Of a stretch of DNA of 64,000 bases, positions 1 through 64,000 are shown piece after piece. The notes beneath the pieces were generated by a model that saw only the letters and a program-made list of their open reading frames with translations, had not been told where the DNA came from and did no database searches. Source of the DNA: Collibacillus ludicampi (lineage in GTDB: Bacteria; Bacillota; Bacilli; Tumebacillales; BOQE01); contig NZ_BOQE01000001.1 in NCBI RefSeq assembly GCF_023705585.1, forward strand, positions 1,688,501 to 1,752,500, in the 5' to 3' direction. Numbering within the stretch: the first letter of the stretch is position 1; every line of letters starts with the position of its first letter. A program made the position numbers and the translations under genes.

Positions 1-1527
<1,527 letters not shown>

Positions 1528-1540
1528 GGAGGTAGGCCCT

Positions 1541-4500
1541 ATGCTGGACGTCAACAATTTTGAGTTTATGAAAATCGGGTTGGCTTCTCCCGAAAAGATA
1601 CGCTCATGGTCCCACGGGGAAGTGAAAAAGCCGGAAACGATCAACTATCGAACACTGAAGCCCGAAAAAGAAGGGCTCTTTTGCGAGAAGATTTTTGGTC
1701 CAACGCGTGACTGGGAGTGTCATTGCGGTAAGTACAAACGTGTTCGTTACAAAGGGGTTGTCTGTGATCGCTGCGGCGTGGAGGTTACAAGGGCAAAAGT
1801 ACGACGTGAACGCATGGGGCATATCGAATTAGCCGCACCCGTTTCACATATCTGGTATTTTAAAGGAATCCCCAGCCGAATGGGTCTCGTCCTTGACATG
1901 TCTCCTCGTTCTCTGGAGGAAGTGATCTATTTTGCTGCTTACGTTGTCACCGATCCAGGTGACACGCCGCTCGAGAAGAAACAATTGCTTTCGGAGAAAG
2001 AGTACCGTGCCTATCGTGAAAAATACGGCTACTCGTTCCAGGCGGGAATGGGAGCGGAAGCGATCAAGAAGCTTTTGTTGGAGATCGACTTGGATAAAGA
2101 AGTCGAAATGCTGAAAGAGGAACTGAAGACGGCACAAGGTCAACGGCGCAACCGTGCCGTCAAACGCCTGGAAGTTCTCGAAGCGTTTCGTTCTTCCGGC
2201 AACCATCCATCCTGGATGATTCTCGATGTCCTTCCGGTCATTCCGCCTGAGCTTCGACCGATGGTTCAACTGGATGGCGGGCGCTTCGCGACTTCCGACT
2301 TGAATGACCTGTACCGGCGTGTGATTAACCGGAACAATCGCTTGAAGCGTCTTTTGGATCTGGGAGCTCCAGATATCATCGTTCAAAACGAAAAACGCAT
2401 GTTGCAAGAGGCGGTTGACGCGTTGATCGACAACGGTCGTCGCGGTCGTCCTGTAACGGGTCCGGGCAACCGTCCTCTGAAGTCACTCTCCCATATGCTT
2501 AAAGGGAAACAGGGGCGTTTCCGTCAAAACCTTCTTGGGAAACGCGTGGACTACTCAGGGCGTTCCGTGATTGTGGTCGGTCCGAACTTGAGGATGTATC
2601 AGTGCGGTTTGCCTAAAGAGATGGCGCTGGAGTTGTTCAAGCCGTTTGTCATGAAAGAGCTGGTGGCGAAGAACCTGGCGCATAACATCAAGTCGGCAAA
2701 ACGTAAGGTGGAACGCGTGTCGCCGGAAGTCTGGGATGTCCTTGAGGAAGTGATCAAGGAACACCCTGTTCTGTTAAACCGTGCACCTACCCTTCACCGT
2801 TTGGGTATTCAGGCGTTTGAACCGATTCTGGTTGAAGGTCGTGCAATCAAATTGCACCCGCTTGTGTGTACCGCATACAACGCAGACTTCGACGGTGACC
2901 AAATGGCTGTGCACGTTCCGCTCTCGGCGGAAGCGCAAGCGGAAGCTCGCTTGTTAATGCTTGCGGCGCAAAATATCCTCAACCCGAAAGACGGAAAACC
3001 TGTTGTGACTCCGACACAGGATATGGTGTTGGGATCGTATTATTTGACATTTGACCGTCCGGGTCAACAGGGAGAAGGGCGAGTATTCGCAACCCCTGAA
3101 GAAGCCATTGCCGCGTACAGTGAAGGGCAGATCGGATTGCATACGCGGATTGTCATTCCTGCGAAGGTTCTCGGTAAAACATCGTTCACTCCGGAACAGG
3201 AACAGGCGCTTTTGATTACAACCGTGGGGAAAATCATCTTCAACGAGATTTTCCCGAGTGATTTTCCGTATATTAACAGCTCGAAGCCCGTGAATATCTT
3301 GAAAGGGATTCCGGACGAGTATTTTATCTTCGAGAAAGGCGTCGATGTGCGTCAGAAAGTCAAAGAGTTGCCGATCCAGGAAGCGGTCATCAAGAAGACA
3401 TTGGGGATCTTGATTGCTGAGATTTTCAGACGTTACGGCACAACGAAGACGTCAGAGATCCTTGACAAGATCAAGGAACTCGGGTTCAAATACTCGACAA
3501 AAGCAGGGATTACCATTTCCGTTGCCGATATTAAAGTCCCGCAACAGAAATATGACATTCTTGAGGAAGCGGAAGAGAAGGTCAAAACCGTTACCAAGCA
3601 GTATCGACGCGGTTTGATCACGGATGACGAACGTTATGACCGTGTCGTATCGATCTGGAGCCAAGCGAAAGATAAGATTACAGAGGTTCTCATGGGATCG
3701 CTCGATCGCGTGAATCCGATTTATATGATGGCCCACTCTGGAGCGCGCGGTAACGTTTCGCAGATTACGCAGCTTGCGGGTATGCGTGGGTTGATGGCGA
3801 ACCCGTCAGGTCGCATCATCGAGCTGCCGATCAAATCTAACTTCCGCGAGGGGCTCAGCGTTCTTGAATACTTTATTTCCACACACGGTGCCCGCAAAGG
3901 TTTGGCGGATACAGCGCTGCGTACGGCAGACTCCGGCTACCTTACGAGACGTCTCGTGGATGTGGCGCAAGATGTGATTGTCCGTGCGATTGATTGCGGG
4001 ACTGACAAAGGGATCAATGTGGAAGAGATTCGCGATGGCCGCGAAGTGATCGAAGATCTGTTCGACCGTATCAATGGACGTGTGTCTTTCCAACGAATCG
4101 TTCATCCGGAAACAGGTGAAGTGATCGTTGAGAAGAATGAATTGATCGATGAAGAGAAGGCGAACAAGATTGTGGATGCAGGCATTACGTCTGTAACCAT
4201 CCGTTCCGTATTGACGTGTCGCACTCGTCACGGTGTCTGCGTAAGATGCTACGGACGCAATCTTGCTACCGGCAGAATGGTGGAGATCGGTGAGGCTGTC
4301 GGTATCATTGCCGCACAATCGATCGGAGAACCGGGTACACAATTGACGATGCGTACGTTCCACACCGGCGGTGTGGCGGGTGATGATATCACCCAAGGTT
4401 TGCCGCGGATTCAAGAATTGTTTGAAGCGCGCAATCCGAAAGGTCAAGCAATCATTACGGAGATTCATGGTGAAATCACCGACATCCGTGAAGCAAAAGA

Positions 4501-5188
4501 CAAACGTGAAATTGAAGTGACTGGTGAAGCGGAAGTCAAAGTATATTCCGTGCCTTACGGCTCTCGTATTCGCGTGGCTGTTGGCCAGAAGGTAGAACCA
4601 GGAGACGAACTCACCGAAGGCTCTGTCGACCCGAAAGATATGCTGAAAGTGAAAGGCATGCGCGGCGTGCAGAAGTATATCTTGCGTGAAGTGCAACGCG
4701 TTTACCGCTTACAAGGTGTGGAAATTGACGATAAGCATATCGAAGTCATGGTGCGGCAGATGTTGCGCAAGGTGCGGATCGTGGATCCAGGAGATACCGA
4801 TTTGCTGCCGGGTACGTACGTGGATATCCACGATTACGAAGAAGCGAACCAGAAAGCGTTTATGGAGGATAAAGAGCCTGCTGTAGCAAGACCCGCTTTG
4901 CTCGGTATCACGAAGGCTTCTCTCGAAACCGACTCGTTCCTGTCGGCAGCTTCCTTCCAGGAAACGACGCGCGTGCTGACAGATGCGGCGATCAAAGGGA
5001 AGGTTGACCGCTTGCTGGGGCTCAAGGAAAACGTGATTATCGGTAAACTCGTGCCTGCGGGTACAGGGATGTCAAGATATCGCAATATCCGACTTGAAAC
5101 GGAATCAGAGCAAGAACAGAAAGTGGAAGAGCCAGCGGGAGAAGTGCAGGCGCATGTGGAAAAGAGCATTGAAGTGGAAACAGTTTGA
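1541..5188 (+). CDS. rpoC: RNA polymerase beta prime subunit
   Basis: This is the largest RNA polymerase subunit and carries the catalytic magnesium. The 1215 residues match the Bacillus length of about 1200. An N-terminal four-cysteine zinc site is visible (CHCGKYKR then CDRCG, about residues 60-78). The [12 protein letters not shown] active-site loop lies near residue 450, and a second cysteine cluster ([13 protein letters not shown]) near residue 900. The start ATG has a GGGAGG ribosome binding site, and the gene is co-transcribed with rpoB. Confidence 0.99.
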
Positions 5189-5216
5189 AATTCCTGCTGT
5201 CCAAGCGTGATTCGAA

Positions 5217-5249
5217 GTGCGTTTCGGCGGGTGTAGCGCCGGAACGCAC
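5217..5249 (+). terminator. Hairpin after rpoC
   Basis: A 13-bp stem (5217-5229 with 5237-5249, one G.T pair) and a 7-base loop lie 28 bases after the rpoC stop. No good T-run follows, so it may be a weak or factor-dependent terminator, or a 3' end stabiliser. Confidence 0.5.
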
Positions 5250-5316
5250 ACTTTCACGTACACATGTTTAACAATCAATGCTGGTGAACTTTTTTTGATT
5301 TTGCTAAAAAGCTTTG

Positions 5317-5345
5317 TTGACATGCAAAGATTGTACTGCTAAAAT
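5317..5345 (+). promoter_or_regulatory. Sigma-A promoter for rplGB-rpsL-rpsG-fusA-tuf
   Basis: TTGACA (5317-5322), a 17-base spacer and TAAAAT (5340-5345) lie about 50 bases before the rplGB start. The match is near consensus and suggests the str operon can start here independently of rpoBC. Confidence 0.75.
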
Positions 5346-5397
5346 CATTTAGTGTGCCCAATGGTTCGTCTCATCGTGCTCAAGGGGGTAGGTCATC

Positions 5398-5649
5398 ATG
5401 CCGTATGATCGTATCAAACGTGCAAAGAAACTTGCGATCGGTACGAATCAAACCACAAAGGCCCTAGAGCAAGCGACAGCCAAAGAAGTGTATGTTGCTA
5501 AAGATGCTGAACGACGCCTCGTTTCAAATATTGAAGGGCTAAGTAAACAAAGGAATATACCACTTGTCTGGGTCGAGTCGATGAAAGAACTCGGCAAGGC
5601 GTGTGGGATTGCAGTTGGTGCTGCGGCGGCGGCAATCATCGAAGAATAA
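5398..5649 (+). CDS. rplGB: Ribosomal protein L7Ae-like, kink-turn RNA-binding (YbxF type)
   Basis: This 83-residue member of the L7Ae/L30e/S12e/Gadd45 fold corresponds to Bacillus YbxF, which binds kink-turns in RNA. The family signature is the [29 protein letters not shown]-terminal half, given here as the [12 protein letters not shown] block at about residues 59-70. It sits between rpoC and rpsL exactly as in Bacillus. The ATG follows an AAGGGGG ribosome binding site. Confidence 0.93.
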
Positions 5650-5667
5650 GGCGTTTGGCCTTTTTCG
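5648..5667 (+). terminator. Short hairpin and T-run between rplGB and rpsL
   Basis: AAGGC, a 5-base loop and GCCTT are followed by TTTTT directly after the rplGB stop. The 5-bp stem is too short for a strong terminator; partial attenuation before rpsL is possible. Confidence 0.35.
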
Positions 5668-5725
5668 TTTGTCGATGAATGAACCGCCTGGCTCTGTGGA
5701 CTTGAAAATCGAAGGAGGTGTAGTT

Positions 5726-6145
5726 ATGCCGACGATTAACCAGCTTGTGCGCAAAGGTCGCAAATCGATTGAAAAGAAATCGACCGCACCGGCGCTGCAA
5801 AAAGGCTACAATAGTTTTGCGAAGGAACAAACCGATCTTCCTTCTCCGCAAAAACGTGGTGTTTGCACTCGTGTGGGTACGATGACACCGAAGAAGCCGA
5901 ACTCCGCGCTTCGTAAATATGCGCGCGTTCGTTTGTCGAATGGAATTGAGGTTACCGCATATATCCCGGGTATCGGCCACAATCTTCAAGAGCACTCCGT
6001 GGTACTCGTTCGCGGAGGACGTGTGAAAGACCTTCCGGGGGTACGTTATCATATCGTTCGTGGTGCACTCGACACTGCAGGTGTGAAAGATCGTATGCAA
6101 GGTCGCTCGAAATATGGTGCGAAGCGTCCGAAGGATAAGAAATAA
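5726..6145 (+). CDS. rpsL: 30S ribosomal protein S12
   Basis: S12 lies in the decoding centre and is the classic streptomycin-resistance target. The start is the ATG giving [12 protein letters not shown], with GAAGGAGG seven bases upstream; this yields 139 residues, the normal length. The [20 protein letters not shown] and GHNLQEHS blocks are present. The lysine in the TPKKPNS loop is the streptomycin-sensitive form. It is first of the str operon order rpsL-rpsG-fusA-tuf. Confidence 0.98.
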
Positions 6146-6158
6146 AACTGTGAGCTGA

Positions 6159-6650
<492 letters not shown>

Positions 6651-6713
6651 GATCAGCGCAATGTGCAAACCCTGTAGGCTTCGCGAGATATGCGGAGAAA
6701 GGAGGATGTCTCT

Positions 6714-8786
6714 ATGGCTCGTCAGTTCCCTTTAGAGAAAACGAGAAATATCGGGATCATGGCGCATATTGATGCGGGTAAAACGACAACTACGGAGCGC
6801 ATTCTGTTCTATACGGGCCGCGTCCATAAGATCGGGGAAGTGCACGAAGGTGCAGCGACGATGGACTGGATGGTACAAGAGCAAGAGCGCGGGATTACGA
6901 TTACTTCGGCCGCTACGACCGCTCAGTGGAAGGGTCACCGCATTAATATTATCGACACGCCAGGTCACGTGGACTTCACTGTTGAAGTTGAACGTTCGTT
7001 GCGCGTGCTTGACGGTGCGGTTGGTGTATTTTGTGCGAAAGGTGGCGTAGAGCCCCAATCCGAAACGGTATGGCGTCAAGCTGACAAATATCACGTACCA
7101 CGTATTGCTTATGTGAACAAAATGGACATCCTCGGTGCAGATTTCTATCGCGCTGTTGAACAAATGCGTGATCGTTTGAAGGCGAACGCTGTGCCGATTC
7201 AATTGCCAATCGGAGCAGAGGATACCTTCCAAGGGATCGTTGACTTGGTTGAGATGAAAGCGATCATTTACAAAGACGATCTCGGAAAAGTATCCGAAGC
7301 TACCGAGATTCCGGATGAGCTCAAAGAGAAAGCGGAAGAGTATCGCACGAATTTGGTCGAAGCGGTAGCTGAGCTTGATGAAGAGCTTATGATGAAGTAC
7401 CTCGAGGGTGAAGAAATCACCACTGAGGAGATCAAGCGAGTACTGCGCAAAGGAACATGTAACGTACAGATCGTTCCTGTACTCTGCGGATCTTCCTATA
7501 AGAACAAAGGGGTTCAACCGCTGCTCGACGCCGTTGTTGAGTACTTGCCTTCGCCTATCGATGTACCGGCGATCAAAGGGTTTACGGAAGATGGCGAAGA
7601 GGTTGAACGTCATTCCAGTGACGATGAACCATTTGCGGCACTGGCTTTCAAGATCATGACAGACCCGTACGTTGGTAAGCTTGCATTCTTCCGTGTGTAT
7701 TCCGGTGTATTAAACTCTGGATCTTACGTACTTAACTCGACCAAGAACAAGCGTGAGCGTATCGGGCGTATTCTGCAAATGCACGCGAATCACCGCGAGG
7801 AGATTTCGACCGTTTATGCTGGCGATATCGCCGCCGCTGTGGGCTTGAAAGACACGACAACCGGTGATACGCTGTGTGATGAGAAAAATATTGTGATCCT
7901 GGAATCGATGGAATTCCCGGAACCGGTGATCAACGTCGCGATCGAGCCGAAGACGAAGGCGGATCAAGACAAGATGGGGATTGCTCTTGCCAAACTTGCG
8001 GAAGAGGATCCGACCTTCAAAACATGGACCGATCAAGAAACCGGACAGACGATTATCGCTGGTATGGGCGAACTGCACCTCGAAATCATCGTTGACCGTT
8101 TGCAACGCGAATTTAAAGTGGATGCAAACGTGGGTAAGCCGCAAGTAGCTTATAAGGAAACAATCAAAGGTAAAACGAAGATTGAAGGTAAGTTTGTTCG
8201 TCAATCCGGTGGTAAAGGTCAATACGGTCACGTCTGGTTGGAAATCGAACCCCTCGAACGTGGACAAGGATACATCTTCGAGAACAAAATCGTCGGTGGG
8301 GTCGTTCCGAAAGAATATATTCCTGCTGTTGACGCCGGTGTGCAGGAAGCTATGCAAAACGGTGTTCTCGCAGGTTATCCGTTGATTGACATCAAAGTCA
8401 CACTTGTAGACGGTTCGTACCACGACGTCGACTCTTCGGAAATGGCGTTCAAGATTGCAGGTTCTATGGCTCTCAAAGCCGGCGCACTTAAAGCGGATCC
8501 TGTGCTGCTTGAGCCGATCATGCGCGTTGAGGTTACCGTTCCGGAAGAATACATGGGAGATATCATGGGAGATATCAACTCTCGCCGGGGACGTATCGAA
8601 GGTATGGAAGCGCGCGCGGGCGCACAAGTCATCCGCGGATATGTGCCGCTTTCCGAGATGTTTGGATATGCGACATCTCTTCGTTCGCGTACACAAGGGC
8701 GCGGCGTTTACTCAATGGAGTTCTATTCCTATGAGGAAGTACCGCGTTCCATCGCCGAAGAGATCATCGCTAAGAATAAAGGTTAA
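6714..8786 (+). CDS. fusA: Elongation factor G
   Basis: EF-G is the translocase GTPase of 690 residues. The start ATG gives [25 protein letters not shown], with an AAAGGAGG site before it. GTPase motifs are AHIDAGKT (about 17-24), the switch [10 protein letters not shown] and NKMD. Downstream domains keep the HLEIIVDRL and GKGQYGHVW blocks. It is co-transcribed with rpsG and tuf. Confidence 0.99.
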
Positions 8787-8818
8787 TCCTACCACTTTAT
8801 ATCAAGGAGTGAAGCAAA

Positions 8819-10009
8819 ATGGCAAAAGCAAAATTTGAGCGTACCAAACCCCACGTTAACATTGGTACAATCGGTCACGTTGACCATGGTAAAACCACTT
8901 TGACCGCTGCGATTACAACCGTTCTTGCGCAACGCGGTAAGGCGCAAGCTATGGCATACGACGCGATCGATAAAGCTCCGGAAGAACGTGAACGCGGAAT
9001 TACCATTAATACCGCTCACGTTGAGTATGAAACAGATAACCGTCACTATGCACACGTTGACTGCCCAGGCCACGCTGACTATGTGAAAAACATGATCACC
9101 GGTGCAGCGCAAATGGACGGTGCGATCCTCGTTGTTTCCGCTGCTGACGGTCCGATGCCGCAAACTCGCGAGCACATCCTGCTCTCCCGTCAGGTAGGCG
9201 TTCCTTACATCGTAGTATTCATGAACAAGTGCGACATGGTTGACGACGAAGAGTTGCTCGAGCTCGTTGAAATGGAAATTCGTGACCTTCTCACCGAATA
9301 CGAATTCCCGGGAGACGAAGTTCCGGTCATCCGTGGTTCTGCTCTGAAAGCTCTTGAAGATCCGAACGGCGAATGGGCTAAGAAAATCGACGAACTCATG
9401 GCTGCTGTTGACTCCTATATTCCGGAGCCGGCTCGTGAAACCGATAAGCCTTTCTTGATGCCTGTTGAGGACGTATTCACGATCACGGGTCGTGGTACAG
9501 TTGCTACCGGTCGTGTTGAGCGCGGTGTTCTCAAAGTTGGTGACGAAGTTGAAATCGTTGGTCTCGCTGAAGAAACCCGCAAAACGGTTGCTACCGGTAT
9601 TGAAATGTTCCGTAAGCTCCTCGATAGCGCACAAGCTGGGGATAATATCGGTGCTCTTCTCCGCGGTATCGATCGTAAAGACATTGAGCGCGGTCAAGTT
9701 CTCGTGAAACCGGGTTCCATCAACCCGCACACCAAGTTCAAAGCTGAAGTGTACGTCTTGACGAAAGAAGAAGGCGGCCGCCATACTCCGTTCTTCAACG
9801 GCTACCGTCCTCAATTCTATGTACGTACAACAGACGTGACCGGTATCGTTAAGCTTCCGGAAGGTACCGAGATGGTCATGCCTGGCGACAACATCACACT
9901 CGATGTTGAGTTGATCGCTCCGATCGCTCTCGAAGAAGGTACACGTTTTGCTATCCGTGAGGGTGGCCGTACTGTAGGTGCTGGTGTTGTAACTTCTATC
10001 ATTGAATAA
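8819..10009 (+). CDS. tuf: Elongation factor Tu
   Basis: EF-Tu is the GTPase that delivers aminoacyl-tRNA; 396 residues is the family length. GTPase motifs are GHVDHGKT (19-26), DCPGHADY and NKCD. The start follows AAGGAG. Codon use is strongly biased, as expected for one of the most abundant proteins. A strong terminator ends the transcript 20 bases after the stop. Confidence 0.99.
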
Positions 10010-10028
10010 TGATAGATTTCATGGAATT

Positions 10029-10055
10029 AGCCGAATCCGATGGGTTCGGCTTTTC
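10029..10055 (+). terminator. Intrinsic terminator of the str operon
   Basis: The stem AGCCGAATCC pairs with GGGTTCGGCT (10 bp, one T.G pair) around a GAT loop and is followed by TTTT. Confidence 0.85.
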
Positions 10056-10091
10056 TATTGCCACAGTTTCTTTTCGTGATCAATGGATTTC

Positions 10092-10444
10092 ATTGAGAAT
10101 AAGGTAGTCCCCCATGTCGCATGGGCGGTGCCATCATAGGATAAAAAATTTCTTGTACAGGATGAGAGATATAAAGCTAACCAATAAAACGGAGTGGCTT
10201 TTGGGTGGGTGTATCGCATTGCGGCGCAGAGGTAAGTTGAAGGTCGTTCCGCTTCCTATATACCGTTAAAAGGCATATGCTTTGCGCGTAATTGCGACTT
10301 TGGAGGTCGTCTTGCGACATTTGTTTTGTTTATCTTCCAAGCAAGACGCCCTCCACGGAGCATGAGCGCAAAGCATATGCCTCAATGACGCCCTTCTCCG
10401 AACCCAAGCGCAAAGCGATGCACCCACCCAAGCACTAGTTTTCT
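10092..10444 (-). repeat. Nested palindromic repeat, copy 1 (full length, reversed)
   Basis: This is one of three copies of an element seen also near 35.9 and 41.7 kb; this copy is on the - strand. The outer arms (10201-10223 and 10409-10431) match at 21 of 23 positions. A middle pair (10272-10287 with 10366-10381) is a perfect 16-bp inverted repeat, and an inner pair (10301-10315 with 10341-10355) matches at 14 of 15. A tail of about 100 bases (10098-10200) aligns with the tails of the other copies. It fills most of the gap between the tuf terminator and the rpsJ promoter. I see no plausible reading frame in it. Confidence 0.85.
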
Positions 10445-10486
10445 CAGTGGAGACCGAGATTTTTTTGTAAACATGCATAAAAAGAC

Positions 10487-10515
10487 TTGAGTTTATCCTG
10501 TGCTTTAATTATAAT
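10487..10515 (+). promoter_or_regulatory. Sigma-A promoter of the S10-spc-alpha clusters
   Basis: TTGAGT (10487-10492), a 17-base spacer and a perfect TATAAT (10510-10515) lie about 130 bases before rpsJ. Confidence 0.8.
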
Positions 10516-10560
10516 TTTGTATTGTTGGTCTTAGACTGCAATGATGCGAAAGGTTGCTGA

Positions 10561-10956
<396 letters not shown>

Positions 10957-11003
10957 TGTTCGAAAATATATGTGCTAGGAGAACTCCTAGGGAGGTGGCA
11001 AGA

Positions 11004-11627
11004 ATGAAAGGTATCTTGGGACGTAAACTTGGGATGACCCAAGTATTCACCGAAGACGGTAATGTTGTTCCTGTTACTGTCATCGAAGCGGGTCCTTGCG
11101 TGGTTTTGCAAAAGAAAGACCTACAAAATGACGGTTATGAGGCAGTACAACTCGGTTTTGCTGATAAAAAGAAGGCGAACAAACCGGAAGCGGGTCACGC
11201 AGCAAAAGCAGGGACCACCCCTAAGCGCTACGTTCGCGAACTTCGCGGAGTAAATCTTGCCGATTATGAGGTCGGACAAGTAATCAAAGCGGATACATTT
11301 GCACCTGGTGACATCGTTGATGTTACGGGTATCTCCAAAGGTAAAGGTTTTGCCGGTGCGATTAAACGGCACAATCAAGCGAGAGGTCCGATGGCACACG
11401 GTTCACGTTACCATCGTGGTCCCGGTTCGCTTGGCGCAATTGCTCCGAATCGCGTTTTCAAAGGTCAAACCTTACCTGGACGTATGGGCGGCGAGCGAGT
11501 AACGGTACAAAATCTCGAAATCGTCAAGGTGGATCCGGAACGTAACCTGATTCTCGTTAAAGGTTCTGTACCCGGTCCCAAAAAGTCTTTTGTAACTATC
11601 AAAACGGCTATCAAGTCTGGCAAATAA
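11004..11627 (+). CDS. rplC: 50S ribosomal protein L3
   Basis: L3 binds 23S rRNA near the peptidyl transferase centre. The start ATG gives [15 protein letters not shown] with GGGAGGTGG upstream; 207 residues. The long loop that reaches the catalytic centre contains [17 protein letters not shown] (about 126-142). Confidence 0.98.
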
Positions 11628-11656
11628 AGAAATTTCTTAGGAAAGGAGGAGCATAC

Positions 11657-12280
11657 ATGCCGAAAGTTCCTGTTTACAACGTATCTGGTGAACAAGTGGG
11701 GGAAATTGAGTTATCCGAAGCAATCTTCGGTGTTACCCCGAATCAACATGTGATGCATGAAGCGGTCTTAATGCAATTAGCAAGCGAGCGTCGTGGTACA
11801 CACGCGACAAAAAATCGTGCGGCAGTTCGTGGTGGTGGCCGCAAGCCATGGCGCCAAAAAGGAACCGGACGTGCTCGTCAGGGCTCGATACGCGCGCCTC
11901 AATGGGTGGGTGGTGGTACCGTATTTGGTCCGCAGCCGCGTTCCTACGCATATAAACTTCCTAAAAAAGTGCGTCGTCTGGCATTGAAATCAGCACTCTC
12001 TACGAAGGTGAACACGAACTCCATCATCGTTCTTGACGAACTGAAGATGGATGCACCGAAAACCAAAGAGATGGTAAAAATCCTCTCGAATATTAAAGCT
12101 GCTAACAAAGCTTTGGTTGTAGGTCTCGAAACACAAGGGAACGTTGCATTGTCTTCCCGCAACATTCCTGGTGTGAAGTATGTTTCGGCAACCGGTATCA
12201 ACGTGTATGATCTGTTGTATCATGACTCTCTCGTCATCACAAAAGACGCGGTTGCGAAAGTGGAGGAGGTGTTTGCGTAA
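11657..12280 (+). CDS. rplD: 50S ribosomal protein L4
   Basis: L4 lines the nascent-peptide exit tunnel; mutations in its loop confer macrolide resistance. The basic loop with [23 protein letters not shown] is at about residues 55-77 (key part [14 protein letters not shown]). 207 residues, AAAGGAGG site. The stop overlaps the rplW start by one base. Confidence 0.98.
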
Positions 12281-12570
12281 TGAAGAACCCTCGTGATATT
12301 ATCAAACGTCCTGTCATCACGGAACGCAGCACCGATTTGATGGAACAAAACAAGTACGCTTTTGAAGTGGATCTTAAAGCGAACAAAACGGAAATCAAGC
12401 AAGCAATCGAAGAAATTTTCGGCGTGAAGGTTGCGAAAGTGAACACGATGCGTGTTCCTTCCAAACAAAAGCGTGTCGGTCGATTTGTAGGTCGTACATC
12501 TGAATGGAAGAAAGCGATCGTCACATTGGCTCCAGATTCAAAACCGATATCTTTCTTTGAAGGGGCTTAA
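12280..12570 (+). CDS. rplW: 50S ribosomal protein L23
   Basis: L23 sits at the tunnel exit and docks trigger factor and SRP. It has 96 residues with the [13 protein letters not shown] start region. The ATG overlaps the rplD stop (TAATG), so translation is coupled, and its site GGAGGTG lies in the rplD 3' end. Confidence 0.98.
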
Positions 12571-12600
12571 AATATTTGAGTGATAAAGGAGGGTAAGATT

Positions 12601-13431
12601 GTGGGCATCAAAAAGTATAAACCCACGTCACCTGGCCGCCGTTTCATGTCAGTGTTGACTTTTGAGGAAATCACAACTGACAAACCCGAAAAATCTCTCC
12701 TTGCACCGCTGAAAAAGAACGCGGGACGTAACAACCAAGGTAAGATCACAACCCGTCATCACGGCGGCGGTCATAAGCGCAAATATCGTATCATCGACTT
12801 TAAGCGTAACAAAGACGGCATTCCGGGACGTGTTGCCACGATCGAATACGATCCGAACCGTTCCGCAAACATCGCGCTGATCAATTATGTCGATGGCGAA
12901 AAAAGATATATCATTGCACCTCTCGGTCTTAAAGTGGGTGACACGGTAGTTTCTGGCCCGGATGTTGATATTAAGGTGGGTAACTGCTTGCCTCTGGCAA
13001 ACATTCCGGTCGGTACAGTCATTCACAACATTGAGCTTAAGCCTGGAAAAGGCGGACAGCTTGCGCGTGCAGCAGGTGCAGAAGCACAATTGCTCGCAAA
13101 GGAAGGCGCTTATTGTCATGTGCGACTGGCTTCCGGCGAAGTGCGCTTGATTCGTTCTGAATGCCGCGCAACGATCGGTCAAGTAGGTAACCTCGATCAT
13201 GAAAATGTGAACTTGGGGAAAGCGGGTCGCTCCCGTTGGTTGGGTCGTCGTCCTACCGTTCGCGGGGTCGTTATGAACCCGAATGACCATCCGCACGGTG
13301 GTGGTGAAGGCCGCGCTCCGATTGGACGCAAGTCTCCGATGTCTCCTTGGGGTAAACCTACGCTCGGTAAGAAAACGCGTAAGAAAAACAAACCATCGAA
13401 TAAATATATTGTTCGTCCGCGTAAGAAATAA
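12601..13431 (+). CDS. rplB: 50S ribosomal protein L2
   Basis: L2 is essential for subunit association and the peptidyl transferase centre. I chose the GTG that gives 276 residues beginning (M)[13 protein letters not shown], preceded by AAAGGAGGG; an upstream ATG overlaps that site. The catalytic-histidine block [16 protein letters not shown] is present near residue 225. Confidence 0.98.
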
Positions 13432-13463
13432 GCTTCTATTCATTTTTGAAGGGAGGTACATGC

Positions 13464-13742
13464 ATGTCGCGTTCGCTGAAGAAAGGTCCGTTTGCTGATG
13501 AGCATCTTTTAAAGAAAATTGAAGCGATGAACGCAGCAGGAGAGAAGAAAGTTATCAAAACTTGGTCTCGTCGCTCAACAATTTTCCCGCAATTTGTAGG
13601 TCATACGATCGCTGTATACGATGGCCGCAAACATGTACCGGTTTACATTACGGAAGATATGGTTGGACACAAGCTCGGTGAATTCGCTCCAACCCGAACC
13701 TATAAAGGGCATGATTATGACGAGAAGACTTCCCGTCGTTAA
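13464..13742 (+). CDS. rpsS: 30S ribosomal protein S19
   Basis: S19 binds 16S rRNA in the 30S head with S13. The start gives [14 protein letters not shown], behind AAGGGAGG, and 92 residues. An in-frame upstream ATG overlaps the ribosome binding site and was not used. The HNGKKHVPVYI-like block appears as [10 protein letters not shown]. Confidence 0.97.
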
Positions 13743-13773
13743 TGCAAAACCCCTGTAGAGAGGAGGTTCACTC

Positions 13774-14118
13774 ATGGAAGCAAAAGCAATTGCACGTACT
13801 GTACGGATTGCACCCCGCAAAGTGCGCTTGGTGGTTGATTTGATTCGTGGTAAGCGCGTAGGTGAAGCGCTCGCGATTTTGAAACATACTCCGAAAGCTG
13901 CATCGCCCATCGTTGAGAAAGTATTGAATTCCGCGATCGCGAATGCGGGCCATAATTACAATATGGACGTTGAAAAACTGGTCGTTTCTAAAGCTTTTGT
14001 GGATCAAGGACCGACACTCAAACGTTTCCGTCCTCGTGCGCAAGGCCGTGCTTTCCGCATCCACAAACGTACCAGCCATATTACGATCGTTGTAAGTGAT
14101 GAGAAGAAGGAGGGATAA
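13774..14118 (+). CDS. rplV: 50S ribosomal protein L22
   Basis: L22 lines the exit tunnel with L4 and is a macrolide-resistance locus. 114 residues; the ATG follows GAGAGGAGG. The C-terminal hairpin holds [19 protein letters not shown], the tunnel loop. Confidence 0.97.
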
Positions 14119-14121
14119 TGG

Positions 14122-14790
14122 ATGGGTCAAAAGGTTAGCCCAGTTGGTCTTCGTATCGGTATTATTCGCGACTGGGAGTCCAGATGGTATGCGAATAAAA
14201 AAGATTACACCGAACTTCTTCACGAAGACATTAAGATTCGTGAATACGTTCTGAAACGCCTGAAGGATGCTTCTGTATCTACGGTAGAAATCGAGCGTGC
14301 CGCCAATCGCATCAATGTGAACATTCATACGGCGAAGCCGGGTATGGTTATCGGTAAGGGCGGCTCGGAAGTGGATGCTCTTCGTAACGAACTGAACAAG
14401 CTCACAGGTAAGCGTGTCCACATTAACATTACAGAGATTAAAGTACCTGAGTTGGATGCTCAACTCGTTGCTGAAAATATTGCACAGCAACTCGAACGTC
14501 GTGTTGCGTTTCGCCGTGCGATGAAACAAGCCATTCAACGTACGATGCGCGCCGGCGCAAAAGGTATCAAAGTTCAAGTTTCAGGGCGTCTCGCCGGAGC
14601 CGAGATCGCACGTACGGAAGGATACTCGGAAGGTACTGTACCTCTGCACACATTGCGCGCGGATATCGATTATGCTACAGCGGAAGCTCATACCACCTAC
14701 GGCCGTATTGGTGTGAAAGTTTGGATCTATCGTGGTCAAGTACTTCCTACCAAAGGCGCAAAAAAGGAAGCCGCAGAAGGGGGTAAATAA
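14122..14790 (+). CDS. rpsC: 30S ribosomal protein S3
   Basis: S3 forms the mRNA entry channel and has helicase function with S4. 222 residues, starting [20 protein letters not shown]. The KH-domain loop [10 protein letters not shown] is at about residues 76-85. The start lies three bases after the rplV stop, so translation is probably coupled; a second ATG at 14118 overlaps that stop in another frame. Confidence 0.98.
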
Positions 14791-14793
14791 GTC

Positions 14794-15228
14794 ATGTTAA
14801 TGCCGAAACGCGTGAAGCACCGTAAGGAACAACGCGGTAGAATGCGCGGTCGAGCTAAAGGCGGTACAACCGTACATTTCGGTGAGTACGGATTGCAAGC
14901 GTTGGAACCCGCTTGGGTGACAAACCGTCAAATCGAAGCTGCACGTATCGCGATGACCCGTTATATCCGTCGTGGCGGTAAGGTTTGGATCCGGATCTTT
15001 CCTTCCAAGCCAGTTACAAAGAAACCTGCTGAAGTCCGCATGGGTTCAGGTAAAGGGGCTCCGGAACAGTGGGTGGCAGTAGTTAAACCTGGACGTGTTA
15101 TGTTTGAACTTGCTGGCGTGTCGGAGGAAGTTGCTCGTGAAGCGATGCGTTTGGCGATGCACAAGCTCCCCATCAAGTGCAAGTTCGTAAAACGCGAGGA
15201 AGTGGGTGGTGAGGCAAATGAAAGCTAA
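14794..15228 (+). CDS. rplP: 50S ribosomal protein L16
   Basis: L16 contacts the A-site tRNA elbow. 144 residues starting [19 protein letters not shown], as in other Bacillales. The [23 protein letters not shown] block is present (about 29-51). Its last 11 bases overlap rpmC. Confidence 0.98.
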
Positions 15229-15415
15229 AGATATGCGTAACTTATCCACTGAGGAAATCGAACACAAAATTAACGCGCTTAAGGAAGAACTTTTTAATCT
15301 GCGCTTCCAATTGGCAACAGGTCAGCTTGATAATCCGATGCGGATTCGCGCAGTGCGCAAGGACATTGCCCGTGCACAAACCATCCTCAGAGAACGTGAA
15401 CTTGGTATCGGTTAA
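15218..15415 (+). CDS. rpmC: 50S ribosomal protein L29
   Basis: L29 lies near the tunnel exit beside L23. The start giving [15 protein letters not shown] yields 65 residues and overlaps rplP by 11 bases, with GGTGGTGAGG as the ribosome binding region. A longer in-frame start (15206) lacks a site. Confidence 0.95.
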
Positions 15416-15441
15416 TACCCTGTAGAGGAAGGAGGATCCAG

Positions 15442-15708
15442 ATGAGCGAAGAACGCAACTACCGTAAAGTTCGGGTGGGTAAAGTTGTTTCTGACAAGAT
15501 GGACAAAACCATCGTTGTTGCTGTAGAAACCGCTAAGAAGCATCCTTTGTACGGAAAAACGATTAAACGAACGAAAAAATTCAAAGCACACGACGAAAAC
15601 AACACGGCTAAGATCGGCGATATCGTTAAAATTATGGAGACACGCCCGTTATCCAAAGACAAGCGCTGGCGCTTAGTTGAAATTGTTGAGAAAGCTGTAA
15701 TTCTTTAA
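15442..15708 (+). CDS. rpsQ: 30S ribosomal protein S17
   Basis: S17 is a primary 16S rRNA binder with an OB fold; 88 residues. The [17 protein letters not shown] block is typical. A strong AGGAAGGAGG site precedes the ATG. Confidence 0.97.
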
Positions 15709-15744
15709 TGATCGGAAAGGCTCATTTGAAGGGAGGGTCCTTAG

Positions 15745-16113
15745 ATGATTCAACCACAAACAAGATTGACGGTTGCTGATAATTCCGGAGCAAAGGAAAT
15801 CATGTGTTTCCGTATTCTTGGCGGCTCCAATCGCAAGTCTGCCAACATCGGTGACATCATTGTTGCTTCTGTGAAAAGTGCAACACCAGGTGGCGTTGTC
15901 AAGAAGGGTGATGTCGTCAAGGCTGTGATCGTTCGTTCCAAGCGCGGCGTTCGCCGAGAGGACGGATCCTATATTCGCTTCGATGAAAATGCCGCTGTGA
16001 TCATCAAGGATGATAAATCACCGCGCGGTACTCGTATCTTCGGTCCTGTTGCGCGCGAACTTCGCGAGAAAGATTTTATGAAGATCATCTCACTGGCTCC
16101 TGAGGTTCTGTAA
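15745..16113 (+). CDS. rplN: 50S ribosomal protein L14
   Basis: L14 forms intersubunit bridges and is the RsfS silencing-factor dock. 122 residues; [13 protein letters not shown] and [13 protein letters not shown] blocks are intact. AAGGGAGGG site. Confidence 0.98.
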
Positions 16114-16165
16114 GAACGGGGCGTTGACTTGTAAGATTAATCACACCCCGAGGAGGTGTAATGTG

Positions 16166-16489
16166 ATGCCAAAATTGCATGTTCGAAAAGGTGACGAAGT
16201 ACAAGTGATTGCGGGAAAAGACAAAGGGAAAAAAGGACGTATCCTCGCTGCTTTTCCTAAAAAAGAACGCGTAATCGTTGAAGGTGTAAACATCGTTAAG
16301 AAACATCAGCGTCCGAATCCTGCAAATCCGCAAGGTGGGATTATCGAAAAAGAAGCACCGATTCACGTTTCCAATGTAATGCTTCTTGATCCCAAGACCG
16401 GTGAACCGACCCGCGTCGGTATCAAAATTTTAGAGGACGGCACGAAAGTTCGTTACGCAAAAAAATCTGGCGAAATCATTGACAAGTAA
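16166..16489 (+). CDS. rplX: 50S ribosomal protein L24
   Basis: L24 initiates 50S assembly through a KOW domain ([17 protein letters not shown], about 8-24). I chose the ATG giving [11 protein letters not shown], since GAGGAGGTG lies eight or more bases upstream; 107 residues. An upstream in-frame ATG would add 14 atypical residues. Confidence 0.96.
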
Positions 16490-16515
16490 CCAGGTGAAGA
16501 AAGGAGGTTAATTTC

Positions 16516-17055
16516 GTGGCTCGTTTATTCGACTACTACAAAAAAGAAGTATCGCCTGCTCTCATGCAGAAATTTGGATATAAATCACCCATGCAAGTAC
16601 CGAAACTTGAAAAAATCGTAATCAACATGGGACTCGGTGAAGCGATTCAAAATCCGAAAGTCCTCGATGCTGCAGTAGAAGACCTGCAAGCGATCTCCGG
16701 TCAGCGTCCGGTTGTCACTCGCGCGAAAAAATCGATCGCAGGGTTTAAAGTTCGCGAAGGTATGCCGATCGGTGCGAAAGTAACTCTGCGCGGTGAGCGT
16801 ATGTATCACTTCCTGGATAAACTCTTTACCGTTGCTCTTCCGCGTGTTCGTGACTTCCGTGGTGTTTCGACAAAAGCGTTTGACGGTCGCGGTAACTATA
16901 CGCTCGGTTTGAAAGAGCAATTGATCTTCCCGGAAATCGAGTACGATAAGATCGATAAAGTCCGTGGTATGGACGTCGTTTTCGTAACGACTGCACAAAC
17001 GGACGAAGAAGCGCGTGAGCTTCTTGAATTGCTCGGTATGCCTTTTCAAAAATAA
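16516..17055 (+). CDS. rplE: 50S ribosomal protein L5
   Basis: L5 binds 5S rRNA in the central protuberance. GTG start behind AAAGGAGG, 179 residues, with the [14 protein letters not shown] and [16 protein letters not shown] blocks. Confidence 0.98.
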
Positions 17056-17095
17056 CTAAGGTTCCGCAAGGTAACTAAATGGGGAGGTAACATAC

Positions 17096-17281
17096 GTGGC
17101 AAAAAAATCCATGATCGCCAAGGCCCAGCGGAAGCCGAAATTCAGCACAAGGGCTTATACCCGTTGCCGTCTGTGCGGACGTCCGCATTCTGTCCTGCGG
17201 AAGTTTGGCATGTGCCGAATCTGCTTTCGGGAGCTTGCATATAAGGGACAAATTCCTGGCGTAAAGAAAGCCAGCTGGTAA
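17096..17281 (+). CDS. rpsZ: 30S ribosomal protein S14, zinc-binding type Z
   Basis: GTG start behind GGGGAGG, 61 residues. The four zinc-ligand cysteines form CxxC pairs (CRLCGRPH and CRICF), so this is the zinc-containing short S14 of Gram-positive bacteria rather than the zinc-independent paralogue used under zinc limitation. Confidence 0.97.
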
Positions 17282-17312
17282 TCGAGTAGGTTAAGGAAGG
17301 AGGTTATGACAC

Positions 17313-17711
17313 ATGGTGATGACAGACCCGATTGCGGATATGTTAACGCGTATTCGCAACGCGAATATGGTAGGGCATGAAACAGTAGAAATCCCAGGCT
17401 CCAATATGAAGCGTGCGATCGTTGAGATCCTTAAGAAGGAAGGATTTATCCGCGACGCTGAATTCATTCCTGACAACAAGCAAGGGATCATCCGTGTGTT
17501 CCTGAAATACGGTCCGAACAATGAGCGCGTAATTACCGGTCTGAAACGGATCTCAAAACCTGGATTGCGCGTATATGCGAAACATCAAGAAATCCCTCGC
17601 GTGCTCGGTGGTTTGGGGATTGCAATCCTCTCTACTTCCAAGGGGATCATGACAGATAAAGAAGCTCGTCGCGCTCAAGTGGGCGGCGAAGTGATCTGTT
17701 ACGTCTGGTAA
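17313..17711 (+). CDS. rpsH: 30S ribosomal protein S8
   Basis: S8 binds central 16S rRNA and in E. coli represses the spc operon. 132 residues starting [16 protein letters not shown]. The C-terminal [14 protein letters not shown]-type block ([16 protein letters not shown]) is present. AAGGAGG site. Confidence 0.98.
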
Positions 17712-17740
17712 TACAGATCAAAACGAATGGAGGTGTGACT

Positions 17741-18280
17741 GTGTCTCGTATTGGTAAGAAGCCAGTCGTTATTCCGAACGGCGTTGAAGTGAAATACAAC
17801 GATGGAGTTCTTACTGTGAAAGGGCCTAAAGGTACTTTGGCCCGTGAACTCCACCCGGATATGATCATTAAGATCGAAGAAAACACAATTACTGTTGAAC
17901 GGCCTTCTGATAATAAATTGCATCGAAGCCTTCATGGCACAACTCGTTCGATCATCAACAACATGGTTGAGGGTGTGACGAAAGGTTTTGAAAAAACCCT
18001 TGAACTGGTTGGTGTCGGTTATCGTGCCGCGAAATCAGGCAATAAAGTCACTCTCTCCCTCGGTTTCTCCCATCCGGTTGAAATCGTTCCGGAAGAAGGC
18101 ATTGAAATCGACGTTCCTGCTAACAACAAGCTGGTGATCAAAGGGATCAACAAAGAGCAAGTGGGTGCTGTTGCTGCGAAGATTCGTTCCATTCGTGAAC
18201 CCGAACCTTATAAAGGCAAGGGGATCCGTTACGAGAATGAAGTTGTTCGCCGCAAAGTTGGTAAGACTGGTAAGAAGTAA
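17741..18280 (+). CDS. rplF: 50S ribosomal protein L6
   Basis: L6 lies near the factor-binding site. The chosen GTG gives (M)[11 protein letters not shown] and 179 residues, seven bases after GGAGG. A GTG six bases earlier overlaps that site. The C-terminal [13 protein letters not shown] block is typical. Confidence 0.97.
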
Positions 18281-18311
18281 TCTCAATATCGCGTGAAAGG
18301 AGTGAACGTGG

Positions 18312-18680
18312 ATGATTACAAAAATAGATCGCAATAAGGCTCGGAAGCGTCGTCATCTGCGTGTACGCAAAAAGCTCTTTGGTACTCCAACACGTCCGCG
18401 TTTGAATGTGTTCCGGTCTTCGAAGCATATCTATGCGCAACTCATCGATGATACCAAAGGGGTAACTCTGGTCTCGGCATCAACTGTAGACCCAGAGTTA
18501 AAAGATAAAGTTGAGTACGGCGGAAATGTGGAAGCGGCCGCGAAAGTCGGTGAACTCGTGGCAAAACGCGCGCTCGCTAAAGGATATAAGCAAGTTGTTT
18601 TTGACCGTGGTGGATATCTTTATCACGGACGCGTTCAAGCACTGGCTGAAGCTGCTCGTGAAGCGGGTCTCGAGTTCTAA
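18312..18680 (+). CDS. rplR: 50S ribosomal protein L18
   Basis: L18 binds 5S rRNA with L5. 122 residues; [18 protein letters not shown] and the [26 protein letters not shown]-terminus (key part [12 protein letters not shown]) are family blocks. Confidence 0.97.
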
Positions 18681-18709
18681 GCTTGCATACGAAGGAGGGA
18701 AACACATCT

Positions 18710-19207
18710 ATGCGTATTGATGCGAACCAACTCGACCTTTCTGAGAAAGTCGTTGCGATTAATCGTGTGGCGAAGGTCGTAAAAGGTGGTCGTCGTTTTA
18801 GCTTCTCTGCCCTGGTCATCGTCGGGGATGGCAACGGTCACGTAGGTGCTGGCTTGGGAAAAGCTGCCGAGGTACCTGAAGCGATCCGTAAGGGCATTGA
18901 AGATGCAAAGAAAAACTTGATTCGCGTACCGCTCTCTGGTACAACGGTACCCCATGAAGTGATCGGACATTTTGGTGCTGGACGTGTTCTCATTAAACCG
19001 GCTAAGGAAGGTACTGGAGTGATCGCAGGCGGCCCTGCGCGTGCCGTACTTGAATTAGCGGGTGTTAAAGATATTGTCACCAAATCCTTAGGTTCGTCCA
19101 ACGCAATGAACATGGTTCGTGCTACCCTTGATGGACTCAAACAATTGAAGCGTCCGGAAGATGTAGCGAAGTTACGCGGTAAATCACTGGAAGAAATCCT
19201 GGGCTAA
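18710..19207 (+). CDS. rpsE: 30S ribosomal protein S5
   Basis: S5 supports decoding fidelity and is the spectinomycin-resistance locus. The start giving [14 protein letters not shown] is behind GAAGGAGGG; 165 residues. The [19 protein letters not shown]-type block reads [19 protein letters not shown]. Confidence 0.98.
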
Positions 19208-19220
19208 GGAGGGGAACACC

Positions 19221-19409
19221 ATGGCGAAAAAACTGGAGATCACCCTCAAGCGTAGTACCATTGGTCGCCCTGAAGACCAGCGTGTCACCGTTCGTACGCT
19301 CGGTTTACGTAAACTTCATCAAACCGTCGTTCAGCCTGATAATCAGGCCATTCGCGGTATGGTCAACAAGGTACGCCATTTGGTAGAAGTTAATGAAATC
19401 GAGGAATAA
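19221..19409 (+). CDS. rpmD: 50S ribosomal protein L30
   Basis: 62 residues with the [22 protein letters not shown] start region (key part [11 protein letters not shown]). A GGAGGGG site lies directly after the rpsE stop. Confidence 0.96.
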
Positions 19410-19440
19410 ATAAAAGCTTTACGTCGAGGAGGTGTTACAC

Positions 19441-19884
19441 ATGAAACTGCATGAACTCAAACCGGCTGAGGGTTCCCGTCATACTCGCAAGCGCGTGGGT
19501 CGCGGTATCGGTTCTGGACTTGGTAAAACATCCGGCCGCGGACACAAAGGTCAAAATGCGCGTTCCGGCGGTGGCGTACGTCCCGGTTTCGAAGGTGGTC
19601 AAACACCTTTGTTCCGTCGCCTCCCGAAGCGTGGTTTTACCAATGCTCCGTTTAAGAAAGAGATCGTCTCTGTTAACTTGGATAAATTGAACAAATTCGA
19701 AGCGGGTACTGTGGTAACTCCTGAACTTCTCGTGGAGAAGAAAATCATTAAAAACATTAAAGATGGCGTTAAAATTCTTGGGCAAGGTGAACTCACTGTG
19801 GCTCTTACTGTGAAAGCTAACGGTTTCTCTGCTTCTGCTAAGGAGAAAATCGAAGCTGTTGGCGGTAAGGCCGAGGTGATCTAA
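19441..19884 (+). CDS. rplO: 50S ribosomal protein L15
   Basis: Late-assembly 50S protein of 147 residues. The start gives [22 protein letters not shown]; a GTG nine bases earlier sits on the GAGGAGGTG site. The glycine/arginine-rich N-terminal extension is intact. The stop overlaps the secY ATG by one base. Confidence 0.97.
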
Positions 19885-21173
19885 TGATGTTTACCGCCAT
19901 CAGAAATGTGTGGAAGATGACTGACCTGCGTCGCCGGATTCTCTTTACACTGGCGATGCTGGCAGTCTTCCGTATAGGTACTTTTATTCCGGTGCCTAAT
20001 GTCAATGCAAGCCTGCTCGCTGAACGGCTTGCTAGCAATCAAATTTTCGGTTTGCTGAACACATTTTCAGGCGGTGCATTACAATACTTCTCCATCTTTG
20101 CAATGAGTGTGACTCCTTATATCACGTCTTCGATTATCGTTCAGCTCTTGCAGCATGGAGTTGTAAAGAAGTTTGAGGATTGGAGCAAAGAAGGGGAACA
20201 TGGTCGACGCAAGTTGCTGCAGATTACACGGTACGGCACTGTGTTGCTGGCACTCATTCAGTCTGTAGGGCTTTCGATCTCATTTAATCGGCAGATCCCC
20301 GGACTTGTGATCGATCCAAGCTTTCGCACATATGCGCTGATCGCTCTGACACTTACAGCCGGGGCGACATTCCTGATGTGGATCGGTGAACAGATTACCG
20401 ATAAAGGGATCGGCAATGGAATTTCTCTACTGATCTTTGCCGGGATTATCGCAGGTGTGGAGAAAGGTGTTCGCCAGATATACGCTACATGGTTTTATGA
20501 ACACCCTGAACAACTCACCCTTAACATCGTAAAGCTCGCTTTATTGGTCATCGGAGTACTTCTTATCATCGTCGGTGTGATTTACGTTCAGGAAGGCGTT
20601 CGCCGGATCCCCGTGCAGTATGCGAAAAGGGTTGTCGGACGTAAGCTGTATGGGGGGCAAAGCACCCACATCCCTATGAAGGTAAATGCGGCAGGGGTTA
20701 TTCCTGTGATCTTTGCGAGTTCGCTTCTGATTTTTCCGGCTACGGTTGCTTCTTGGTTTAAGCCGAATGCTGTAACTTTGTGGATTCAAGCGAACTTGAC
20801 TTTTGGCACACCTTTGTACGTTACCTTAGAGGCATTGCTTGTGATCGCGTTTACGTATTTTTATACGTATATACAAATTAATCCAGAGCAGTTAACGGAA
20901 CAAATGCAAAAGAATGCAGGCTTCATTCCAGGAATTCGTCCTGGTGAACCAACGATGCGATTTATCACAAGGGTTATGAATCGTATCACTCTTTTTGGAG
21001 CGCTTTTTTTAGCGGCTGTAACCGTTCTTCCTGTGCTTTTCATGAAGGCGACTGGATTAAATCTCTATTTTGGAGGGACTTCGTTGCTCATCGTAGTCGG
21101 AGTCGCACTCGATACGATGAAGCAAGTAGAAGCTCAGCTCTTGCAACGCCACTATAAAGGGTTTATTCGCTGA
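19884..21173 (+). CDS. secY: Protein translocase subunit SecY
   Basis: SecY is the membrane channel of the Sec pathway, with ten predicted membrane helices in 429 residues. Visible family blocks are RRRILFTL near residue 15, the QLLQHG plug region, GIGNGISLLIFAGI and the cytoplasmic RIPVQYAKR loop. The start overlaps the rplO stop, so it is translationally coupled; adk follows after 52 bases. Confidence 0.98.
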   Translation: MMFTAIRNVWKMTDLRRRILFTLAMLAVFRIGTFIPVPNVNASLLAERLASNQIFGLLNTFSGGALQYFSIFAMSVTPYITSSIIVQLLQHGVVKKFEDWSKEGEHGRRKLLQITRYGTVLLALIQSVGLSISFNRQIPGLVIDPSFRTYALIALTLTAGATFLMWIGEQITDKGIGNGISLLIFAGIIAGVEKGVRQIYATWFYEHPEQLTLNIVKLALLVIGVLLIIVGVIYVQEGVRRIPVQYAKRVVGRKLYGGQSTHIPMKVNAAGVIPVIFASSLLIFPATVASWFKPNAVTLWIQANLTFGTPLYVTLEALLVIAFTYFYTYIQINPEQLTEQMQKNAGFIPGIRPGEPTMRFITRVMNRITLFGALFLAAVTVLPVLFMKATGLNLYFGGTSLLIVVGVALDTMKQVEAQLLQRHYKGFIR

Positions 21174-21186
21174 CCGGCACGCTTGA

Positions 21187-22619
<1,433 letters not shown>

Positions 22620-22686
22620 GTCATACTCACAACCGCCATTCCTCATTCATAATGGTGTAAAATTGGGTCACGCGAGGAGAACATAT

Positions 22687-22767
22687 TTGGTTGTCAACGG
22701 GTACGATGCTTATGAGCCTGATGCGACTTTACTATGTAAGTTTGAGATGGAAGCAAAGGGGGAGTAA
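22687..22767 (+). other. Short ORF in the map-infA gap, possible KOW-protein remnant
   Basis: A TTG-started frame of 26 codons follows a GAGGAGA site and ends inside the infA ribosome binding site. The frame is open further upstream and reads RRTYLVVNGYDAYEP. In many Firmicutes a small KOW-domain RNA-binding protein sits at this position, and the RTYLVVN stretch resembles that family. It could equally be a coupled leader or chance. Confidence 0.25.
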
Positions 22768-22772
22768 ACTCC

Positions 22773-22991
22773 ATGGCGAAAGAAGATGTCATCGAAGTAG
22801 AAGGCAAGGTTATCGAACCACTTCCGAATGCAATGTTTCGGGTTGAGTTGGATAATGGGCATCAGATTTTGGCCCACGTCTCAGGGAAGATTCGCATGCA
22901 CTATATCCGGATTCTGCCGGGCGATCGTGTTACGGTTGAGCTCTCTCCTTATGATCTCACACGTGGGCGAATTACGTACCGGTATAAATAA
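22773..22991 (+). CDS. infA: Translation initiation factor IF-1
   Basis: IF-1 occupies the 30S A site during initiation. 72 residues with the [19 protein letters not shown] start and the OB-fold block [27 protein letters not shown] site. Confidence 0.98.
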
Positions 22992-23006
22992 AGGACTTAC
23001 GCATAA

Positions 23007-23135
<129 letters not shown>

Positions 23136-23146
23136 GTTTTCTGCCA

Positions 23147-23209
23147 ACATGTGAACGTAGGAGCGGCTGCCTCCGGTTCGGTGTACGGAGTACTACGTTC
23201 ATCACATGT
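23147..23209 (+). promoter_or_regulatory. Long leader hairpin before rpsM
   Basis: ACATGTG and AACGTAG (23147-23160) pair with CTACGTT and CACATGT (23193-23209) with a three-base bulge. Inside is CTCCG/CGGAG (23171-23175, 23186-23190). It lies where the E. coli alpha-operon leader binds S4, and rpsD is in this operon. A terminator role is weaker, since only TTTT follows. Confidence 0.5.
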
Positions 23210-23271
23210 GGTTTTCTATAGATCCTATTTATTTTCAACTTCTAATGATTATCGGGAGGTGTAAACCTTAC

Positions 23272-23640
23272 ATGGCACGTATTGCAGGTGTTGACTTGCC
23301 GCGTGATAAACGTGTTGAAATTGCCCTGACCTATATCTTCGGAATCGGGCGTACGACTTCCAATCGCATTCTCGCTGAAACAGGTATTAATCCTGACACA
23401 CGCGTACGTGAGTTGACGGAAGAACAAGTCTCCAAACTTCGCGATTATATTGACAAAAACCTCAAAGTTGAGGGTGACCTCCGTCGTGAAGTGGCTCTGA
23501 ATATCAAGCGGCTGATCGAAATTGGCTGTTATCGGGGAATTCGTCATCGCAAAGGCTTGCCGGTTCGCGGACAACGTACGAAGACGAACGCTCGTACACG
23601 CAAAGGTCCTCGTCGTACGGTAGCAGGTAAGAAAAAATAA
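23272..23640 (+). CDS. rpsM: 30S ribosomal protein S13
   Basis: S13 bridges to the 50S subunit and touches the P-site tRNA. The start gives [24 protein letters not shown] behind TCGGGAGG; 122 residues. The C-terminus [23 protein letters not shown] is the basic tail (key part [13 protein letters not shown]). Confidence 0.98.
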
Positions 23641-23660
23641 TAAGGGGGGAATGAAAGCTC

Positions 23661-24068
23661 ATGGCTAAAGTGAAAGCACGTGGTAAAGCTACGACACGTA
23701 CGAAACGACGCGATCGTAAAAACGTAGAGCTCGGAGTGGCTCACATCAAATCTACTTTCAATAACACTATCGTAACCATTACCGATCCTGCGGGGAATGC
23801 AATCTCTTGGGCGAGTGCAGGTGCTCTCGGTTTTAAGGGTTCCCGTAAGTCTACTCCTTTCGCTGCGCAAATGGCGGCTGAAGCTGCAGCAAAAACAGCA
23901 CAAGAGCACGGAATGAAGACGGTTGAAGTGTACGTGAAGGGTCCTGGAGCAGGTCGTGAAGCGGCTATTCGTTCCCTTCAGGCTGCTGGTCTGGAAGTTT
24001 CTGTTATCAAAGACGTAACTCCGATTCCGCATAACGGATGCCGTCCGCCCAAACGTCGTCGTGTGTAA
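23661..24068 (+). CDS. rpsK: 30S ribosomal protein S11
   Basis: S11 forms part of the mRNA exit channel. 135 residues, slightly longer than most because of a lysine/arginine-rich start. [16 protein letters not shown] and the [13 protein letters not shown]-terminus are typical. Confidence 0.98.
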
Positions 24069-24110
24069 TTTTATACGTGTATAAATTTAACAGGAGGTGT
24101 CAATACTAGA

Positions 24111-24737
24111 ATGGCAAGATACAATGGTGCCGTGTGTCGCTTATGCCGACGCGAAGGTGTAAAACTGTATCTCAAAGGAGAACGCTGCTACAGCGATAAA
24201 TGTGCGATTGACCGTCGTGCGTATGCGCCAGGTCAACACGGGCAAGGTCGTAAAAAAGTTTCGGAGTACGGACTGCAATTGCGCGAAAAGCAAAAAGCAC
24301 GCCGAGTATACGGAGTTCTGGAAAAACAGTTTGCTAGCTATTATAAAGAGGCGGCTCGTCGTAAAGGAATCACGGGTGAAAATCTTCTGCAGATCCTCGA
24401 ATCCCGTCTCGATAACGTGGTGTATCGTTTAGGATTTGCTTCCTCTCGTGCGGAAGCCCGCCAATTGGTACGCCATGGTCATTTCACAGTGAACGGCAAA
24501 CGTCTGGATATCCCATCATATCTCACAAAACCTGGTGATGTGATCGGTATCCGTGAGAAATCTCTGGAGTCTCCACGTATTAAGGAACTGCTTGAAATTG
24601 CTGAAACCCGCACAGTAGTTCCGTGGCTGGAGCGCGACCTCGATGCCAAGACAGGTCGTATTGTGCGTGTACCGGCTCGTGATGAGATCGATATTCCGGT
24701 CGCTGAACAAATGATCGTTGAGTACTACTCACGTTAA
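24111..24737 (+). CDS. rpsD: 30S ribosomal protein S4, zinc type
   Basis: S4 starts 30S assembly. 208 residues with an N-terminal cysteine set CRLCRREG...CYSDKC (about 9-31), the zinc-binding form. The S4 RNA-binding domain has [20 protein letters not shown]. In Bacillus subtilis rpsD is a separate gene; here it stays in the alpha operon between rpsK and rpoA. Confidence 0.98.
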
Positions 24738-24824
24738 TCATTCGTTTGAACGCTTAAGACAACCACCCTCAGCAGCGCGAGTCTCACCGGTATGTTTGAG
24801 TTGTCGAGAAGGAGGGTTATGTGC

Positions 24825-25769
24825 ATGATCGAGATTGAGAAGCCGAGGATTGAGACCGTCGAAATCAACGAAGAAGGAACCTACGGGAAGTTTGTCGTAG
24901 AACCGTTAGAGCGGGGATACGGCACGACGCTTGGGAACTCCTTGCGGCGGATTTTACTCTCGTCCTTGCCTGGAGCGGCAGCGACTTCCGTTAAAATTGA
25001 AGGAGTACTGCACGAGTTTTCGACGATTCCAGGTGTAGTTGAAGATACGACAGAGATCATTCTGAATTTGAAGCGGCTTTCGCTGAAGGTCCACTCCGAC
25101 GAGGAAAAAACGCTCATTATCGATGCTGAAGGCGAACGTGAAGTTACCGCTGGAGACATACAGGCGGACTCTGATGTGGAGATCTTAAACCCTGATTTGC
25201 ACATCGCATCCTTGTCTGAAGGCGGTAGACTCTACATGGAGATTACAGCCAAGAGAGGGCGCGGATATGTCCCGGCGGAACGTAATAAAAAGGAAGATCA
25301 AGAGATCGGCATCATCCCGATTGATTCGATCTTCTCCCCGATCCTTCGTGTTAACTACAGCGTCGAGAACACTCGTGTCGGACAAGTGACCAACTATGAT
25401 AAACTAACCCTCGAAGTGTGGACAGACGGGAGCATTCGTCCCGATGAATCGGTGAGTCTCGGTGCTAAGATTTTAACTGAACATCTTAAACTCTTCGTTG
25501 GATTAACAGATCAATTAAAAGACACGGAAATCATGGTTGAAAAAGAGGATGACAAGAAAGAGAAAGTACTCGAGATGACAATCGAGGAGCTTGATCTTTC
25601 TGTCCGATCCTATAACTGTCTGAAGCGAGCAGGAATCAACACCGTGCAAGAACTCTGTTCAAAGACAGAAGAAGAGATGATGAAAGTGCGGAACCTGGGA
25701 AGAAAGTCTCTTGAAGAAGTTCAGGAGAAGTTGGCGGAACTCGGGTTAAGCCTTCGTCAGGAAGATTAA
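24825..25769 (+). CDS. rpoA: RNA polymerase alpha subunit
   Basis: Alpha dimerises to start polymerase assembly and contacts activators through its C-terminal domain. I chose the ATG giving [14 protein letters not shown], eight bases after GGAGGG, for 314 residues as in Bacillus. The N-terminal block [20 protein letters not shown] and the C-terminal domain [19 protein letters not shown] are intact. Confidence 0.98.
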
Positions 25770-25916
25770 TAGACATCACAGATCTGTCTATGATTAAAGC
25801 GTATGTTCAATATGGAGGATGAACAGGACTGAACCGTTCGAGTTATTCAGGTGTGAAGCGGAGCGCAGGTAAGAGTATCTGAATAGCGGAAGATCTTCAT
25901 CTCAAGATCTACGGTT
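25769..25916 (+). promoter_or_regulatory. Structured gap before rplQ: hairpin plus three-way junction
   Basis: A 7-bp hairpin overlaps the rpoA stop (25769-25775 with 25785-25791). Downstream, AACCGT/ACGGTT (25832-25837, 25911-25916) encloses TATTCAG/CTGAATA (25844-25850, 25879-25885) and AGATCTT/AAGATCT (25891-25897, 25904-25910). Together these form a perfect-pairing three-way junction ending 52 bases before rplQ. I recognise no named RNA family; a ribosomal-protein leader is the likely class. Confidence 0.45.
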
Positions 25917-25968
25917 GGTCTTGTTAGCAAAACGTATTGAACAACCTTTAAAAAAGGAGGGGAATCTA

Positions 25969-26331
25969 GTGGCTTACAGAAAGCTTGGTCGGAAAACGGG
26001 CGCTCGAAAAGCTCTCTTCCAAAGCCTGGTGACTGACTTGTTTATCTACGAGCGTATCGAAACAACTGAAGCGAAAGCGAAAGAGATTCGTTCCGTTGCT
26101 GAGAAACTGATTACGCTCGCGAAACGCGGAGACTTGCATGCTCGTCGTCAAGTAGCCGCATTTGTCCGTCCGGAAGTAGCAGATGCAACAACCAATCAGG
26201 ACGTTGTTCAGAAACTGTTCTCCGAAATTGCACCTCGTTACGCTGAGCGTAATGGCGGCTACACCCGCATTCTTAAAATGGGTCCCCGCCGTGGCGATGG
26301 TGCGCCGATGGCTATTATCGAACTCGTGTAA
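25969..26331 (+). CDS. rplQ: 50S ribosomal protein L17
   Basis: GTG start giving (M)[16 protein letters not shown] behind AAAGGAGGGG; 120 residues, the normal length. [20 protein letters not shown] is the family block. Unlike Bacillus subtilis, no ECF transporter genes follow; truA is next. Confidence 0.97.
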
Positions 26332-26400
26332 TGAGGGATCACAGCGGAAAGGGAGTGACAGTTGTCATGACCTTTTTCTGTGTTGTGCATAATCTTTTAT

Positions 26401-26430
26401 GGGGTTTGCTTTTTTGGCAAACCCCGTTTT
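26401..26430 (+). terminator. Intrinsic terminator after rplQ
   Basis: GGGGTTTGC and GCAAACCCC form a perfect 9-bp stem with a 7-base loop, followed by GTTTT. Confidence 0.85.
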
Positions 26431-26457
26431 AGTAGGCTGTTGGAGCGAGGGATACCC

Positions 26458-27198
26458 ATGCGCAATATCCGTTTGACTGTCGCGTATGACGGAACAGATT
26501 TTCACGGTTTTCAAGTTCAACCACAATTGCGCACGGTCCAAGGTGTCTTGCAGGAAGCGCTTCGTCTGATCACAAAAGAAGAAGCACTCCAAATACACGG
26601 TTCCGGTCGAACGGATGCGGGTGTACACGCTTGGGGACAAGTGGTGAATTTCGTTACACGATCGCGCATTCCCGTTGAAAAATGGCCAGTTGCTCTCAAT
26701 GTACGGCTGCCGAATGATCTCGTGATTCGCGAAGCTTTTGAGGAACCGCTTGATTTTCATGCGCGTTTTTCAGCCAAGCGAAAAGTGTATCGTTATATGA
26801 TCGACCGAGCACCGTACCCCAATGTATTTCAGGCACGATACGCTTATCATGTACCCTATCCACTTAATCCGGATCGCATGCGTGAAGCAACCGCCTATTT
26901 TATAGGAAGGCATGATTTTACAAGTTTTTGCGCGGCAGCAACTCCGGTAGAAGATAAAGTGCGGGAATTGTATAGAATTGACTTTGAGGAGAAGGATTCC
27001 TTCCTGTCTATTACGTTTGAAGGGGAAGGTTTTCTTTGGAACATGGTTCGTATTCTTGTAGGAACGTTAATACTTGTCGGCCGGGGCCGTTTATCTCCTG
27101 ATGATATGCCGGCTATCTTGGAGGCGCGCGACCGCACGCGTGCGGGTTTTACCGCTCCCGCCCACGGGCTTACTTTGTGGGAAGTGATTTATCAGTGA
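26458..27198 (+). CDS. truA: tRNA pseudouridine(38-40) synthase TruA
   Basis: It makes pseudouridines in the tRNA anticodon stem-loop. The start gives MRNIRLTVAYDGTDFHGFQ; 246 residues. The catalytic aspartate lies in GSGRTDAGVHAWGQV (about residues 48-62). The ribosome binding site is weak (GCGAGGG). It follows the rplQ terminator, so its promoter must be in the short gap or depend on read-through. Confidence 0.96.
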   Translation: MRNIRLTVAYDGTDFHGFQVQPQLRTVQGVLQEALRLITKEEALQIHGSGRTDAGVHAWGQVVNFVTRSRIPVEKWPVALNVRLPNDLVIREAFEEPLDFHARFSAKRKVYRYMIDRAPYPNVFQARYAYHVPYPLNPDRMREATAYFIGRHDFTSFCAAATPVEDKVRELYRIDFEEKDSFLSITFEGEGFLWNMVRILVGTLILVGRGRLSPDDMPAILEARDRTRAGFTAPAHGLTLWEVIYQ

Positions 27199-27234
27199 TG
27201 GGTATTTCATTTTGAAACATTCGGGTAAGTTGTC

Positions 27235-27263
27235 TTGACTTTTGCATACCGGCCCTATAAAAT
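27235..27263 (+). promoter_or_regulatory. Sigma-A promoter of rplM-rpsI
   Basis: TTGACT (27235-27240), a 17-base spacer and TAAAAT (27258-27263). Confidence 0.7.
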
Positions 27264-27268
27264 ATAAC

Positions 27269-27325
27269 ATGGATTTTTAATCACGCTATTTCCCACTAGC
27301 CCCGGTTAAAATCCATCGTTTTTAA
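27269..27325 (+). ncRNA. L13-type ribosomal protein leader
   Basis: ATGGATTTTTAA (27269-27280) pairs with TTAAAATCCAT (27306-27316) with one bulge, directly after the promoter and before rplM; a TTTTT run follows. Position and shape fit the known L13 leader of low-GC Gram-positive bacteria. I could not align it to the family model. Confidence 0.6.
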
Positions 27326-27342
27326 GCACAGGAGGGAAATCC

Positions 27343-27777
27343 ATGCGTACGACATACATGGCGAAGCCAAATTCTGTGGAACGCAAATGGTATATCGTTG
27401 ATGCTACTGGCAAAACTGTTGGACGTTTGGCTTCTGAAGTGGCTACAATCCTTCGTGGTAAACATAAACCTGAATATACTCCACATGTAGACACCGGTGA
27501 CTTTGTCATCGTTATTAATGCGGAGAAGGTTGTATTCACCGGTAAGAAGCTTCATTCGAAGATCTATCGCAGACATTCCGGTTATCCTGGAGGATTAAAA
27601 GAGACAACGGCAGCCGATATGTTGAGAACTCATCCGGAACGCGTACTGTTCTCAGCGATCAAAGGCATGCTGCCAAAGAATAGTCTTGGACGTAAACAGC
27701 TTACCAAGCTCCGCGTATATGCTGGCAGCGAACATCCGCATACCGCACAACAACCGATTCCGTGGGAATCGAAGTAA
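27343..27777 (+). CDS. rplM: 50S ribosomal protein L13
   Basis: An early assembly protein of 144 residues starting [21 protein letters not shown]. The [22 protein letters not shown] block is typical (key part [12 protein letters not shown]). Strong GGAGGG site. It forms a two-gene operon with rpsI. Confidence 0.98.
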
Positions 27778-27797
27778 TTTAAGAGGAGGTTGGCTCT

Positions 27798-28190
27798 GTG
27801 GCACAAGTACAATACTGGGGTACTGGTCGACGCAAACATTCCGTGGCACGTGTACGACTTGTACCCGGTGACGGCAAAATCATCGTTAACAAGCGTGATA
27901 TCGATAACTACTTTGGCCTTGAAACCTTGAAACTCATTATCAAGCAACCGCTGATTCTTACAGATACACTTGGCAAGTACGATGTGCTTTGCAACGTCAT
28001 TGGCGGGGGTCTCTCCGGACAAGCGGGCGCGATTCGCCATGGTATCGCACGTGCGCTCTTAAAAGCGGATCCGGAACTTCGCCCTGCGTTGAAAAAAGAA
28101 GGTTTCTTGACACGCGACCCGCGCATGAAAGAACGTAAGAAGTACGGACTCAAAGCTGCTCGTCGCGCTCCGCAATTCTCCAAACGCTAA
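27798..28190 (+). CDS. rpsI: 30S ribosomal protein S9
   Basis: GTG start behind AGAGGAGG; 130 residues. S9 reaches the P-site tRNA with its C-terminal tail, here ending RAPQFSKR, the conserved SKR tip. [14 protein letters not shown] opens the protein. Confidence 0.98.
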
Positions 28191-28202
28191 TCATATTCAA
28201 GG

Positions 28203-28233
28203 AAGGATACCGTTTCGTATGGTATCCTTTTAT
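28203..28233 (+). terminator. Intrinsic terminator after rpsI
   Basis: AAGGATACC and GGTATCCTT form a 9-bp stem around a 9-base loop, followed by a T-rich tail. It closes the ribosomal super-cluster. The next 200 bases show no other feature I can name. Confidence 0.85.
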
Positions 28234-28449
28234 TATTATTTGGATCACACACATGAAGCGTATTCACGCTAGCTTCCCATGAAAGCAGATTTTATCCAGC
28301 ATTCATGGCCTGATCGCATACAAGCTGTTTTTATCTCATAAACTGAATAAACGGTCAAACGGTTATGATCGTCGTGTTGAGTTGGGCTATGCTACAATAA
28401 AGGTAACCCTCTATACCGTTCCTCATTTTTGAATATAGGAGGTGTACAT

Positions 28450-29544
28450 ATGGTAAACGAAAAAGATGTCTGGGCGGCTTTGGCTACGATTGAGGACCCG
28501 GAAGTGCACAAAAGTATTACTGAGCTTGAAATGGTGCGCGGGGTACGGGTAGAAGGTAATCACGTGGAAGTCGAGATCGCTCTTACCATCGCCGGATGTC
28601 CACTAAAAAACAAAATCAATCAAGACGTAAGAGATGTTTTGGTGAAAGTGCCAGGCGTGAAAACAGTGGATGTCAAGATGTCTGCGATGACTGATGAAGA
28701 GCGTGCCCGTTTTGCAGCGAAAGTTCGTGGTGGACAGGCAGCGGCAACAGAAGGACAAATACAGCCTCCGCTTTTACAACCGGACGTAAAAACCCAGTTC
28801 GTGGCAGTCGCTTCCGGAAAAGGCGGTGTCGGCAAATCGACGGTTACGGCGAATCTTGCAGTTGCGCTGGCACGCAACGGTTATCGCGTCGGATTAATCG
28901 ATGCGGATATTTACGGATTCAGTATACCGAATCTCTTCGGTCTGGGGGATCGTAAACCCGCTCTGGTGGAAGACTTGATTATGCCGGTGCAAGAAGAGGG
29001 TGTAAAAATTATTTCGATGGGTTTCTTCGTACCGGACAATTCACCGGTCATCTGGCGTGGTCCGATGCTAGGAAAGATGTTACGGAATTTCTTTGCGGAA
29101 GTTCACTGGGGAGAACTCGATATCATGTTGCTTGATTTGCCCCCGGGAACGGGCGATGTGGCGCTCGATGTGCATCAGATGCTACCCAAGAGCAAGGAAA
29201 TCATTGTCACCACGCCGCAAGCCAATGCCGCTGAGGTGGCGGCAAGGGCGGGTGCCATGGCGATCAAGACGAATCATGAAGTGATAGGCGTCGTCGAGAA
29301 TATGTCCTATTTTGTCTGTGATCGATGTGAAGAACGGCATTACATCTTCGGTATGGGCGGCGGTGAGCGATTGGCGAAAGAACTGGGAACGACTTTGCTT
29401 GGCCAAGTACCCATCGGTGTCGCTACTGCTTCGGGCATGGGTATCTACAAGGAAGATAGCTCGCAGGGGCAAGTATACAAGGAAATCGCGCGTAAGGTTG
29501 CGGAAGCGGTCGGTCTTCCAGCAGCTTTGAATAAAACAGTATAG
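28450..29544 (+). CDS. salA: Mrp/NBP35-family iron-sulfur carrier ATPase (SalA)
   Basis: 364 residues: an N-terminal MIP18/DUF59 domain (about 1-85) and a ParA/MinD-like P-loop ATPase with ASGKGGVGKST near residue 120. The CDRC pair in YFVCDRCEERHYIFG is the candidate cluster ligand. Family members carry Fe-S clusters; in Bacillus subtilis the orthologue SalA is also a regulator of scoC and competence. The start ATG follows ATAGGAGGTG. gerD, kbaA and pdaB follow as in Bacillus, but cwlD and ybaJ are not between rpsI and salA. Confidence 0.93.
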   Translation: MVNEKDVWAALATIEDPEVHKSITELEMVRGVRVEGNHVEVEIALTIAGCPLKNKINQDVRDVLVKVPGVKTVDVKMSAMTDEERARFAAKVRGGQAAATEGQIQPPLLQPDVKTQFVAVASGKGGVGKSTVTANLAVALARNGYRVGLIDADIYGFSIPNLFGLGDRKPALVEDLIMPVQEEGVKIISMGFFVPDNSPVIWRGPMLGKMLRNFFAEVHWGELDIMLLDLPPGTGDVALDVHQMLPKSKEIIVTTPQANAAEVAARAGAMAIKTNHEVIGVVENMSYFVCDRCEERHYIFGMGGGERLAKELGTTLLGQVPIGVATASGMGIYKEDSSQGQVYKEIARKVAEAVGLPAALNKTV

Positions 29545-29569
29545 ATCATGCATACTTGACTTTATATTG

Positions 29570-29595
29570 AAAGCCCCTTCGTTGTAAGGGGCTTT
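29570..29595 (+). terminator. Bidirectional terminator between salA and gerD
   Basis: AAAGCCCCTT and AAGGGGCTTT form a 10-bp stem with a 6-base loop, lying between convergent genes and touching the gerD stop codon. Confidence 0.8.
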
Positions 29596-30283
29596 ATGAT
29601 TCCTCTTTTTTATCTTCCTGTTTATCTCCGCCATCTTCTTTCTTTTCCCCATCCTCTTTTTTCTCCTCTTTCTTCTCATCTTTTTTGGGAGAAGAATGCA
29701 TTTGTGTAATCGCGGCTGAACCTAAATTTTCTCTCACGGAATTGATGAATGTTATCTTAAATTCCGGATTTTGCATGGCTTCAGTCATGATTTTCATAAT
29801 CTCCTGGCGTGCGGTCGGTGTCCGTAACAATGATAACTGAAATTTGGTATATTGAGGATCTTGTAAAATATTTATCAGTTCTTTTTGGTACTCAGGATCT
29901 TTCACCAATGTTTTCAGTAATACTGTGTGTTCCTGTTTGGTCGATTTGACGAGTTCGGCAGCAAACTTGGGATCTTTCATTTGCGCTTCGATCAGTTGAT
30001 GATTGGGACCATCCGTTAAGGATTTGTTTAACGCCTGTGCGATATCTTGTTCGTTGATGGCTAACGAATGTTTAAATGAAGGGTCACGCATGATATCTCT
30101 AAGTGCAAGCATACCTTCTTTTGTATGCAAGATATCTAGCACCATGCTTTTCGTTTGATTGTAATCCGGTTGTGCTTCAGTAGCTTGGCTCCGTCCTTCC
30201 TTTTTTCCGGATCCACATGCGGTGATCGTGGAAATGAGAACGATCGTGGCCAAGAGGGACACAATCTGTTTCTTCCGTAACAT
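29594..30283 (-). CDS. gerD: Spore germination lipoprotein GerD
   Basis: 229 residues with a lipoprotein signal: hydrophobic segment 7-20 and an ITAC lipobox with Cys23. GerD sits in the spore inner membrane and clusters germinant receptors. The core (about 40-190) has GerD-type helical repeats such as LRDIMRDPSFKHSLA. The last 35 residues are a lysine/glutamate/aspartate tail, making the protein longer than Bacillus GerD (about 185). It is adjacent to salA and kbaA as in Bacillus. Expression in the forespore is expected from the family. Confidence 0.92.
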   Translation of the reverse strand: MLRKKQIVSLLATIVLISTITACGSGKKEGRSQATEAQPDYNQTKSMVLDILHTKEGMLALRDIMRDPSFKHSLAINEQDIAQALNKSLTDGPNHQLIEAQMKDPKFAAELVKSTKQEHTVLLKTLVKDPEYQKELINILQDPQYTKFQLSLLRTPTARQEIMKIMTEAMQNPEFKITFINSVRENLGSAAITQMHSSPKKDEKKEEKKEDGEKKEDGGDKQEDKKEES

Positions 30284-30427
30284 AAAGTTCCCTCCTCCGA
30301 GTGCTTGCTACACACAGTATGTGTCGAGGAACAAACAGACATGTGCATTCGTGGGCGCATTTAATTGGTAGTTCTCATTCTTTTTGACATCGTTTCATAT
30401 ACGTTGGAAAGAGGGGAGGTTTGCATT

Positions 30428-30988
30428 GTGACGCTTAAACGGTTCTGGGTACTTTTGTTTTCGACGGTCGCCGTAGGGATTTCGATCGGGATATTCTATG
30501 CGCTTACGGGCGTTTTCGGGGATATCCGGCTCTTTTTTGGGGTGGAAGTGGGGGGATTCGTTGCCGCAACATCGTTGATGGGCTTTTGGGCGTATTTGAT
30601 GCTTAACTTTACCGTGCGTAATTTTCTTCCTTGGCGATACTGGGTATGGGTACAGATCCTTCTGGTCGGAGTTGTATTTTACGACATGGTATATTTCCGC
30701 TATTTGCAATTTTCCGGTGGGCAAGGGCCGTTATTTCCATATGTGGTGTTCGCTACGATTCCTTTGTTCTGGGCGATTCTCGTTGCCTTCCTGAAAACGC
30801 GTGTTTCCGGGACGCGCTCCTTTGTCCCGACCGTCTTTTTTATGTATTGTTTCACCATTCTTGAGTGGTTTGTCGCTCTCAAATCCGGCATCCCTTCCGT
30901 CACCCATATCATAGGAACAATCCTGATGGGTTGCAATGCATATGTCATCCTGTTATTAGGAAAGATGGTAAAACCCCAGTCGCAGTAA
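30428..30988 (+). CDS. kbaA: KinB-signalling pathway activator KbaA
   Basis: A 186-residue polytopic membrane protein with about six hydrophobic segments. KbaA is needed for KinB-dependent entry into sporulation. I chose the GTG giving (M)TLKRFWVLLFSTV because GAGGGGAGG lies eight bases upstream; longer frames have no site. It is recognised from the membrane profile, the FTVRNFLPWRYWVWVQ region and the position between gerD and pdaB. Confidence 0.88.
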   Translation: MTLKRFWVLLFSTVAVGISIGIFYALTGVFGDIRLFFGVEVGGFVAATSLMGFWAYLMLNFTVRNFLPWRYWVWVQILLVGVVFYDMVYFRYLQFSGGQGPLFPYVVFATIPLFWAILVAFLKTRVSGTRSFVPTVFFMYCFTILEWFVALKSGIPSVTHIIGTILMGCNAYVILLLGKMVKPQSQ

Positions 30989-30999
30989 GTACTGGGGTT
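30972..30999 (+). terminator. Terminator shared by convergent kbaA and pdaB
   Basis: AACCCCAGT and ACTGGGGTT form a perfect 9-bp stem; the kbaA stop codon lies in the loop. Confidence 0.75.
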
Positions 31000-31005
31000 A
31001 TCCCT

Positions 31006-31794
31006 TTATTCCTGTTTGGACTTCACACTGGATCCTTCGATTAATTCGGAAACAGATACGAATTCATATCCCTTGCTGCGCAGGCCGTCGATAATCCGGG
31101 GGAGGGCTTGAGCCGTCTGTTTACAGGAATCGCTTGCATGCAAGAGAATAATGTCACCGGGATGCGCCTTGTTCAATACGCGATTCACAATATTTTCGAC
31201 GCCCGGGTTTTTCCAATCGAGTGAATCGGTATCCCATTGAATGACTTGATAACCCATTTGATTAAGTGTTGTGATGACGCGTTTGTTAAAATCGCCGTTG
31301 GGTGTACGGATCAGTCTGGTTTTCACGCCAGTAACCTCTTGAATGGCTTGTTCCGCTTTGGTGACTTGGTCACGGATCCAGGAATCAGGGTATTGTGAGA
31401 AGTTGTCATGCTTATGGCCATGTGAGCCGATTTCAAACCCCATATCTTTAATCCGTTTGGCGATTTCCGGGTGTGTCTGTGTCCATGGACCGGAAAGGAA
31501 GAATGTCGCTTTCTTCAGTCCTTTTTGTTGTAGCACATCGAGCACAGGACCAGGGGTTTTCTCACCCCAAGAGATATCGAACGTCAGAGCCACTACTTTT
31601 TTGTCTGTATCTACTTTATAAATGGCGGAAGGGACTTTGGTTGCCGATGTAGTCGCGAACATCACTTGATTCTTCTGTGTGAGGACAAGTCCCATAAACA
31701 AGAAAATTGCCAAACCAATGACCACAAGTCGTTTTAACAATACGACGCGAAATGAGAAAAACATAAGAACTACCACCCCCAATGAAATGATCAT
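31006..31794 (-). CDS. pdaB: Polysaccharide deacetylase-family sporulation protein PdaB
   Basis: 262 residues: an N-terminal membrane anchor (about 1-45) and a NodB-type deacetylase domain. Motif 1 is TFDISWG, with the second aspartate of classic TFDDG replaced as usual in PdaB; the metal-histidine motif is HGHKH. PdaB is needed to keep the spore cortex in late sporulation. The neighbour order matches Bacillus. Confidence 0.9.
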   Translation of the reverse strand: MIISLGVVVLMFFSFRVVLLKRLVVIGLAIFLFMGLVLTQKNQVMFATTSATKVPSAIYKVDTDKKVVALTFDISWGEKTPGPVLDVLQQKGLKKATFFLSGPWTQTHPEIAKRIKDMGFEIGSHGHKHDNFSQYPDSWIRDQVTKAEQAIQEVTGVKTRLIRTPNGDFNKRVITTLNQMGYQVIQWDTDSLDWKNPGVENIVNRVLNKAHPGDIILLHASDSCKQTAQALPRIIDGLRSKGYEFVSVSELIEGSSVKSKQE

Positions 31795-31867
31795 TTCTGT
31801 ACAAAGTTTATGCTTGTACCTGTTCTTTATACGGTGGGGTCGAGTATGGTAAGAATGTGCTAATTGT

Positions 31868-31897
31868 TTGACAAGGAGCTTGGGGTATCCTTAGAAT
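31868..31897 (+). promoter_or_regulatory. Promoter for the SpoIIM-like gene
   Basis: TTGACA (31868-31873), an 18-base spacer and TAGAAT (31892-31897), about 35 bases before the start codon. Confidence 0.55.
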
Positions 31898-31933
31898 AGA
31901 GGAAGTGTGGTATTTACCGCCGAAGGGGGAACT

Positions 31934-32524
31934 ATGAAACCGTTTCGTGTTCTTTGGCAGAATCGTGGATTTATCGCTTTCGCCTTTGTTTTATTTGTTG
32001 TGGGGATCTTCTTGGGGTATTTGTTTTCGGGACAGTTCGGTTTTCTATCGTCAGCGATCGAAAATTTGCGCCATCTTGGTGAACAGGTACATGATAAATC
32101 CGCATTCAACATCGGGTTATTGATCTTTGAAAATAACCTGAGGGTCAGTCTTGTTATGCTGTGTCTCGGTGTGTTGCTGGCGATTCCCAGTATCCTTGGT
32201 ATCGTTATGAACGGCGCCCTCATCGGCTTTCTTTTTGCCTTGATGGGGAAGACGCAAACCGTCTCTTTACCGTTACTGTTTGCTTTTGGCATTCTTCCGC
32301 ACGGTATTTTTGAGATCCCCGCATTTGTCATCTCAGGAGCGTTCGGGATGAAAATCGGTTATGTGCTCTTGCGGCCGCTTGTTGGAAAGACACGTCTGGA
32401 GAGTTTCGGACATGTGTGGAAAGAGGTATTGTGGATCGCACCTGTCGTCGTCATCTTGCTGGTCGTTGCGGCCGGCATTGAAAGTTTTGTGACGCCCGTT
32501 CTTTTGAGAAAATTTGTGATGTAG
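31934..32524 (+). CDS. SpoIIM-like (DUF95) membrane protein
   Basis: 196 residues with about five membrane segments and the family motif ILPHGIFEIPAF (about 119-130). Related to stage II sporulation protein M, part of the septal wall-degrading complex, but this location is not that of the classical spoIIM gene, so it may be one of the general family paralogues. The start ATG follows AAGGGGGA. It is transcribed divergently from pdaB. Confidence 0.75.
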   Translation: MKPFRVLWQNRGFIAFAFVLFVVGIFLGYLFSGQFGFLSSAIENLRHLGEQVHDKSAFNIGLLIFENNLRVSLVMLCLGVLLAIPSILGIVMNGALIGFLFALMGKTQTVSLPLLFAFGILPHGIFEIPAFVISGAFGMKIGYVLLRPLVGKTRLESFGHVWKEVLWIAPVVVILLVVAAGIESFVTPVLLRKFVM

Positions 32525-32537
32525 TGATCATGTGTCA

Positions 32538-32577
32538 TCCACGCAGCATCGCGGTATGCGCGCTGTGTGGATTTTTT
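32538..32577 (+). terminator. Intrinsic terminator
   Basis: TCCACGCAGC pairs with GCTGTGTGGA (10 bp, one wobble), followed by TTTTTT. Confidence 0.85.
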
Positions 32578-32592
32578 CATGGATCATAAAAC

Positions 32593-33009
32593 TCAAACAA
32601 ATGCCGTGATGATCGAGATTGTGAGCAGAATCGCACCAGAGAGGAGAAACGATTTGTCCCGTTTGTTCCCTGCAGCAATCGCTTGTCTGTCCTTCTCAGC
32701 TAGTTCTTCCGATTGTTCTTCTTCCAATTGTTCATATCCTGAAGTCATCATTTCAAGCGGACGGCGAAAGGTGAAAATGCTGGGCAAACCCTCTCTGCGC
32801 CGCCATCCGATGATCCTGCTTACATAAACGATTCCGATGATCATATAGATCAGCCCGAGTTGAAACAATGCGTCAGAGAAGTGACGAGTGAAATCGTGAC
32901 GCGATTGCGGGTGAAACCGTAGAGAGACATATATGATTTCCGTGAGGACGGTCCCGACGGAAATGAGAAGTGCTCTTTTCCAAGAATCTGCCCTTTTAGC
33001 CAAGGTCAT
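32593..33009 (-). CDS. Small membrane protein, DUF3899-like
   Basis: 138 residues with hydrophobic segments near 13-30, 47-66 and at the extreme C-terminus, and a glutamate-rich linker (about 93-115) between. The layout, including FSDALFQLGLIYMIIG, suggests DUF3899 proteins of unknown role. The ATG at 33009 overlaps the end of the upstream gene by 14 bases, so the two form an operon; a GAGGTGGA site is somewhat far from it. Confidence 0.6.
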   Translation of the reverse strand: MTLAKRADSWKRALLISVGTVLTEIIYVSLRFHPQSRHDFTRHFSDALFQLGLIYMIIGIVYVSRIIGWRRREGLPSIFTFRRPLEMMTSGYEQLEEEQSEELAEKDRQAIAAGNKRDKSFLLSGAILLTISIITAFV

Positions 33010-33247
33010 AGATGCTTTCCACCTCTTCCGCCTCGAAGCGGACCATCTTGTTCTCCCCTTTATGGTTAAAGGCGATTGCATATTCGTCATACGTTCGCCC
33101 TACCAGTTGTATATCTTTGATACCAAACTCTTTATGCAGTTTCTCTTCGATGTCACGTCGGTTTTGTGCATATTCTTCATCAGGGATCACCCATTCCAAC
33201 GCGGTCATTTGTGCCCAGGACAGGAGCAAAATTTCGTAATCGGTCAT
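32996..33247 (-). CDS. Hypothetical 83-residue protein
   Basis: I do not recognise this protein. It starts MTDYEILLLSWAQMTALEW behind a good AGGAGGAAGG site; a longer frame upstream lacks one. It has no membrane segment and is rich in charged residues with a mixed alpha/beta pattern (IQLVGRTYDEYAIAFNHK). It overlaps the membrane-protein gene downstream, which argues for a joint role. Confidence 0.6.
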   Translation of the reverse strand: MTDYEILLLSWAQMTALEWVIPDEEYAQNRRDIEEKLHKEFGIKDIQLVGRTYDEYAIAFNHKGENKMVRFEAEEVESIYDLG

Positions 33248-33437
33248 GATGGGATCCTTCCTCCTATTTCCAGTAGATAACAAGATCATGAGCATTCCGA
33301 TCTTAAAGAATAGAACGAAACTATAGAGGAGTATAACGGTATGAGAAGCGAGAATCAACTATCGGCCTTATATCCGGACTTTCATGTGAGCATGAGCTTA
33401 AAACGTCGTTCAAAAAAAGTTTTCCACATAGATCGAG

Positions 33438-33490
33438 TTGACCTCAGAAGAGATTTGGCGTATCTTATATTTAGATGATTTTCTAAATAT
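33438..33490 (+). promoter_or_regulatory. sdpRI promoter with palindromic operator
   Basis: TTGACC (33438-33443), a 17-base spacer and TATCTT (33461-33466), followed at once by ATATTTAG and CTAAATAT (33467-33474, 33483-33490), a perfect inverted repeat with 8-base arms. The position just past the -10 element suits autorepression by the ArsR-type regulator encoded next. Confidence 0.7.
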
Positions 33491-33508
33491 CTAATAAAGG
33501 TGAACGAG

Positions 33509-33808
33509 ATGAATGAGACGTTCAAAGCATTATCCGATCCGACGAGACGCCAGATCCTGCGCCTCCTGCGGCAAAGGGATATGACAGCCGGAGAGATTGC
33601 TGACCATTTTTCGCTGACGAAACCGAGCATTTCTCATCATTTGAATTCTCTGAAGCAAGCGAAGCTGGTTCTTGATGAACGGCAGGGACAGCAGATCGTG
33701 TATTCCTTGAACACGACGGTCGTGCAGGAAGTGATGGGATGGTTTATGGAGATTCTCGGTACGAAAGAAAAGAGGGAGGACGAGACACATGGTCGGGCAG
33801 AAAATTAA
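33509..33808 (+). CDS. sdpR: ArsR-family repressor, SdpR type
   Basis: 99-residue winged-helix protein: ALSDPTRRQILRLLRQ then recognition helix SLTKPSISHHLNSLK (about 38-52). No cysteine metal site is present, as in SdpR. In Bacillus, SdpR represses its own operon and is sequestered at the membrane by SdpI bound to toxin SdpC. I chose the ATG seven bases after AAAGGTG over a GTG at 33500. It overlaps sdpI by 20 bases. Confidence 0.88.
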   Translation: MNETFKALSDPTRRQILRLLRQRDMTAGEIADHFSLTKPSISHHLNSLKQAKLVLDERQGQQIVYSLNTTVVQEVMGWFMEILGTKEKREDETHGRAEN

Positions 33809-34448
33809 ATGGGGATGGACAGATGTAATTCTTTCTATCATTGCGCTTGTACCTGTGATAGCAGCTTTATTGTTCTATGATCGGCTGCCCGCAAGAATGG
33901 CCGTACATTTTGGGCTGAACGGCCAACCGAACGGGTATCAAGACAAGTTTTCATTCGTCGTGATTATCGGTTTGCTCACATTGGTCTTACCGCTCTTGAT
34001 CAAGGTGCTGCAACAGATTGACCCGAGACGAGAAAATTACACCAAGTTTCGCGGCGCATTTGAGTGGATCCGCTTGGCCGTGACGATTTTTCTGAGCGGC
34101 ATCTTCGGCGTTGACATCGCTTATAACCTGGGAGTCTCGCTCAACTTCCAAATGATCACATCGATTGGGATTGGCCTGCTATTCATCGTGATCGGCAATT
34201 ACCTGGGGCAGGTACGCTCTAACTATTTTATAGGCATTCGGACTCCTTGGACGTTAGCCCATGATGAAGTATGGCGGCGCACCCATCGCCTAGCAGGCCC
34301 GCTCTGGATGATCGCCGGGTTGGTCAACATCGCGAGTGCGTTTCTGCCGAAAATGTGGACACTGTGGGTATCAGGAATCATGATCGGCTGTGTGGTGAGC
34401 GTCCCCATACTCTATTCCTACCTCGCTTTTCGCAAGTTGCAGGGATGA
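33789..34448 (+). CDS. sdpI: SdpI-family membrane immunity/signal protein
   Basis: 219 residues, six membrane segments: an N-terminal DUF1648 half with LPARMAVHFGLNGQPNGY and a C-terminal SdpI half with YFIGIRTPWTLAHDEVWRRTHR. SdpI protects against the cannibalism toxin SdpC and acts as its sensor. No sdpA, sdpB or sdpC is nearby. Confidence 0.9.
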   Translation: MVGQKIKWGWTDVILSIIALVPVIAALLFYDRLPARMAVHFGLNGQPNGYQDKFSFVVIIGLLTLVLPLLIKVLQQIDPRRENYTKFRGAFEWIRLAVTIFLSGIFGVDIAYNLGVSLNFQMITSIGIGLLFIVIGNYLGQVRSNYFIGIRTPWTLAHDEVWRRTHRLAGPLWMIAGLVNIASAFLPKMWTLWVSGIMIGCVVSVPILYSYLAFRKLQG

Positions 34449-34599
34449 GCACATAGGGAAGCGATAAGAATCGAATGCTCAAGAGTTGTCAGAAGCAAAC
34501 GGCGATAATCGATAAACGAAGGTAACCGGTGTTGAATCACTTTTCTGTAGGAAAAGATGAAGAGAGCCATTCATGGAATGTGGAAGATCAACGGTTCAT

Positions 34600-34627
34600 A
34601 AAAGGAGGGCAAATCGGCCCTCCTTTT
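34600..34627 (+). terminator. Terminator between sdpI and the SLH gene
   Basis: AAAAGGAGGGC and GCCCTCCTTTT form an 11-bp stem with a short loop. T-runs on both strands make it suitable for the convergent SLH gene as well. Confidence 0.8.
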
Positions 34628-34663
34628 CATATGCTGGGAAACAAGTGCATGGGATACGAGTGC

Positions 34664-35761
34664 CTATTCGGACGATGATAGCACACGCCAGGGCGTCGAT
34701 GCGTAGATGACCGTTTTCATTGTTGTGGTTGTCTGATTGCGTACGCCTGACTTCATGAGGAAAAATATAGCGGATCGTTGATCATGCACGGTTTTCTCGC
34801 TTCCATCAGGGTAATGGACGGTTGTTGTGACCGTTGCTGTGGCTTGAACGGCCGCCACCGAACTTCCGTTATAGAGAAGAGAAGTCGATAATTGATCGAT
34901 CGCACTGTGAATCGTACCACCTGCCCGTTGAAACGATTGCCATACACTCTCTGTACGTACGAGTTGTTCATATTCAAGGCCCGCCGTGTATACGGACATC
35001 TCATTGGCAGGAAACGTCCCGTTGGCAAGTGCATCCGCTCCATGGCGGATATACTGCTCCACAAGCGATGTAAGATCCGATTCAGGGATGGACCCCACGC
35101 CCCAAGCTGTATCCCTTGTTTGCAGGATATGATCCAGCATGACAGCCACTTCGGCACGCGTGGCATTCGCTTCCGGGTGAAATCCACCGTCATCATATCC
35201 CCCAATGATCGATGCACCGGCCAGGCGATTCACCGCTTGCGCATACCATTTACCGTCAGGAACATCCCAGAATGTCTTCTGATTCGTTCCTTGGAAGGGA
35301 ACGGCATTGTTCAAAAGCGCAGCGATTTCCGCACGAGTGATCGGACGATCCGGCTGGAATGTGCGATCTCCCATGCCGCTTGTGATCCCGTACGCGTATG
35401 CGCCTGCTATATAAGGAGCGTACCAAGCGTTCGTCGGTACATCACGAAAGGGACGTTCAGTGACGACACGCGGAACAGGTATCTCGGTTGCGCGATCGAG
35501 AAGAGTGATGAACTCCGCGCGCGTGATCAAACGGTCTGGTTGCATGAATCCGGCAGATCCGCTCATGATTCCCGATACAGCTAGATCTGATAAAGATGTA
35601 CGAGCCCAATGAGTCGCGATATCGGGAAATTGAAAGGCGCTGTCCGCGGGGATAACGACTTGTTGAAAAAGCTCGTCATACGTGGGTTCCGCTCGGACGG
35701 CAATTGGAATGGACAGCAGAACAACCGCCGGCAAAACAATTTGCCAAAGAGCTTTTCGCAC
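34664..35761 (-). CDS. Secreted S-layer-homology (SLH) domain protein
   Basis: 365 residues with a signal peptide (about 1-24, ending AVRA). Three SLH domains follow (about 44-95, 103-160 and 163-215; ITRAEFITLLDRA, ITRAEIAALLNNA and ATRAEVAVMLDHI mark each). These bind pyruvylated wall polymers. The C-terminal 140 residues are unrecognised, rich in threonine and beta-like. No linked csaB gene is in the window. Confidence 0.88.
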   Translation of the reverse strand: MRKALWQIVLPAVVLLSIPIAVRAEPTYDELFQQVVIPADSAFQFPDIATHWARTSLSDLAVSGIMSGSAGFMQPDRLITRAEFITLLDRATEIPVPRVVTERPFRDVPTNAWYAPYIAGAYAYGITSGMGDRTFQPDRPITRAEIAALLNNAVPFQGTNQKTFWDVPDGKWYAQAVNRLAGASIIGGYDDGGFHPEANATRAEVAVMLDHILQTRDTAWGVGSIPESDLTSLVEQYIRHGADALANGTFPANEMSVYTAGLEYEQLVRTESVWQSFQRAGGTIHSAIDQLSTSLLYNGSSVAAVQATATVTTTVHYPDGSEKTVHDQRSAIFFLMKSGVRNQTTTTMKTVIYASTPWRVLSSSE

Positions 35762-35874
35762 ATTGTCACCTCATTTTGATGCATGTTTAGCCATATGGTT
35801 GATTTCCACAAGTTGATCAAGCTTTTAACACGGATGTGCTTTATAAAAGTGTTATGTTGAAAATTAGTGCTATC

Positions 35875-36270
35875 TTGAAAACTAGTGCTTGGGTGGGTGT
35901 ATCGCTTTGCGCTTGGGTTCGATGAAGGTCGTCTTTAGGGTATATGCTTTGCGCTCATGCTCCGTGGAGGTCGTCTCGCATGGAATTATGATCATCTGTT
36001 GCGAGACGACCTCCAAGGTCGCTATTACGCGCAAAGCATATACCCCTTATACAGCTAATGGATGCGGAACGACCTTCAACTCACCTCTGCGCCGCAAAGC
36101 GATACAACCCACCCAAAGCCACTCCGTTGATTGTGGCAAACTCAAACTTCTCTCCCACTCATCCGAAAGGAAGCGAGACGACCTCCAAAGAAGTCGCAGT
36201 CTTACGCAATGCATTACGCCCACCCAAGACATTTTTCATCCACTGATAACGCCGCTTGCGGTATAGGGGG
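35875..36270 (+). repeat. Nested palindromic repeat, copy 2 (full length)
   Basis: Same family as 10.1-10.4 kb. The outer arms are 35889-35911 and 36093-36116. A perfect 17-bp pair (35938-35954 with 36029-36045) encloses a perfect 16-bp pair (35965-35980 with 36000-36015) and a 19-base loop. The tail (36117-36270) aligns with those of copies 1 and 3 but contains an extra half-unit (about 36172-36226) repeating the inner right arm and ending in CCCACCCAAG. It lies between the divergent SLH gene and the cysH promoter. Confidence 0.88.
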
Positions 36271-36368
36271 ATATCCCGCAGAGAGTATAATACGCTTATT
36301 TAGTGTAAGAAATGCCGGACAAGTAAGTCAAAGAACAATTCTTTCCTTACACAAATTGAAAATATGAA

Positions 36369-36397
36369 TTGACGGAAGAATCAATCCGTAGTAAACT
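36369..36397 (+). promoter_or_regulatory. Sigma-A promoter of the sulfate assimilation operon
   Basis: TTGACG (36369-36374), a 17-base spacer and TAAACT (36392-36397), about 215 bases before cysH. AT-rich sequence with a GGAAT motif follows and could hold a CymR-type sulfur repressor site, but I cannot confirm it. Confidence 0.6.
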
Positions 36398-36457
36398 GAT
36401 AGCAATTATAATATTAATTCATATAAATTTAGTCGGAATAAAGTTCCCGTAACCGAG

Positions 36458-36553
36458 TGCCTGTAGCCGCAATACCCTATACATAGGCTAAGCGGTTTGT
36501 AACAGGCAAGTTAGAAATCAAGATGTCATGGATTGGCATCTGTGATTTTGCCT
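36458..36553 (+). promoter_or_regulatory. Structured cysH leader, candidate riboswitch or attenuator
   Basis: TGCCTGT (36458-36464) pairs with ACAGGCA (36502-36508) around CCGC/GCGG (36467-36470, 36492-36495) and CCTAT/ATAGG (36476-36480, 36483-36487). A second hairpin spans 36515-36548 (AGATGTC/GGCATCT extended by AAATCA/TGATTT). AGGCAA (36504-36509) can instead pair with TTGCCT (36548-36553), excluding the first helix. It does not match the SAM-I or T-box consensus as I know them. Confidence 0.5.
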
Positions 36554-36611
36554 ATTAGATAAGAAATGTTTATGATGATGATTTTAAAAAATTATGTAAG
36601 GAGTGTCAGCA

Positions 36612-37313
36612 ATGAGTCTGGAACAAACACAGATCGCACCTGAAACAGTTAAGGAATGGAATGTAGAATATGAAAGGAAAACACCTCAGGAGATTCTTCA
36701 ATTTGCGTTTTCAAAATTTGAAAGAATTGCATTTGCCTGTAGTTTCGGAGCGGAAGATGTGGCTCTTGTCGATATGATCGTCAAGATCAAACCGGATGCG
36801 CAGATCTTTTATCTGGACACCGATGTGTTATTCCCGGAAACCTATGATGTGATTCAGAAAATTGTGGATCGTTATCATCCTAATCTGATTCAGTATCGTC
36901 CGGCGTTAACACTCGAGGAACAAGCGGCACAATTCGGCGATGAGCTTTGGGCGAAAGACCCAAATGCGTGCTGCAACATCCGTAAGGTGGAGCCGTTGAC
37001 CAAAGCGCTCTCAAATCTTGATGCCTGGATCACGGGGATTCGCCGGGAACAGGCGCCTACCCGCGCGAATGCAGGCGTGATAGAAATCGATGCGAAATTT
37101 GGCCTGATCAAATTCAATCCTCTGGCTTTGTGGACAAATGACGATGTCTGGGCGTATATCAAAGAACATCAAGTACCGTACAACGTTTTGCATGATCAAG
37201 GATATCCGAGCATCGGATGCAAACACTGCACGCGTGCGGTGAAACCGGGTGAGGATCCAAGGGCAGGACGTTGGTCCGGATTTGCGAAAACGGAGTGCGG
37301 ACTGCACAAATAA
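36612..37313 (+). CDS. cysH: Assimilatory adenylyl-sulfate (APS) reductase
   Basis: 233 residues. It reduces APS to sulfite with thioredoxin. The PP-loop-type block FSFGAEDVALVD-like segment reads CSFGAEDVALVDM (about 38-50). The CC...CxxC cysteine set (ACCNIRKVEPL and GCKHCTRAV) is the [4Fe-4S] ligand pattern of APS reductases, and the catalytic cysteine is in KTECGLH. No APS kinase gene is present in the operon, consistent with APS as direct substrate. Start ATG after TAAGGAG. Confidence 0.93.
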   Translation: MSLEQTQIAPETVKEWNVEYERKTPQEILQFAFSKFERIAFACSFGAEDVALVDMIVKIKPDAQIFYLDTDVLFPETYDVIQKIVDRYHPNLIQYRPALTLEEQAAQFGDELWAKDPNACCNIRKVEPLTKALSNLDAWITGIRREQAPTRANAGVIEIDAKFGLIKFNPLALWTNDDVWAYIKEHQVPYNVLHDQGYPSIGCKHCTRAVKPGEDPRAGRWSGFAKTECGLHK

Positions 37314-37376
37314 GCTTGCCCACAACCCAGAGGAGCCGAGAGTCACTGATAGGAATACAGAGGAAGGTGTGGGCAC

Positions 37377-38138
37377 ATGGATTTTAGTGTTTCGTTTGGT
37401 GGTTTTGTCGTCGGGCTGCTGATCGGTATGACGGGTATGGGTGGAGGTCTTGTCATGACACCCATGCTGATTTTTCTCTTTGGTGTGTCCCCCTCTGTAG
37501 CCATCGGCACAGATCTCGTCTATATGTCTATCACTAAAATGGTGGGCGCATGGCAACACTGGCGGCAGAAAACGATCGATTTTGTCGTTGTCAAATATCT
37601 TTCTTACGGAAGTATCCCGGGGGCTCTGCTGGGTGTGGGGACATTGGCTCTGTTGCAACACTCGTTAGGGAAATCCGGGAATGCCGTCATCGGAAAACTG
37701 TTGGGATTGTCCTATCTGTTGGTCGCGGGTGTGATGGTCTGGCGCATTCTCATGCAGAAGTCGAACAGAAGGCCGCAGGAAGGTGTACGACCGGCCGCTT
37801 ATAAGCTGGTGATTCTCGGGCTTGTCGGCGGTTTTCTCGTTGGGCTGACTTCTGTTGGCAGCGGTACCTTGTTCATGGCTGTGTTGGTGATGATCTATCC
37901 TGTGGCGACGGCGAAACTGGTTGGCACCGATATTGTCCAAGCGGTGCTGGTAACTGGAGTGGCCGGACTCGCTCACATGGCGGCCGGAACTGTCAACTTC
38001 CCACTCGTCGGCTCCCTGTTGATCGGGTCGATCCCGGGTATCTTGATCGGCAGCCGGTTGGTCATGAAGTTGCCTGAATTGGTGGTTCGCACCTGTCTGG
38101 TTTTGATGTTGTTTTTCTCGGGGATGAAATTACTGTAG
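37377..38138 (+). CDS. TauE/SafE (TSUP) family permease, probable sulfate or sulfite transporter
   Basis: 253 residues with about eight membrane segments and the family glycine motifs GMTGMGGGLVMTP (about 18-30) and GLTSVGSGTLFMA (about 157-169). TSUP proteins move sulfur oxyanions or organosulfonates. Its place between cysH and sat points to sulfate uptake or sulfite export. Start ATG nine bases after AGGAAGG. Confidence 0.85.
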   Translation: MDFSVSFGGFVVGLLIGMTGMGGGLVMTPMLIFLFGVSPSVAIGTDLVYMSITKMVGAWQHWRQKTIDFVVVKYLSYGSIPGALLGVGTLALLQHSLGKSGNAVIGKLLGLSYLLVAGVMVWRILMQKSNRRPQEGVRPAAYKLVILGLVGGFLVGLTSVGSGTLFMAVLVMIYPVATAKLVGTDIVQAVLVTGVAGLAHMAAGTVNFPLVGSLLIGSIPGILIGSRLVMKLPELVVRTCLVLMLFFSGMKLL

Positions 38139-38159
38139 CAGCAAGAGGAGGATCTATCG

Positions 38160-39335
38160 ATGAAGGAAAAAGACTTAATTGCTCCGCATGGAGGCGTTCT
38201 GATCGACCGTCTCTTGACAGGGGCGGAACGGGAGAAGGAACTTGAGAAGGCAAAGACTTATAAAAAAGTGGAGATCGATACATTCGCCTTGTCAGATCTA
38301 GAACTGATCGGAATCGGCGCATTTTCGCCCCTGACCGGTTTTATGAGCCGGCAGGATTATGAATCGGTTCTTCAAACGATGCACTTGTCTACCGGTGAAG
38401 TATGGAGCCTTCCAGTCACGTTGCCTGTGACGGAAGAGACTGCGGAAGGCATTCGTGAAGGCGAGCATGTGGCACTCGTTCATCAAGGAACGATCTATGG
38501 GACGTTGGAGGTGAGAGAAAAGTACCGGGTGGATAAGCGACATGAAGCGGAATGTGTCTATCGCACGACGGAGGAAGCACATCCCGGGGTGGCGAAATTG
38601 TACGCACGGCCTGACATCTATTTGGCTGGACCCGTGTACGTGTTAAACCGCAAAAAACCGGAACAGTTTGCCGAGTATTATCTCGATCCGAAAGAGACGC
38701 GCGCCTTGTTCCGCGCGAAGGGATGGCGAACGGTTGTCGGTTTCCAGACACGAAATCCGGTGCACCGGGCTCATGAATATATTCAAAAATGCGCACTCGA
38801 AATCGTTGATGGCCTCTTTCTAAATCCGCTGGTCGGTGAAACGAAAGCGGATGACATTCCCGCGGACGTACGGATGCGTTCCTATCAGGTCTTGTTGGAA
38901 AACTATTATCCGAAAGAACGGGTGGCGTTTGCTTGTTTTCCTGCCGCGATGCGCTATGCGGGTCCACGTGAGGCGGTCTTTCACGCCATGGTGCGAAAGA
39001 ATTATGGGTGCACGCATTTTATCGTCGGCCGGGATCATGCGGGTGTCGGCAATTATTACGGAACGTATGACGCCCAGAAAATATTCGGTGAGTTTACCGC
39101 CGAAGAATTAGGGATTACGCCCCTGTTTTTTGAACACAGTTTTTACTGCAGAAAATGCGCGAGTATGGCATCGACCAAGACATGTCCGCATGATGAGAAA
39201 GATCGTTTGATGCTCTCCGGTACGAAAGTTCGTGAGAAACTGCGCAATGGAGAAATGTTGCCGCCGGAATTCAGTCGTCCGGAAGTAGCGGCTGTGTTGA
39301 TTGCAGGATTGCGCGAATTTGCGACTGTGAAATGA
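38160..39335 (+). CDS. sat: Sulfate adenylyltransferase (ATP sulfurylase)
   Basis: 391 residues. It activates sulfate with ATP to APS, the substrate of the cysH product. The active-site [12 protein letters not shown] (HxxH, about residue 200) and [12 protein letters not shown] are present. There is no fused APS kinase domain. AGAGGAGG site; last gene of the operon. Confidence 0.96.
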
Positions 39336-39355
39336 CCGTATCCGAACAATTTCTA

Positions 39356-39392
39356 AAAAAAGCGCTTCTTTCCAAATAAGAAGCGCTTTTTT
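39356..39392 (+). terminator. Intrinsic terminator of the sulfate operon
   Basis: AAAAAGCGCTTCTT and AAGAAGCGCTTTTT form a 14-bp stem with a short loop and a T-run. Confidence 0.92.
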
Positions 39393-39523
39393 CTATAAAC
39401 TTTTACCCGTTTTTTTTGTATATTTAAAAACAGGAACAGAAATTAGGCACATTGATTTGAAAAAAGAAGGGAAACCCAATGATGTAATGAATTTGGGATG
39501 AACTCAGTCAGTAGGTGGACGGC

Positions 39524-40348
39524 GTGCAAAATTTTTTGGATGTAATTAAACCGTTTAGTATTACAGATGCACTCGATATTCTTATCGTCGCTTTTGTTCT
39601 TTATCGCATGATTTTATTGATTCGCGGAACGCGCGCTGTACAACTGTTAAAAGGAATTTTCGTCATTCTCGTGATGACGGGAATTGCAGGATATTTGAAT
39701 TTGCGTGCGTTGAAGTGGATTTTAGATAAAACATTAACGATCGGTTTGTTTGCGATTCCCGTCGTGTTTCAGCCAGAATTGCGTCGTGCCTTAGAAACCC
39801 TAGGGCGCGGGGGATTCTTTACTCGCTCCTTGTACATGTCCAATGAAAACGAAGAAGATATCCGCAAGATGATCGCGGAATTGACCAAAGCCACGCAGAT
39901 TCTCTCTAAGAATCGCATCGGTGCCCTTATGGTGTTGGAGAGGGACACGGGTTTAAACGATTATACGGAAACGGGGATCCCGATCGATGCGGTAGTTACC
40001 TCGGAACTGCTCATCAACATCTTCATCCCTAATACCCCTCTGCACGATGGGGCTGTGATCATTCGTCAGAACCGCATTGTGGCGGCCAGTTGTTTTTTGC
40101 CGTTAACGGATCGGCAAGATCTGAGCAAAGAACTGGGAACCCGCCATCGTGCCGCGGTAGGGATGGCTGAACAATCGGATGCCGTGAGTATCGTGGTCTC
40201 GGAGGAAACCGGGCAAATTTCTGTGGCGGTAGGCGACTCATTGACACGCAATTTGGATGAACAGTCGTTTCGCGAATATTTGTCAACACTCCTTATGCCG
40301 CAAAAGTCATCAGGGTTCTCGCTCTTTGGGAGAAAGGCGGAAAGCTAA
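39524..40348 (+). CDS. cdaA: Diadenylate cyclase CdaA
   Basis: 274 residues: three N-terminal membrane segments (about 10-75) then a DisA_N catalytic domain with LHDGAVII and RHRAAVG, the ATP and metal motifs. It makes cyclic di-AMP from two ATP. I prefer the GTG at 39524, with AGGTGG upstream, over one nine bases earlier that overlaps this site. cdaR and glmM follow in the conserved order. Confidence 0.95.
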   Translation: MQNFLDVIKPFSITDALDILIVAFVLYRMILLIRGTRAVQLLKGIFVILVMTGIAGYLNLRALKWILDKTLTIGLFAIPVVFQPELRRALETLGRGGFFTRSLYMSNENEEDIRKMIAELTKATQILSKNRIGALMVLERDTGLNDYTETGIPIDAVVTSELLINIFIPNTPLHDGAVIIRQNRIVAASCFLPLTDRQDLSKELGTRHRAAVGMAEQSDAVSIVVSEETGQISVAVGDSLTRNLDEQSFREYLSTLLMPQKSSGFSLFGRKAES

Positions 40349-41560
40349 GTGGATTCATTTCTCAAGAACAACAATGTCGTTCGTGTCATCGCTTTGGTTC
40401 TTGCTGTCATGGTCTGGCTGATCGTAAAAGGATCTCCGGAAGACACTTCCACGGGGTTTGCGGTGACGGTTAGCGATACAGTCACACATGATGTAACGGT
40501 TCTTTATGACAGGAACCGCGTTGCGTTGGTGGAACCACCCCCCAGTGTCAAATTGACATTACATGGAGATCGCATGAGTATCATGCAAGCGAAATGGGCG
40601 ACTTCCCTGTGGAATGTGACGGTGGATGCAAGGAACATCGGGCCGGGTGAATATTTCCTTCCTGTCACGGTCGAAGGATTGCCGCACGGGGTAGTAGCCG
40701 ACCCGGTACAGGTAAAGGTCGTGTTGGCACCGATCCAATCCCGCCAGTTTGATGTCCAGGCGAAAACGGAAGGAGAACTCGAACCGGGGTATACGCTCGG
40801 GTCGATTACGACCTCTCCTTCACAGGTGAATATCACGGGGACTCCTGATCAATTGGCACACGTTAAGAAGGTTGAAGCACGTGTACGTCTGCGAAAAGGA
40901 GACACGGGCACGCTGAAACGGAAGGCTTCCGTGTTCGCTTTGGACGAGTCGGGTCAACCGGTCGATGTGTCGATCGACCCGCAGACGGTCGATGCAACGG
41001 TTGTGATTACCGCCCAAGGAAATTCGTTTCCGTTGCAAGTACAACTGCAAGGGAAACCGAAGGATGGGTACGTGATTGATGCGGTGAAGCCATCCGTTGC
41101 TTCGGTAAGTGTCGTAGGGAGTTTGCAAGGTCAGGATAAGTACACGGTTCCGCTCGATGTTTCAGGCCTCTCGGAAACTCGTACGTTTTCCGTAAAACTG
41201 CCGTTATTGCCTGGAGTCACGCAAGTGGTACCGGATACCGTCGATATACAGGTTGTCGTGACTCCGCCGGAACGCCGGACATTTACGAACGTACCGATCC
41301 AGGTAACCAACTTGGCGGACGACTATACGGCGGATCTTTCGTCGAAGACTGTCGATATCGTCGTTGAAGGGGAAAAGAAATCGATCGATGCGTTAAAACC
41401 GGAAGATGTACAGGCCGTTGTTGATCTATCGGGCCAAGGAGAAGGTACCCAACAGGTGAGTGTTCAAGCGAATATCCGGTCAGATGCTGCTTCTTCACTA
41501 CGGGTTGTGGATGTGAAGAACAGTTCTGTACAAGTGACGATCCGTAAGAAATCGGTTTAA
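40349..41560 (+). CDS. cdaR: YbbR-domain regulator of CdaA
   Basis: 403 residues, GTG start directly after the cdaA stop. One N-terminal membrane anchor (about 8-25) is followed by four YbbR repeats outside the membrane, each of about 80-90 residues. CdaR controls CdaA activity in Bacillus and Listeria. Confidence 0.92.
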   Translation: MDSFLKNNNVVRVIALVLAVMVWLIVKGSPEDTSTGFAVTVSDTVTHDVTVLYDRNRVALVEPPPSVKLTLHGDRMSIMQAKWATSLWNVTVDARNIGPGEYFLPVTVEGLPHGVVADPVQVKVVLAPIQSRQFDVQAKTEGELEPGYTLGSITTSPSQVNITGTPDQLAHVKKVEARVRLRKGDTGTLKRKASVFALDESGQPVDVSIDPQTVDATVVITAQGNSFPLQVQLQGKPKDGYVIDAVKPSVASVSVVGSLQGQDKYTVPLDVSGLSETRTFSVKLPLLPGVTQVVPDTVDIQVVVTPPERRTFTNVPIQVTNLADDYTADLSSKTVDIVVEGEKKSIDALKPEDVQAVVDLSGQGEGTQQVSVQANIRSDAASSLRVVDVKNSSVQVTIRKKSV

Positions 41561-41603
41561 TATCGCATGTAAACGGAATGAATAGGATAGCAGCCTCTTG
41601 GGA

Positions 41604-41639
41604 GTGCCTTGGGTGGATACGACCCAAGGTACCTTTTTT
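41604..41639 (+). terminator. Intrinsic terminator after cdaR
   Basis: GTGCCTTGGGT pairs with ACCCAAGGTAC (11 bp, one wobble), followed by six T. It separates cdaAR from glmM, which are often co-transcribed in Bacillales. Confidence 0.85.
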
Positions 41640-41689
41640 AGTGTACCCTACCATGACGCGAACGACACCCTCAGAGGACTGAAAACTAC

Positions 41690-41918
41690 TTTGAAAATGA
41701 GTGCTTGGGTGGGTGTATCGCTTTGCGCTTGGGTTCGATGAAGGTCGTCCCGCCCGGATTCTTAATAGAGGTTGCGGAACGACCTTCAACTCACCTCTGC
41801 GCTGCAAAGCGATACAACCCACCCAAAAGATACTCCGTTGCATAAGGCAGCTTAAATCTCTCTTCCCGCACAAGAAACTTTTCATCCTCTGATGGCGCCG
41901 CTTGCGGTAGATACCCAA
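41690..41918 (+). repeat. Nested palindromic repeat, copy 3 (short, lacks inner module)
   Basis: Outer arms 41705-41727 and about 41804-41826 match those of copies 1 and 2, as does the next pair GAAGGTCGT/ACGACCTTC. The central hairpin module of about 100 bases is absent, leaving a 122-base core. The tail (41828-41915, ACTCCGTTG through CGCCGCTTGCGG) aligns with copies 1 and 2. It lies between the cdaR terminator and glmM; the rest of this gap (to 42120) shows only a weak AT-rich promoter region. Confidence 0.85.
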
Positions 41919-42120
41919 CAAACCACAATTTTTTCAAAAGTAGGATCGAGGACACCATTGCAGGAAGGTCGTTTGTGTGCGACAATGGGTTGATAGAAAT
42001 GAGTGTTATAGATTTGCTAGTTTGTTCCTCTTTTTTTTTGAGCGTGGACGTTTGCTATCATCATTGATAGGAAGACATAGTAAACATGAGACTATATTGA
42101 AATAAAGGGGTTCACTGATC

Positions 42121-43467
42121 GTGGGACGTTATTTTGGAACAGATGGTGTTCGCGGCGTTGCGAACACGGAACTGACTCCTGAATTAGCTTATCGTTTAGG
42201 ACGCGCAGGGGCCTATGTGTTGACCCGTTCGCAGAAACATGCGCGCATTGTGGTAGGAAAAGATACACGCATCTCGGGGGATCTGCTCGAGTCTGCACTG
42301 ATTGCGGGCATGCTGTCCGTGGGAGCGATTGCGATCCGGGTAGGTGTGGTCTCTACACCGGGAGTCGCTTATCTCACCCGTGCATTGGAGGCGGATGCGG
42401 GTGTGATGATTTCCGCTTCGCACAATCCAGTCGCCGATAACGGGATCAAGTTTTTCGGTGGCGACGGGTTCAAGCTGCTTGATTCTGTAGAAGAAGAGAT
42501 CGAGAAGCTGCTGGATGCGGAAGTCGATACCCTTCCCCGTCCGACTGGGAAAGATGTGGGGCGGATCGAGGAACGCATCGACGCGGTGAAACTGTATACC
42601 GATTACTTAGGAAAGACTGTCAAAAACCGGTTTAACGGTTTGAAAATCGTCTTGGACTGCGCAAATGGAGCGGCTTCAGCGATCGCTCCACAAGTGTTCT
42701 GCAACCTTGGTGCAGAAGTGATCTCCATTCATGCGGAACCGAACGGGGTGAACATCAATGTCAAGTGTGGTTCGACTCATCCTGAAATCGTGCGTGAAGC
42801 TGTTCTAGCCAACAGGGCAGATCTGGGGCTTTCATTCGACGGGGATGCCGATCGGCTGATCGCGGTTGATGAGCAAGGTCATATCGTCGATGGTGACTAT
42901 ATCATGCTGATCTTGGCGAAAGCGTTGAAGGAAGCGGGCAAACTGACAGCAAACACGCTTGTGGCAACGGTGATGAGCAATTTCGGTTTTGTAAAGGCTG
43001 CGAAAGAACTGGGAATCGATCTGGTTCGCACGGCTGTCGGGGATCGCTATGTAATGGAAGCCATGATCAACGGGGGCTATGTCATCGGCGGAGAGCAATC
43101 CGGGCATATCATTTTACTCGATCACAATACGACAGGGGACGGTTTGTTGACAGCCGTTCAATTGGCATCGATCATGGTCGAGAAGAAACAACCGCTCTCG
43201 AAACTGCGCGAGATCATGCGTTCCTATCCCCAGGTGCTCGTTAACGTGCGGGTGGCTTCCAAAGAAGGCTGGGAGCAGAAACCGGCGATCCGGCAGGTCA
43301 TCGCAGACGTGGAGGCGAAGCTCGGCAACGATGGCCGCGTACTGGTTCGTCCGTCGGGTACGGAGCCGTTGATTCGCGTGATGGCAGAAGGTTCGGATGA
43401 AGAATTGGTGCGCTCCTACGTAGAACAGATCGCGGAAGTCGTCCGCAGGGAACAAGGAGCGAGCTGA
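42121..43467 (+). CDS. glmM: Phosphoglucosamine mutase
   Basis: 448 residues. It converts glucosamine-6-phosphate to glucosamine-1-phosphate for UDP-GlcNAc. The phosphoserine loop ISASHNP has Ser100; the metal loop is DGDADR. GTG start giving (M)GRYFGTDGVRG; AAAGGGG lies about 12 bases upstream. CdaA is known to interact with GlmM in relatives. Confidence 0.97.
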   Translation: MGRYFGTDGVRGVANTELTPELAYRLGRAGAYVLTRSQKHARIVVGKDTRISGDLLESALIAGMLSVGAIAIRVGVVSTPGVAYLTRALEADAGVMISASHNPVADNGIKFFGGDGFKLLDSVEEEIEKLLDAEVDTLPRPTGKDVGRIEERIDAVKLYTDYLGKTVKNRFNGLKIVLDCANGAASAIAPQVFCNLGAEVISIHAEPNGVNINVKCGSTHPEIVREAVLANRADLGLSFDGDADRLIAVDEQGHIVDGDYIMLILAKALKEAGKLTANTLVATVMSNFGFVKAAKELGIDLVRTAVGDRYVMEAMINGGYVIGGEQSGHIILLDHNTTGDGLLTAVQLASIMVEKKQPLSKLREIMRSYPQVLVNVRVASKEGWEQKPAIRQVIADVEAKLGNDGRVLVRPSGTEPLIRVMAEGSDEELVRSYVEQIAEVVRREQGAS

Positions 43468-43482
43468 TTCCAGCCGCTCCTT
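43456..43482 (+). terminator. Hairpin across the glmM stop
   Basis: GGAGCG and GCTG pair with CAGC and CGCTCC around an ATTC loop with one bulged A; only TTCC follows. Weak terminator candidate. The next 200 bases before the ribozyme show no gene I trust. Confidence 0.4.
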
Positions 43483-43689
43483 CCACTCCTCACTTGTGAT
43501 GCATAAGATACCGATAAGGGGGTGATGTCAAGGAGAGGAGAATGTAAAGGGCAATCAGTGATGAATAAGACGAAATTGGAAATGGGAGAGAAAGGGGCTG
43601 TTTGGATCGAACGAACGAAAAGAACATGTTTACAAAGAAGGAGATGCAAGATTTGGAAGTTTTCGTATGAAGGATCGAAGTTTTTTCGG

Positions 43690-43860
43690 TCTAGCGCCAG
43701 GCCTGCGAGTGAGAGTCTTGCAGGTGACGCGGAGGAGGTTGGCGAATGTTCGGCGGGTGCCTCCCGGCGGTTTCCCCCTGCCGCAAGAGTTGTCTGAAAA
43801 CCACTGGGTGACCGGTGGGACAAGGACGCTCAGGGGTCGATACGGAATGGGAACTCGCGC
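43690..43860 (+). ncRNA. glmS ribozyme: glmS ribozyme (glucosamine-6-phosphate riboswitch)
   Basis: The conserved core is readable: AGCGCCAG at the cleavage site (cut expected between A43693 and G43694), a P2 stem, GTGACG then GAGGAGGTTGGCGAA (compare the known GUUGACGAGGAUGG...AUCGAA), TTCGGCGGGTGCCTCCCGG, then CCGCAAGAG and the 3' ACCACTGGGTGACCGGTGG stem followed by GACAAGG. The RNA cuts itself when glucosamine-6-phosphate binds, silencing glmS. The 3' limit is approximate; a GGCAA/TTGCC pair with a T-run (about 43877-43922) and an ATCCTT/AAGGAT hairpin follow before glmS. Confidence 0.93.
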
Positions 43861-44134
43861 CACGTGTGTTTGTATAGGCAAGTCCGATGATGTGGGCGAG
43901 CGGGGTTTGTATTGCCTTTTTTCTTATGAAGTGAAGGGAACCGGATTTCAATCCATTTTAATAAGAACGGATCTTACGGCTTAAAAACGTGTTCTCCCGA
44001 TGATTTGAACATCCTTTTGCAAGGATCGTTTGGAGGGAGTCACGTTTAGTACTCGGAATTCAACAAAAAACGAAAGGCGGCCTGTTTAGGAACGGTCTTG
44101 CGGCCGCTTAGACGCTTAAGGAGGATATACTTCT

Positions 44135-45964
44135 GTGTGTGGAATTGTTGGATATATCGGCTTTCGTCCAGCTCAGGACGTTTTGATCAAAGGGCTTAGC
44201 AAATTGGAGTATCGGGGATACGATTCGGCAGGTATTGCCGTTTTTGACAATGGTGACCTGCATGTGGAAAAATCAGTAGGCCGTTTGGCTGTATTGGAAG
44301 AACAAATTGATGGAACGATTCCTGGATTTCTGGGAATCGGCCATACACGCTGGGCAACCCATGGACGTCCTTCCGATGATAATGCACACCCACATACCGA
44401 TTGCAGCGGAAGATTTGTCGTCGTGCATAACGGTATCATTGAAAACTATCTCAAGTTGCGGGAAGAATTGATCGCCAAAGGGCACACGTTCCAGTCGGAA
44501 ACTGATACGGAAGTGGTCGCTCATTTGATCGAAGAACTGTATGACGGCGATCTCTTCAATACGACGATCCGTTTATTGGAGAAGATCGAAGGTGCTTACG
44601 CGCTCGGCATCATCGCAAGAGATGAACCGGATAAGCTCATCGCCGTGCGCAAAGCATCCCCACTCGTGATCGGTATCGGCGAAGGGGAGAATTTTATCGC
44701 TTCCGATATTCCTGCCATACTGGAATATACCCGCGAGACCTATATTCTCGATGACGGGGAAATGGCTGTGCTCACACGCGGCCAAGTGGACGTATACGAT
44801 TTTGCCGGCAACAAGATTGACAAAGATATTTTCCATGTGACATGGGATACGGTAGCGGCAGAGAAGGGCGGCTATGAGCACTTCATGATCAAAGAGATTC
44901 ATGAACAGCCGAAAGCGATTAAAGATACGTTAACTTCCCGGATCTCGGAAGACGGACAGCGGGTCGTCTTGAATGAAGTGTCACTCACAAAGGAACAGAT
45001 GAAGGAGATCGACCGCATACACATCATTGCATGCGGCACCTCTTGGCATGCGGGTATCGTAGGGAAAGCGGCGATCGAACAATTGACTCGTGTCCCTGTC
45101 GATGTGGAAATCGCCTCTGAATACCGTTACAGCGACCCGATCATCACCGATAAAACACTCGTGATCGTGATTTCCCAATCGGGCGAAACTGCCGACACAT
45201 TGGCAGCCATGCGCGAGGCGAAGCGTCTTGGATGTGCGCGCGTGCTCGCCATCACGAACGTGGTGGGTTCCACGATCGCCCGTGAAGCGGATGATGTGAT
45301 CATCACTTGGGCAGGCCCGGAAATTTCGGTGGCTTCCACAAAGGCATACTCGACACAATTGATCGCTCTTTACCTGTTCGCATGCTACTTTGCACAGGAA
45401 CGCGAAACCGAAGGGGCGAAGGAAGTACCGGAGATCCTGAATGCACTCAAGAACCTGCCCGCTCAGGCGGAAAAAGTCCTTCAGACCGCACCGGCGATCG
45501 AAGCGTTCGCTCGCGCATATGCCGACAAAGAAGATGCGTTCTTCATCGGCCGCGGTCTTGACTATGCCGTGTCGCTGGAAGGAGCGCTCAAACTCAAAGA
45601 GATCTCCTATATCCATGCGGAAGCGTATGCGGCTGGCGAGCTGAAGCACGGCACCTTGGCTTTGATCATCGAAGGTGTTCCCGTCATCGCCCTCGCCACA
45701 CAAGATCATCTGTACGAGAAAATGATCTCCAATATCGTCGAAGTCAAAGCGCGCGGCGCTTACGTTCTCGCCCTCGCATGGCAAGGCGATCAAGAGATTG
45801 GCAAAACGGTCGACCAGGTGATCACCATCCCGCGCACCTTGCCGTTCCTGGCTCCCGTGCTTGCCGTGATTCCGTTGCAGTTGCTGGCCTACTATGCATC
45901 AGTAGCACGCGGCAACGACGTCGACAAGCCGCGGAATTTGGCAAAGAGCGTGACGGTGGAGTAA
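44135..45964 (+). CDS. glmS: Glutamine-fructose-6-phosphate aminotransferase (isomerizing)
   Basis: 609 residues. It makes glucosamine-6-phosphate from fructose-6-phosphate and glutamine. The GTG-encoded methionine is removed to expose the nucleophile Cys in CGIVGYIG. An N-terminal glutaminase domain (about 1-220) precedes two SIS sugar-isomerase domains (SQSGETADTLAA marks the first), ending RNLAKSVTVE. AAGGAGG site. Controlled by the upstream ribozyme. Confidence 0.98.
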   Translation: MCGIVGYIGFRPAQDVLIKGLSKLEYRGYDSAGIAVFDNGDLHVEKSVGRLAVLEEQIDGTIPGFLGIGHTRWATHGRPSDDNAHPHTDCSGRFVVVHNGIIENYLKLREELIAKGHTFQSETDTEVVAHLIEELYDGDLFNTTIRLLEKIEGAYALGIIARDEPDKLIAVRKASPLVIGIGEGENFIASDIPAILEYTRETYILDDGEMAVLTRGQVDVYDFAGNKIDKDIFHVTWDTVAAEKGGYEHFMIKEIHEQPKAIKDTLTSRISEDGQRVVLNEVSLTKEQMKEIDRIHIIACGTSWHAGIVGKAAIEQLTRVPVDVEIASEYRYSDPIITDKTLVIVISQSGETADTLAAMREAKRLGCARVLAITNVVGSTIAREADDVIITWAGPEISVASTKAYSTQLIALYLFACYFAQERETEGAKEVPEILNALKNLPAQAEKVLQTAPAIEAFARAYADKEDAFFIGRGLDYAVSLEGALKLKEISYIHAEAYAAGELKHGTLALIIEGVPVIALATQDHLYEKMISNIVEVKARGAYVLALAWQGDQEIGKTVDQVITIPRTLPFLAPVLAVIPLQLLAYYASVARGNDVDKPRNLAKSVTVE

Positions 45965-45994
45965 AGAAGAGAAATATGGGTGGAATTTTTGTGG

Positions 45995-46060
45995 TCCGTA
46001 ACTACGTTTGATCCTGACGATAACTAATATTGAACCCGAATTGTAACTACATTTGATCCT
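45995..46060 (+). repeat. Two direct repeats AACTACRTTTGATCCT after glmS
   Basis: GTAACTACGTTTGATCCT (about 45997-46014) and GTAACTACATTTGATCCT (about 46043-46060) differ at one base. Spaced direct repeats of this kind occur at the ends of IS21-type elements, but no transposase is nearby; this origin is a guess. Confidence 0.45.
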
Positions 46061-46070
46061 AATATGTTCA

Positions 46071-46110
46071 TCCCGTAGTGGCAGAAACCTTGCTACTACG
46101 GGATTTTTAT
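46071..46110 (+). terminator. Intrinsic terminator after glmS
   Basis: TCCCGTAGT pairs with ACTACGGGA (9 bp, plus inner GCA/TGC), followed by TTTTT. Confidence 0.85.
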
Positions 46111-46188
46111 TTTAACAACTCAGGATGGAGGTATATGATACAAACTGTCGAATCATGTATATAAAGTGCAAATTCTGCTTAGTGTACC

Positions 46189-46631
46189 CGTCAAATAAAA
46201 ACGGTAAATAGTCAAATACCTTGTTCCCTGGCTAAATAAAACTGTTTCCTGAACACGAGTGAAAATCGGATTGAGTACCCGATACCGCTCGTGTTTTTCT
46301 TTTAGAGCAGGGAGAAAGCAGGATTTAGGGGTAAGGGATAAGGGGGCGAAAAGCAGGGATAAAAGCAGGGGTTAAATACAAGGGAGATAGGGCGAAAAGC
46401 CCGTCAAATCAAGGGTTTCAAGGGATAAGAGGGAGAGAAAACGTGGGGGAATGATTGAGAAAAAGCGGGAGAATAAGATTGAGAAAAGGCAGGAAGATGG
46501 ACCCAAACCCCTTAACCCTTGACCCTTATACCTGCCTTTCCACGGAACGTTTTTATTTTCCTAAAAAAAGCGGGGAGTAGGGTAAAACAGGGGTAAGGGA
46601 AGGGGGATTCAGACACCGTTTTTATTTGACG
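46189..46631. mobile_element. Non-coding segment with 17-bp perfect inverted ends, MITE-like
   Basis: CGTCAAATAAAAACGGT (46189-46205) recurs as its exact reverse complement at 46615-46631, bounding 443 bases with no credible gene. The segment contains a terminator hairpin and many guanine tracts. I see no clear target-site duplication, so mobility is not shown. Confidence 0.45.
46253..46303 (+). terminator. Strong hairpin with T-run inside the 46.2-46.6 kb segment
   Basis: ACACGAGTG pairs with CGCTCGTGT (9 bp, one wobble), with inner ATCGG/CCGAT, followed by TTTTT. No gene directly upstream needs it. Confidence 0.7.
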
Positions 46632-46691
46632 ACAGAAAATGGAAAAAATCAAGAATGCAGGTGGGACAAGGGATGAGGGGATGGGGGAGGG
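46328..46691 (+). other. Guanine-tract-rich stretch with G-quadruplex motifs
   Basis: 46572-46606 has five G-tracts with loops of 4, 7, 3 and 3 bases; 46663-46691 has five G-tracts with loops of 4, 4, 2 and 1-2; 46328-46358 has four with one 9-base loop. All guanines are on the + strand. The first and second lie inside the inverted-end segment and the third just outside. Confidence 0.65.
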
Positions 46692-47056
46692 AAGGTCAGT
46701 GTACATTTATTTTTTATGCTTACAACTGGACAGGTCTTTTGGACCTTCCCTGCTTTAGCCGACGAAGTTAGCTGACGGGTAGGATGGCAGAGAAGTGCTT
46801 CACTCATCCCTCCTGAAATCCTCAGGATTAACCCCACTTGATTGGTTCCTCCGCTCTTGGCTTTCACCAAGATTAGGCCGTGATTCAATTGTTGATATGA
46901 TCATACTCCTTATTCAAACAGTATGCACGAGCGTATTTTTCACAAAAAAGACTTATTTTTTACCTCAATCCGTAATTAGACATAATTAAAGATATTCAAT
47001 CATACAGTATCTCATTTTTTGTTGTATCGCTATCATTGCGGGACGGTAACGAATGG
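46692..47056. other. Intergenic stretch, no gene recognised
   Basis: A minus-strand frame (46649-46888) gives a short peptide with no start site or domain and may be the degraded end of a mobile-element gene. The rest is AT-rich with nothing I can name. Confidence 0.4.
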
Positions 47057-47085
47057 TTGCGGCTGCAGATACTATTCGTTATAAT
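47057..47085 (+). promoter_or_regulatory. Promoter of the antiporter gene
   Basis: TTGCGG (47057-47062), a 17-base spacer and a perfect TATAAT (47080-47085). Confidence 0.7.
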
Positions 47086-47115
47086 AAACATAAATGAAAA
47101 TATGGGGAGTGTTGG

Positions 47116-47150
47116 AGGAGCCTGTCACCTGAGGCTCCTTTTATATTTTT
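47116..47150 (+). terminator. Terminator hairpin in the antiporter leader (attenuator candidate)
   Basis: AGGAGCCT and AGGCTCCT form a perfect 8-bp stem, followed by TTTTATATTTTTT. It lies about 25 bases after the expected transcription start and 28 bases before the antiporter start codon, so most transcripts should stop unless the leader is refolded. Confidence 0.65.
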
Positions 47151-47177
47151 TACCAAAAAATAACGAGGGGGAAAACC

Positions 47178-48437
47178 ATGCATTCTCATTCGGTTGACAT
47201 TGCGGTTAACTTCCTTAGATCAATGCTTATTTTTCTTTTAACAGGAACTGTTGGAGGAAAAGTAGCTGAAAAAATACGAATTCCTGATGTCGTTCTTTAC
47301 ATTTTAATCGGGATACTGTTGTCTCCATCATGCCTAGGTATTATCGAAATGAAAGCTGATTCGCCATCTTATCAGGTTATCCTCCTGTTTGGAGCCTCAT
47401 TTATTCTCTTTCATGGCGGGATGATTACACACCTAGACATACTGAAACAGGTGTGGCGCACGATTATACTCCTTTCTACCGTAGGTATGATTGTGACGGC
47501 GTTGGTTGTGAGCATTGCTGCCGTTTGGGTTTTCCATATTCCATTTCTACCGGCCTTATTATTGGGGGCTATTCTTGCATCCACAGATCCTGCAGCACTG
47601 GTTCCTATTTTCAATAAATTCCCAGTACGACACAAGGTCAGTCAGACTGTAATCACCGAGTCAGCCTTTACCGATGCGACAGGTGCAATCATGACGACTG
47701 TCGTTTTCTCCCTGCTTATGATCGGTGGAGGCAGTATCGAATGGGGAAGCATTGGACTCCAATTCGTACGACTTGCCATTGGCGGCATACTGGTCGGCAG
47801 CGTAATCGGATGGATCGCCGCCTTCCTCATATCGGAGAATGACCGCGGCCTTCTGCGTGAGTTCACGCCGATGGTCATAGTCATCACCGTGCTAGCCGCC
47901 TATCTCGTTGCGGAACGGATTCATGCCAGTGGCTTCATGAGTGTATTCGTGGCCGGGATAATGATCGGCAACGCCGCATGGTTCAAGTTGACCATTCTAC
48001 CGAAGCAGGAGCATGCGGCACATGATTTCATTGAAGCGCTCGCCTTGAAACTACGGATGCTCATTTTTATCCTCCTGGGGAGCCAAGTTGATTTTAAGGT
48101 GCTTCAGGAATACGGATTGCAGAGCCTCCTGATCGTACTTATTTTCATGTTTGTCGCGCGCCCGCTCACCGTACTGCTTTGCCTCTTGCCGGATCGAAAG
48201 GCGAAATGGCAGAAGAATGAAGTTTTATTTATGTTCTGGACCCGTGAAACGGGAGTGATCGCGGCGGCTCTGGTTGGTATCGTAGCAAGTTCCGGCTTGT
48301 CGGAAGGCAAGTTAATGTCCGCGATCGTCTTTGTGGCGATTCTGTCGACCTTGCTATTACAGGCGAGTACCACACCAGCCGTCGCGAAGAATCTCCGCCT
48401 CCTGGAGGAAGAGCATTCGACAACAGTAAAAAACTAG
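47178..48437 (+). CDS. CPA-type cation/proton antiporter
   Basis: 419 residues with about 12 membrane segments. The ASTDPAALVPIF stretch (about 133-144) holds the conserved aspartate of sodium/proton exchangers, and ESAFTDATGAIMTT (about 161-174) a second ion-site aspartate. NhaP/CPA1-like; the ion (Na+, K+ or both) cannot be told. No regulatory TrkA-C domain follows. GAGGGGG site. Confidence 0.85.
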   Translation: MHSHSVDIAVNFLRSMLIFLLTGTVGGKVAEKIRIPDVVLYILIGILLSPSCLGIIEMKADSPSYQVILLFGASFILFHGGMITHLDILKQVWRTIILLSTVGMIVTALVVSIAAVWVFHIPFLPALLLGAILASTDPAALVPIFNKFPVRHKVSQTVITESAFTDATGAIMTTVVFSLLMIGGGSIEWGSIGLQFVRLAIGGILVGSVIGWIAAFLISENDRGLLREFTPMVIVITVLAAYLVAERIHASGFMSVFVAGIMIGNAAWFKLTILPKQEHAAHDFIEALALKLRMLIFILLGSQVDFKVLQEYGLQSLLIVLIFMFVARPLTVLLCLLPDRKAKWQKNEVLFMFWTRETGVIAAALVGIVASSGLSEGKLMSAIVFVAILSTLLLQASTTPAVAKNLRLLEEEHSTTVKN

Positions 48438-48446
48438 AGTTCCTAA

Positions 48447-48494
48447 AAAGTAAGAGGATGCAGACGAGTTCAGGCACATCCTCTTACTTTATTT
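48447..48494 (+). terminator. Intrinsic terminator after the antiporter
   Basis: A perfect 14-bp stem (48447-48460 with 48477-48490) and T-rich tail. Confidence 0.92.
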
Positions 48495-48616
48495 TCTGTG
48501 CTTGTACATTGCGTTCCAAGTGCAGCAATTCGCTGCGTGGTCGTTATTTGCTTTTTTTGGAGCAACAATTGGGTAAACTACATGGGATCACCAAGTGAAG
48601 GGAGAGCGTTTACGCG

Positions 48617-48730
48617 ATGATGCATAGTCATTGGCTTCATCCTCTTCTCGTTATCACCGCTGTCGTGGCGATCCTGTTTGCCATCTTCAAATTTAGCGGT
48701 TTGAAGCGAATTATCATCGGACGGCCGTTG
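48617..48730 (+). pseudogene. N-terminal fragment of an amino-acid permease-like protein
   Basis: About 38 codons starting MMHSHWLHPLLVI, with one hydrophobic segment and then GLKRIIIGRPL, which resembles the opening of APC-family permeases (KRLLIGRPL...). The sequence then jumps into an aldo/keto reductase in another frame. A good start codon and GGGAGAG site remain, so it is a left-over gene start. Confidence 0.5.
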
Positions 48731-49392
48731 CGAATACTCCTATGGAAGAAACACTTCGTGCACTTGATGACCTTCAAGCGCAAGGTAAGATTCTCTATCC
48801 AGCGGTAAGCAATTGGGCAGCCTGGCAAATTGCCAAGGCATTAGGAATTTCTGCAAAAGAACAACTTGCTCGATTTGAATTAATACAACCAATGTATAAC
48901 TTGGTGAAACGTCAAGCTGAGGTCGAAATTTTGCCCCTCGCCGTTTCCGAACAACTTGGAGTCATTTCCTATAGTCCTTTAGGAGGCGGACTCCTTACAG
49001 GAAAATATGGGGTGAATAAACGACCAGAGCAAGGACGGTTGGTTGAAGATAAAAGATATAAGGATCGCTATGCGGATGAAATGAATTTTATTGTAGCTGA
49101 CCGATTTAACGCCTATGCTGCGAAACATGGCATACACCCCGCAACGCTTGCAGTTGCCTGGGTGATGTCCCATCCTGCAATTACAGCACCTATTATCGGG
49201 GCAAGAAATTTAGAACAGCTTGAGGATTCGCTCGCTGCTATCGATGTGGATATGACTCCACAATGGCGTGATGAAATATTGTTACTCCTGCGCCTGCAAC
49301 GGACCGTACAGAAACGCTACTGCCGATGTGGACATGCCTCCATAACTGGATTGTCCAGCGGACACCCTTACGTGCCCGCTTTTCATGTCTAA
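48731..49392 (+). pseudogene. Aldo/keto reductase, C-terminal fragment
   Basis: The homology begins at NTPMEETLRALDDL, just after the place of the catalytic histidine, so the catalytic Asp, Tyr, Lys and His are all missing. The remaining 210 residues keep VSNW, SPLGGGLLTGKYG and the cofactor-binding PIIGARNLEQLEDSL. The end runs into repeat B in frame (RYCRCGH...). It cannot be an active reductase. Confidence 0.8.
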
Positions 49393-49397
49393 AATCG
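49316..49397 (+). repeat. Repeat B, copy 1, with terminator-like end
   Basis: This 82-base unit, GCTACTGCCGATGTGGACAT through AAAATCG, is about 80% identical to 58030-58113. Its 3' half folds as GCGGAC.../...CCGC followed by TTTT. Both copies directly follow aldo/keto reductase genes. Confidence 0.75.
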
Positions 49398-50011
49398 CCG
49401 TACCTCTTGTTGAAATGAAGGAGGCATAAATTCAAGATTGCCAATGAGATGATTTGTATGAATATTCACTCCTCAGCAGCGGCTGTTGTGGTTGGGCAGG
49501 TTAGCGAAAGATGACTTGATTAACTGTGAGAGCCGATATTATAGATTCACCTTTAACAAAAATCCAGGGTGTTTGCCATGACATGAGATGGGAAGGCATT
49601 TTATTCGGTGTGCCCGGCATGGGCGTTGTCTATAGGGTGGAAGTCCCGAATGGCGAAGGTAGCAGTAGCCATAGCTCAAGGCAAGGGTGTCCGCCGCGAG
49701 GCGGAATCTGAAGGAAGCTGGCGGCAAACCTCCGGCCTGAGGAACACGAACTTCATATAAGGCTAGCGATCGTTGGATGAGTCTGCCGAACAAGACGAAG
49801 TCCTTGCTACCGAAGGCGATCGAGAGTAAATGAAGCAGGTAGATGGAGGGAAAGACAGCGCTCTTACCCGGGGAGGCCTGCCGGCGCGCCGATTCAATTG
49901 GTAACCCGTACCGCGAGGTACGGCTGAACCGGCAGGAGTCAGCAGAGGCCATAGTACCTATAAGGAGACGTCTAAACAGGGAAGGGCCGAACATGATTGT
50001 GAGGGTTGTTC

Positions 50012-50166
50012 ATGGCTAGTTCGAGAGAAGAACAAAGAAAGCAGAAAATCCCGAAGGGGAGCTATCTTCAGGAGGAAGCAGTGAATCTGCGGGGGACTGG
50101 AGAAGCGCCGAGTTCTCCTCCGGCACGACCCAAGAACCAACCCGCGAAGTACGTCAGGATTTCCTG
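50012..50166 (+). CDS. Short intron ORF coupled to the reverse transcriptase
   Basis: A 51-codon frame starting MASSREEQRKQKIPKG ends at a TGA that overlaps the next ATG (TGATG). Similar leader peptide sequence precedes the reverse transcriptase in related introns; either it is translationally coupled or a frameshift separates the two. Confidence 0.45.
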
Positions 50167-50830
50167 ATGGAGCAAGTGGTAAACCGCGAGAATATGCTCA
50201 TGGCCCTGCACCGTGTCGAGAGAAACAAAGGAGCGGCAGGAGTTGACGGAATGGAGATAAAATCCCTTCGACCATTCTTGCTCGACAACTGGACGCATAT
50301 CCGAAACCAACTTCTCAACGGAACCTATCAACCGAAACCGGTCCGTCGAGTCGAAATCCCGAAACCAGACGGAGGAATACGGTTGCTAGGAATTCCAACG
50401 GTGCTGGACCGCTTGATCCAGCAGGCTCTTCTACAAGTCTTAACCCCGATCTTTGATCCCACGTTCTCGTCGCAGAGCTACGGCTTTCGCCCAGGGCGCA
50501 AAGCGCATATGGCCGTGAAACAAGCCCAGTCCTACATACGAGAAGGATACCGATATGTAGTAGACATGGACTTAGAGAAGTTCTTTGATCGAGTGAACCA
50601 CGACATCCTTATGGCGAAGCTTGCGAGAAAGATCATGGACAAACGCATTCTACGACTGATTCGTCGTTACCTACAGGCGGGAGTGATGATCAACGGATGT
50701 TGTGTAGCGACCGAAGAGGGAACGCCGCAAGGCGGCCCATTAAGTCCGCTCCTCGCGAATGTCATGCTGGATGAACTTGATAAAGAACTGACAAAAAGAG
50801 GCCATCGATTTGTGCGCTACGCTGATGATT
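50167..50830 (+). pseudogene. ltrA: Group II intron 1 reverse transcriptase, N-terminal part
   Basis: 221 codons, MEQVVNRENMLMALHRVERNKGAAGVDG, with RT blocks IPKPDGGIRLLGIPTV, SYGFRPGRKAH, DLEKFFDRVNHD and GTPQGGPLSPLLANV. It stops at the catalytic YADD motif, where intron 2 is inserted after GCTGATGATT. The C-terminal domain survives at 52011-52244. Confidence 0.88.
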
Positions 50831-52010
50831 GTGCGCCACGAAGGCGTAGAGCTAGTTGAAAGCTCGAAGGCCATGCTTAATCGAAGATGAGGGTGGGCCC
50901 CTCGGAGCCGCCATGCAGGTGGAGGCTTCAAACCACCGTAAGCTGCTATGGTCAAAAGCCATGGTAGTGAGCGTTACGGAAAAGGCGTAGCATGACTTCG
51001 TCAGGTGTGTGCCAATGGAGACGAACACAAGTGAACCACTGATAAAGTGTCGAAAGCGTAAGGATGTCATCAAAACCGGGAGGGAGTCGTTAGCCCGGGA
51101 TAAGTCTGGAGGATACCTGCTTACTGTCCAGATGGTGGCCGACATGGAGGTGGCGTGAACGTGGCACAGGCTTCGATTAGGAACGTGGGAACCTGCATTT
51201 CGATGTTAAGGGAAAACTCCAAGTGGAAGAAACGCAAGGACGAAAGTACCAATGCGATATGCAGGGGCGGAACAACCCGTAGTAGTCATGAAACTTCGTA
51301 ATGGAAGCGGAGCGAAGGGGTTGTGTTATCCAGTTTTGAACAGTGGTCAACCGCAAGGGAGGAGCCAATGAGCAAAACAAAGTCTTACGAAATCTCCAAA
51401 CATGTAGTACTCGAAGCGTTCCAAAGAGTAAAAGCCAACGGAGGAGCAGCCGGAGTAGACAACGTCAGCCTGGAGAAGTTCGAGTCAAATCTGAAAAATA
51501 ACCTTTATAAGATTTGGAACAGAATGTCGTCCGGGAGCTACTTTCCACCCCCCGGTGAAGGCGGTAGAAATACCCAAGAAAACGGGAGGTACGCGCATTC
51601 TCGGAATACCCACTGTGGCGGACCGAGTAGCGCAAATGGTCGTTAAAATCCATTTCGAGCCGAAGGTGGAGCCACACTTTCACCCGGATTCCTATGGATA
51701 TCGACCAGGAAAGTCGGCAGCAGATGCACTTGCAGTTACTCGAAAAAGATGTTGGAAGTATGATTGGGTGTTAGAATTTGACATCAAGGGGTTGTTCGAC
51801 AACATTGACCACGAACTATTGATGAAGGCCGTCCGCAAACACACGGACAATCCATGGGTGATTCTCTACATTGAGAGATGGCTAAAGGCACCATTTGAGA
51901 TGCCAGATGGAACCGTTGTGGAGCGGACAAAGGGCACACCGCAAGGCGGTGTAATAAGTCCTGTACTTGCAAATCTGTTTCTTCACTATGCGTTTGACAA
52001 ATGGATGCGA
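50831..52010 (+). mobile_element. Group II intron 2 nested in intron 1 (3' part lost)
   Basis: GTGCGCCACGAAGGCG (50831) is a group II 5' end placed exactly inside the YADD codons of the host reverse transcriptase. About 530 bases of ribozyme sequence precede its own reverse transcriptase. Domains V and VI are missing, since the element joins the C-terminal part of the intron 1 reverse transcriptase near 52005-52015. Confidence 0.8.
51368..52010 (+). pseudogene. ltrA: Group II intron 2 reverse transcriptase, frameshifted and truncated
   Basis: It starts MSKTKSYEISKHVVLEAFQRVKANGGAAGVD behind GGGAGG. A run of six C (51548-51553) shifts the frame after SGSYFPPP; removing one C restores PVKAVEIPKKTGGTRILG. 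The second part has SYGYRPGKSAADAL, EFDIKGLFDNIDHE and GTPQGGVISPVLANL, then leaves the family before YADD at the deletion point. Confidence 0.85.
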
Positions 52011-52244
52011 AGATTAAGAATGTGCCTGCTAAAACAATGGAAGGAACCGAAGACAAGAAGAAGGAATCTGATTGCCCTAGGAATCCCAGAGGAGCAAGCG
52101 GTTCTGATAAGCGGATCACGAAAAGGTTACTGGAGACTCTCCAGGACACCGCAATTAAATAAAGCCCTTGGCCTCACCTATTGGCGGAAACAAGGACTTA
52201 CAAGCTTAGTCGATAGACTTGACATACTTCGTTCCACAACATGA
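52011..52244 (+). pseudogene. ltrA: Intron 1 reverse transcriptase, C-terminal maturase domain fragment
   Basis: LRMCLLKQWKEPKTRRRN through SGSRKGYWRLSRTPQLNKALG is the maturase-specific domain of the intron 1 type. It is fused in frame to the intron 2 reverse transcriptase, making a chimeric frame 51555-52244. Both parents have tryptophan/arginine-rich sequence at the joint (WMRR|LRMC), so recombination there is plausible. Confidence 0.75.
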
Positions 52245-52291
52245 ACCGCCGTATACCGAACGGTACGTACGGTGGTGTGAGGAGACGGGGG

Positions 52292-53230
52292 CTAGCCGCC
52301 CCCTCTTACTCGATTCCTATGGTCGTATTGCGCTCTCAGGCGCTTGATATCCTTTTTAGGTGAATAACCAAACATGCGGGAATATTCACGGCTGAATTGT
52401 GATGGACTTTCATAGCCTACCCGGAATGCGACATCAGCGGCATCTGTTGACTCGGATAATAACAGGCGTCGTGCTTCCTGCAGTCTCAGTTGTTTTTGGA
52501 ACTGAATCGGGCTCATAGCGGTTACCTCTTTAAAGTGCCTATGAAGCGAAGAAACGCTCATATTCGCTATTTCTGCAAGCTCCTCGATCCGAAAAGACTT
52601 ATCATAGTTATTCATGATGTATTCGATAACGTCTCTGATTCGATAGGCACTGCTTCCTTCTATTGCAATTTGTGCCAGCGTAACCCCATGCTGCCCTTGC
52701 AGAACTCTATAGAGAATTTCCTTCATGAACAGAGGCGCAAGTACCGGGATATCCTTTGGATTTTCCAGCAAACGAACTAACCTGAGTACCGCATCCAACA
52801 AAGATGACTCCATCCGGCTGACAAACATAGCTCGCTTAGCATTTTCTTTCGGTTCAACTCGAATTTCGGAATCACTTAAAACCTCTAAGATTTGACCCGG
52901 CGTAAATTCAAGTTTGAAACCCATATAAGGAACGTCGGAAGAGGCTTCCGTGACTTGGGCGATAACCGGCAAGTCAACGGATGCAACTAGGTAATCGGCA
53001 GGACTGTACTTAAAGCGCTCCTGTGCCAGCCATACCTCCTTCGCTCCTTGAACCACAATGCATAAAGACGGCTTGTAAACTCCGTAACTTGGTTCGGTCA
53101 CATTCGAGTGACGCATGAAAAATAGAGACGGAATAGCAGTTGCGTGAACACCGTCCCGGACTGAATAACGATCAATGAGTTTGGCGAGCTCATCCTGCTG
53201 TTTATATATTCGTTCAGACACAAGATCCAC
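52292..53230 (-). CDS. AraC-family regulator with AraC_N domain
   Basis: 312 residues: an N-terminal cupin-like AraC_N domain (about 25-175) and two HTH motifs at the C-terminus (FRIEELAEIANMSVSSLHRHF and AADVAFRVGYESPSQFSREY as blocks). The last six residues and the stop are read from the antisense of the adjacent intron, so the natural tail was replaced. It faces the redox genes downstream and probably controls them. Confidence 0.88.
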   Translation of the reverse strand: MDLVSERIYKQQDELAKLIDRYSVRDGVHATAIPSLFFMRHSNVTEPSYGVYKPSLCIVVQGAKEVWLAQERFKYSPADYLVASVDLPVIAQVTEASSDVPYMGFKLEFTPGQILEVLSDSEIRVEPKENAKRAMFVSRMESSLLDAVLRLVRLLENPKDIPVLAPLFMKEILYRVLQGQHGVTLAQIAIEGSSAYRIRDVIEYIMNNYDKSFRIEELAEIANMSVSSLHRHFKEVTAMSPIQFQKQLRLQEARRLLLSESTDAADVAFRVGYESPSQFSREYSRMFGYSPKKDIKRLRAQYDHRNRVRGGG

Positions 53231-53423
53231 CTCGTTTCTTCGTCCTTGATAGCTCGATTATAGTCCATATTCGTCTGTCGCATAAATGGTGGTGAGAGGA
53301 TTAGGCAATCATTTGGGACGAATGGGATAACGGTCGCTTTTTCATTTGTTGCATAATAAGGATGCCCGAAGCTGTTCCATAAATTGATTTCCATGCATGT
53401 ACATTATGTATAGACGGGTGGAT

Positions 53424-53480
53424 ATGGGAAAATCGATTCATGTGCATCCGAATCTTTCAATGTTAACAAGAAAGGATTGA
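53424..53480 (+). repeat. Duplicated leader segment before the alcohol dehydrogenase
   Basis: An 18-codon frame, [18 protein letters not shown], ends ten bases before the dehydrogenase start. A close relative lies at 56169-56222 before the SDR gene ([18 protein letters not shown]). It could be a leader peptide or a duplicated promoter/ribosome-binding region. Confidence 0.55.
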
Positions 53481-53490
53481 GCTGTCTATT

Positions 53491-54552
53491 ATGTGCAATA
53501 TTCAGAAAAAAGCGATTATGACCCGTGCTCTAAGTGTCCCAAGTGCAAATGCACCATTTGAACGAACCACTATTGAGCGGAGAGAATTACGACCAGACGA
53601 CGTCTTAATTGATATTAGGTTTTGTGGTATTTGCCACTCCGATATTCACAATGCACACAATGATTGGGGTACCGGAATCTTCCCAATGGTTCCTGGTCAC
53701 GAAATTGCAGGAGTCGTCACAGCAGTAGGAGCGGAAGTTACAAAATTTTCTGTTGGTGATCGCGTTGGCGTTGGTTGCTTTGTTGACTCCTGCGGAGAAT
53801 GCGAATACTGCCTCCGTGGTGAGGAGCAATTTTGTACGAAAGGCGTTGTCTTATCATATAATTCATTAGACTACGATGGTAATCTAACATACGGTGGTTA
53901 TAGCCAGAAAATAGTTGTAAAAGAAAAGTTTGTTGTCCGCATTCCAGACAGTTTGGCTCTGGATGTTGCTAGCCCGCTATTGTGTGCAGGCATCACCACG
54001 TACTCTCCTTTGAAACACTGGAACGCCGGTCCTGGTAAAAAGGTTGCCATTGTGGGGATGGGAGGGCTTGGTCACCTAGCGATCCAATTTGCGCATGCCA
54101 TGGGTGCTGAAGTAACTGTTTTGAGTCGGTCTATGAATAAGAAAGATGAAGCCCTCGGTTTCGGCGCAGATCATTACTTTGCAACCAGTGATCCCGATAC
54201 ATTCACTGCGTTGGCTGGTCGTTTTGACCTCATCTTAAACACAGTGTCAGCCAATCTTGATGTTGATGCGTACTTATCCATGCTTCGCGTGGATGGAACG
54301 CTTGTAAATGTCGGTGCACCAAACAAGTCAGATCAATACAATGTATTTTCCTTACTCATGGGTCGTCGTAGCATTGCAGGTTCACTCGTTGGTGGAATTC
54401 GGGAAACGCAAGAGATGCTCGATTTCGCCGCAGAGCACGGCATTACCCCTCAAATTGAGGTAATACGTGCTGACCAAGTCGACGAAGCCTATGAGCGTGT
54501 TCTCCGTAGCGATGTACGTTATCGATTCGTGATTGACATATCTACCTTGTAA
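53491..54552 (+). CDS. Zinc-dependent alcohol dehydrogenase, YahK/cinnamyl-alcohol type
   Basis: 353 residues. The catalytic zinc site is GICHSD and GHEIAG; the structural zinc set is [15 protein letters not shown] (about 99-113); the Rossmann motif [11 protein letters not shown] is near residue 189. NADPH-dependent reduction of aldehydes is the family role. An internal ATG (53518) lacks a ribosome binding site, so I keep the first ATG although its AAAGGA site is 14 bases away. Confidence 0.9.
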
Positions 54553-54614
54553 TATTCCCAACAACAGAGGATGTAAATGGGATAAAAATGAGTGACTTGA
54601 CCCATGTTCTTTAA

Positions 54615-55484
<870 letters not shown>

Positions 55485-55525
55485 TGCTCTTATACAACAC
55501 AACGAAATGAAGTGCAGAGAAGAGG

Positions 55526-55549
55526 CAAGCCAATCAGGCTTGTTTTTTT
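55526..55549 (+). terminator. Intrinsic terminator
   Basis: CAAGCC and GGCTTG form a 6-bp stem with a short loop, followed by seven T. Confidence 0.75.
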
Positions 55550-55576
55550 ACCCGATTTTGAAAGGGAGTTTTGAAT

Positions 55577-56156
55577 TTGAGTAACGTTTTAATCCTTGGA
55601 GCAAACGGCGGAATCGCACGGATTATTTCTAAACGAAACGGATGTCCAGTTGACGCTTTATTTGCGTAACTCGCGCAGACTCAGAAACATGAATTCAAAC
55701 CGCGTTCGAATCATCGAAGGCGATGTTATGGATATTGAAAAATTAAAAAAAGCCATGATTGGACAGGATGTTGTCTATGCCAATCTAGCTGGCAATCTGG
55801 AACCAATGGCAAAAAACATTGTGGAGGCAATGAACGCGACTGGCGCTAAACGGTTAATTTGGATCAGTTCAATGGGAATTTATGATGAAGTCCCAGGAGA
55901 AAAGTATGGAAGCATATTAGAACCATATCGAAGGTCAGCGGCTATCATTGAAGCCTCAGACCTCGACTATACGATTTTGAGACCCGGATGGTTTACCAAT
56001 AAAGATGAAATTGATTACGAGACAACTCAGAAAGGCGAACTATTCAAAGGGCATGAAGTATCGCGTAAGAGTGTTGCAGCCTTGGTTGTTAAGTTAGCTA
56101 CATCGCCCGAATTGGAAGTTCGTCGCAGCTTGGGAGTGAATAAACCTGTGCATTAA
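55577..56156 (+). pseudogene. NAD(P)-binding SDR/NmrA-like protein, frameshifted
   Basis: A TTG start behind AAAGGGAG opens MSNVLILGANGGIAR, the dinucleotide-binding loop. The next residues only make sense one frame over (LFLNETDVQLTLYLRNSRRL), so a one-base insertion or two-base loss lies near 55615-55630. The rest (to residue ~190) is intact: DVVYANLAG, SSMGIYDEVPGEKYG, LRPGWFTN. It is probably inactive unless the shift is a sequencing error. Confidence 0.8.
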
Positions 56157-56168
56157 TGATTGACGAAT

Positions 56169-56222
56169 ATGGGGAAGCCGATTCATGCAGATCCAAAGTT
56201 TACAGTGTTTGCAAGAAAGGAA
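56169..56222 (+). repeat. Duplicated leader segment before the SDR gene
   Basis: Counterpart of 53424-53480, sharing ATGGG.AA..CGATTCATG and CAAGAAAGGA blocks. Here the small frame [18 protein letters not shown] does not stop before the SDR start, so coding conservation is doubtful. Confidence 0.5.
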
Positions 56223-56232
56223 CGTGTTAACT

Positions 56233-56973
56233 ATGCCAAACATTCAAGGGAAAGTTGTCATTATTACCGGTGCCTCTAGTGGGATTGGAGAAGCGACTGC
56301 AAAAGAACTTGCTTCGAAAGGCGCGAAGTTGGTTCTTGCAGCTCGTCGCGAAGATCGGTTGAAGAAACTGCAAGAAGAAATTCAAAACAAAAGAGGTCAA
56401 GCCATTTACAAAGTGACCGATGTGACTTCGTACGAGCAAGTGGAAGAGCTCGCTCAGTATGCTCTTAAAGAGTTTGGAAAAATCGATGTATTAGTCAACA
56501 ATGCCGGAATCATGCCGCATTCGTTCCTTTATAAGAAAAAAGTGGATGACTGGAACCGAATGATTGACGTCAACATCAAAGGCGTTCTGTATGGCATTGC
56601 AGCTGTGCTTCCTTCGATGAGGGAACGGAAAGAAGGACATATTATCAACGTTTCTTCAGTAGCCGGACACGTGGTCGGCGCTGGAAGCACGGTGTATGCC
56701 GCAACGAAGTTTGCTGTGCGCGCAATTTCTGAAGGTCTGCGTAAAGAAGAGATTGGCAACAACATACGCTCAACGATCATCTCGCCTGGGGCGGTTGCTA
56801 CGGAATTAACAAATTCAGTGACAGATCCGGACCTAAAACCTAGCATTGATGAAATTTATAAAGGTGCGATCGATGCCGACAGTATTGCTCGTGCCATTGC
56901 TTTTGCAATTGAACAACCATCTGACGTCGCGATTAACGAGATGATCATTCGTCCTACGCGTCAAGAGCGGTAA
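56233..56973 (+). CDS. Short-chain dehydrogenase/reductase
   Basis: 246 residues, start [19 protein letters not shown] with AAAGGAA upstream. TGxxxGIG cofactor loop (about 12-19), NNAG, catalytic serine in SSVAG and YAATK (Tyr and Lys). A classical clan member acting on unknown carbonyl or alcohol. Confidence 0.92.
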
Positions 56974-57000
56974 TTTGGCTGTCAACAGAAAGGAAGATAA

Positions 57001-57993
<993 letters not shown>

Positions 57994-58029
57994 CGAGTAA
58001 TCAGGTTTTGGTTGATTTATTTAAAGCGC

Positions 58030-58113
58030 GCTACTGTCGATGTGGACATAGATCCACAAGTGGATTGTCCAGCGGACGCCCAAAAGGTTGTCCGCTTTTC
58101 ATTTGCAAAATCG
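58030..58113 (+). repeat. Repeat B, copy 2, with terminator hairpin
   Basis: 84 bases about 80% identical to 49316-49397. GCGGAC and GTCCGC pair around GCC-AAAA-GG and are followed by TTTT, a good terminator for the reductase gene. GTGGA/TCCAC words in the 5' half allow more pairing. Confidence 0.78.
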
Positions 58114-58133
58114 TGAGGAGTGGGTTGGAGACA

Positions 58134-58361
58134 ATGAGCAACACCTGGAAAATTTACATGCTAACCCTGATCAGCTTCTTGGTTGGCACATCACAATTCG
58201 TCATCGTAGGTATTTTGGACAAAGTTGCTGCTTCTGTCGACGTATCAGTATCGGCGGCGGGACAGTTAATCAGCGTATTCCAACGTAATCGGCACGCCAG
58301 TCGTCATGGTGGCGACGGCGATGAGACCACATACCGGGCCTTGCTCCACAGTACGACGTAG
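58134..58361 (+). pseudogene. MFS transporter, N-terminal fragment with frameshift
   Basis: MSNTWKIYMLTLISFLVGTSQFVIVGILD opens like DHA1-type MFS exporters (first helix). After QLISVF the frame shifts: NVIGTPVVMVATAM is read one frame over. Nothing further of the roughly 400-residue protein remains; sequence from 58362 to 58609 is unrecognised apart from a GGTGCTGG/CCAGCACC hairpin near 58557-58575. Confidence 0.75.
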
Positions 58362-58609
58362 ACGGTCTGCGAGACCCAATGAAGTTCATTGAGATTCTTG
58401 AATCCGCTCAATCTACTATTCTATGAAATGACGGGGAAGCTATTATGGAAAGGTTGTTAAAGTCCGAAAGAGACCACAAGTCAAAGTTCGTGGGTGAAGG
58501 CTCATAGATTCCTTTTCGTATCGAGTCCGATTGCCAGACTTCGTGAAATCCGTCAGGTGCTGGAGGCCAGCACCCGCTTCAGTCATTAGAGGTGAAAAAA
58601 CAAGCGGTT

Positions 58610-58840
58610 CTAATTACAGATCCTCTCTAATAATAACCCCACTTGTTCTGCCATGACATGAGGTGGACAAGGCATTCCATTCGTGATCCACCATTCAACT
58701 ACCCCTACGTAAGCCGTTCCCATAAATTGAAGAATAACATCTTCATTTAATCCTTCATTTTTTCCTTCTGTTATAGAATCCCCGGACAAATATCAATGAT
58801 GTCCTCCATGATTTCCTTAAAGTCGTTCTCCCAACATACT
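58610..58840 (-). pseudogene. TetR-family regulator, C-terminal remnant
   Basis: The minus strand reads LNEDVILQFMGTAYVGVVEWW then ITNGMPCPPHVMAEQVGLLLERICN and a stop, a typical TetR ligand-domain end. Upstream the frame is broken (EIMEDIIDICPGIL in another frame) and no HTH is found. Part of it (58650-58683) matches the 5' flank of intron 1. Confidence 0.65.
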
Positions 58841-58882
58841 GAGTCCGACAATCATCCGCGTAGTTGGATTCGGGAAGAGGTG

Positions 58883-60004
58883 TTATGTCTCATCCCGAAC
58901 AGATACAGTCTTTCTTGCTTGTCTCAGTTTGTTTCGAATATAGGAAATCAGCAGCAACAATGAAGGAATGACTGTGAATAATAACGTCAAATAAAAAGGA
59001 ATGCTTGTTTCGAGCAAATGTACCATGACTTGCAGATTAGGGAGCGACCAGAATGAGAACAAGGTTATTATTAAACCGTACGGAAGAACAAGAGACCGGT
59101 AATCGGAAAGGTTCAACCACTGGGCAGTTCCCAAGACTAAGGCATAATAGAACGTATTGATTTTGACGAACGCTCCCGCTACCCACACAGCCATCACAAC
59201 TGCCTCCAGGTGTTCGAGAAAGTCGGCGATATTCACATAACTGGCGGCATTCATAACCGGATAAACGAGCATGGGAGTCATCTTCCCAAATACGAAAAGA
59301 GCCGTTAAATTTGTGATGACCAATGTCAGCAAAATCACAAACACGGTAACGTATCCGTATTTTATCATCCTCAAGCGGTCCGTCACAAAAGAAAGGAAAA
59401 AAGTCATCAAAAATACTTCACTGAACCAGGCTTGTGGTGTAGTCGCCCCTATGATGGAGGGCATTATCCCGTGTTCAAAAACCGGAAACATGTTGCTGAT
59501 CTTCCAATCAGGAAGAAGCATCAGTATCATCAAGAGAAGAGGAAATATGAACAGACCGCTGAACACCTGCGAAGATCTACCTATGACTTCCACACCGCCG
59601 CGGACAGCAACGGCACATACAAATGTCAGGCCTCCAATCACCACAACCATCGGGGTGGCTGTGAGAAAGGAACCCACAATAAATTCCGCATATTCCCTAA
59701 GTATAATTCCACAAAAATAAACGAAGGAAATAAGATACAAAAAACCAATAACTTTTCCCAGAAATGAACCGAGCATATGTTGGCAATATTGAATGATCGT
59801 TTCTCCTGGGTAGAGCTTATGCAATTGTATAGCATCATACACCGTGAAGAAGCCGACGAGGGAAGCCCACACCGGAGACAACCAGAGGTCTTTTCCCGCT
59901 ATCCTGCTCGTCAATGAAGGAACGATGAGAATGGCGGTCGCTAATACGGTTGCATAAAGTATGATCGCCACCTGAAATGCGGACATCTTCCCTTTCTCAA
60001 TCAT
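58883..60004 (-). CDS. Spore germination receptor subunit B (GerAB-type permease)
   Basis: 373 residues with about ten membrane segments in the GerAB/APC fold, e.g. SAFQVAIILYATVLATAIL at the start. B subunits bind germinant amino acids or sugars in the spore inner membrane. I chose ATG 60004 over a GTG at 60013 because GGATGGGG precedes it. It follows the A subunit by 62 bases. Confidence 0.9.
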   Translation of the reverse strand: MIEKGKMSAFQVAIILYATVLATAILIVPSLTSRIAGKDLWLSPVWASLVGFFTVYDAIQLHKLYPGETIIQYCQHMLGSFLGKVIGFLYLISFVYFCGIILREYAEFIVGSFLTATPMVVVIGGLTFVCAVAVRGGVEVIGRSSQVFSGLFIFPLLLMILMLLPDWKISNMFPVFEHGIMPSIIGATTPQAWFSEVFLMTFFLSFVTDRLRMIKYGYVTVFVILLTLVITNLTALFVFGKMTPMLVYPVMNAASYVNIADFLEHLEAVVMAVWVAGAFVKINTFYYALVLGTAQWLNLSDYRSLVLPYGLIITLFSFWSLPNLQVMVHLLETSIPFYLTLLFTVIPSLLLLISYIRNKLRQARKTVSVRDET

Positions 60005-60066
60005 TCTGATCACCCCATCCTGCGTTACATCACCTCAGTCCCCACATGCTGTTCCGTTTATTCCCT

Positions 60067-61614
60067 TCAATCTCCTCCTTTTTCAGGACCCGGTTTGAGC
60101 CCGGGAGACTCCTTGAATTTGTTATACTCGCCTGTCAAGTGTGTTCGTACGTCCATCGCCCACACAGGGGCCCGGACGATCGTATCCAGTATGCTTCTTA
60201 CTTTCAGTGGTGCAATCGGTTGTAAGTATGGGACTCCGAAAGACCTGATTGAACATACATGAACAACAATGGCAATAATGCCAATCATGATACCAAGTAT
60301 TCCTAATGTACCCGCAAGGATGATCATCGGGAAGCGCAACATCCGTAAGGCGATCCCTGCAGTAAAACGAGGGATCATAAAAGATGCAATCCCGGTGAGA
60401 GCCACCACCATGACCATCGGTGACGAAGCCAGCCCCGCGGAAATCGCTGCTTGTCCGATCACCAAAGCACCGACAATACTGACGGCGGCCCCCACCTGTT
60501 TGGGGAGACGCACCCCTGCTTCACGCAGCGCTTCGAACGTAACCTCCATCAGAAAAGCCTCGACGAATGCCGGAAAGGGAACCTCCTCCCGGGAAGCGGC
60601 AACGGTGAGCAGAAGTGTCGTGGGTAGCATCTCCTGGTGATAGGAGAGTATGGCAACATAAAGGGAGGGAAGAAGAAGGGAAAGCCCGACGAATAAGAAA
60701 CGCAACCAACGAATCGCTGTTCCGATCAAAAATCGCTGATGATAATCCTCCGGGGACTGCAAAAGAGAAAAAAAACTGGTCGGAGCAACCAACACAGTTG
60801 GACTGCCATCCGTTAAAATCGCTACACGCCCTTCCAGCAGGCTGTAAGTAACAACATCGACCCGTTCCGTATCCAAGAGTGACGGGAAAGGGGAGAAGGG
60901 ATTGTCTTCGATAAATTCCTCAATTTCCCCACTGTTAAAGACGCCTTGATAATCGATTCGTTTTAATCGATTCATGACTTCCTCAACCAGCGTCTGGTCA
61001 ACGATACCTTCCACGTAAGCAACAACGACTTTTGTCTGCGTGTACCTTCCGATTTTTAATGATTTCATTTTCAGAGCGGGACTTTTGATTCTTCTCCGCA
61101 GAAGGGACATATTGACAACGATCGATTCCGTAAATCCTTCACGAGGTCCGCGCACGACCGATTCGGCTACAGGTTCTTCAATCCTGCGCTTTTCAAACTT
61201 GGCCAATGCCAAAGAAATCCCTCGGTCTTCCGTATCCAGCAATAAAACCGAATTTCCTATGGAGATTTGCTCGATACACTCTCCAAAGGTCTTGATTTCT
61301 TTGACGTCGGAAACGGGAATTCGCTCGCCATCTAACAGATCGTTTAAACTCACCACAGACTCATGCATGAGCGGGGTGAGTACGTTTTTATCGATCTCTT
61401 CCTTATTGCTGAGTCCTTCAATATAAACAAGATAAGCTTTCGTCGTTACACCAATCGCAAACGATCGAAAAACAATATCTTCGCAATCGGTATACATCGA
61501 GCGAAGAACTTGCATGTTTTGTTCCACATCGGAATACAGGTTGACATCTTGTTGCGGAAATGGCTTGACTGGTTGCTGGGGTTCCCTTGATCTCCAAAAT
61601 CGCACTTGCTTCAT
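60067..61614 (-). CDS. Spore germination receptor subunit A (GerA family)
   Basis: 515 residues: a large soluble N-terminal domain (about 1-280) and four to five membrane segments near 290-470, with PFPAFVEAFLMEVTFEALREAGVRLPKQVG as the family signature (key part EALREAGVRLP). The A subunit forms the oligomeric ion channel of germinant receptors. No C-subunit lipoprotein gene follows. Confidence 0.92.
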   Translation of the reverse strand: MKQVRFWRSREPQQPVKPFPQQDVNLYSDVEQNMQVLRSMYTDCEDIVFRSFAIGVTTKAYLVYIEGLSNKEEIDKNVLTPLMHESVVSLNDLLDGERIPVSDVKEIKTFGECIEQISIGNSVLLLDTEDRGISLALAKFEKRRIEEPVAESVVRGPREGFTESIVVNMSLLRRRIKSPALKMKSLKIGRYTQTKVVVAYVEGIVDQTLVEEVMNRLKRIDYQGVFNSGEIEEFIEDNPFSPFPSLLDTERVDVVTYSLLEGRVAILTDGSPTVLVAPTSFFSLLQSPEDYHQRFLIGTAIRWLRFLFVGLSLLLPSLYVAILSYHQEMLPTTLLLTVAASREEVPFPAFVEAFLMEVTFEALREAGVRLPKQVGAAVSIVGALVIGQAAISAGLASSPMVMVVALTGIASFMIPRFTAGIALRMLRFPMIILAGTLGILGIMIGIIAIVVHVCSIRSFGVPYLQPIAPLKVRSILDTIVRAPVWAMDVRTHLTGEYNKFKESPGLKPGPEKGGD

Positions 61615-61889
61615 GAGGAACAGTTCCTTTCTTCCCTTGAACGACTAACTTTTGCACTTGCTATCTATGTAGGATGTGCAAAAAAAATCTATCCATTCCT
61701 ACCAGGGAATCGAGAGGGTTCATGAGGAGCAATTAAGGATAGGGCATGTTCGACTTGTTCCCTGGGTTTTGAAGGGCTTCCAATCTAAGCCCATGCCTTT
61801 GTTTCTTTGTTCGATGAAAATACAGTTTTTGACCAAGAAAATAGAGAATTTGATCGGACGGAAGTAGGTGTATTGAATGTAAAGCACAC

Positions 61890-61938
61890 TTGACACATTC
61901 TTGGAAGTAAAGTATCCTTTACGTAAAAGATACTTTAC
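61890..61938 (+). promoter_or_regulatory. Promoter and palindromic operator of the XRE/membrane pair
   Basis: TTGACA (61890-61895), a 17-base spacer and TATCCT (61913-61918). GTAAAGTATC (61907-61916) and GATACTTTAC (61929-61938) form a perfect 10-bp inverted repeat over the -10 element, fitting autorepression by the next gene. The 275 bases before it, back to gerA, show no other feature. Confidence 0.7.
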
Positions 61939-61954
61939 TTGAGGCGGGGTTCGA

Positions 61955-62158
61955 ATGGAACATCGTATTAAAGAGCTCAGAGCAGCATTTGGTTGGACGC
62001 AGGAGCAACTATCCGAAATAGTCGGTGTTTCAAGACAGACCATCATTTCCATTGAGAATGGTCGGTATAATCCATCGTTGGAATTGGCTTATAAAATTGC
62101 GAAGGCATTTCGATGCAAGATCGAAGATGTATTTATTTTTGAGAAAGGGAGCGATTGA
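61955..62158 (+). CDS. Small XRE-family HTH regulator
   Basis: 67 residues, almost all helix-turn-helix: RAAFGWTQEQLSEIVGVSRQTIISIENGRYNPS. Family of YgzD/YozG-like proteins that often pair with a small membrane protein. GAGGCGGGG site. The next gene follows at once. Confidence 0.9.
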   Translation: MEHRIKELRAAFGWTQEQLSEIVGVSRQTIISIENGRYNPSLELAYKIAKAFRCKIEDVFIFEKGSD

Positions 62159-62160
62159 AC

Positions 62161-62463
62161 ATGGGTTTGGATCATGCTTTAAGTCTGCTCGGGCTATTGC
62201 TTGGAGCTTTAGGAGGCGCCTTCGGGCTATGGTGGGGGCGTAAGCAAGCGGCGCGCAACAGGGGACTTGACGAGAGATATGAAGCCATTACAACCAAATC
62301 CCTAGCGACCGCGTGGAAAATTACTTTGGTCTCAATTTATATTCTATTTATTTTATTGATTTGTGGTCTTCAATTGTCTGCCGTTCCTGTCTTAGGAATT
62401 CTTTTATTGATTCACATGGCAGGATGGGCGTTTTCAACTATTTACTATAATTTAAAAATTTGA
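62161..62463 (+). CDS. Small membrane protein paired with XRE regulator
   Basis: 100 residues with hydrophobic segments at about 5-23, 52-72 and 76-95 and a positively charged loop (GRKQAARNRG). Function unrecognised. A TTG six bases earlier overlaps the regulator stop; I chose the ATG nine bases after AAAGGGAG. DUF2178-like or DUF3796-like proteins have similar layout, but I cannot assign one. Confidence 0.7.
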   Translation: MGLDHALSLLGLLLGALGGAFGLWWGRKQAARNRGLDERYEAITTKSLATAWKITLVSIYILFILLICGLQLSAVPVLGILLLIHMAGWAFSTIYYNLKI

Positions 62464-62727
62464 AATAGAGACATAAAACGAAAATAAATAATTTCAATAT
62501 TTCGTATATGTATCCAACAATAGTTCCTCTTTTTATGATAGGGGGTTGTATCGACGAGTCGGTTTCAAAGCTGATTCGTTTATAAAAGAAAACTCCACTG
62601 ATAAAATAAAGTTGTTCAAATTAAAAAAGTTGTCCCCGAAATGCATAGATAAAAACAGGATGGATTCCTAATTTTGTCTGTGCTTTTTTCATTTTTTTCT
62701 AATTCCCAACACATCCCACGTGTTTCC

Positions 62728-63024
62728 CTATTCTATCATCGCATCGAAAATTGGACGAAGGGTTTTTCCTTTTTCGGTAAGTGAATATTCCACATGCGGA
62801 GGGATTTCAGAAAATATGGTTCGGCTAACAATCCCCTCTTCCTCCAGCTCTTTTAAACGAATAGATAGAGTTCTTGGACTAATACCTTTTAAAGACCGCT
62901 GTAACTCCCCAAATCGTCGTGGACCAAAGAATAGGTCCCTTAAAATAAGAAAAGTCCACTTACCTCCAATAACATTCATGGTTTTTTCAATGGGACATTT
63001 GGAATGATCATGTTCGTCATACAT
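62728..63024 (-). CDS. HxlR-family transcriptional regulator
   Basis: 98 residues, MYDEHDHSKCPIEKTMNVIGGKWTFLILRDL, a winged helix with the conserved cysteine in KCPIE that senses oxidants or aldehydes in relatives such as HypR/YodB. Start ATG behind GGGGGATT. Divergent from the epimerase gene, its probable target. The 260 bases after 62464 hold nothing I can name. Confidence 0.88.
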   Translation of the reverse strand: MYDEHDHSKCPIEKTMNVIGGKWTFLILRDLFFGPRRFGELQRSLKGISPRTLSIRLKELEEEGIVSRTIFSEIPPHVEYSLTEKGKTLRPIFDAMIE

Positions 63025-63037
63025 CTCTGAATCCCCC

Positions 63038-63118
63038 ACTATCAATCTCAATAGTAACTATAAAAAATATCCGTACTTTTGTAGAAATAGTGCATCAATT
63101 ATTATAGTTTAAAATAGT
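63038..63118. promoter_or_regulatory. Cluster of ACTAT/ATAGT half-sites between hxlR and epimerase
   Basis: ACTAT at 63038 and 63057, and ATAGT at 63051, 63087, 63104 and 63114. The first pair forms an inverted repeat. Likely operators for the HxlR regulator and perhaps the divergent gene. Confidence 0.5.
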
Positions 63119-63147
63119 TCTTTAGTAAATAATGGGGGATGTAAAAC

Positions 63148-64000
63148 ATGAAAACAATTGTTTTTGGAGGTACCGGGTTTATTGGAGGCCATGTTGTTGA
63201 ACAATTACAACTAGCTGGACATCAAGTAACGGCAGCTGTTCGAGACACGAGTGACACAACATTTTTAAAAAGTTTGGGAGTGAATGTCGTTAGGATTGAC
63301 TTTTCTAATTCTTCAGCTATTGGAAAAGTGATAGAAGGGCATGAAGTCGTTTATAATTGCACAGCGGCTGCGAAGCTGCATACGCAAATCAGCTTAGATG
63401 CTCCAGTGGAAATAAAATTGACCAGAACGCTTATTGAAGCTGCTGCTTCACATGGTGCTTCCCGATTTATTCAGTTAAGTACAATCGTAATATATGATTT
63501 CCAAAGTAACGAACCGATTGACGAATCCTATACTCCACAACCTGAGTACCCGATACAACGTTTGGGAATCGAAAGGGAAAAAATAATCGAAGAAGCAGGA
63601 CGAAAAACAGGGATTACAACGATCGTGTTACGCCCGGCAAGCACCATAGGTGTTAGGGATCACTCATCATTTTTCGCAAGACTATTCGCTGCACATGTTA
63701 ATGACCAATATCCAATGGTAGGAAATGGAGATGTAAAAGTTTCTCTCGTTGATACTCGCGACATTGGACGGGCGATGGTTTGGTTAGGCACTTTTCAAAA
63801 GCCCCAACATGACAATGGCATCTACTTACTTAAAGGATTTGATACAACCTGGAAGCAATTAAAAACAGCCATAGACCATGCAACAGGGAAGAATTCCAAA
63901 ACTATAAATATACCTGAATTTTTAACGGACGAGCAAATGATTGCATATCATTTAACACCGTTCGTATTGAAAACTTTTACAGTGAATAGACTTTGGAATG
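63148..64000 (+). CDS. NAD-dependent epimerase/dehydratase-like protein (cut by window end)
   Basis: 284 codons remain open at the window end. FGGTGFIGGHVVEQL is the NAD(P) loop (about 6-20). The usual YxxxK catalytic pair is not clear (YPIQRLGIEREK instead), so it may be an atypical SDR binding cofactor for reduction or sensing. GGGGGAT site. Faces the HxlR regulator. Confidence 0.85.
   Translation, partial: MKTIVFGGTGFIGGHVVEQLQLAGHQVTAAVRDTSDTTFLKSLGVNVVRIDFSNSSAIGKVIEGHEVVYNCTAAAKLHTQISLDAPVEIKLTRTLIEAAASHGASRFIQLSTIVIYDFQSNEPIDESYTPQPEYPIQRLGIEREKIIEEAGRKTGITTIVLRPASTIGVRDHSSFFARLFAAHVNDQYPMVGNGDVKVSLVDTRDIGRAMVWLGTFQKPQHDNGIYLLKGFDTTWKQLKTAIDHATGKNSKTINIPEFLTDEQMIAYHLTPFVLKTFTVNRLWN

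Follow-up and report, generated by a model that had tools for sequence, protein, structure and literature searches.

Stacked control sites, probably acting on transcription, in the cysH leader of Collibacillus ludicampi

In Bacillales, CymR of the Rrf2 family acts with CysK to repress cysteine genes, and O-acetylserine relieves this repression (PMC3828012, PMC2940859); putative CymR boxes have been placed upstream of cysH in B. cereus (PMC3519770). S-box (SAM-I) elements likewise occupy the leader before cysH in Bacillus, serving the same pathway, and were found here in L094, L095, L101 and L111. LysR-type tandem operators, as for CysL, YtlI, CmbR and relatives in sulfur metabolism, precede sulfur genes and pair two T-N11-A palindromes at a distance of about two helical turns. 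The cysH leader analysed here resembles the CymR regulon of Bacillales in operator type, placement near the cysH promoter, the CymR equivalog of its genome and the pathway, but differs from it in carrying, downstream of the operator, two additional conserved modules that are common to cysT and sbp operons. On predicted binding, it belongs under CymR-type control plus these two further modules. Unlike the SAM-I leaders, it has no SAM-I match, aptamer or U-tract terminator.

We analysed a 64,000-nucleotide stretch of C. ludicampi DNA (the window), taken from a 4.09-Mb genome that was the sole member of its family among the genomes compared. Its relatives within Tumebacillales include Tumebacillus species and genomes with CysH up to 78% identical. 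Downstream of cysH at the locus come a TauE/SafE permease gene and then sat. The TTGACG start of the promoter-like sequence, identified by consensus scan, also occurs in related cysH leaders, and the Shine-Dalgarno sequence, recognised from its letters, was largely unpaired in the predicted ensemble. The features are as follows:

36369–36397, + strand: promoter-like TTGACG-17-TAAACT
36598–36603, + strand: Shine-Dalgarno sequence AAGGAG
36612–37313, + strand: cysH, phosphoadenylyl-sulfate/adenylyl-sulfate reductase (NCBIfam NF002537 and TIGR02055, above cut-off)
37377–38138, + strand: TauE/SafE permease gene (Pfam PF01925)
38160–39335, + strand: sat, sulfate adenylyltransferase (NCBIfam NF003166)

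Elsewhere in the window, Rfam matches above threshold marked an S10-Clostridia-type ribosomal leader (10533–10631, + strand), a glmS ribozyme (43682–43841, + strand) and a c-di-AMP riboswitch (46743–46889, − strand), and group II intron RNA domains (RF02001, RF01998, RF01999) lie at 49690–51006 on the + strand. A repeated element of about 60–260 bp, possibly a miniature mobile or REP-like element, occupies intergenic DNA at 35850–36260, 10188–10443 and 41691–41906, its pieces being 79–97% identical and partly inverted.

The initial annotation had proposed a sulfur-responsive RNA switch before cysH, built from a nested hairpin, a second hairpin and an alternative pairing of the strand AGGCAA. 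Both hairpins are present in the sequence:

36458–36508, + strand: hairpin 1, nested, with TGCCTGT (36458–36464) pairing with ACAGGCA (36502–36508) and an inner AGCCGC with GCGGTT; pairing conserved in part only
36514–36549, + strand: hairpin 2, 15 pairs with one bulge
36504–36509 with 36548–36553, + strand: alternative pairing AGGCAA/TTGCCT, possible and not conserved

We compared predicted folding energies with those of dinucleotide shuffles. The region spanning both hairpins (36444–36560) reached −36.9 kcal/mol, the shuffles averaging −25.3 kcal/mol (z −3.6, 0/500), and excesses were also seen for hairpin 1 alone (z −3.2, 3/500) and hairpin 2 alone (z −4.1, 2/500). Over the whole 243-nt leader the excess was weak (z −1.3). 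The AGGCAA strand can indeed pair with TTGCCT, as had been claimed, but the two-state switch drawn from it did not hold up: the alternative pairing was about 5 kcal/mol less stable, was predicted to form with probability 0.002 in the full leader, had no counterpart in related cysH leaders and was not enriched across eight cysH leaders (p 0.63). A 6-nt complement of this kind arose in 1.4% of shuffles, and the hybridisation energy was unremarkable (p 0.43). Hairpin 2 was also considered as a terminator and set aside; it has no U tract, and the U tracts in some of the relatives' leaders come with no common hairpin.

The leader was then compared with those of relatives. A BLASTN search of 61 genomes with the leader returned no leader homologue, so leaders were gathered through the CysH protein and compared by motif; their layout was common, and their sequence was not alignable. 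As the initial annotation had stated, the window leader matched neither SAM-I nor T-box, with no Rfam 15 match at the gathering threshold and only chance hits at E up to 5, and no SAM-I, T-box or other Rfam family was detected in the relatives' leaders at E up to 3. The folding z was near zero in most leaders, although L040, L048 and L191 had strong hairpins as well. Complementarity of the hairpin arms was assessed by duplex energies against shuffled downstream sequence and combined as Fisher p values, which ignore relatedness. With relatedness so ignored, the arms in cysH leaders were modestly more complementary than shuffles (p 7e-4 with the window, 0.0023 without it), and complementarity was absent from cysT leaders (p 0.65) though these kept the sequence motif. 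In the G010 cysH leader, L220, 14 nt separate the 31-nt motif from the tandem operator (both described below), leaving no room for the 3' arm of hairpin 1. Helices with compensatory changes, as a riboswitch would show, were not found in related leaders, apart from weak support among the cysH leaders alone. Lack of helix conservation in related cysH leaders had been set beforehand as the observation that would speak against the switch, and this is largely what we found.

A pattern and covariance model of the best-looking common element revealed an extra copy before cysT, a sulfate permease gene. The covariance model R1, built from eight trimmed leaders, found Tumebacillus and Effusibacillus-like leaders; it did not find the window leader, nor anything convincing elsewhere, and a strict GGAAC pattern gave hits at control level only across 398 genomes of the phylum. 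We also considered a new riboswitch whose P2/P4 hairpin would carry GGAAC and AUAUSUU, and dropped it because the cysT leaders kept the motif without the helices.

These results bear on the reading of the leader as a lineage-specific structured RNA, either a riboswitch or a protein-bound RNA, in which hairpin 1 would present the conserved AAUAY loop with GNMAC unpaired on its 5' side, and binding would alter access to downstream sequence. The folding excess of the window hairpins, the strong hairpins in L040, L048 and L191 and the arm complementarity in cysH leaders are in its favour, but the cysT leaders that retain the motif and not the helices, the missing space in L220, the poorer and unconserved alternative pairing, the lack of any Rfam match and the failure of R1 to reach the window make it unlikely. 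Slightly less probable would be a new class of sulfur-sensing leader RNA, confined to Tumebacillales, in which the 31-nt element and hairpin control cysH, cysT and sbp jointly with CymR and a LysR-type operator. We likewise weighed a cysteine T-box or leader-peptide attenuator, given that GGAAC in the relatives looks like the core of the Cys T-box in AATTAGAGTGGAACC (PMC2940859) and that short frames with Cys codons occur in some leaders (L040, L041), such as the L041 frame ending NCLC. This reading is strongly disfavoured and very improbable: no Rfam T-box match appeared even at E up to 3, in L042 the stretch from start to motif is too short for Stem I, U is not conserved immediately ahead of GGA, the window itself has GTAAC, and by inspection the Cys-codon frames were not common to the leaders.

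The hairpins are real in the window sequence, but they are not what is conserved and are best read as lineage-specific; they may influence message stability or be incidental. What is conserved are sequence motifs at fixed spacing that appear to behave like DNA sites, and a metabolite-sensing RNA switch is not supported. Of the original proposal, the sulfur-linked control region survives, through a CymR-type operator and two modules common to sulfate-transport operons, and the RNA switch does not, as its helices are only weakly conserved in cysH leaders and not in cysT leaders, and its two-state pairing is not conserved. An RNA switch read from a single sequence, though convincing, can dissolve on comparison with relatives.

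To locate the conserved modules, we scanned the window with matrices whose training sites were aligned by eye. All three modules ranked first among about 128,000 window positions, with 0/2000 shuffles each reaching the score. The first lies between the −10 hexamer and the hairpins:

36418–36441, unstranded: CymR-type operator TTCATATAAATTTAGTCGGAATAA (matrix from 20 other leaders)

This operator scored 24.8 bits (rank 1 of 127,954 positions, mononucleotide shuffles). The genome encodes a CymR equivalog (NF047409, 198 bits against a cut-off of 195) adjoining a cysteine desulfurase gene, so that both an operator near the promoter and its predicted regulator are present, as CymR control would require. 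In the same genome, a CymR-type operator match and a hairpin also occur at G000 C1:319302–319329 (L005), in the leader of an O-acetylhomoserine sulfhydrylase-like gene (named by eye).

The second module overlaps hairpin 1, whose 5' arm and loop fall within it:

36449–36479, + strand: 31-bp element GNMAC-N17-WATAYNYTR (GTAACCGAGTGCCTGTAGCCGCAATACCCTA), defined by conserved columns (matrix trained without the window)
36473–36478, + strand: −10-like TACCCT within the 31-bp element

The fuller consensus was GNMACNC-N4-C-N4-GNC-N3-WATAYNYTR, with no length change in 15/16 aligned leaders. The window copy ranked first of 127,940 positions at 11.6 bits, by a small margin (next window hit 10.8 bits) and below all training members but one, and it stands in the expected place and register. 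Within Tumebacillales, the element recurs before cysH, cysT and genes of sbp operons, and the matrix extended with the window copy recovered an untrained copy in L220, the cysH leader of a genome with a broken cysH frame. There, the terminator of the upstream gene ends about 50 nt before the element and no canonical promoter is visible; L190–L192 are similar. This proximity to a terminator without a canonical promoter and the unvarying T, A and T of TAYNYT suggest that the 31-bp element is a second promoter, with GNMAC as the −35-like and TAYNYT as the −10-like part. The arrangement would recall tandem promoters with an activator-dependent second promoter, since GNMAC and TAYNYT keep a near-constant spacing like that of −35 and −10 sequences and the three invariant letters of TAYNYT match a sigma-A −10. 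Unlike a plain promoter, the spacer carries conserved C12, G17 and C19.

The third module comprises two palindromes and, in most leaders, stops a short way upstream of the Shine-Dalgarno sequence:

36559–36595, unstranded: tandem palindromic operator ATAAGAAATGTTTAT-N7-ATTTTAAAAAATTAT, 22-bp repeat (matrix trained without the window)

In all aligned copies, the consensus was two ATWAG-N5-CTWAT palindromes with starts exactly 22 bp apart. The window site scored 31.4 bits (rank 1 of 127,928; best shuffle ≤17.9) and departed from the consensus at 4/20 letters. By pattern search, the tandem site precedes cysH, cysT and DUF2292-sbp operons in Tumebacillales, and in the genome of the window it also lies before sbp (L216). 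Four contexts outside the order were read, and only one involved a sulfur gene: L257, from another family, in which the site is directly upstream of the TTTACA-17-TATAAT promoter of a TauE gene. With that position upstream of the promoter, the L257 site must act as DNA, and its geometry would be that of a LysR-type activator. The two T-N11-A dyads about two turns apart are likewise those of LysR-type operators in sulfur metabolism. The placement differs, however: the site precedes the controlled promoter in L257, and in the window and its order mates it is downstream of the promoter, just before the Shine-Dalgarno sequence. For a LysR-type site, a position downstream of the start is unusual. 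In L200, the second cysT leader of G012, we also observed a terminator-like hairpin (CCCTCGTCTCGGCGAGGGCCTTTTT) downstream of the CymR box and immediately ahead of the tandem operator at 1416, occupying the place taken by the 31-bp element or U tracts in other leaders.

The modules were not present in every leader. The short Tumebacillus cysH leaders L042, L043 and L045, plus L050, lack the tandem site, and L051 and L200 have the tandem site without the 31-bp element. No regulator gene was linked to either module, and no description of either was found in the open-access literature searched. It could be argued that the CymR operator alone matters, the other two modules being relics or unrelated and the hairpins incidental; it is the strongest site of a known type, and only CymR-type operators precede cysH in Paenibacillus, L050 and L058. 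We consider this doubtful, because several sulfate operons of the order carry the other two modules upstream at exact spacing, and because these modules are the window's top matches.

The leader is probably a stacked transcription-control region of a sulfate-assimilation regulon, in which a promoter repressed by CymR is joined by a second element, promoter-like or operator, and by a tandem operator of LysR type. In such a region, CymR at 36418–36441 would repress the sigma-A promoter at 36369–36397 when cysteine is plentiful, sensing cysteine sufficiency through O-acetylserine with CysK, by analogy with Bacillus subtilis. The 31-bp element would most likely serve as an activator-dependent or alternative-sigma second promoter, or as a binding site for another regulator. 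At the palindromes (36559–36595), a LysR-type protein would most likely coordinate cysH with sulfate uptake through cysT and sbp, and at the window site it would act by roadblock or repression. If this is right, at least three stacked sites control sulfate assimilation in Tumebacillales, two of them apparently undescribed (the 31-bp element and the tandem palindrome beside the ribosome-binding site). These two would then define a testable regulon of cysH, cysT and sbp and point to a further regulator.

Separately, a small RNA motif emerged from the comparison, organised as outer stem, GA, 4-bp stem, loop ACNA(A), 4-bp stem, A and outer stem. It is absent from the window and has no Rfam 15 match. 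In Bacillaceae, Planococcaceae and Tumebacillales, the gene that follows the motif is sbp, cysT or cysH, being cysH in several Bacillaceae and Planococcaceae, and a DUF2292 (OscA-like) gene often lies immediately upstream of the motif. Its loci are as follows:

L216:1556 (genome of the window, before sbp); L080:2889; L080 at 4040, reverse strand
L083, L094, L097, L101, L106 (both strands), L111, L190–L192, L194 and L195

It looks like an unregistered attenuator (antiterminator/terminator) of sulfate assimilation, and it is a far better candidate for a sulfur RNA switch than the cysH leader of the window. Its covariation was strong, with a score of 0.596 compared to 0.302 (0/500 shuffles), slid controls being far lower, and its 3' strand doubles as the foot of a strong intrinsic terminator, with energies of −22 to −46 kcal/mol in 12/14 cases, the other two (L080) having been measured on a shortened terminator.
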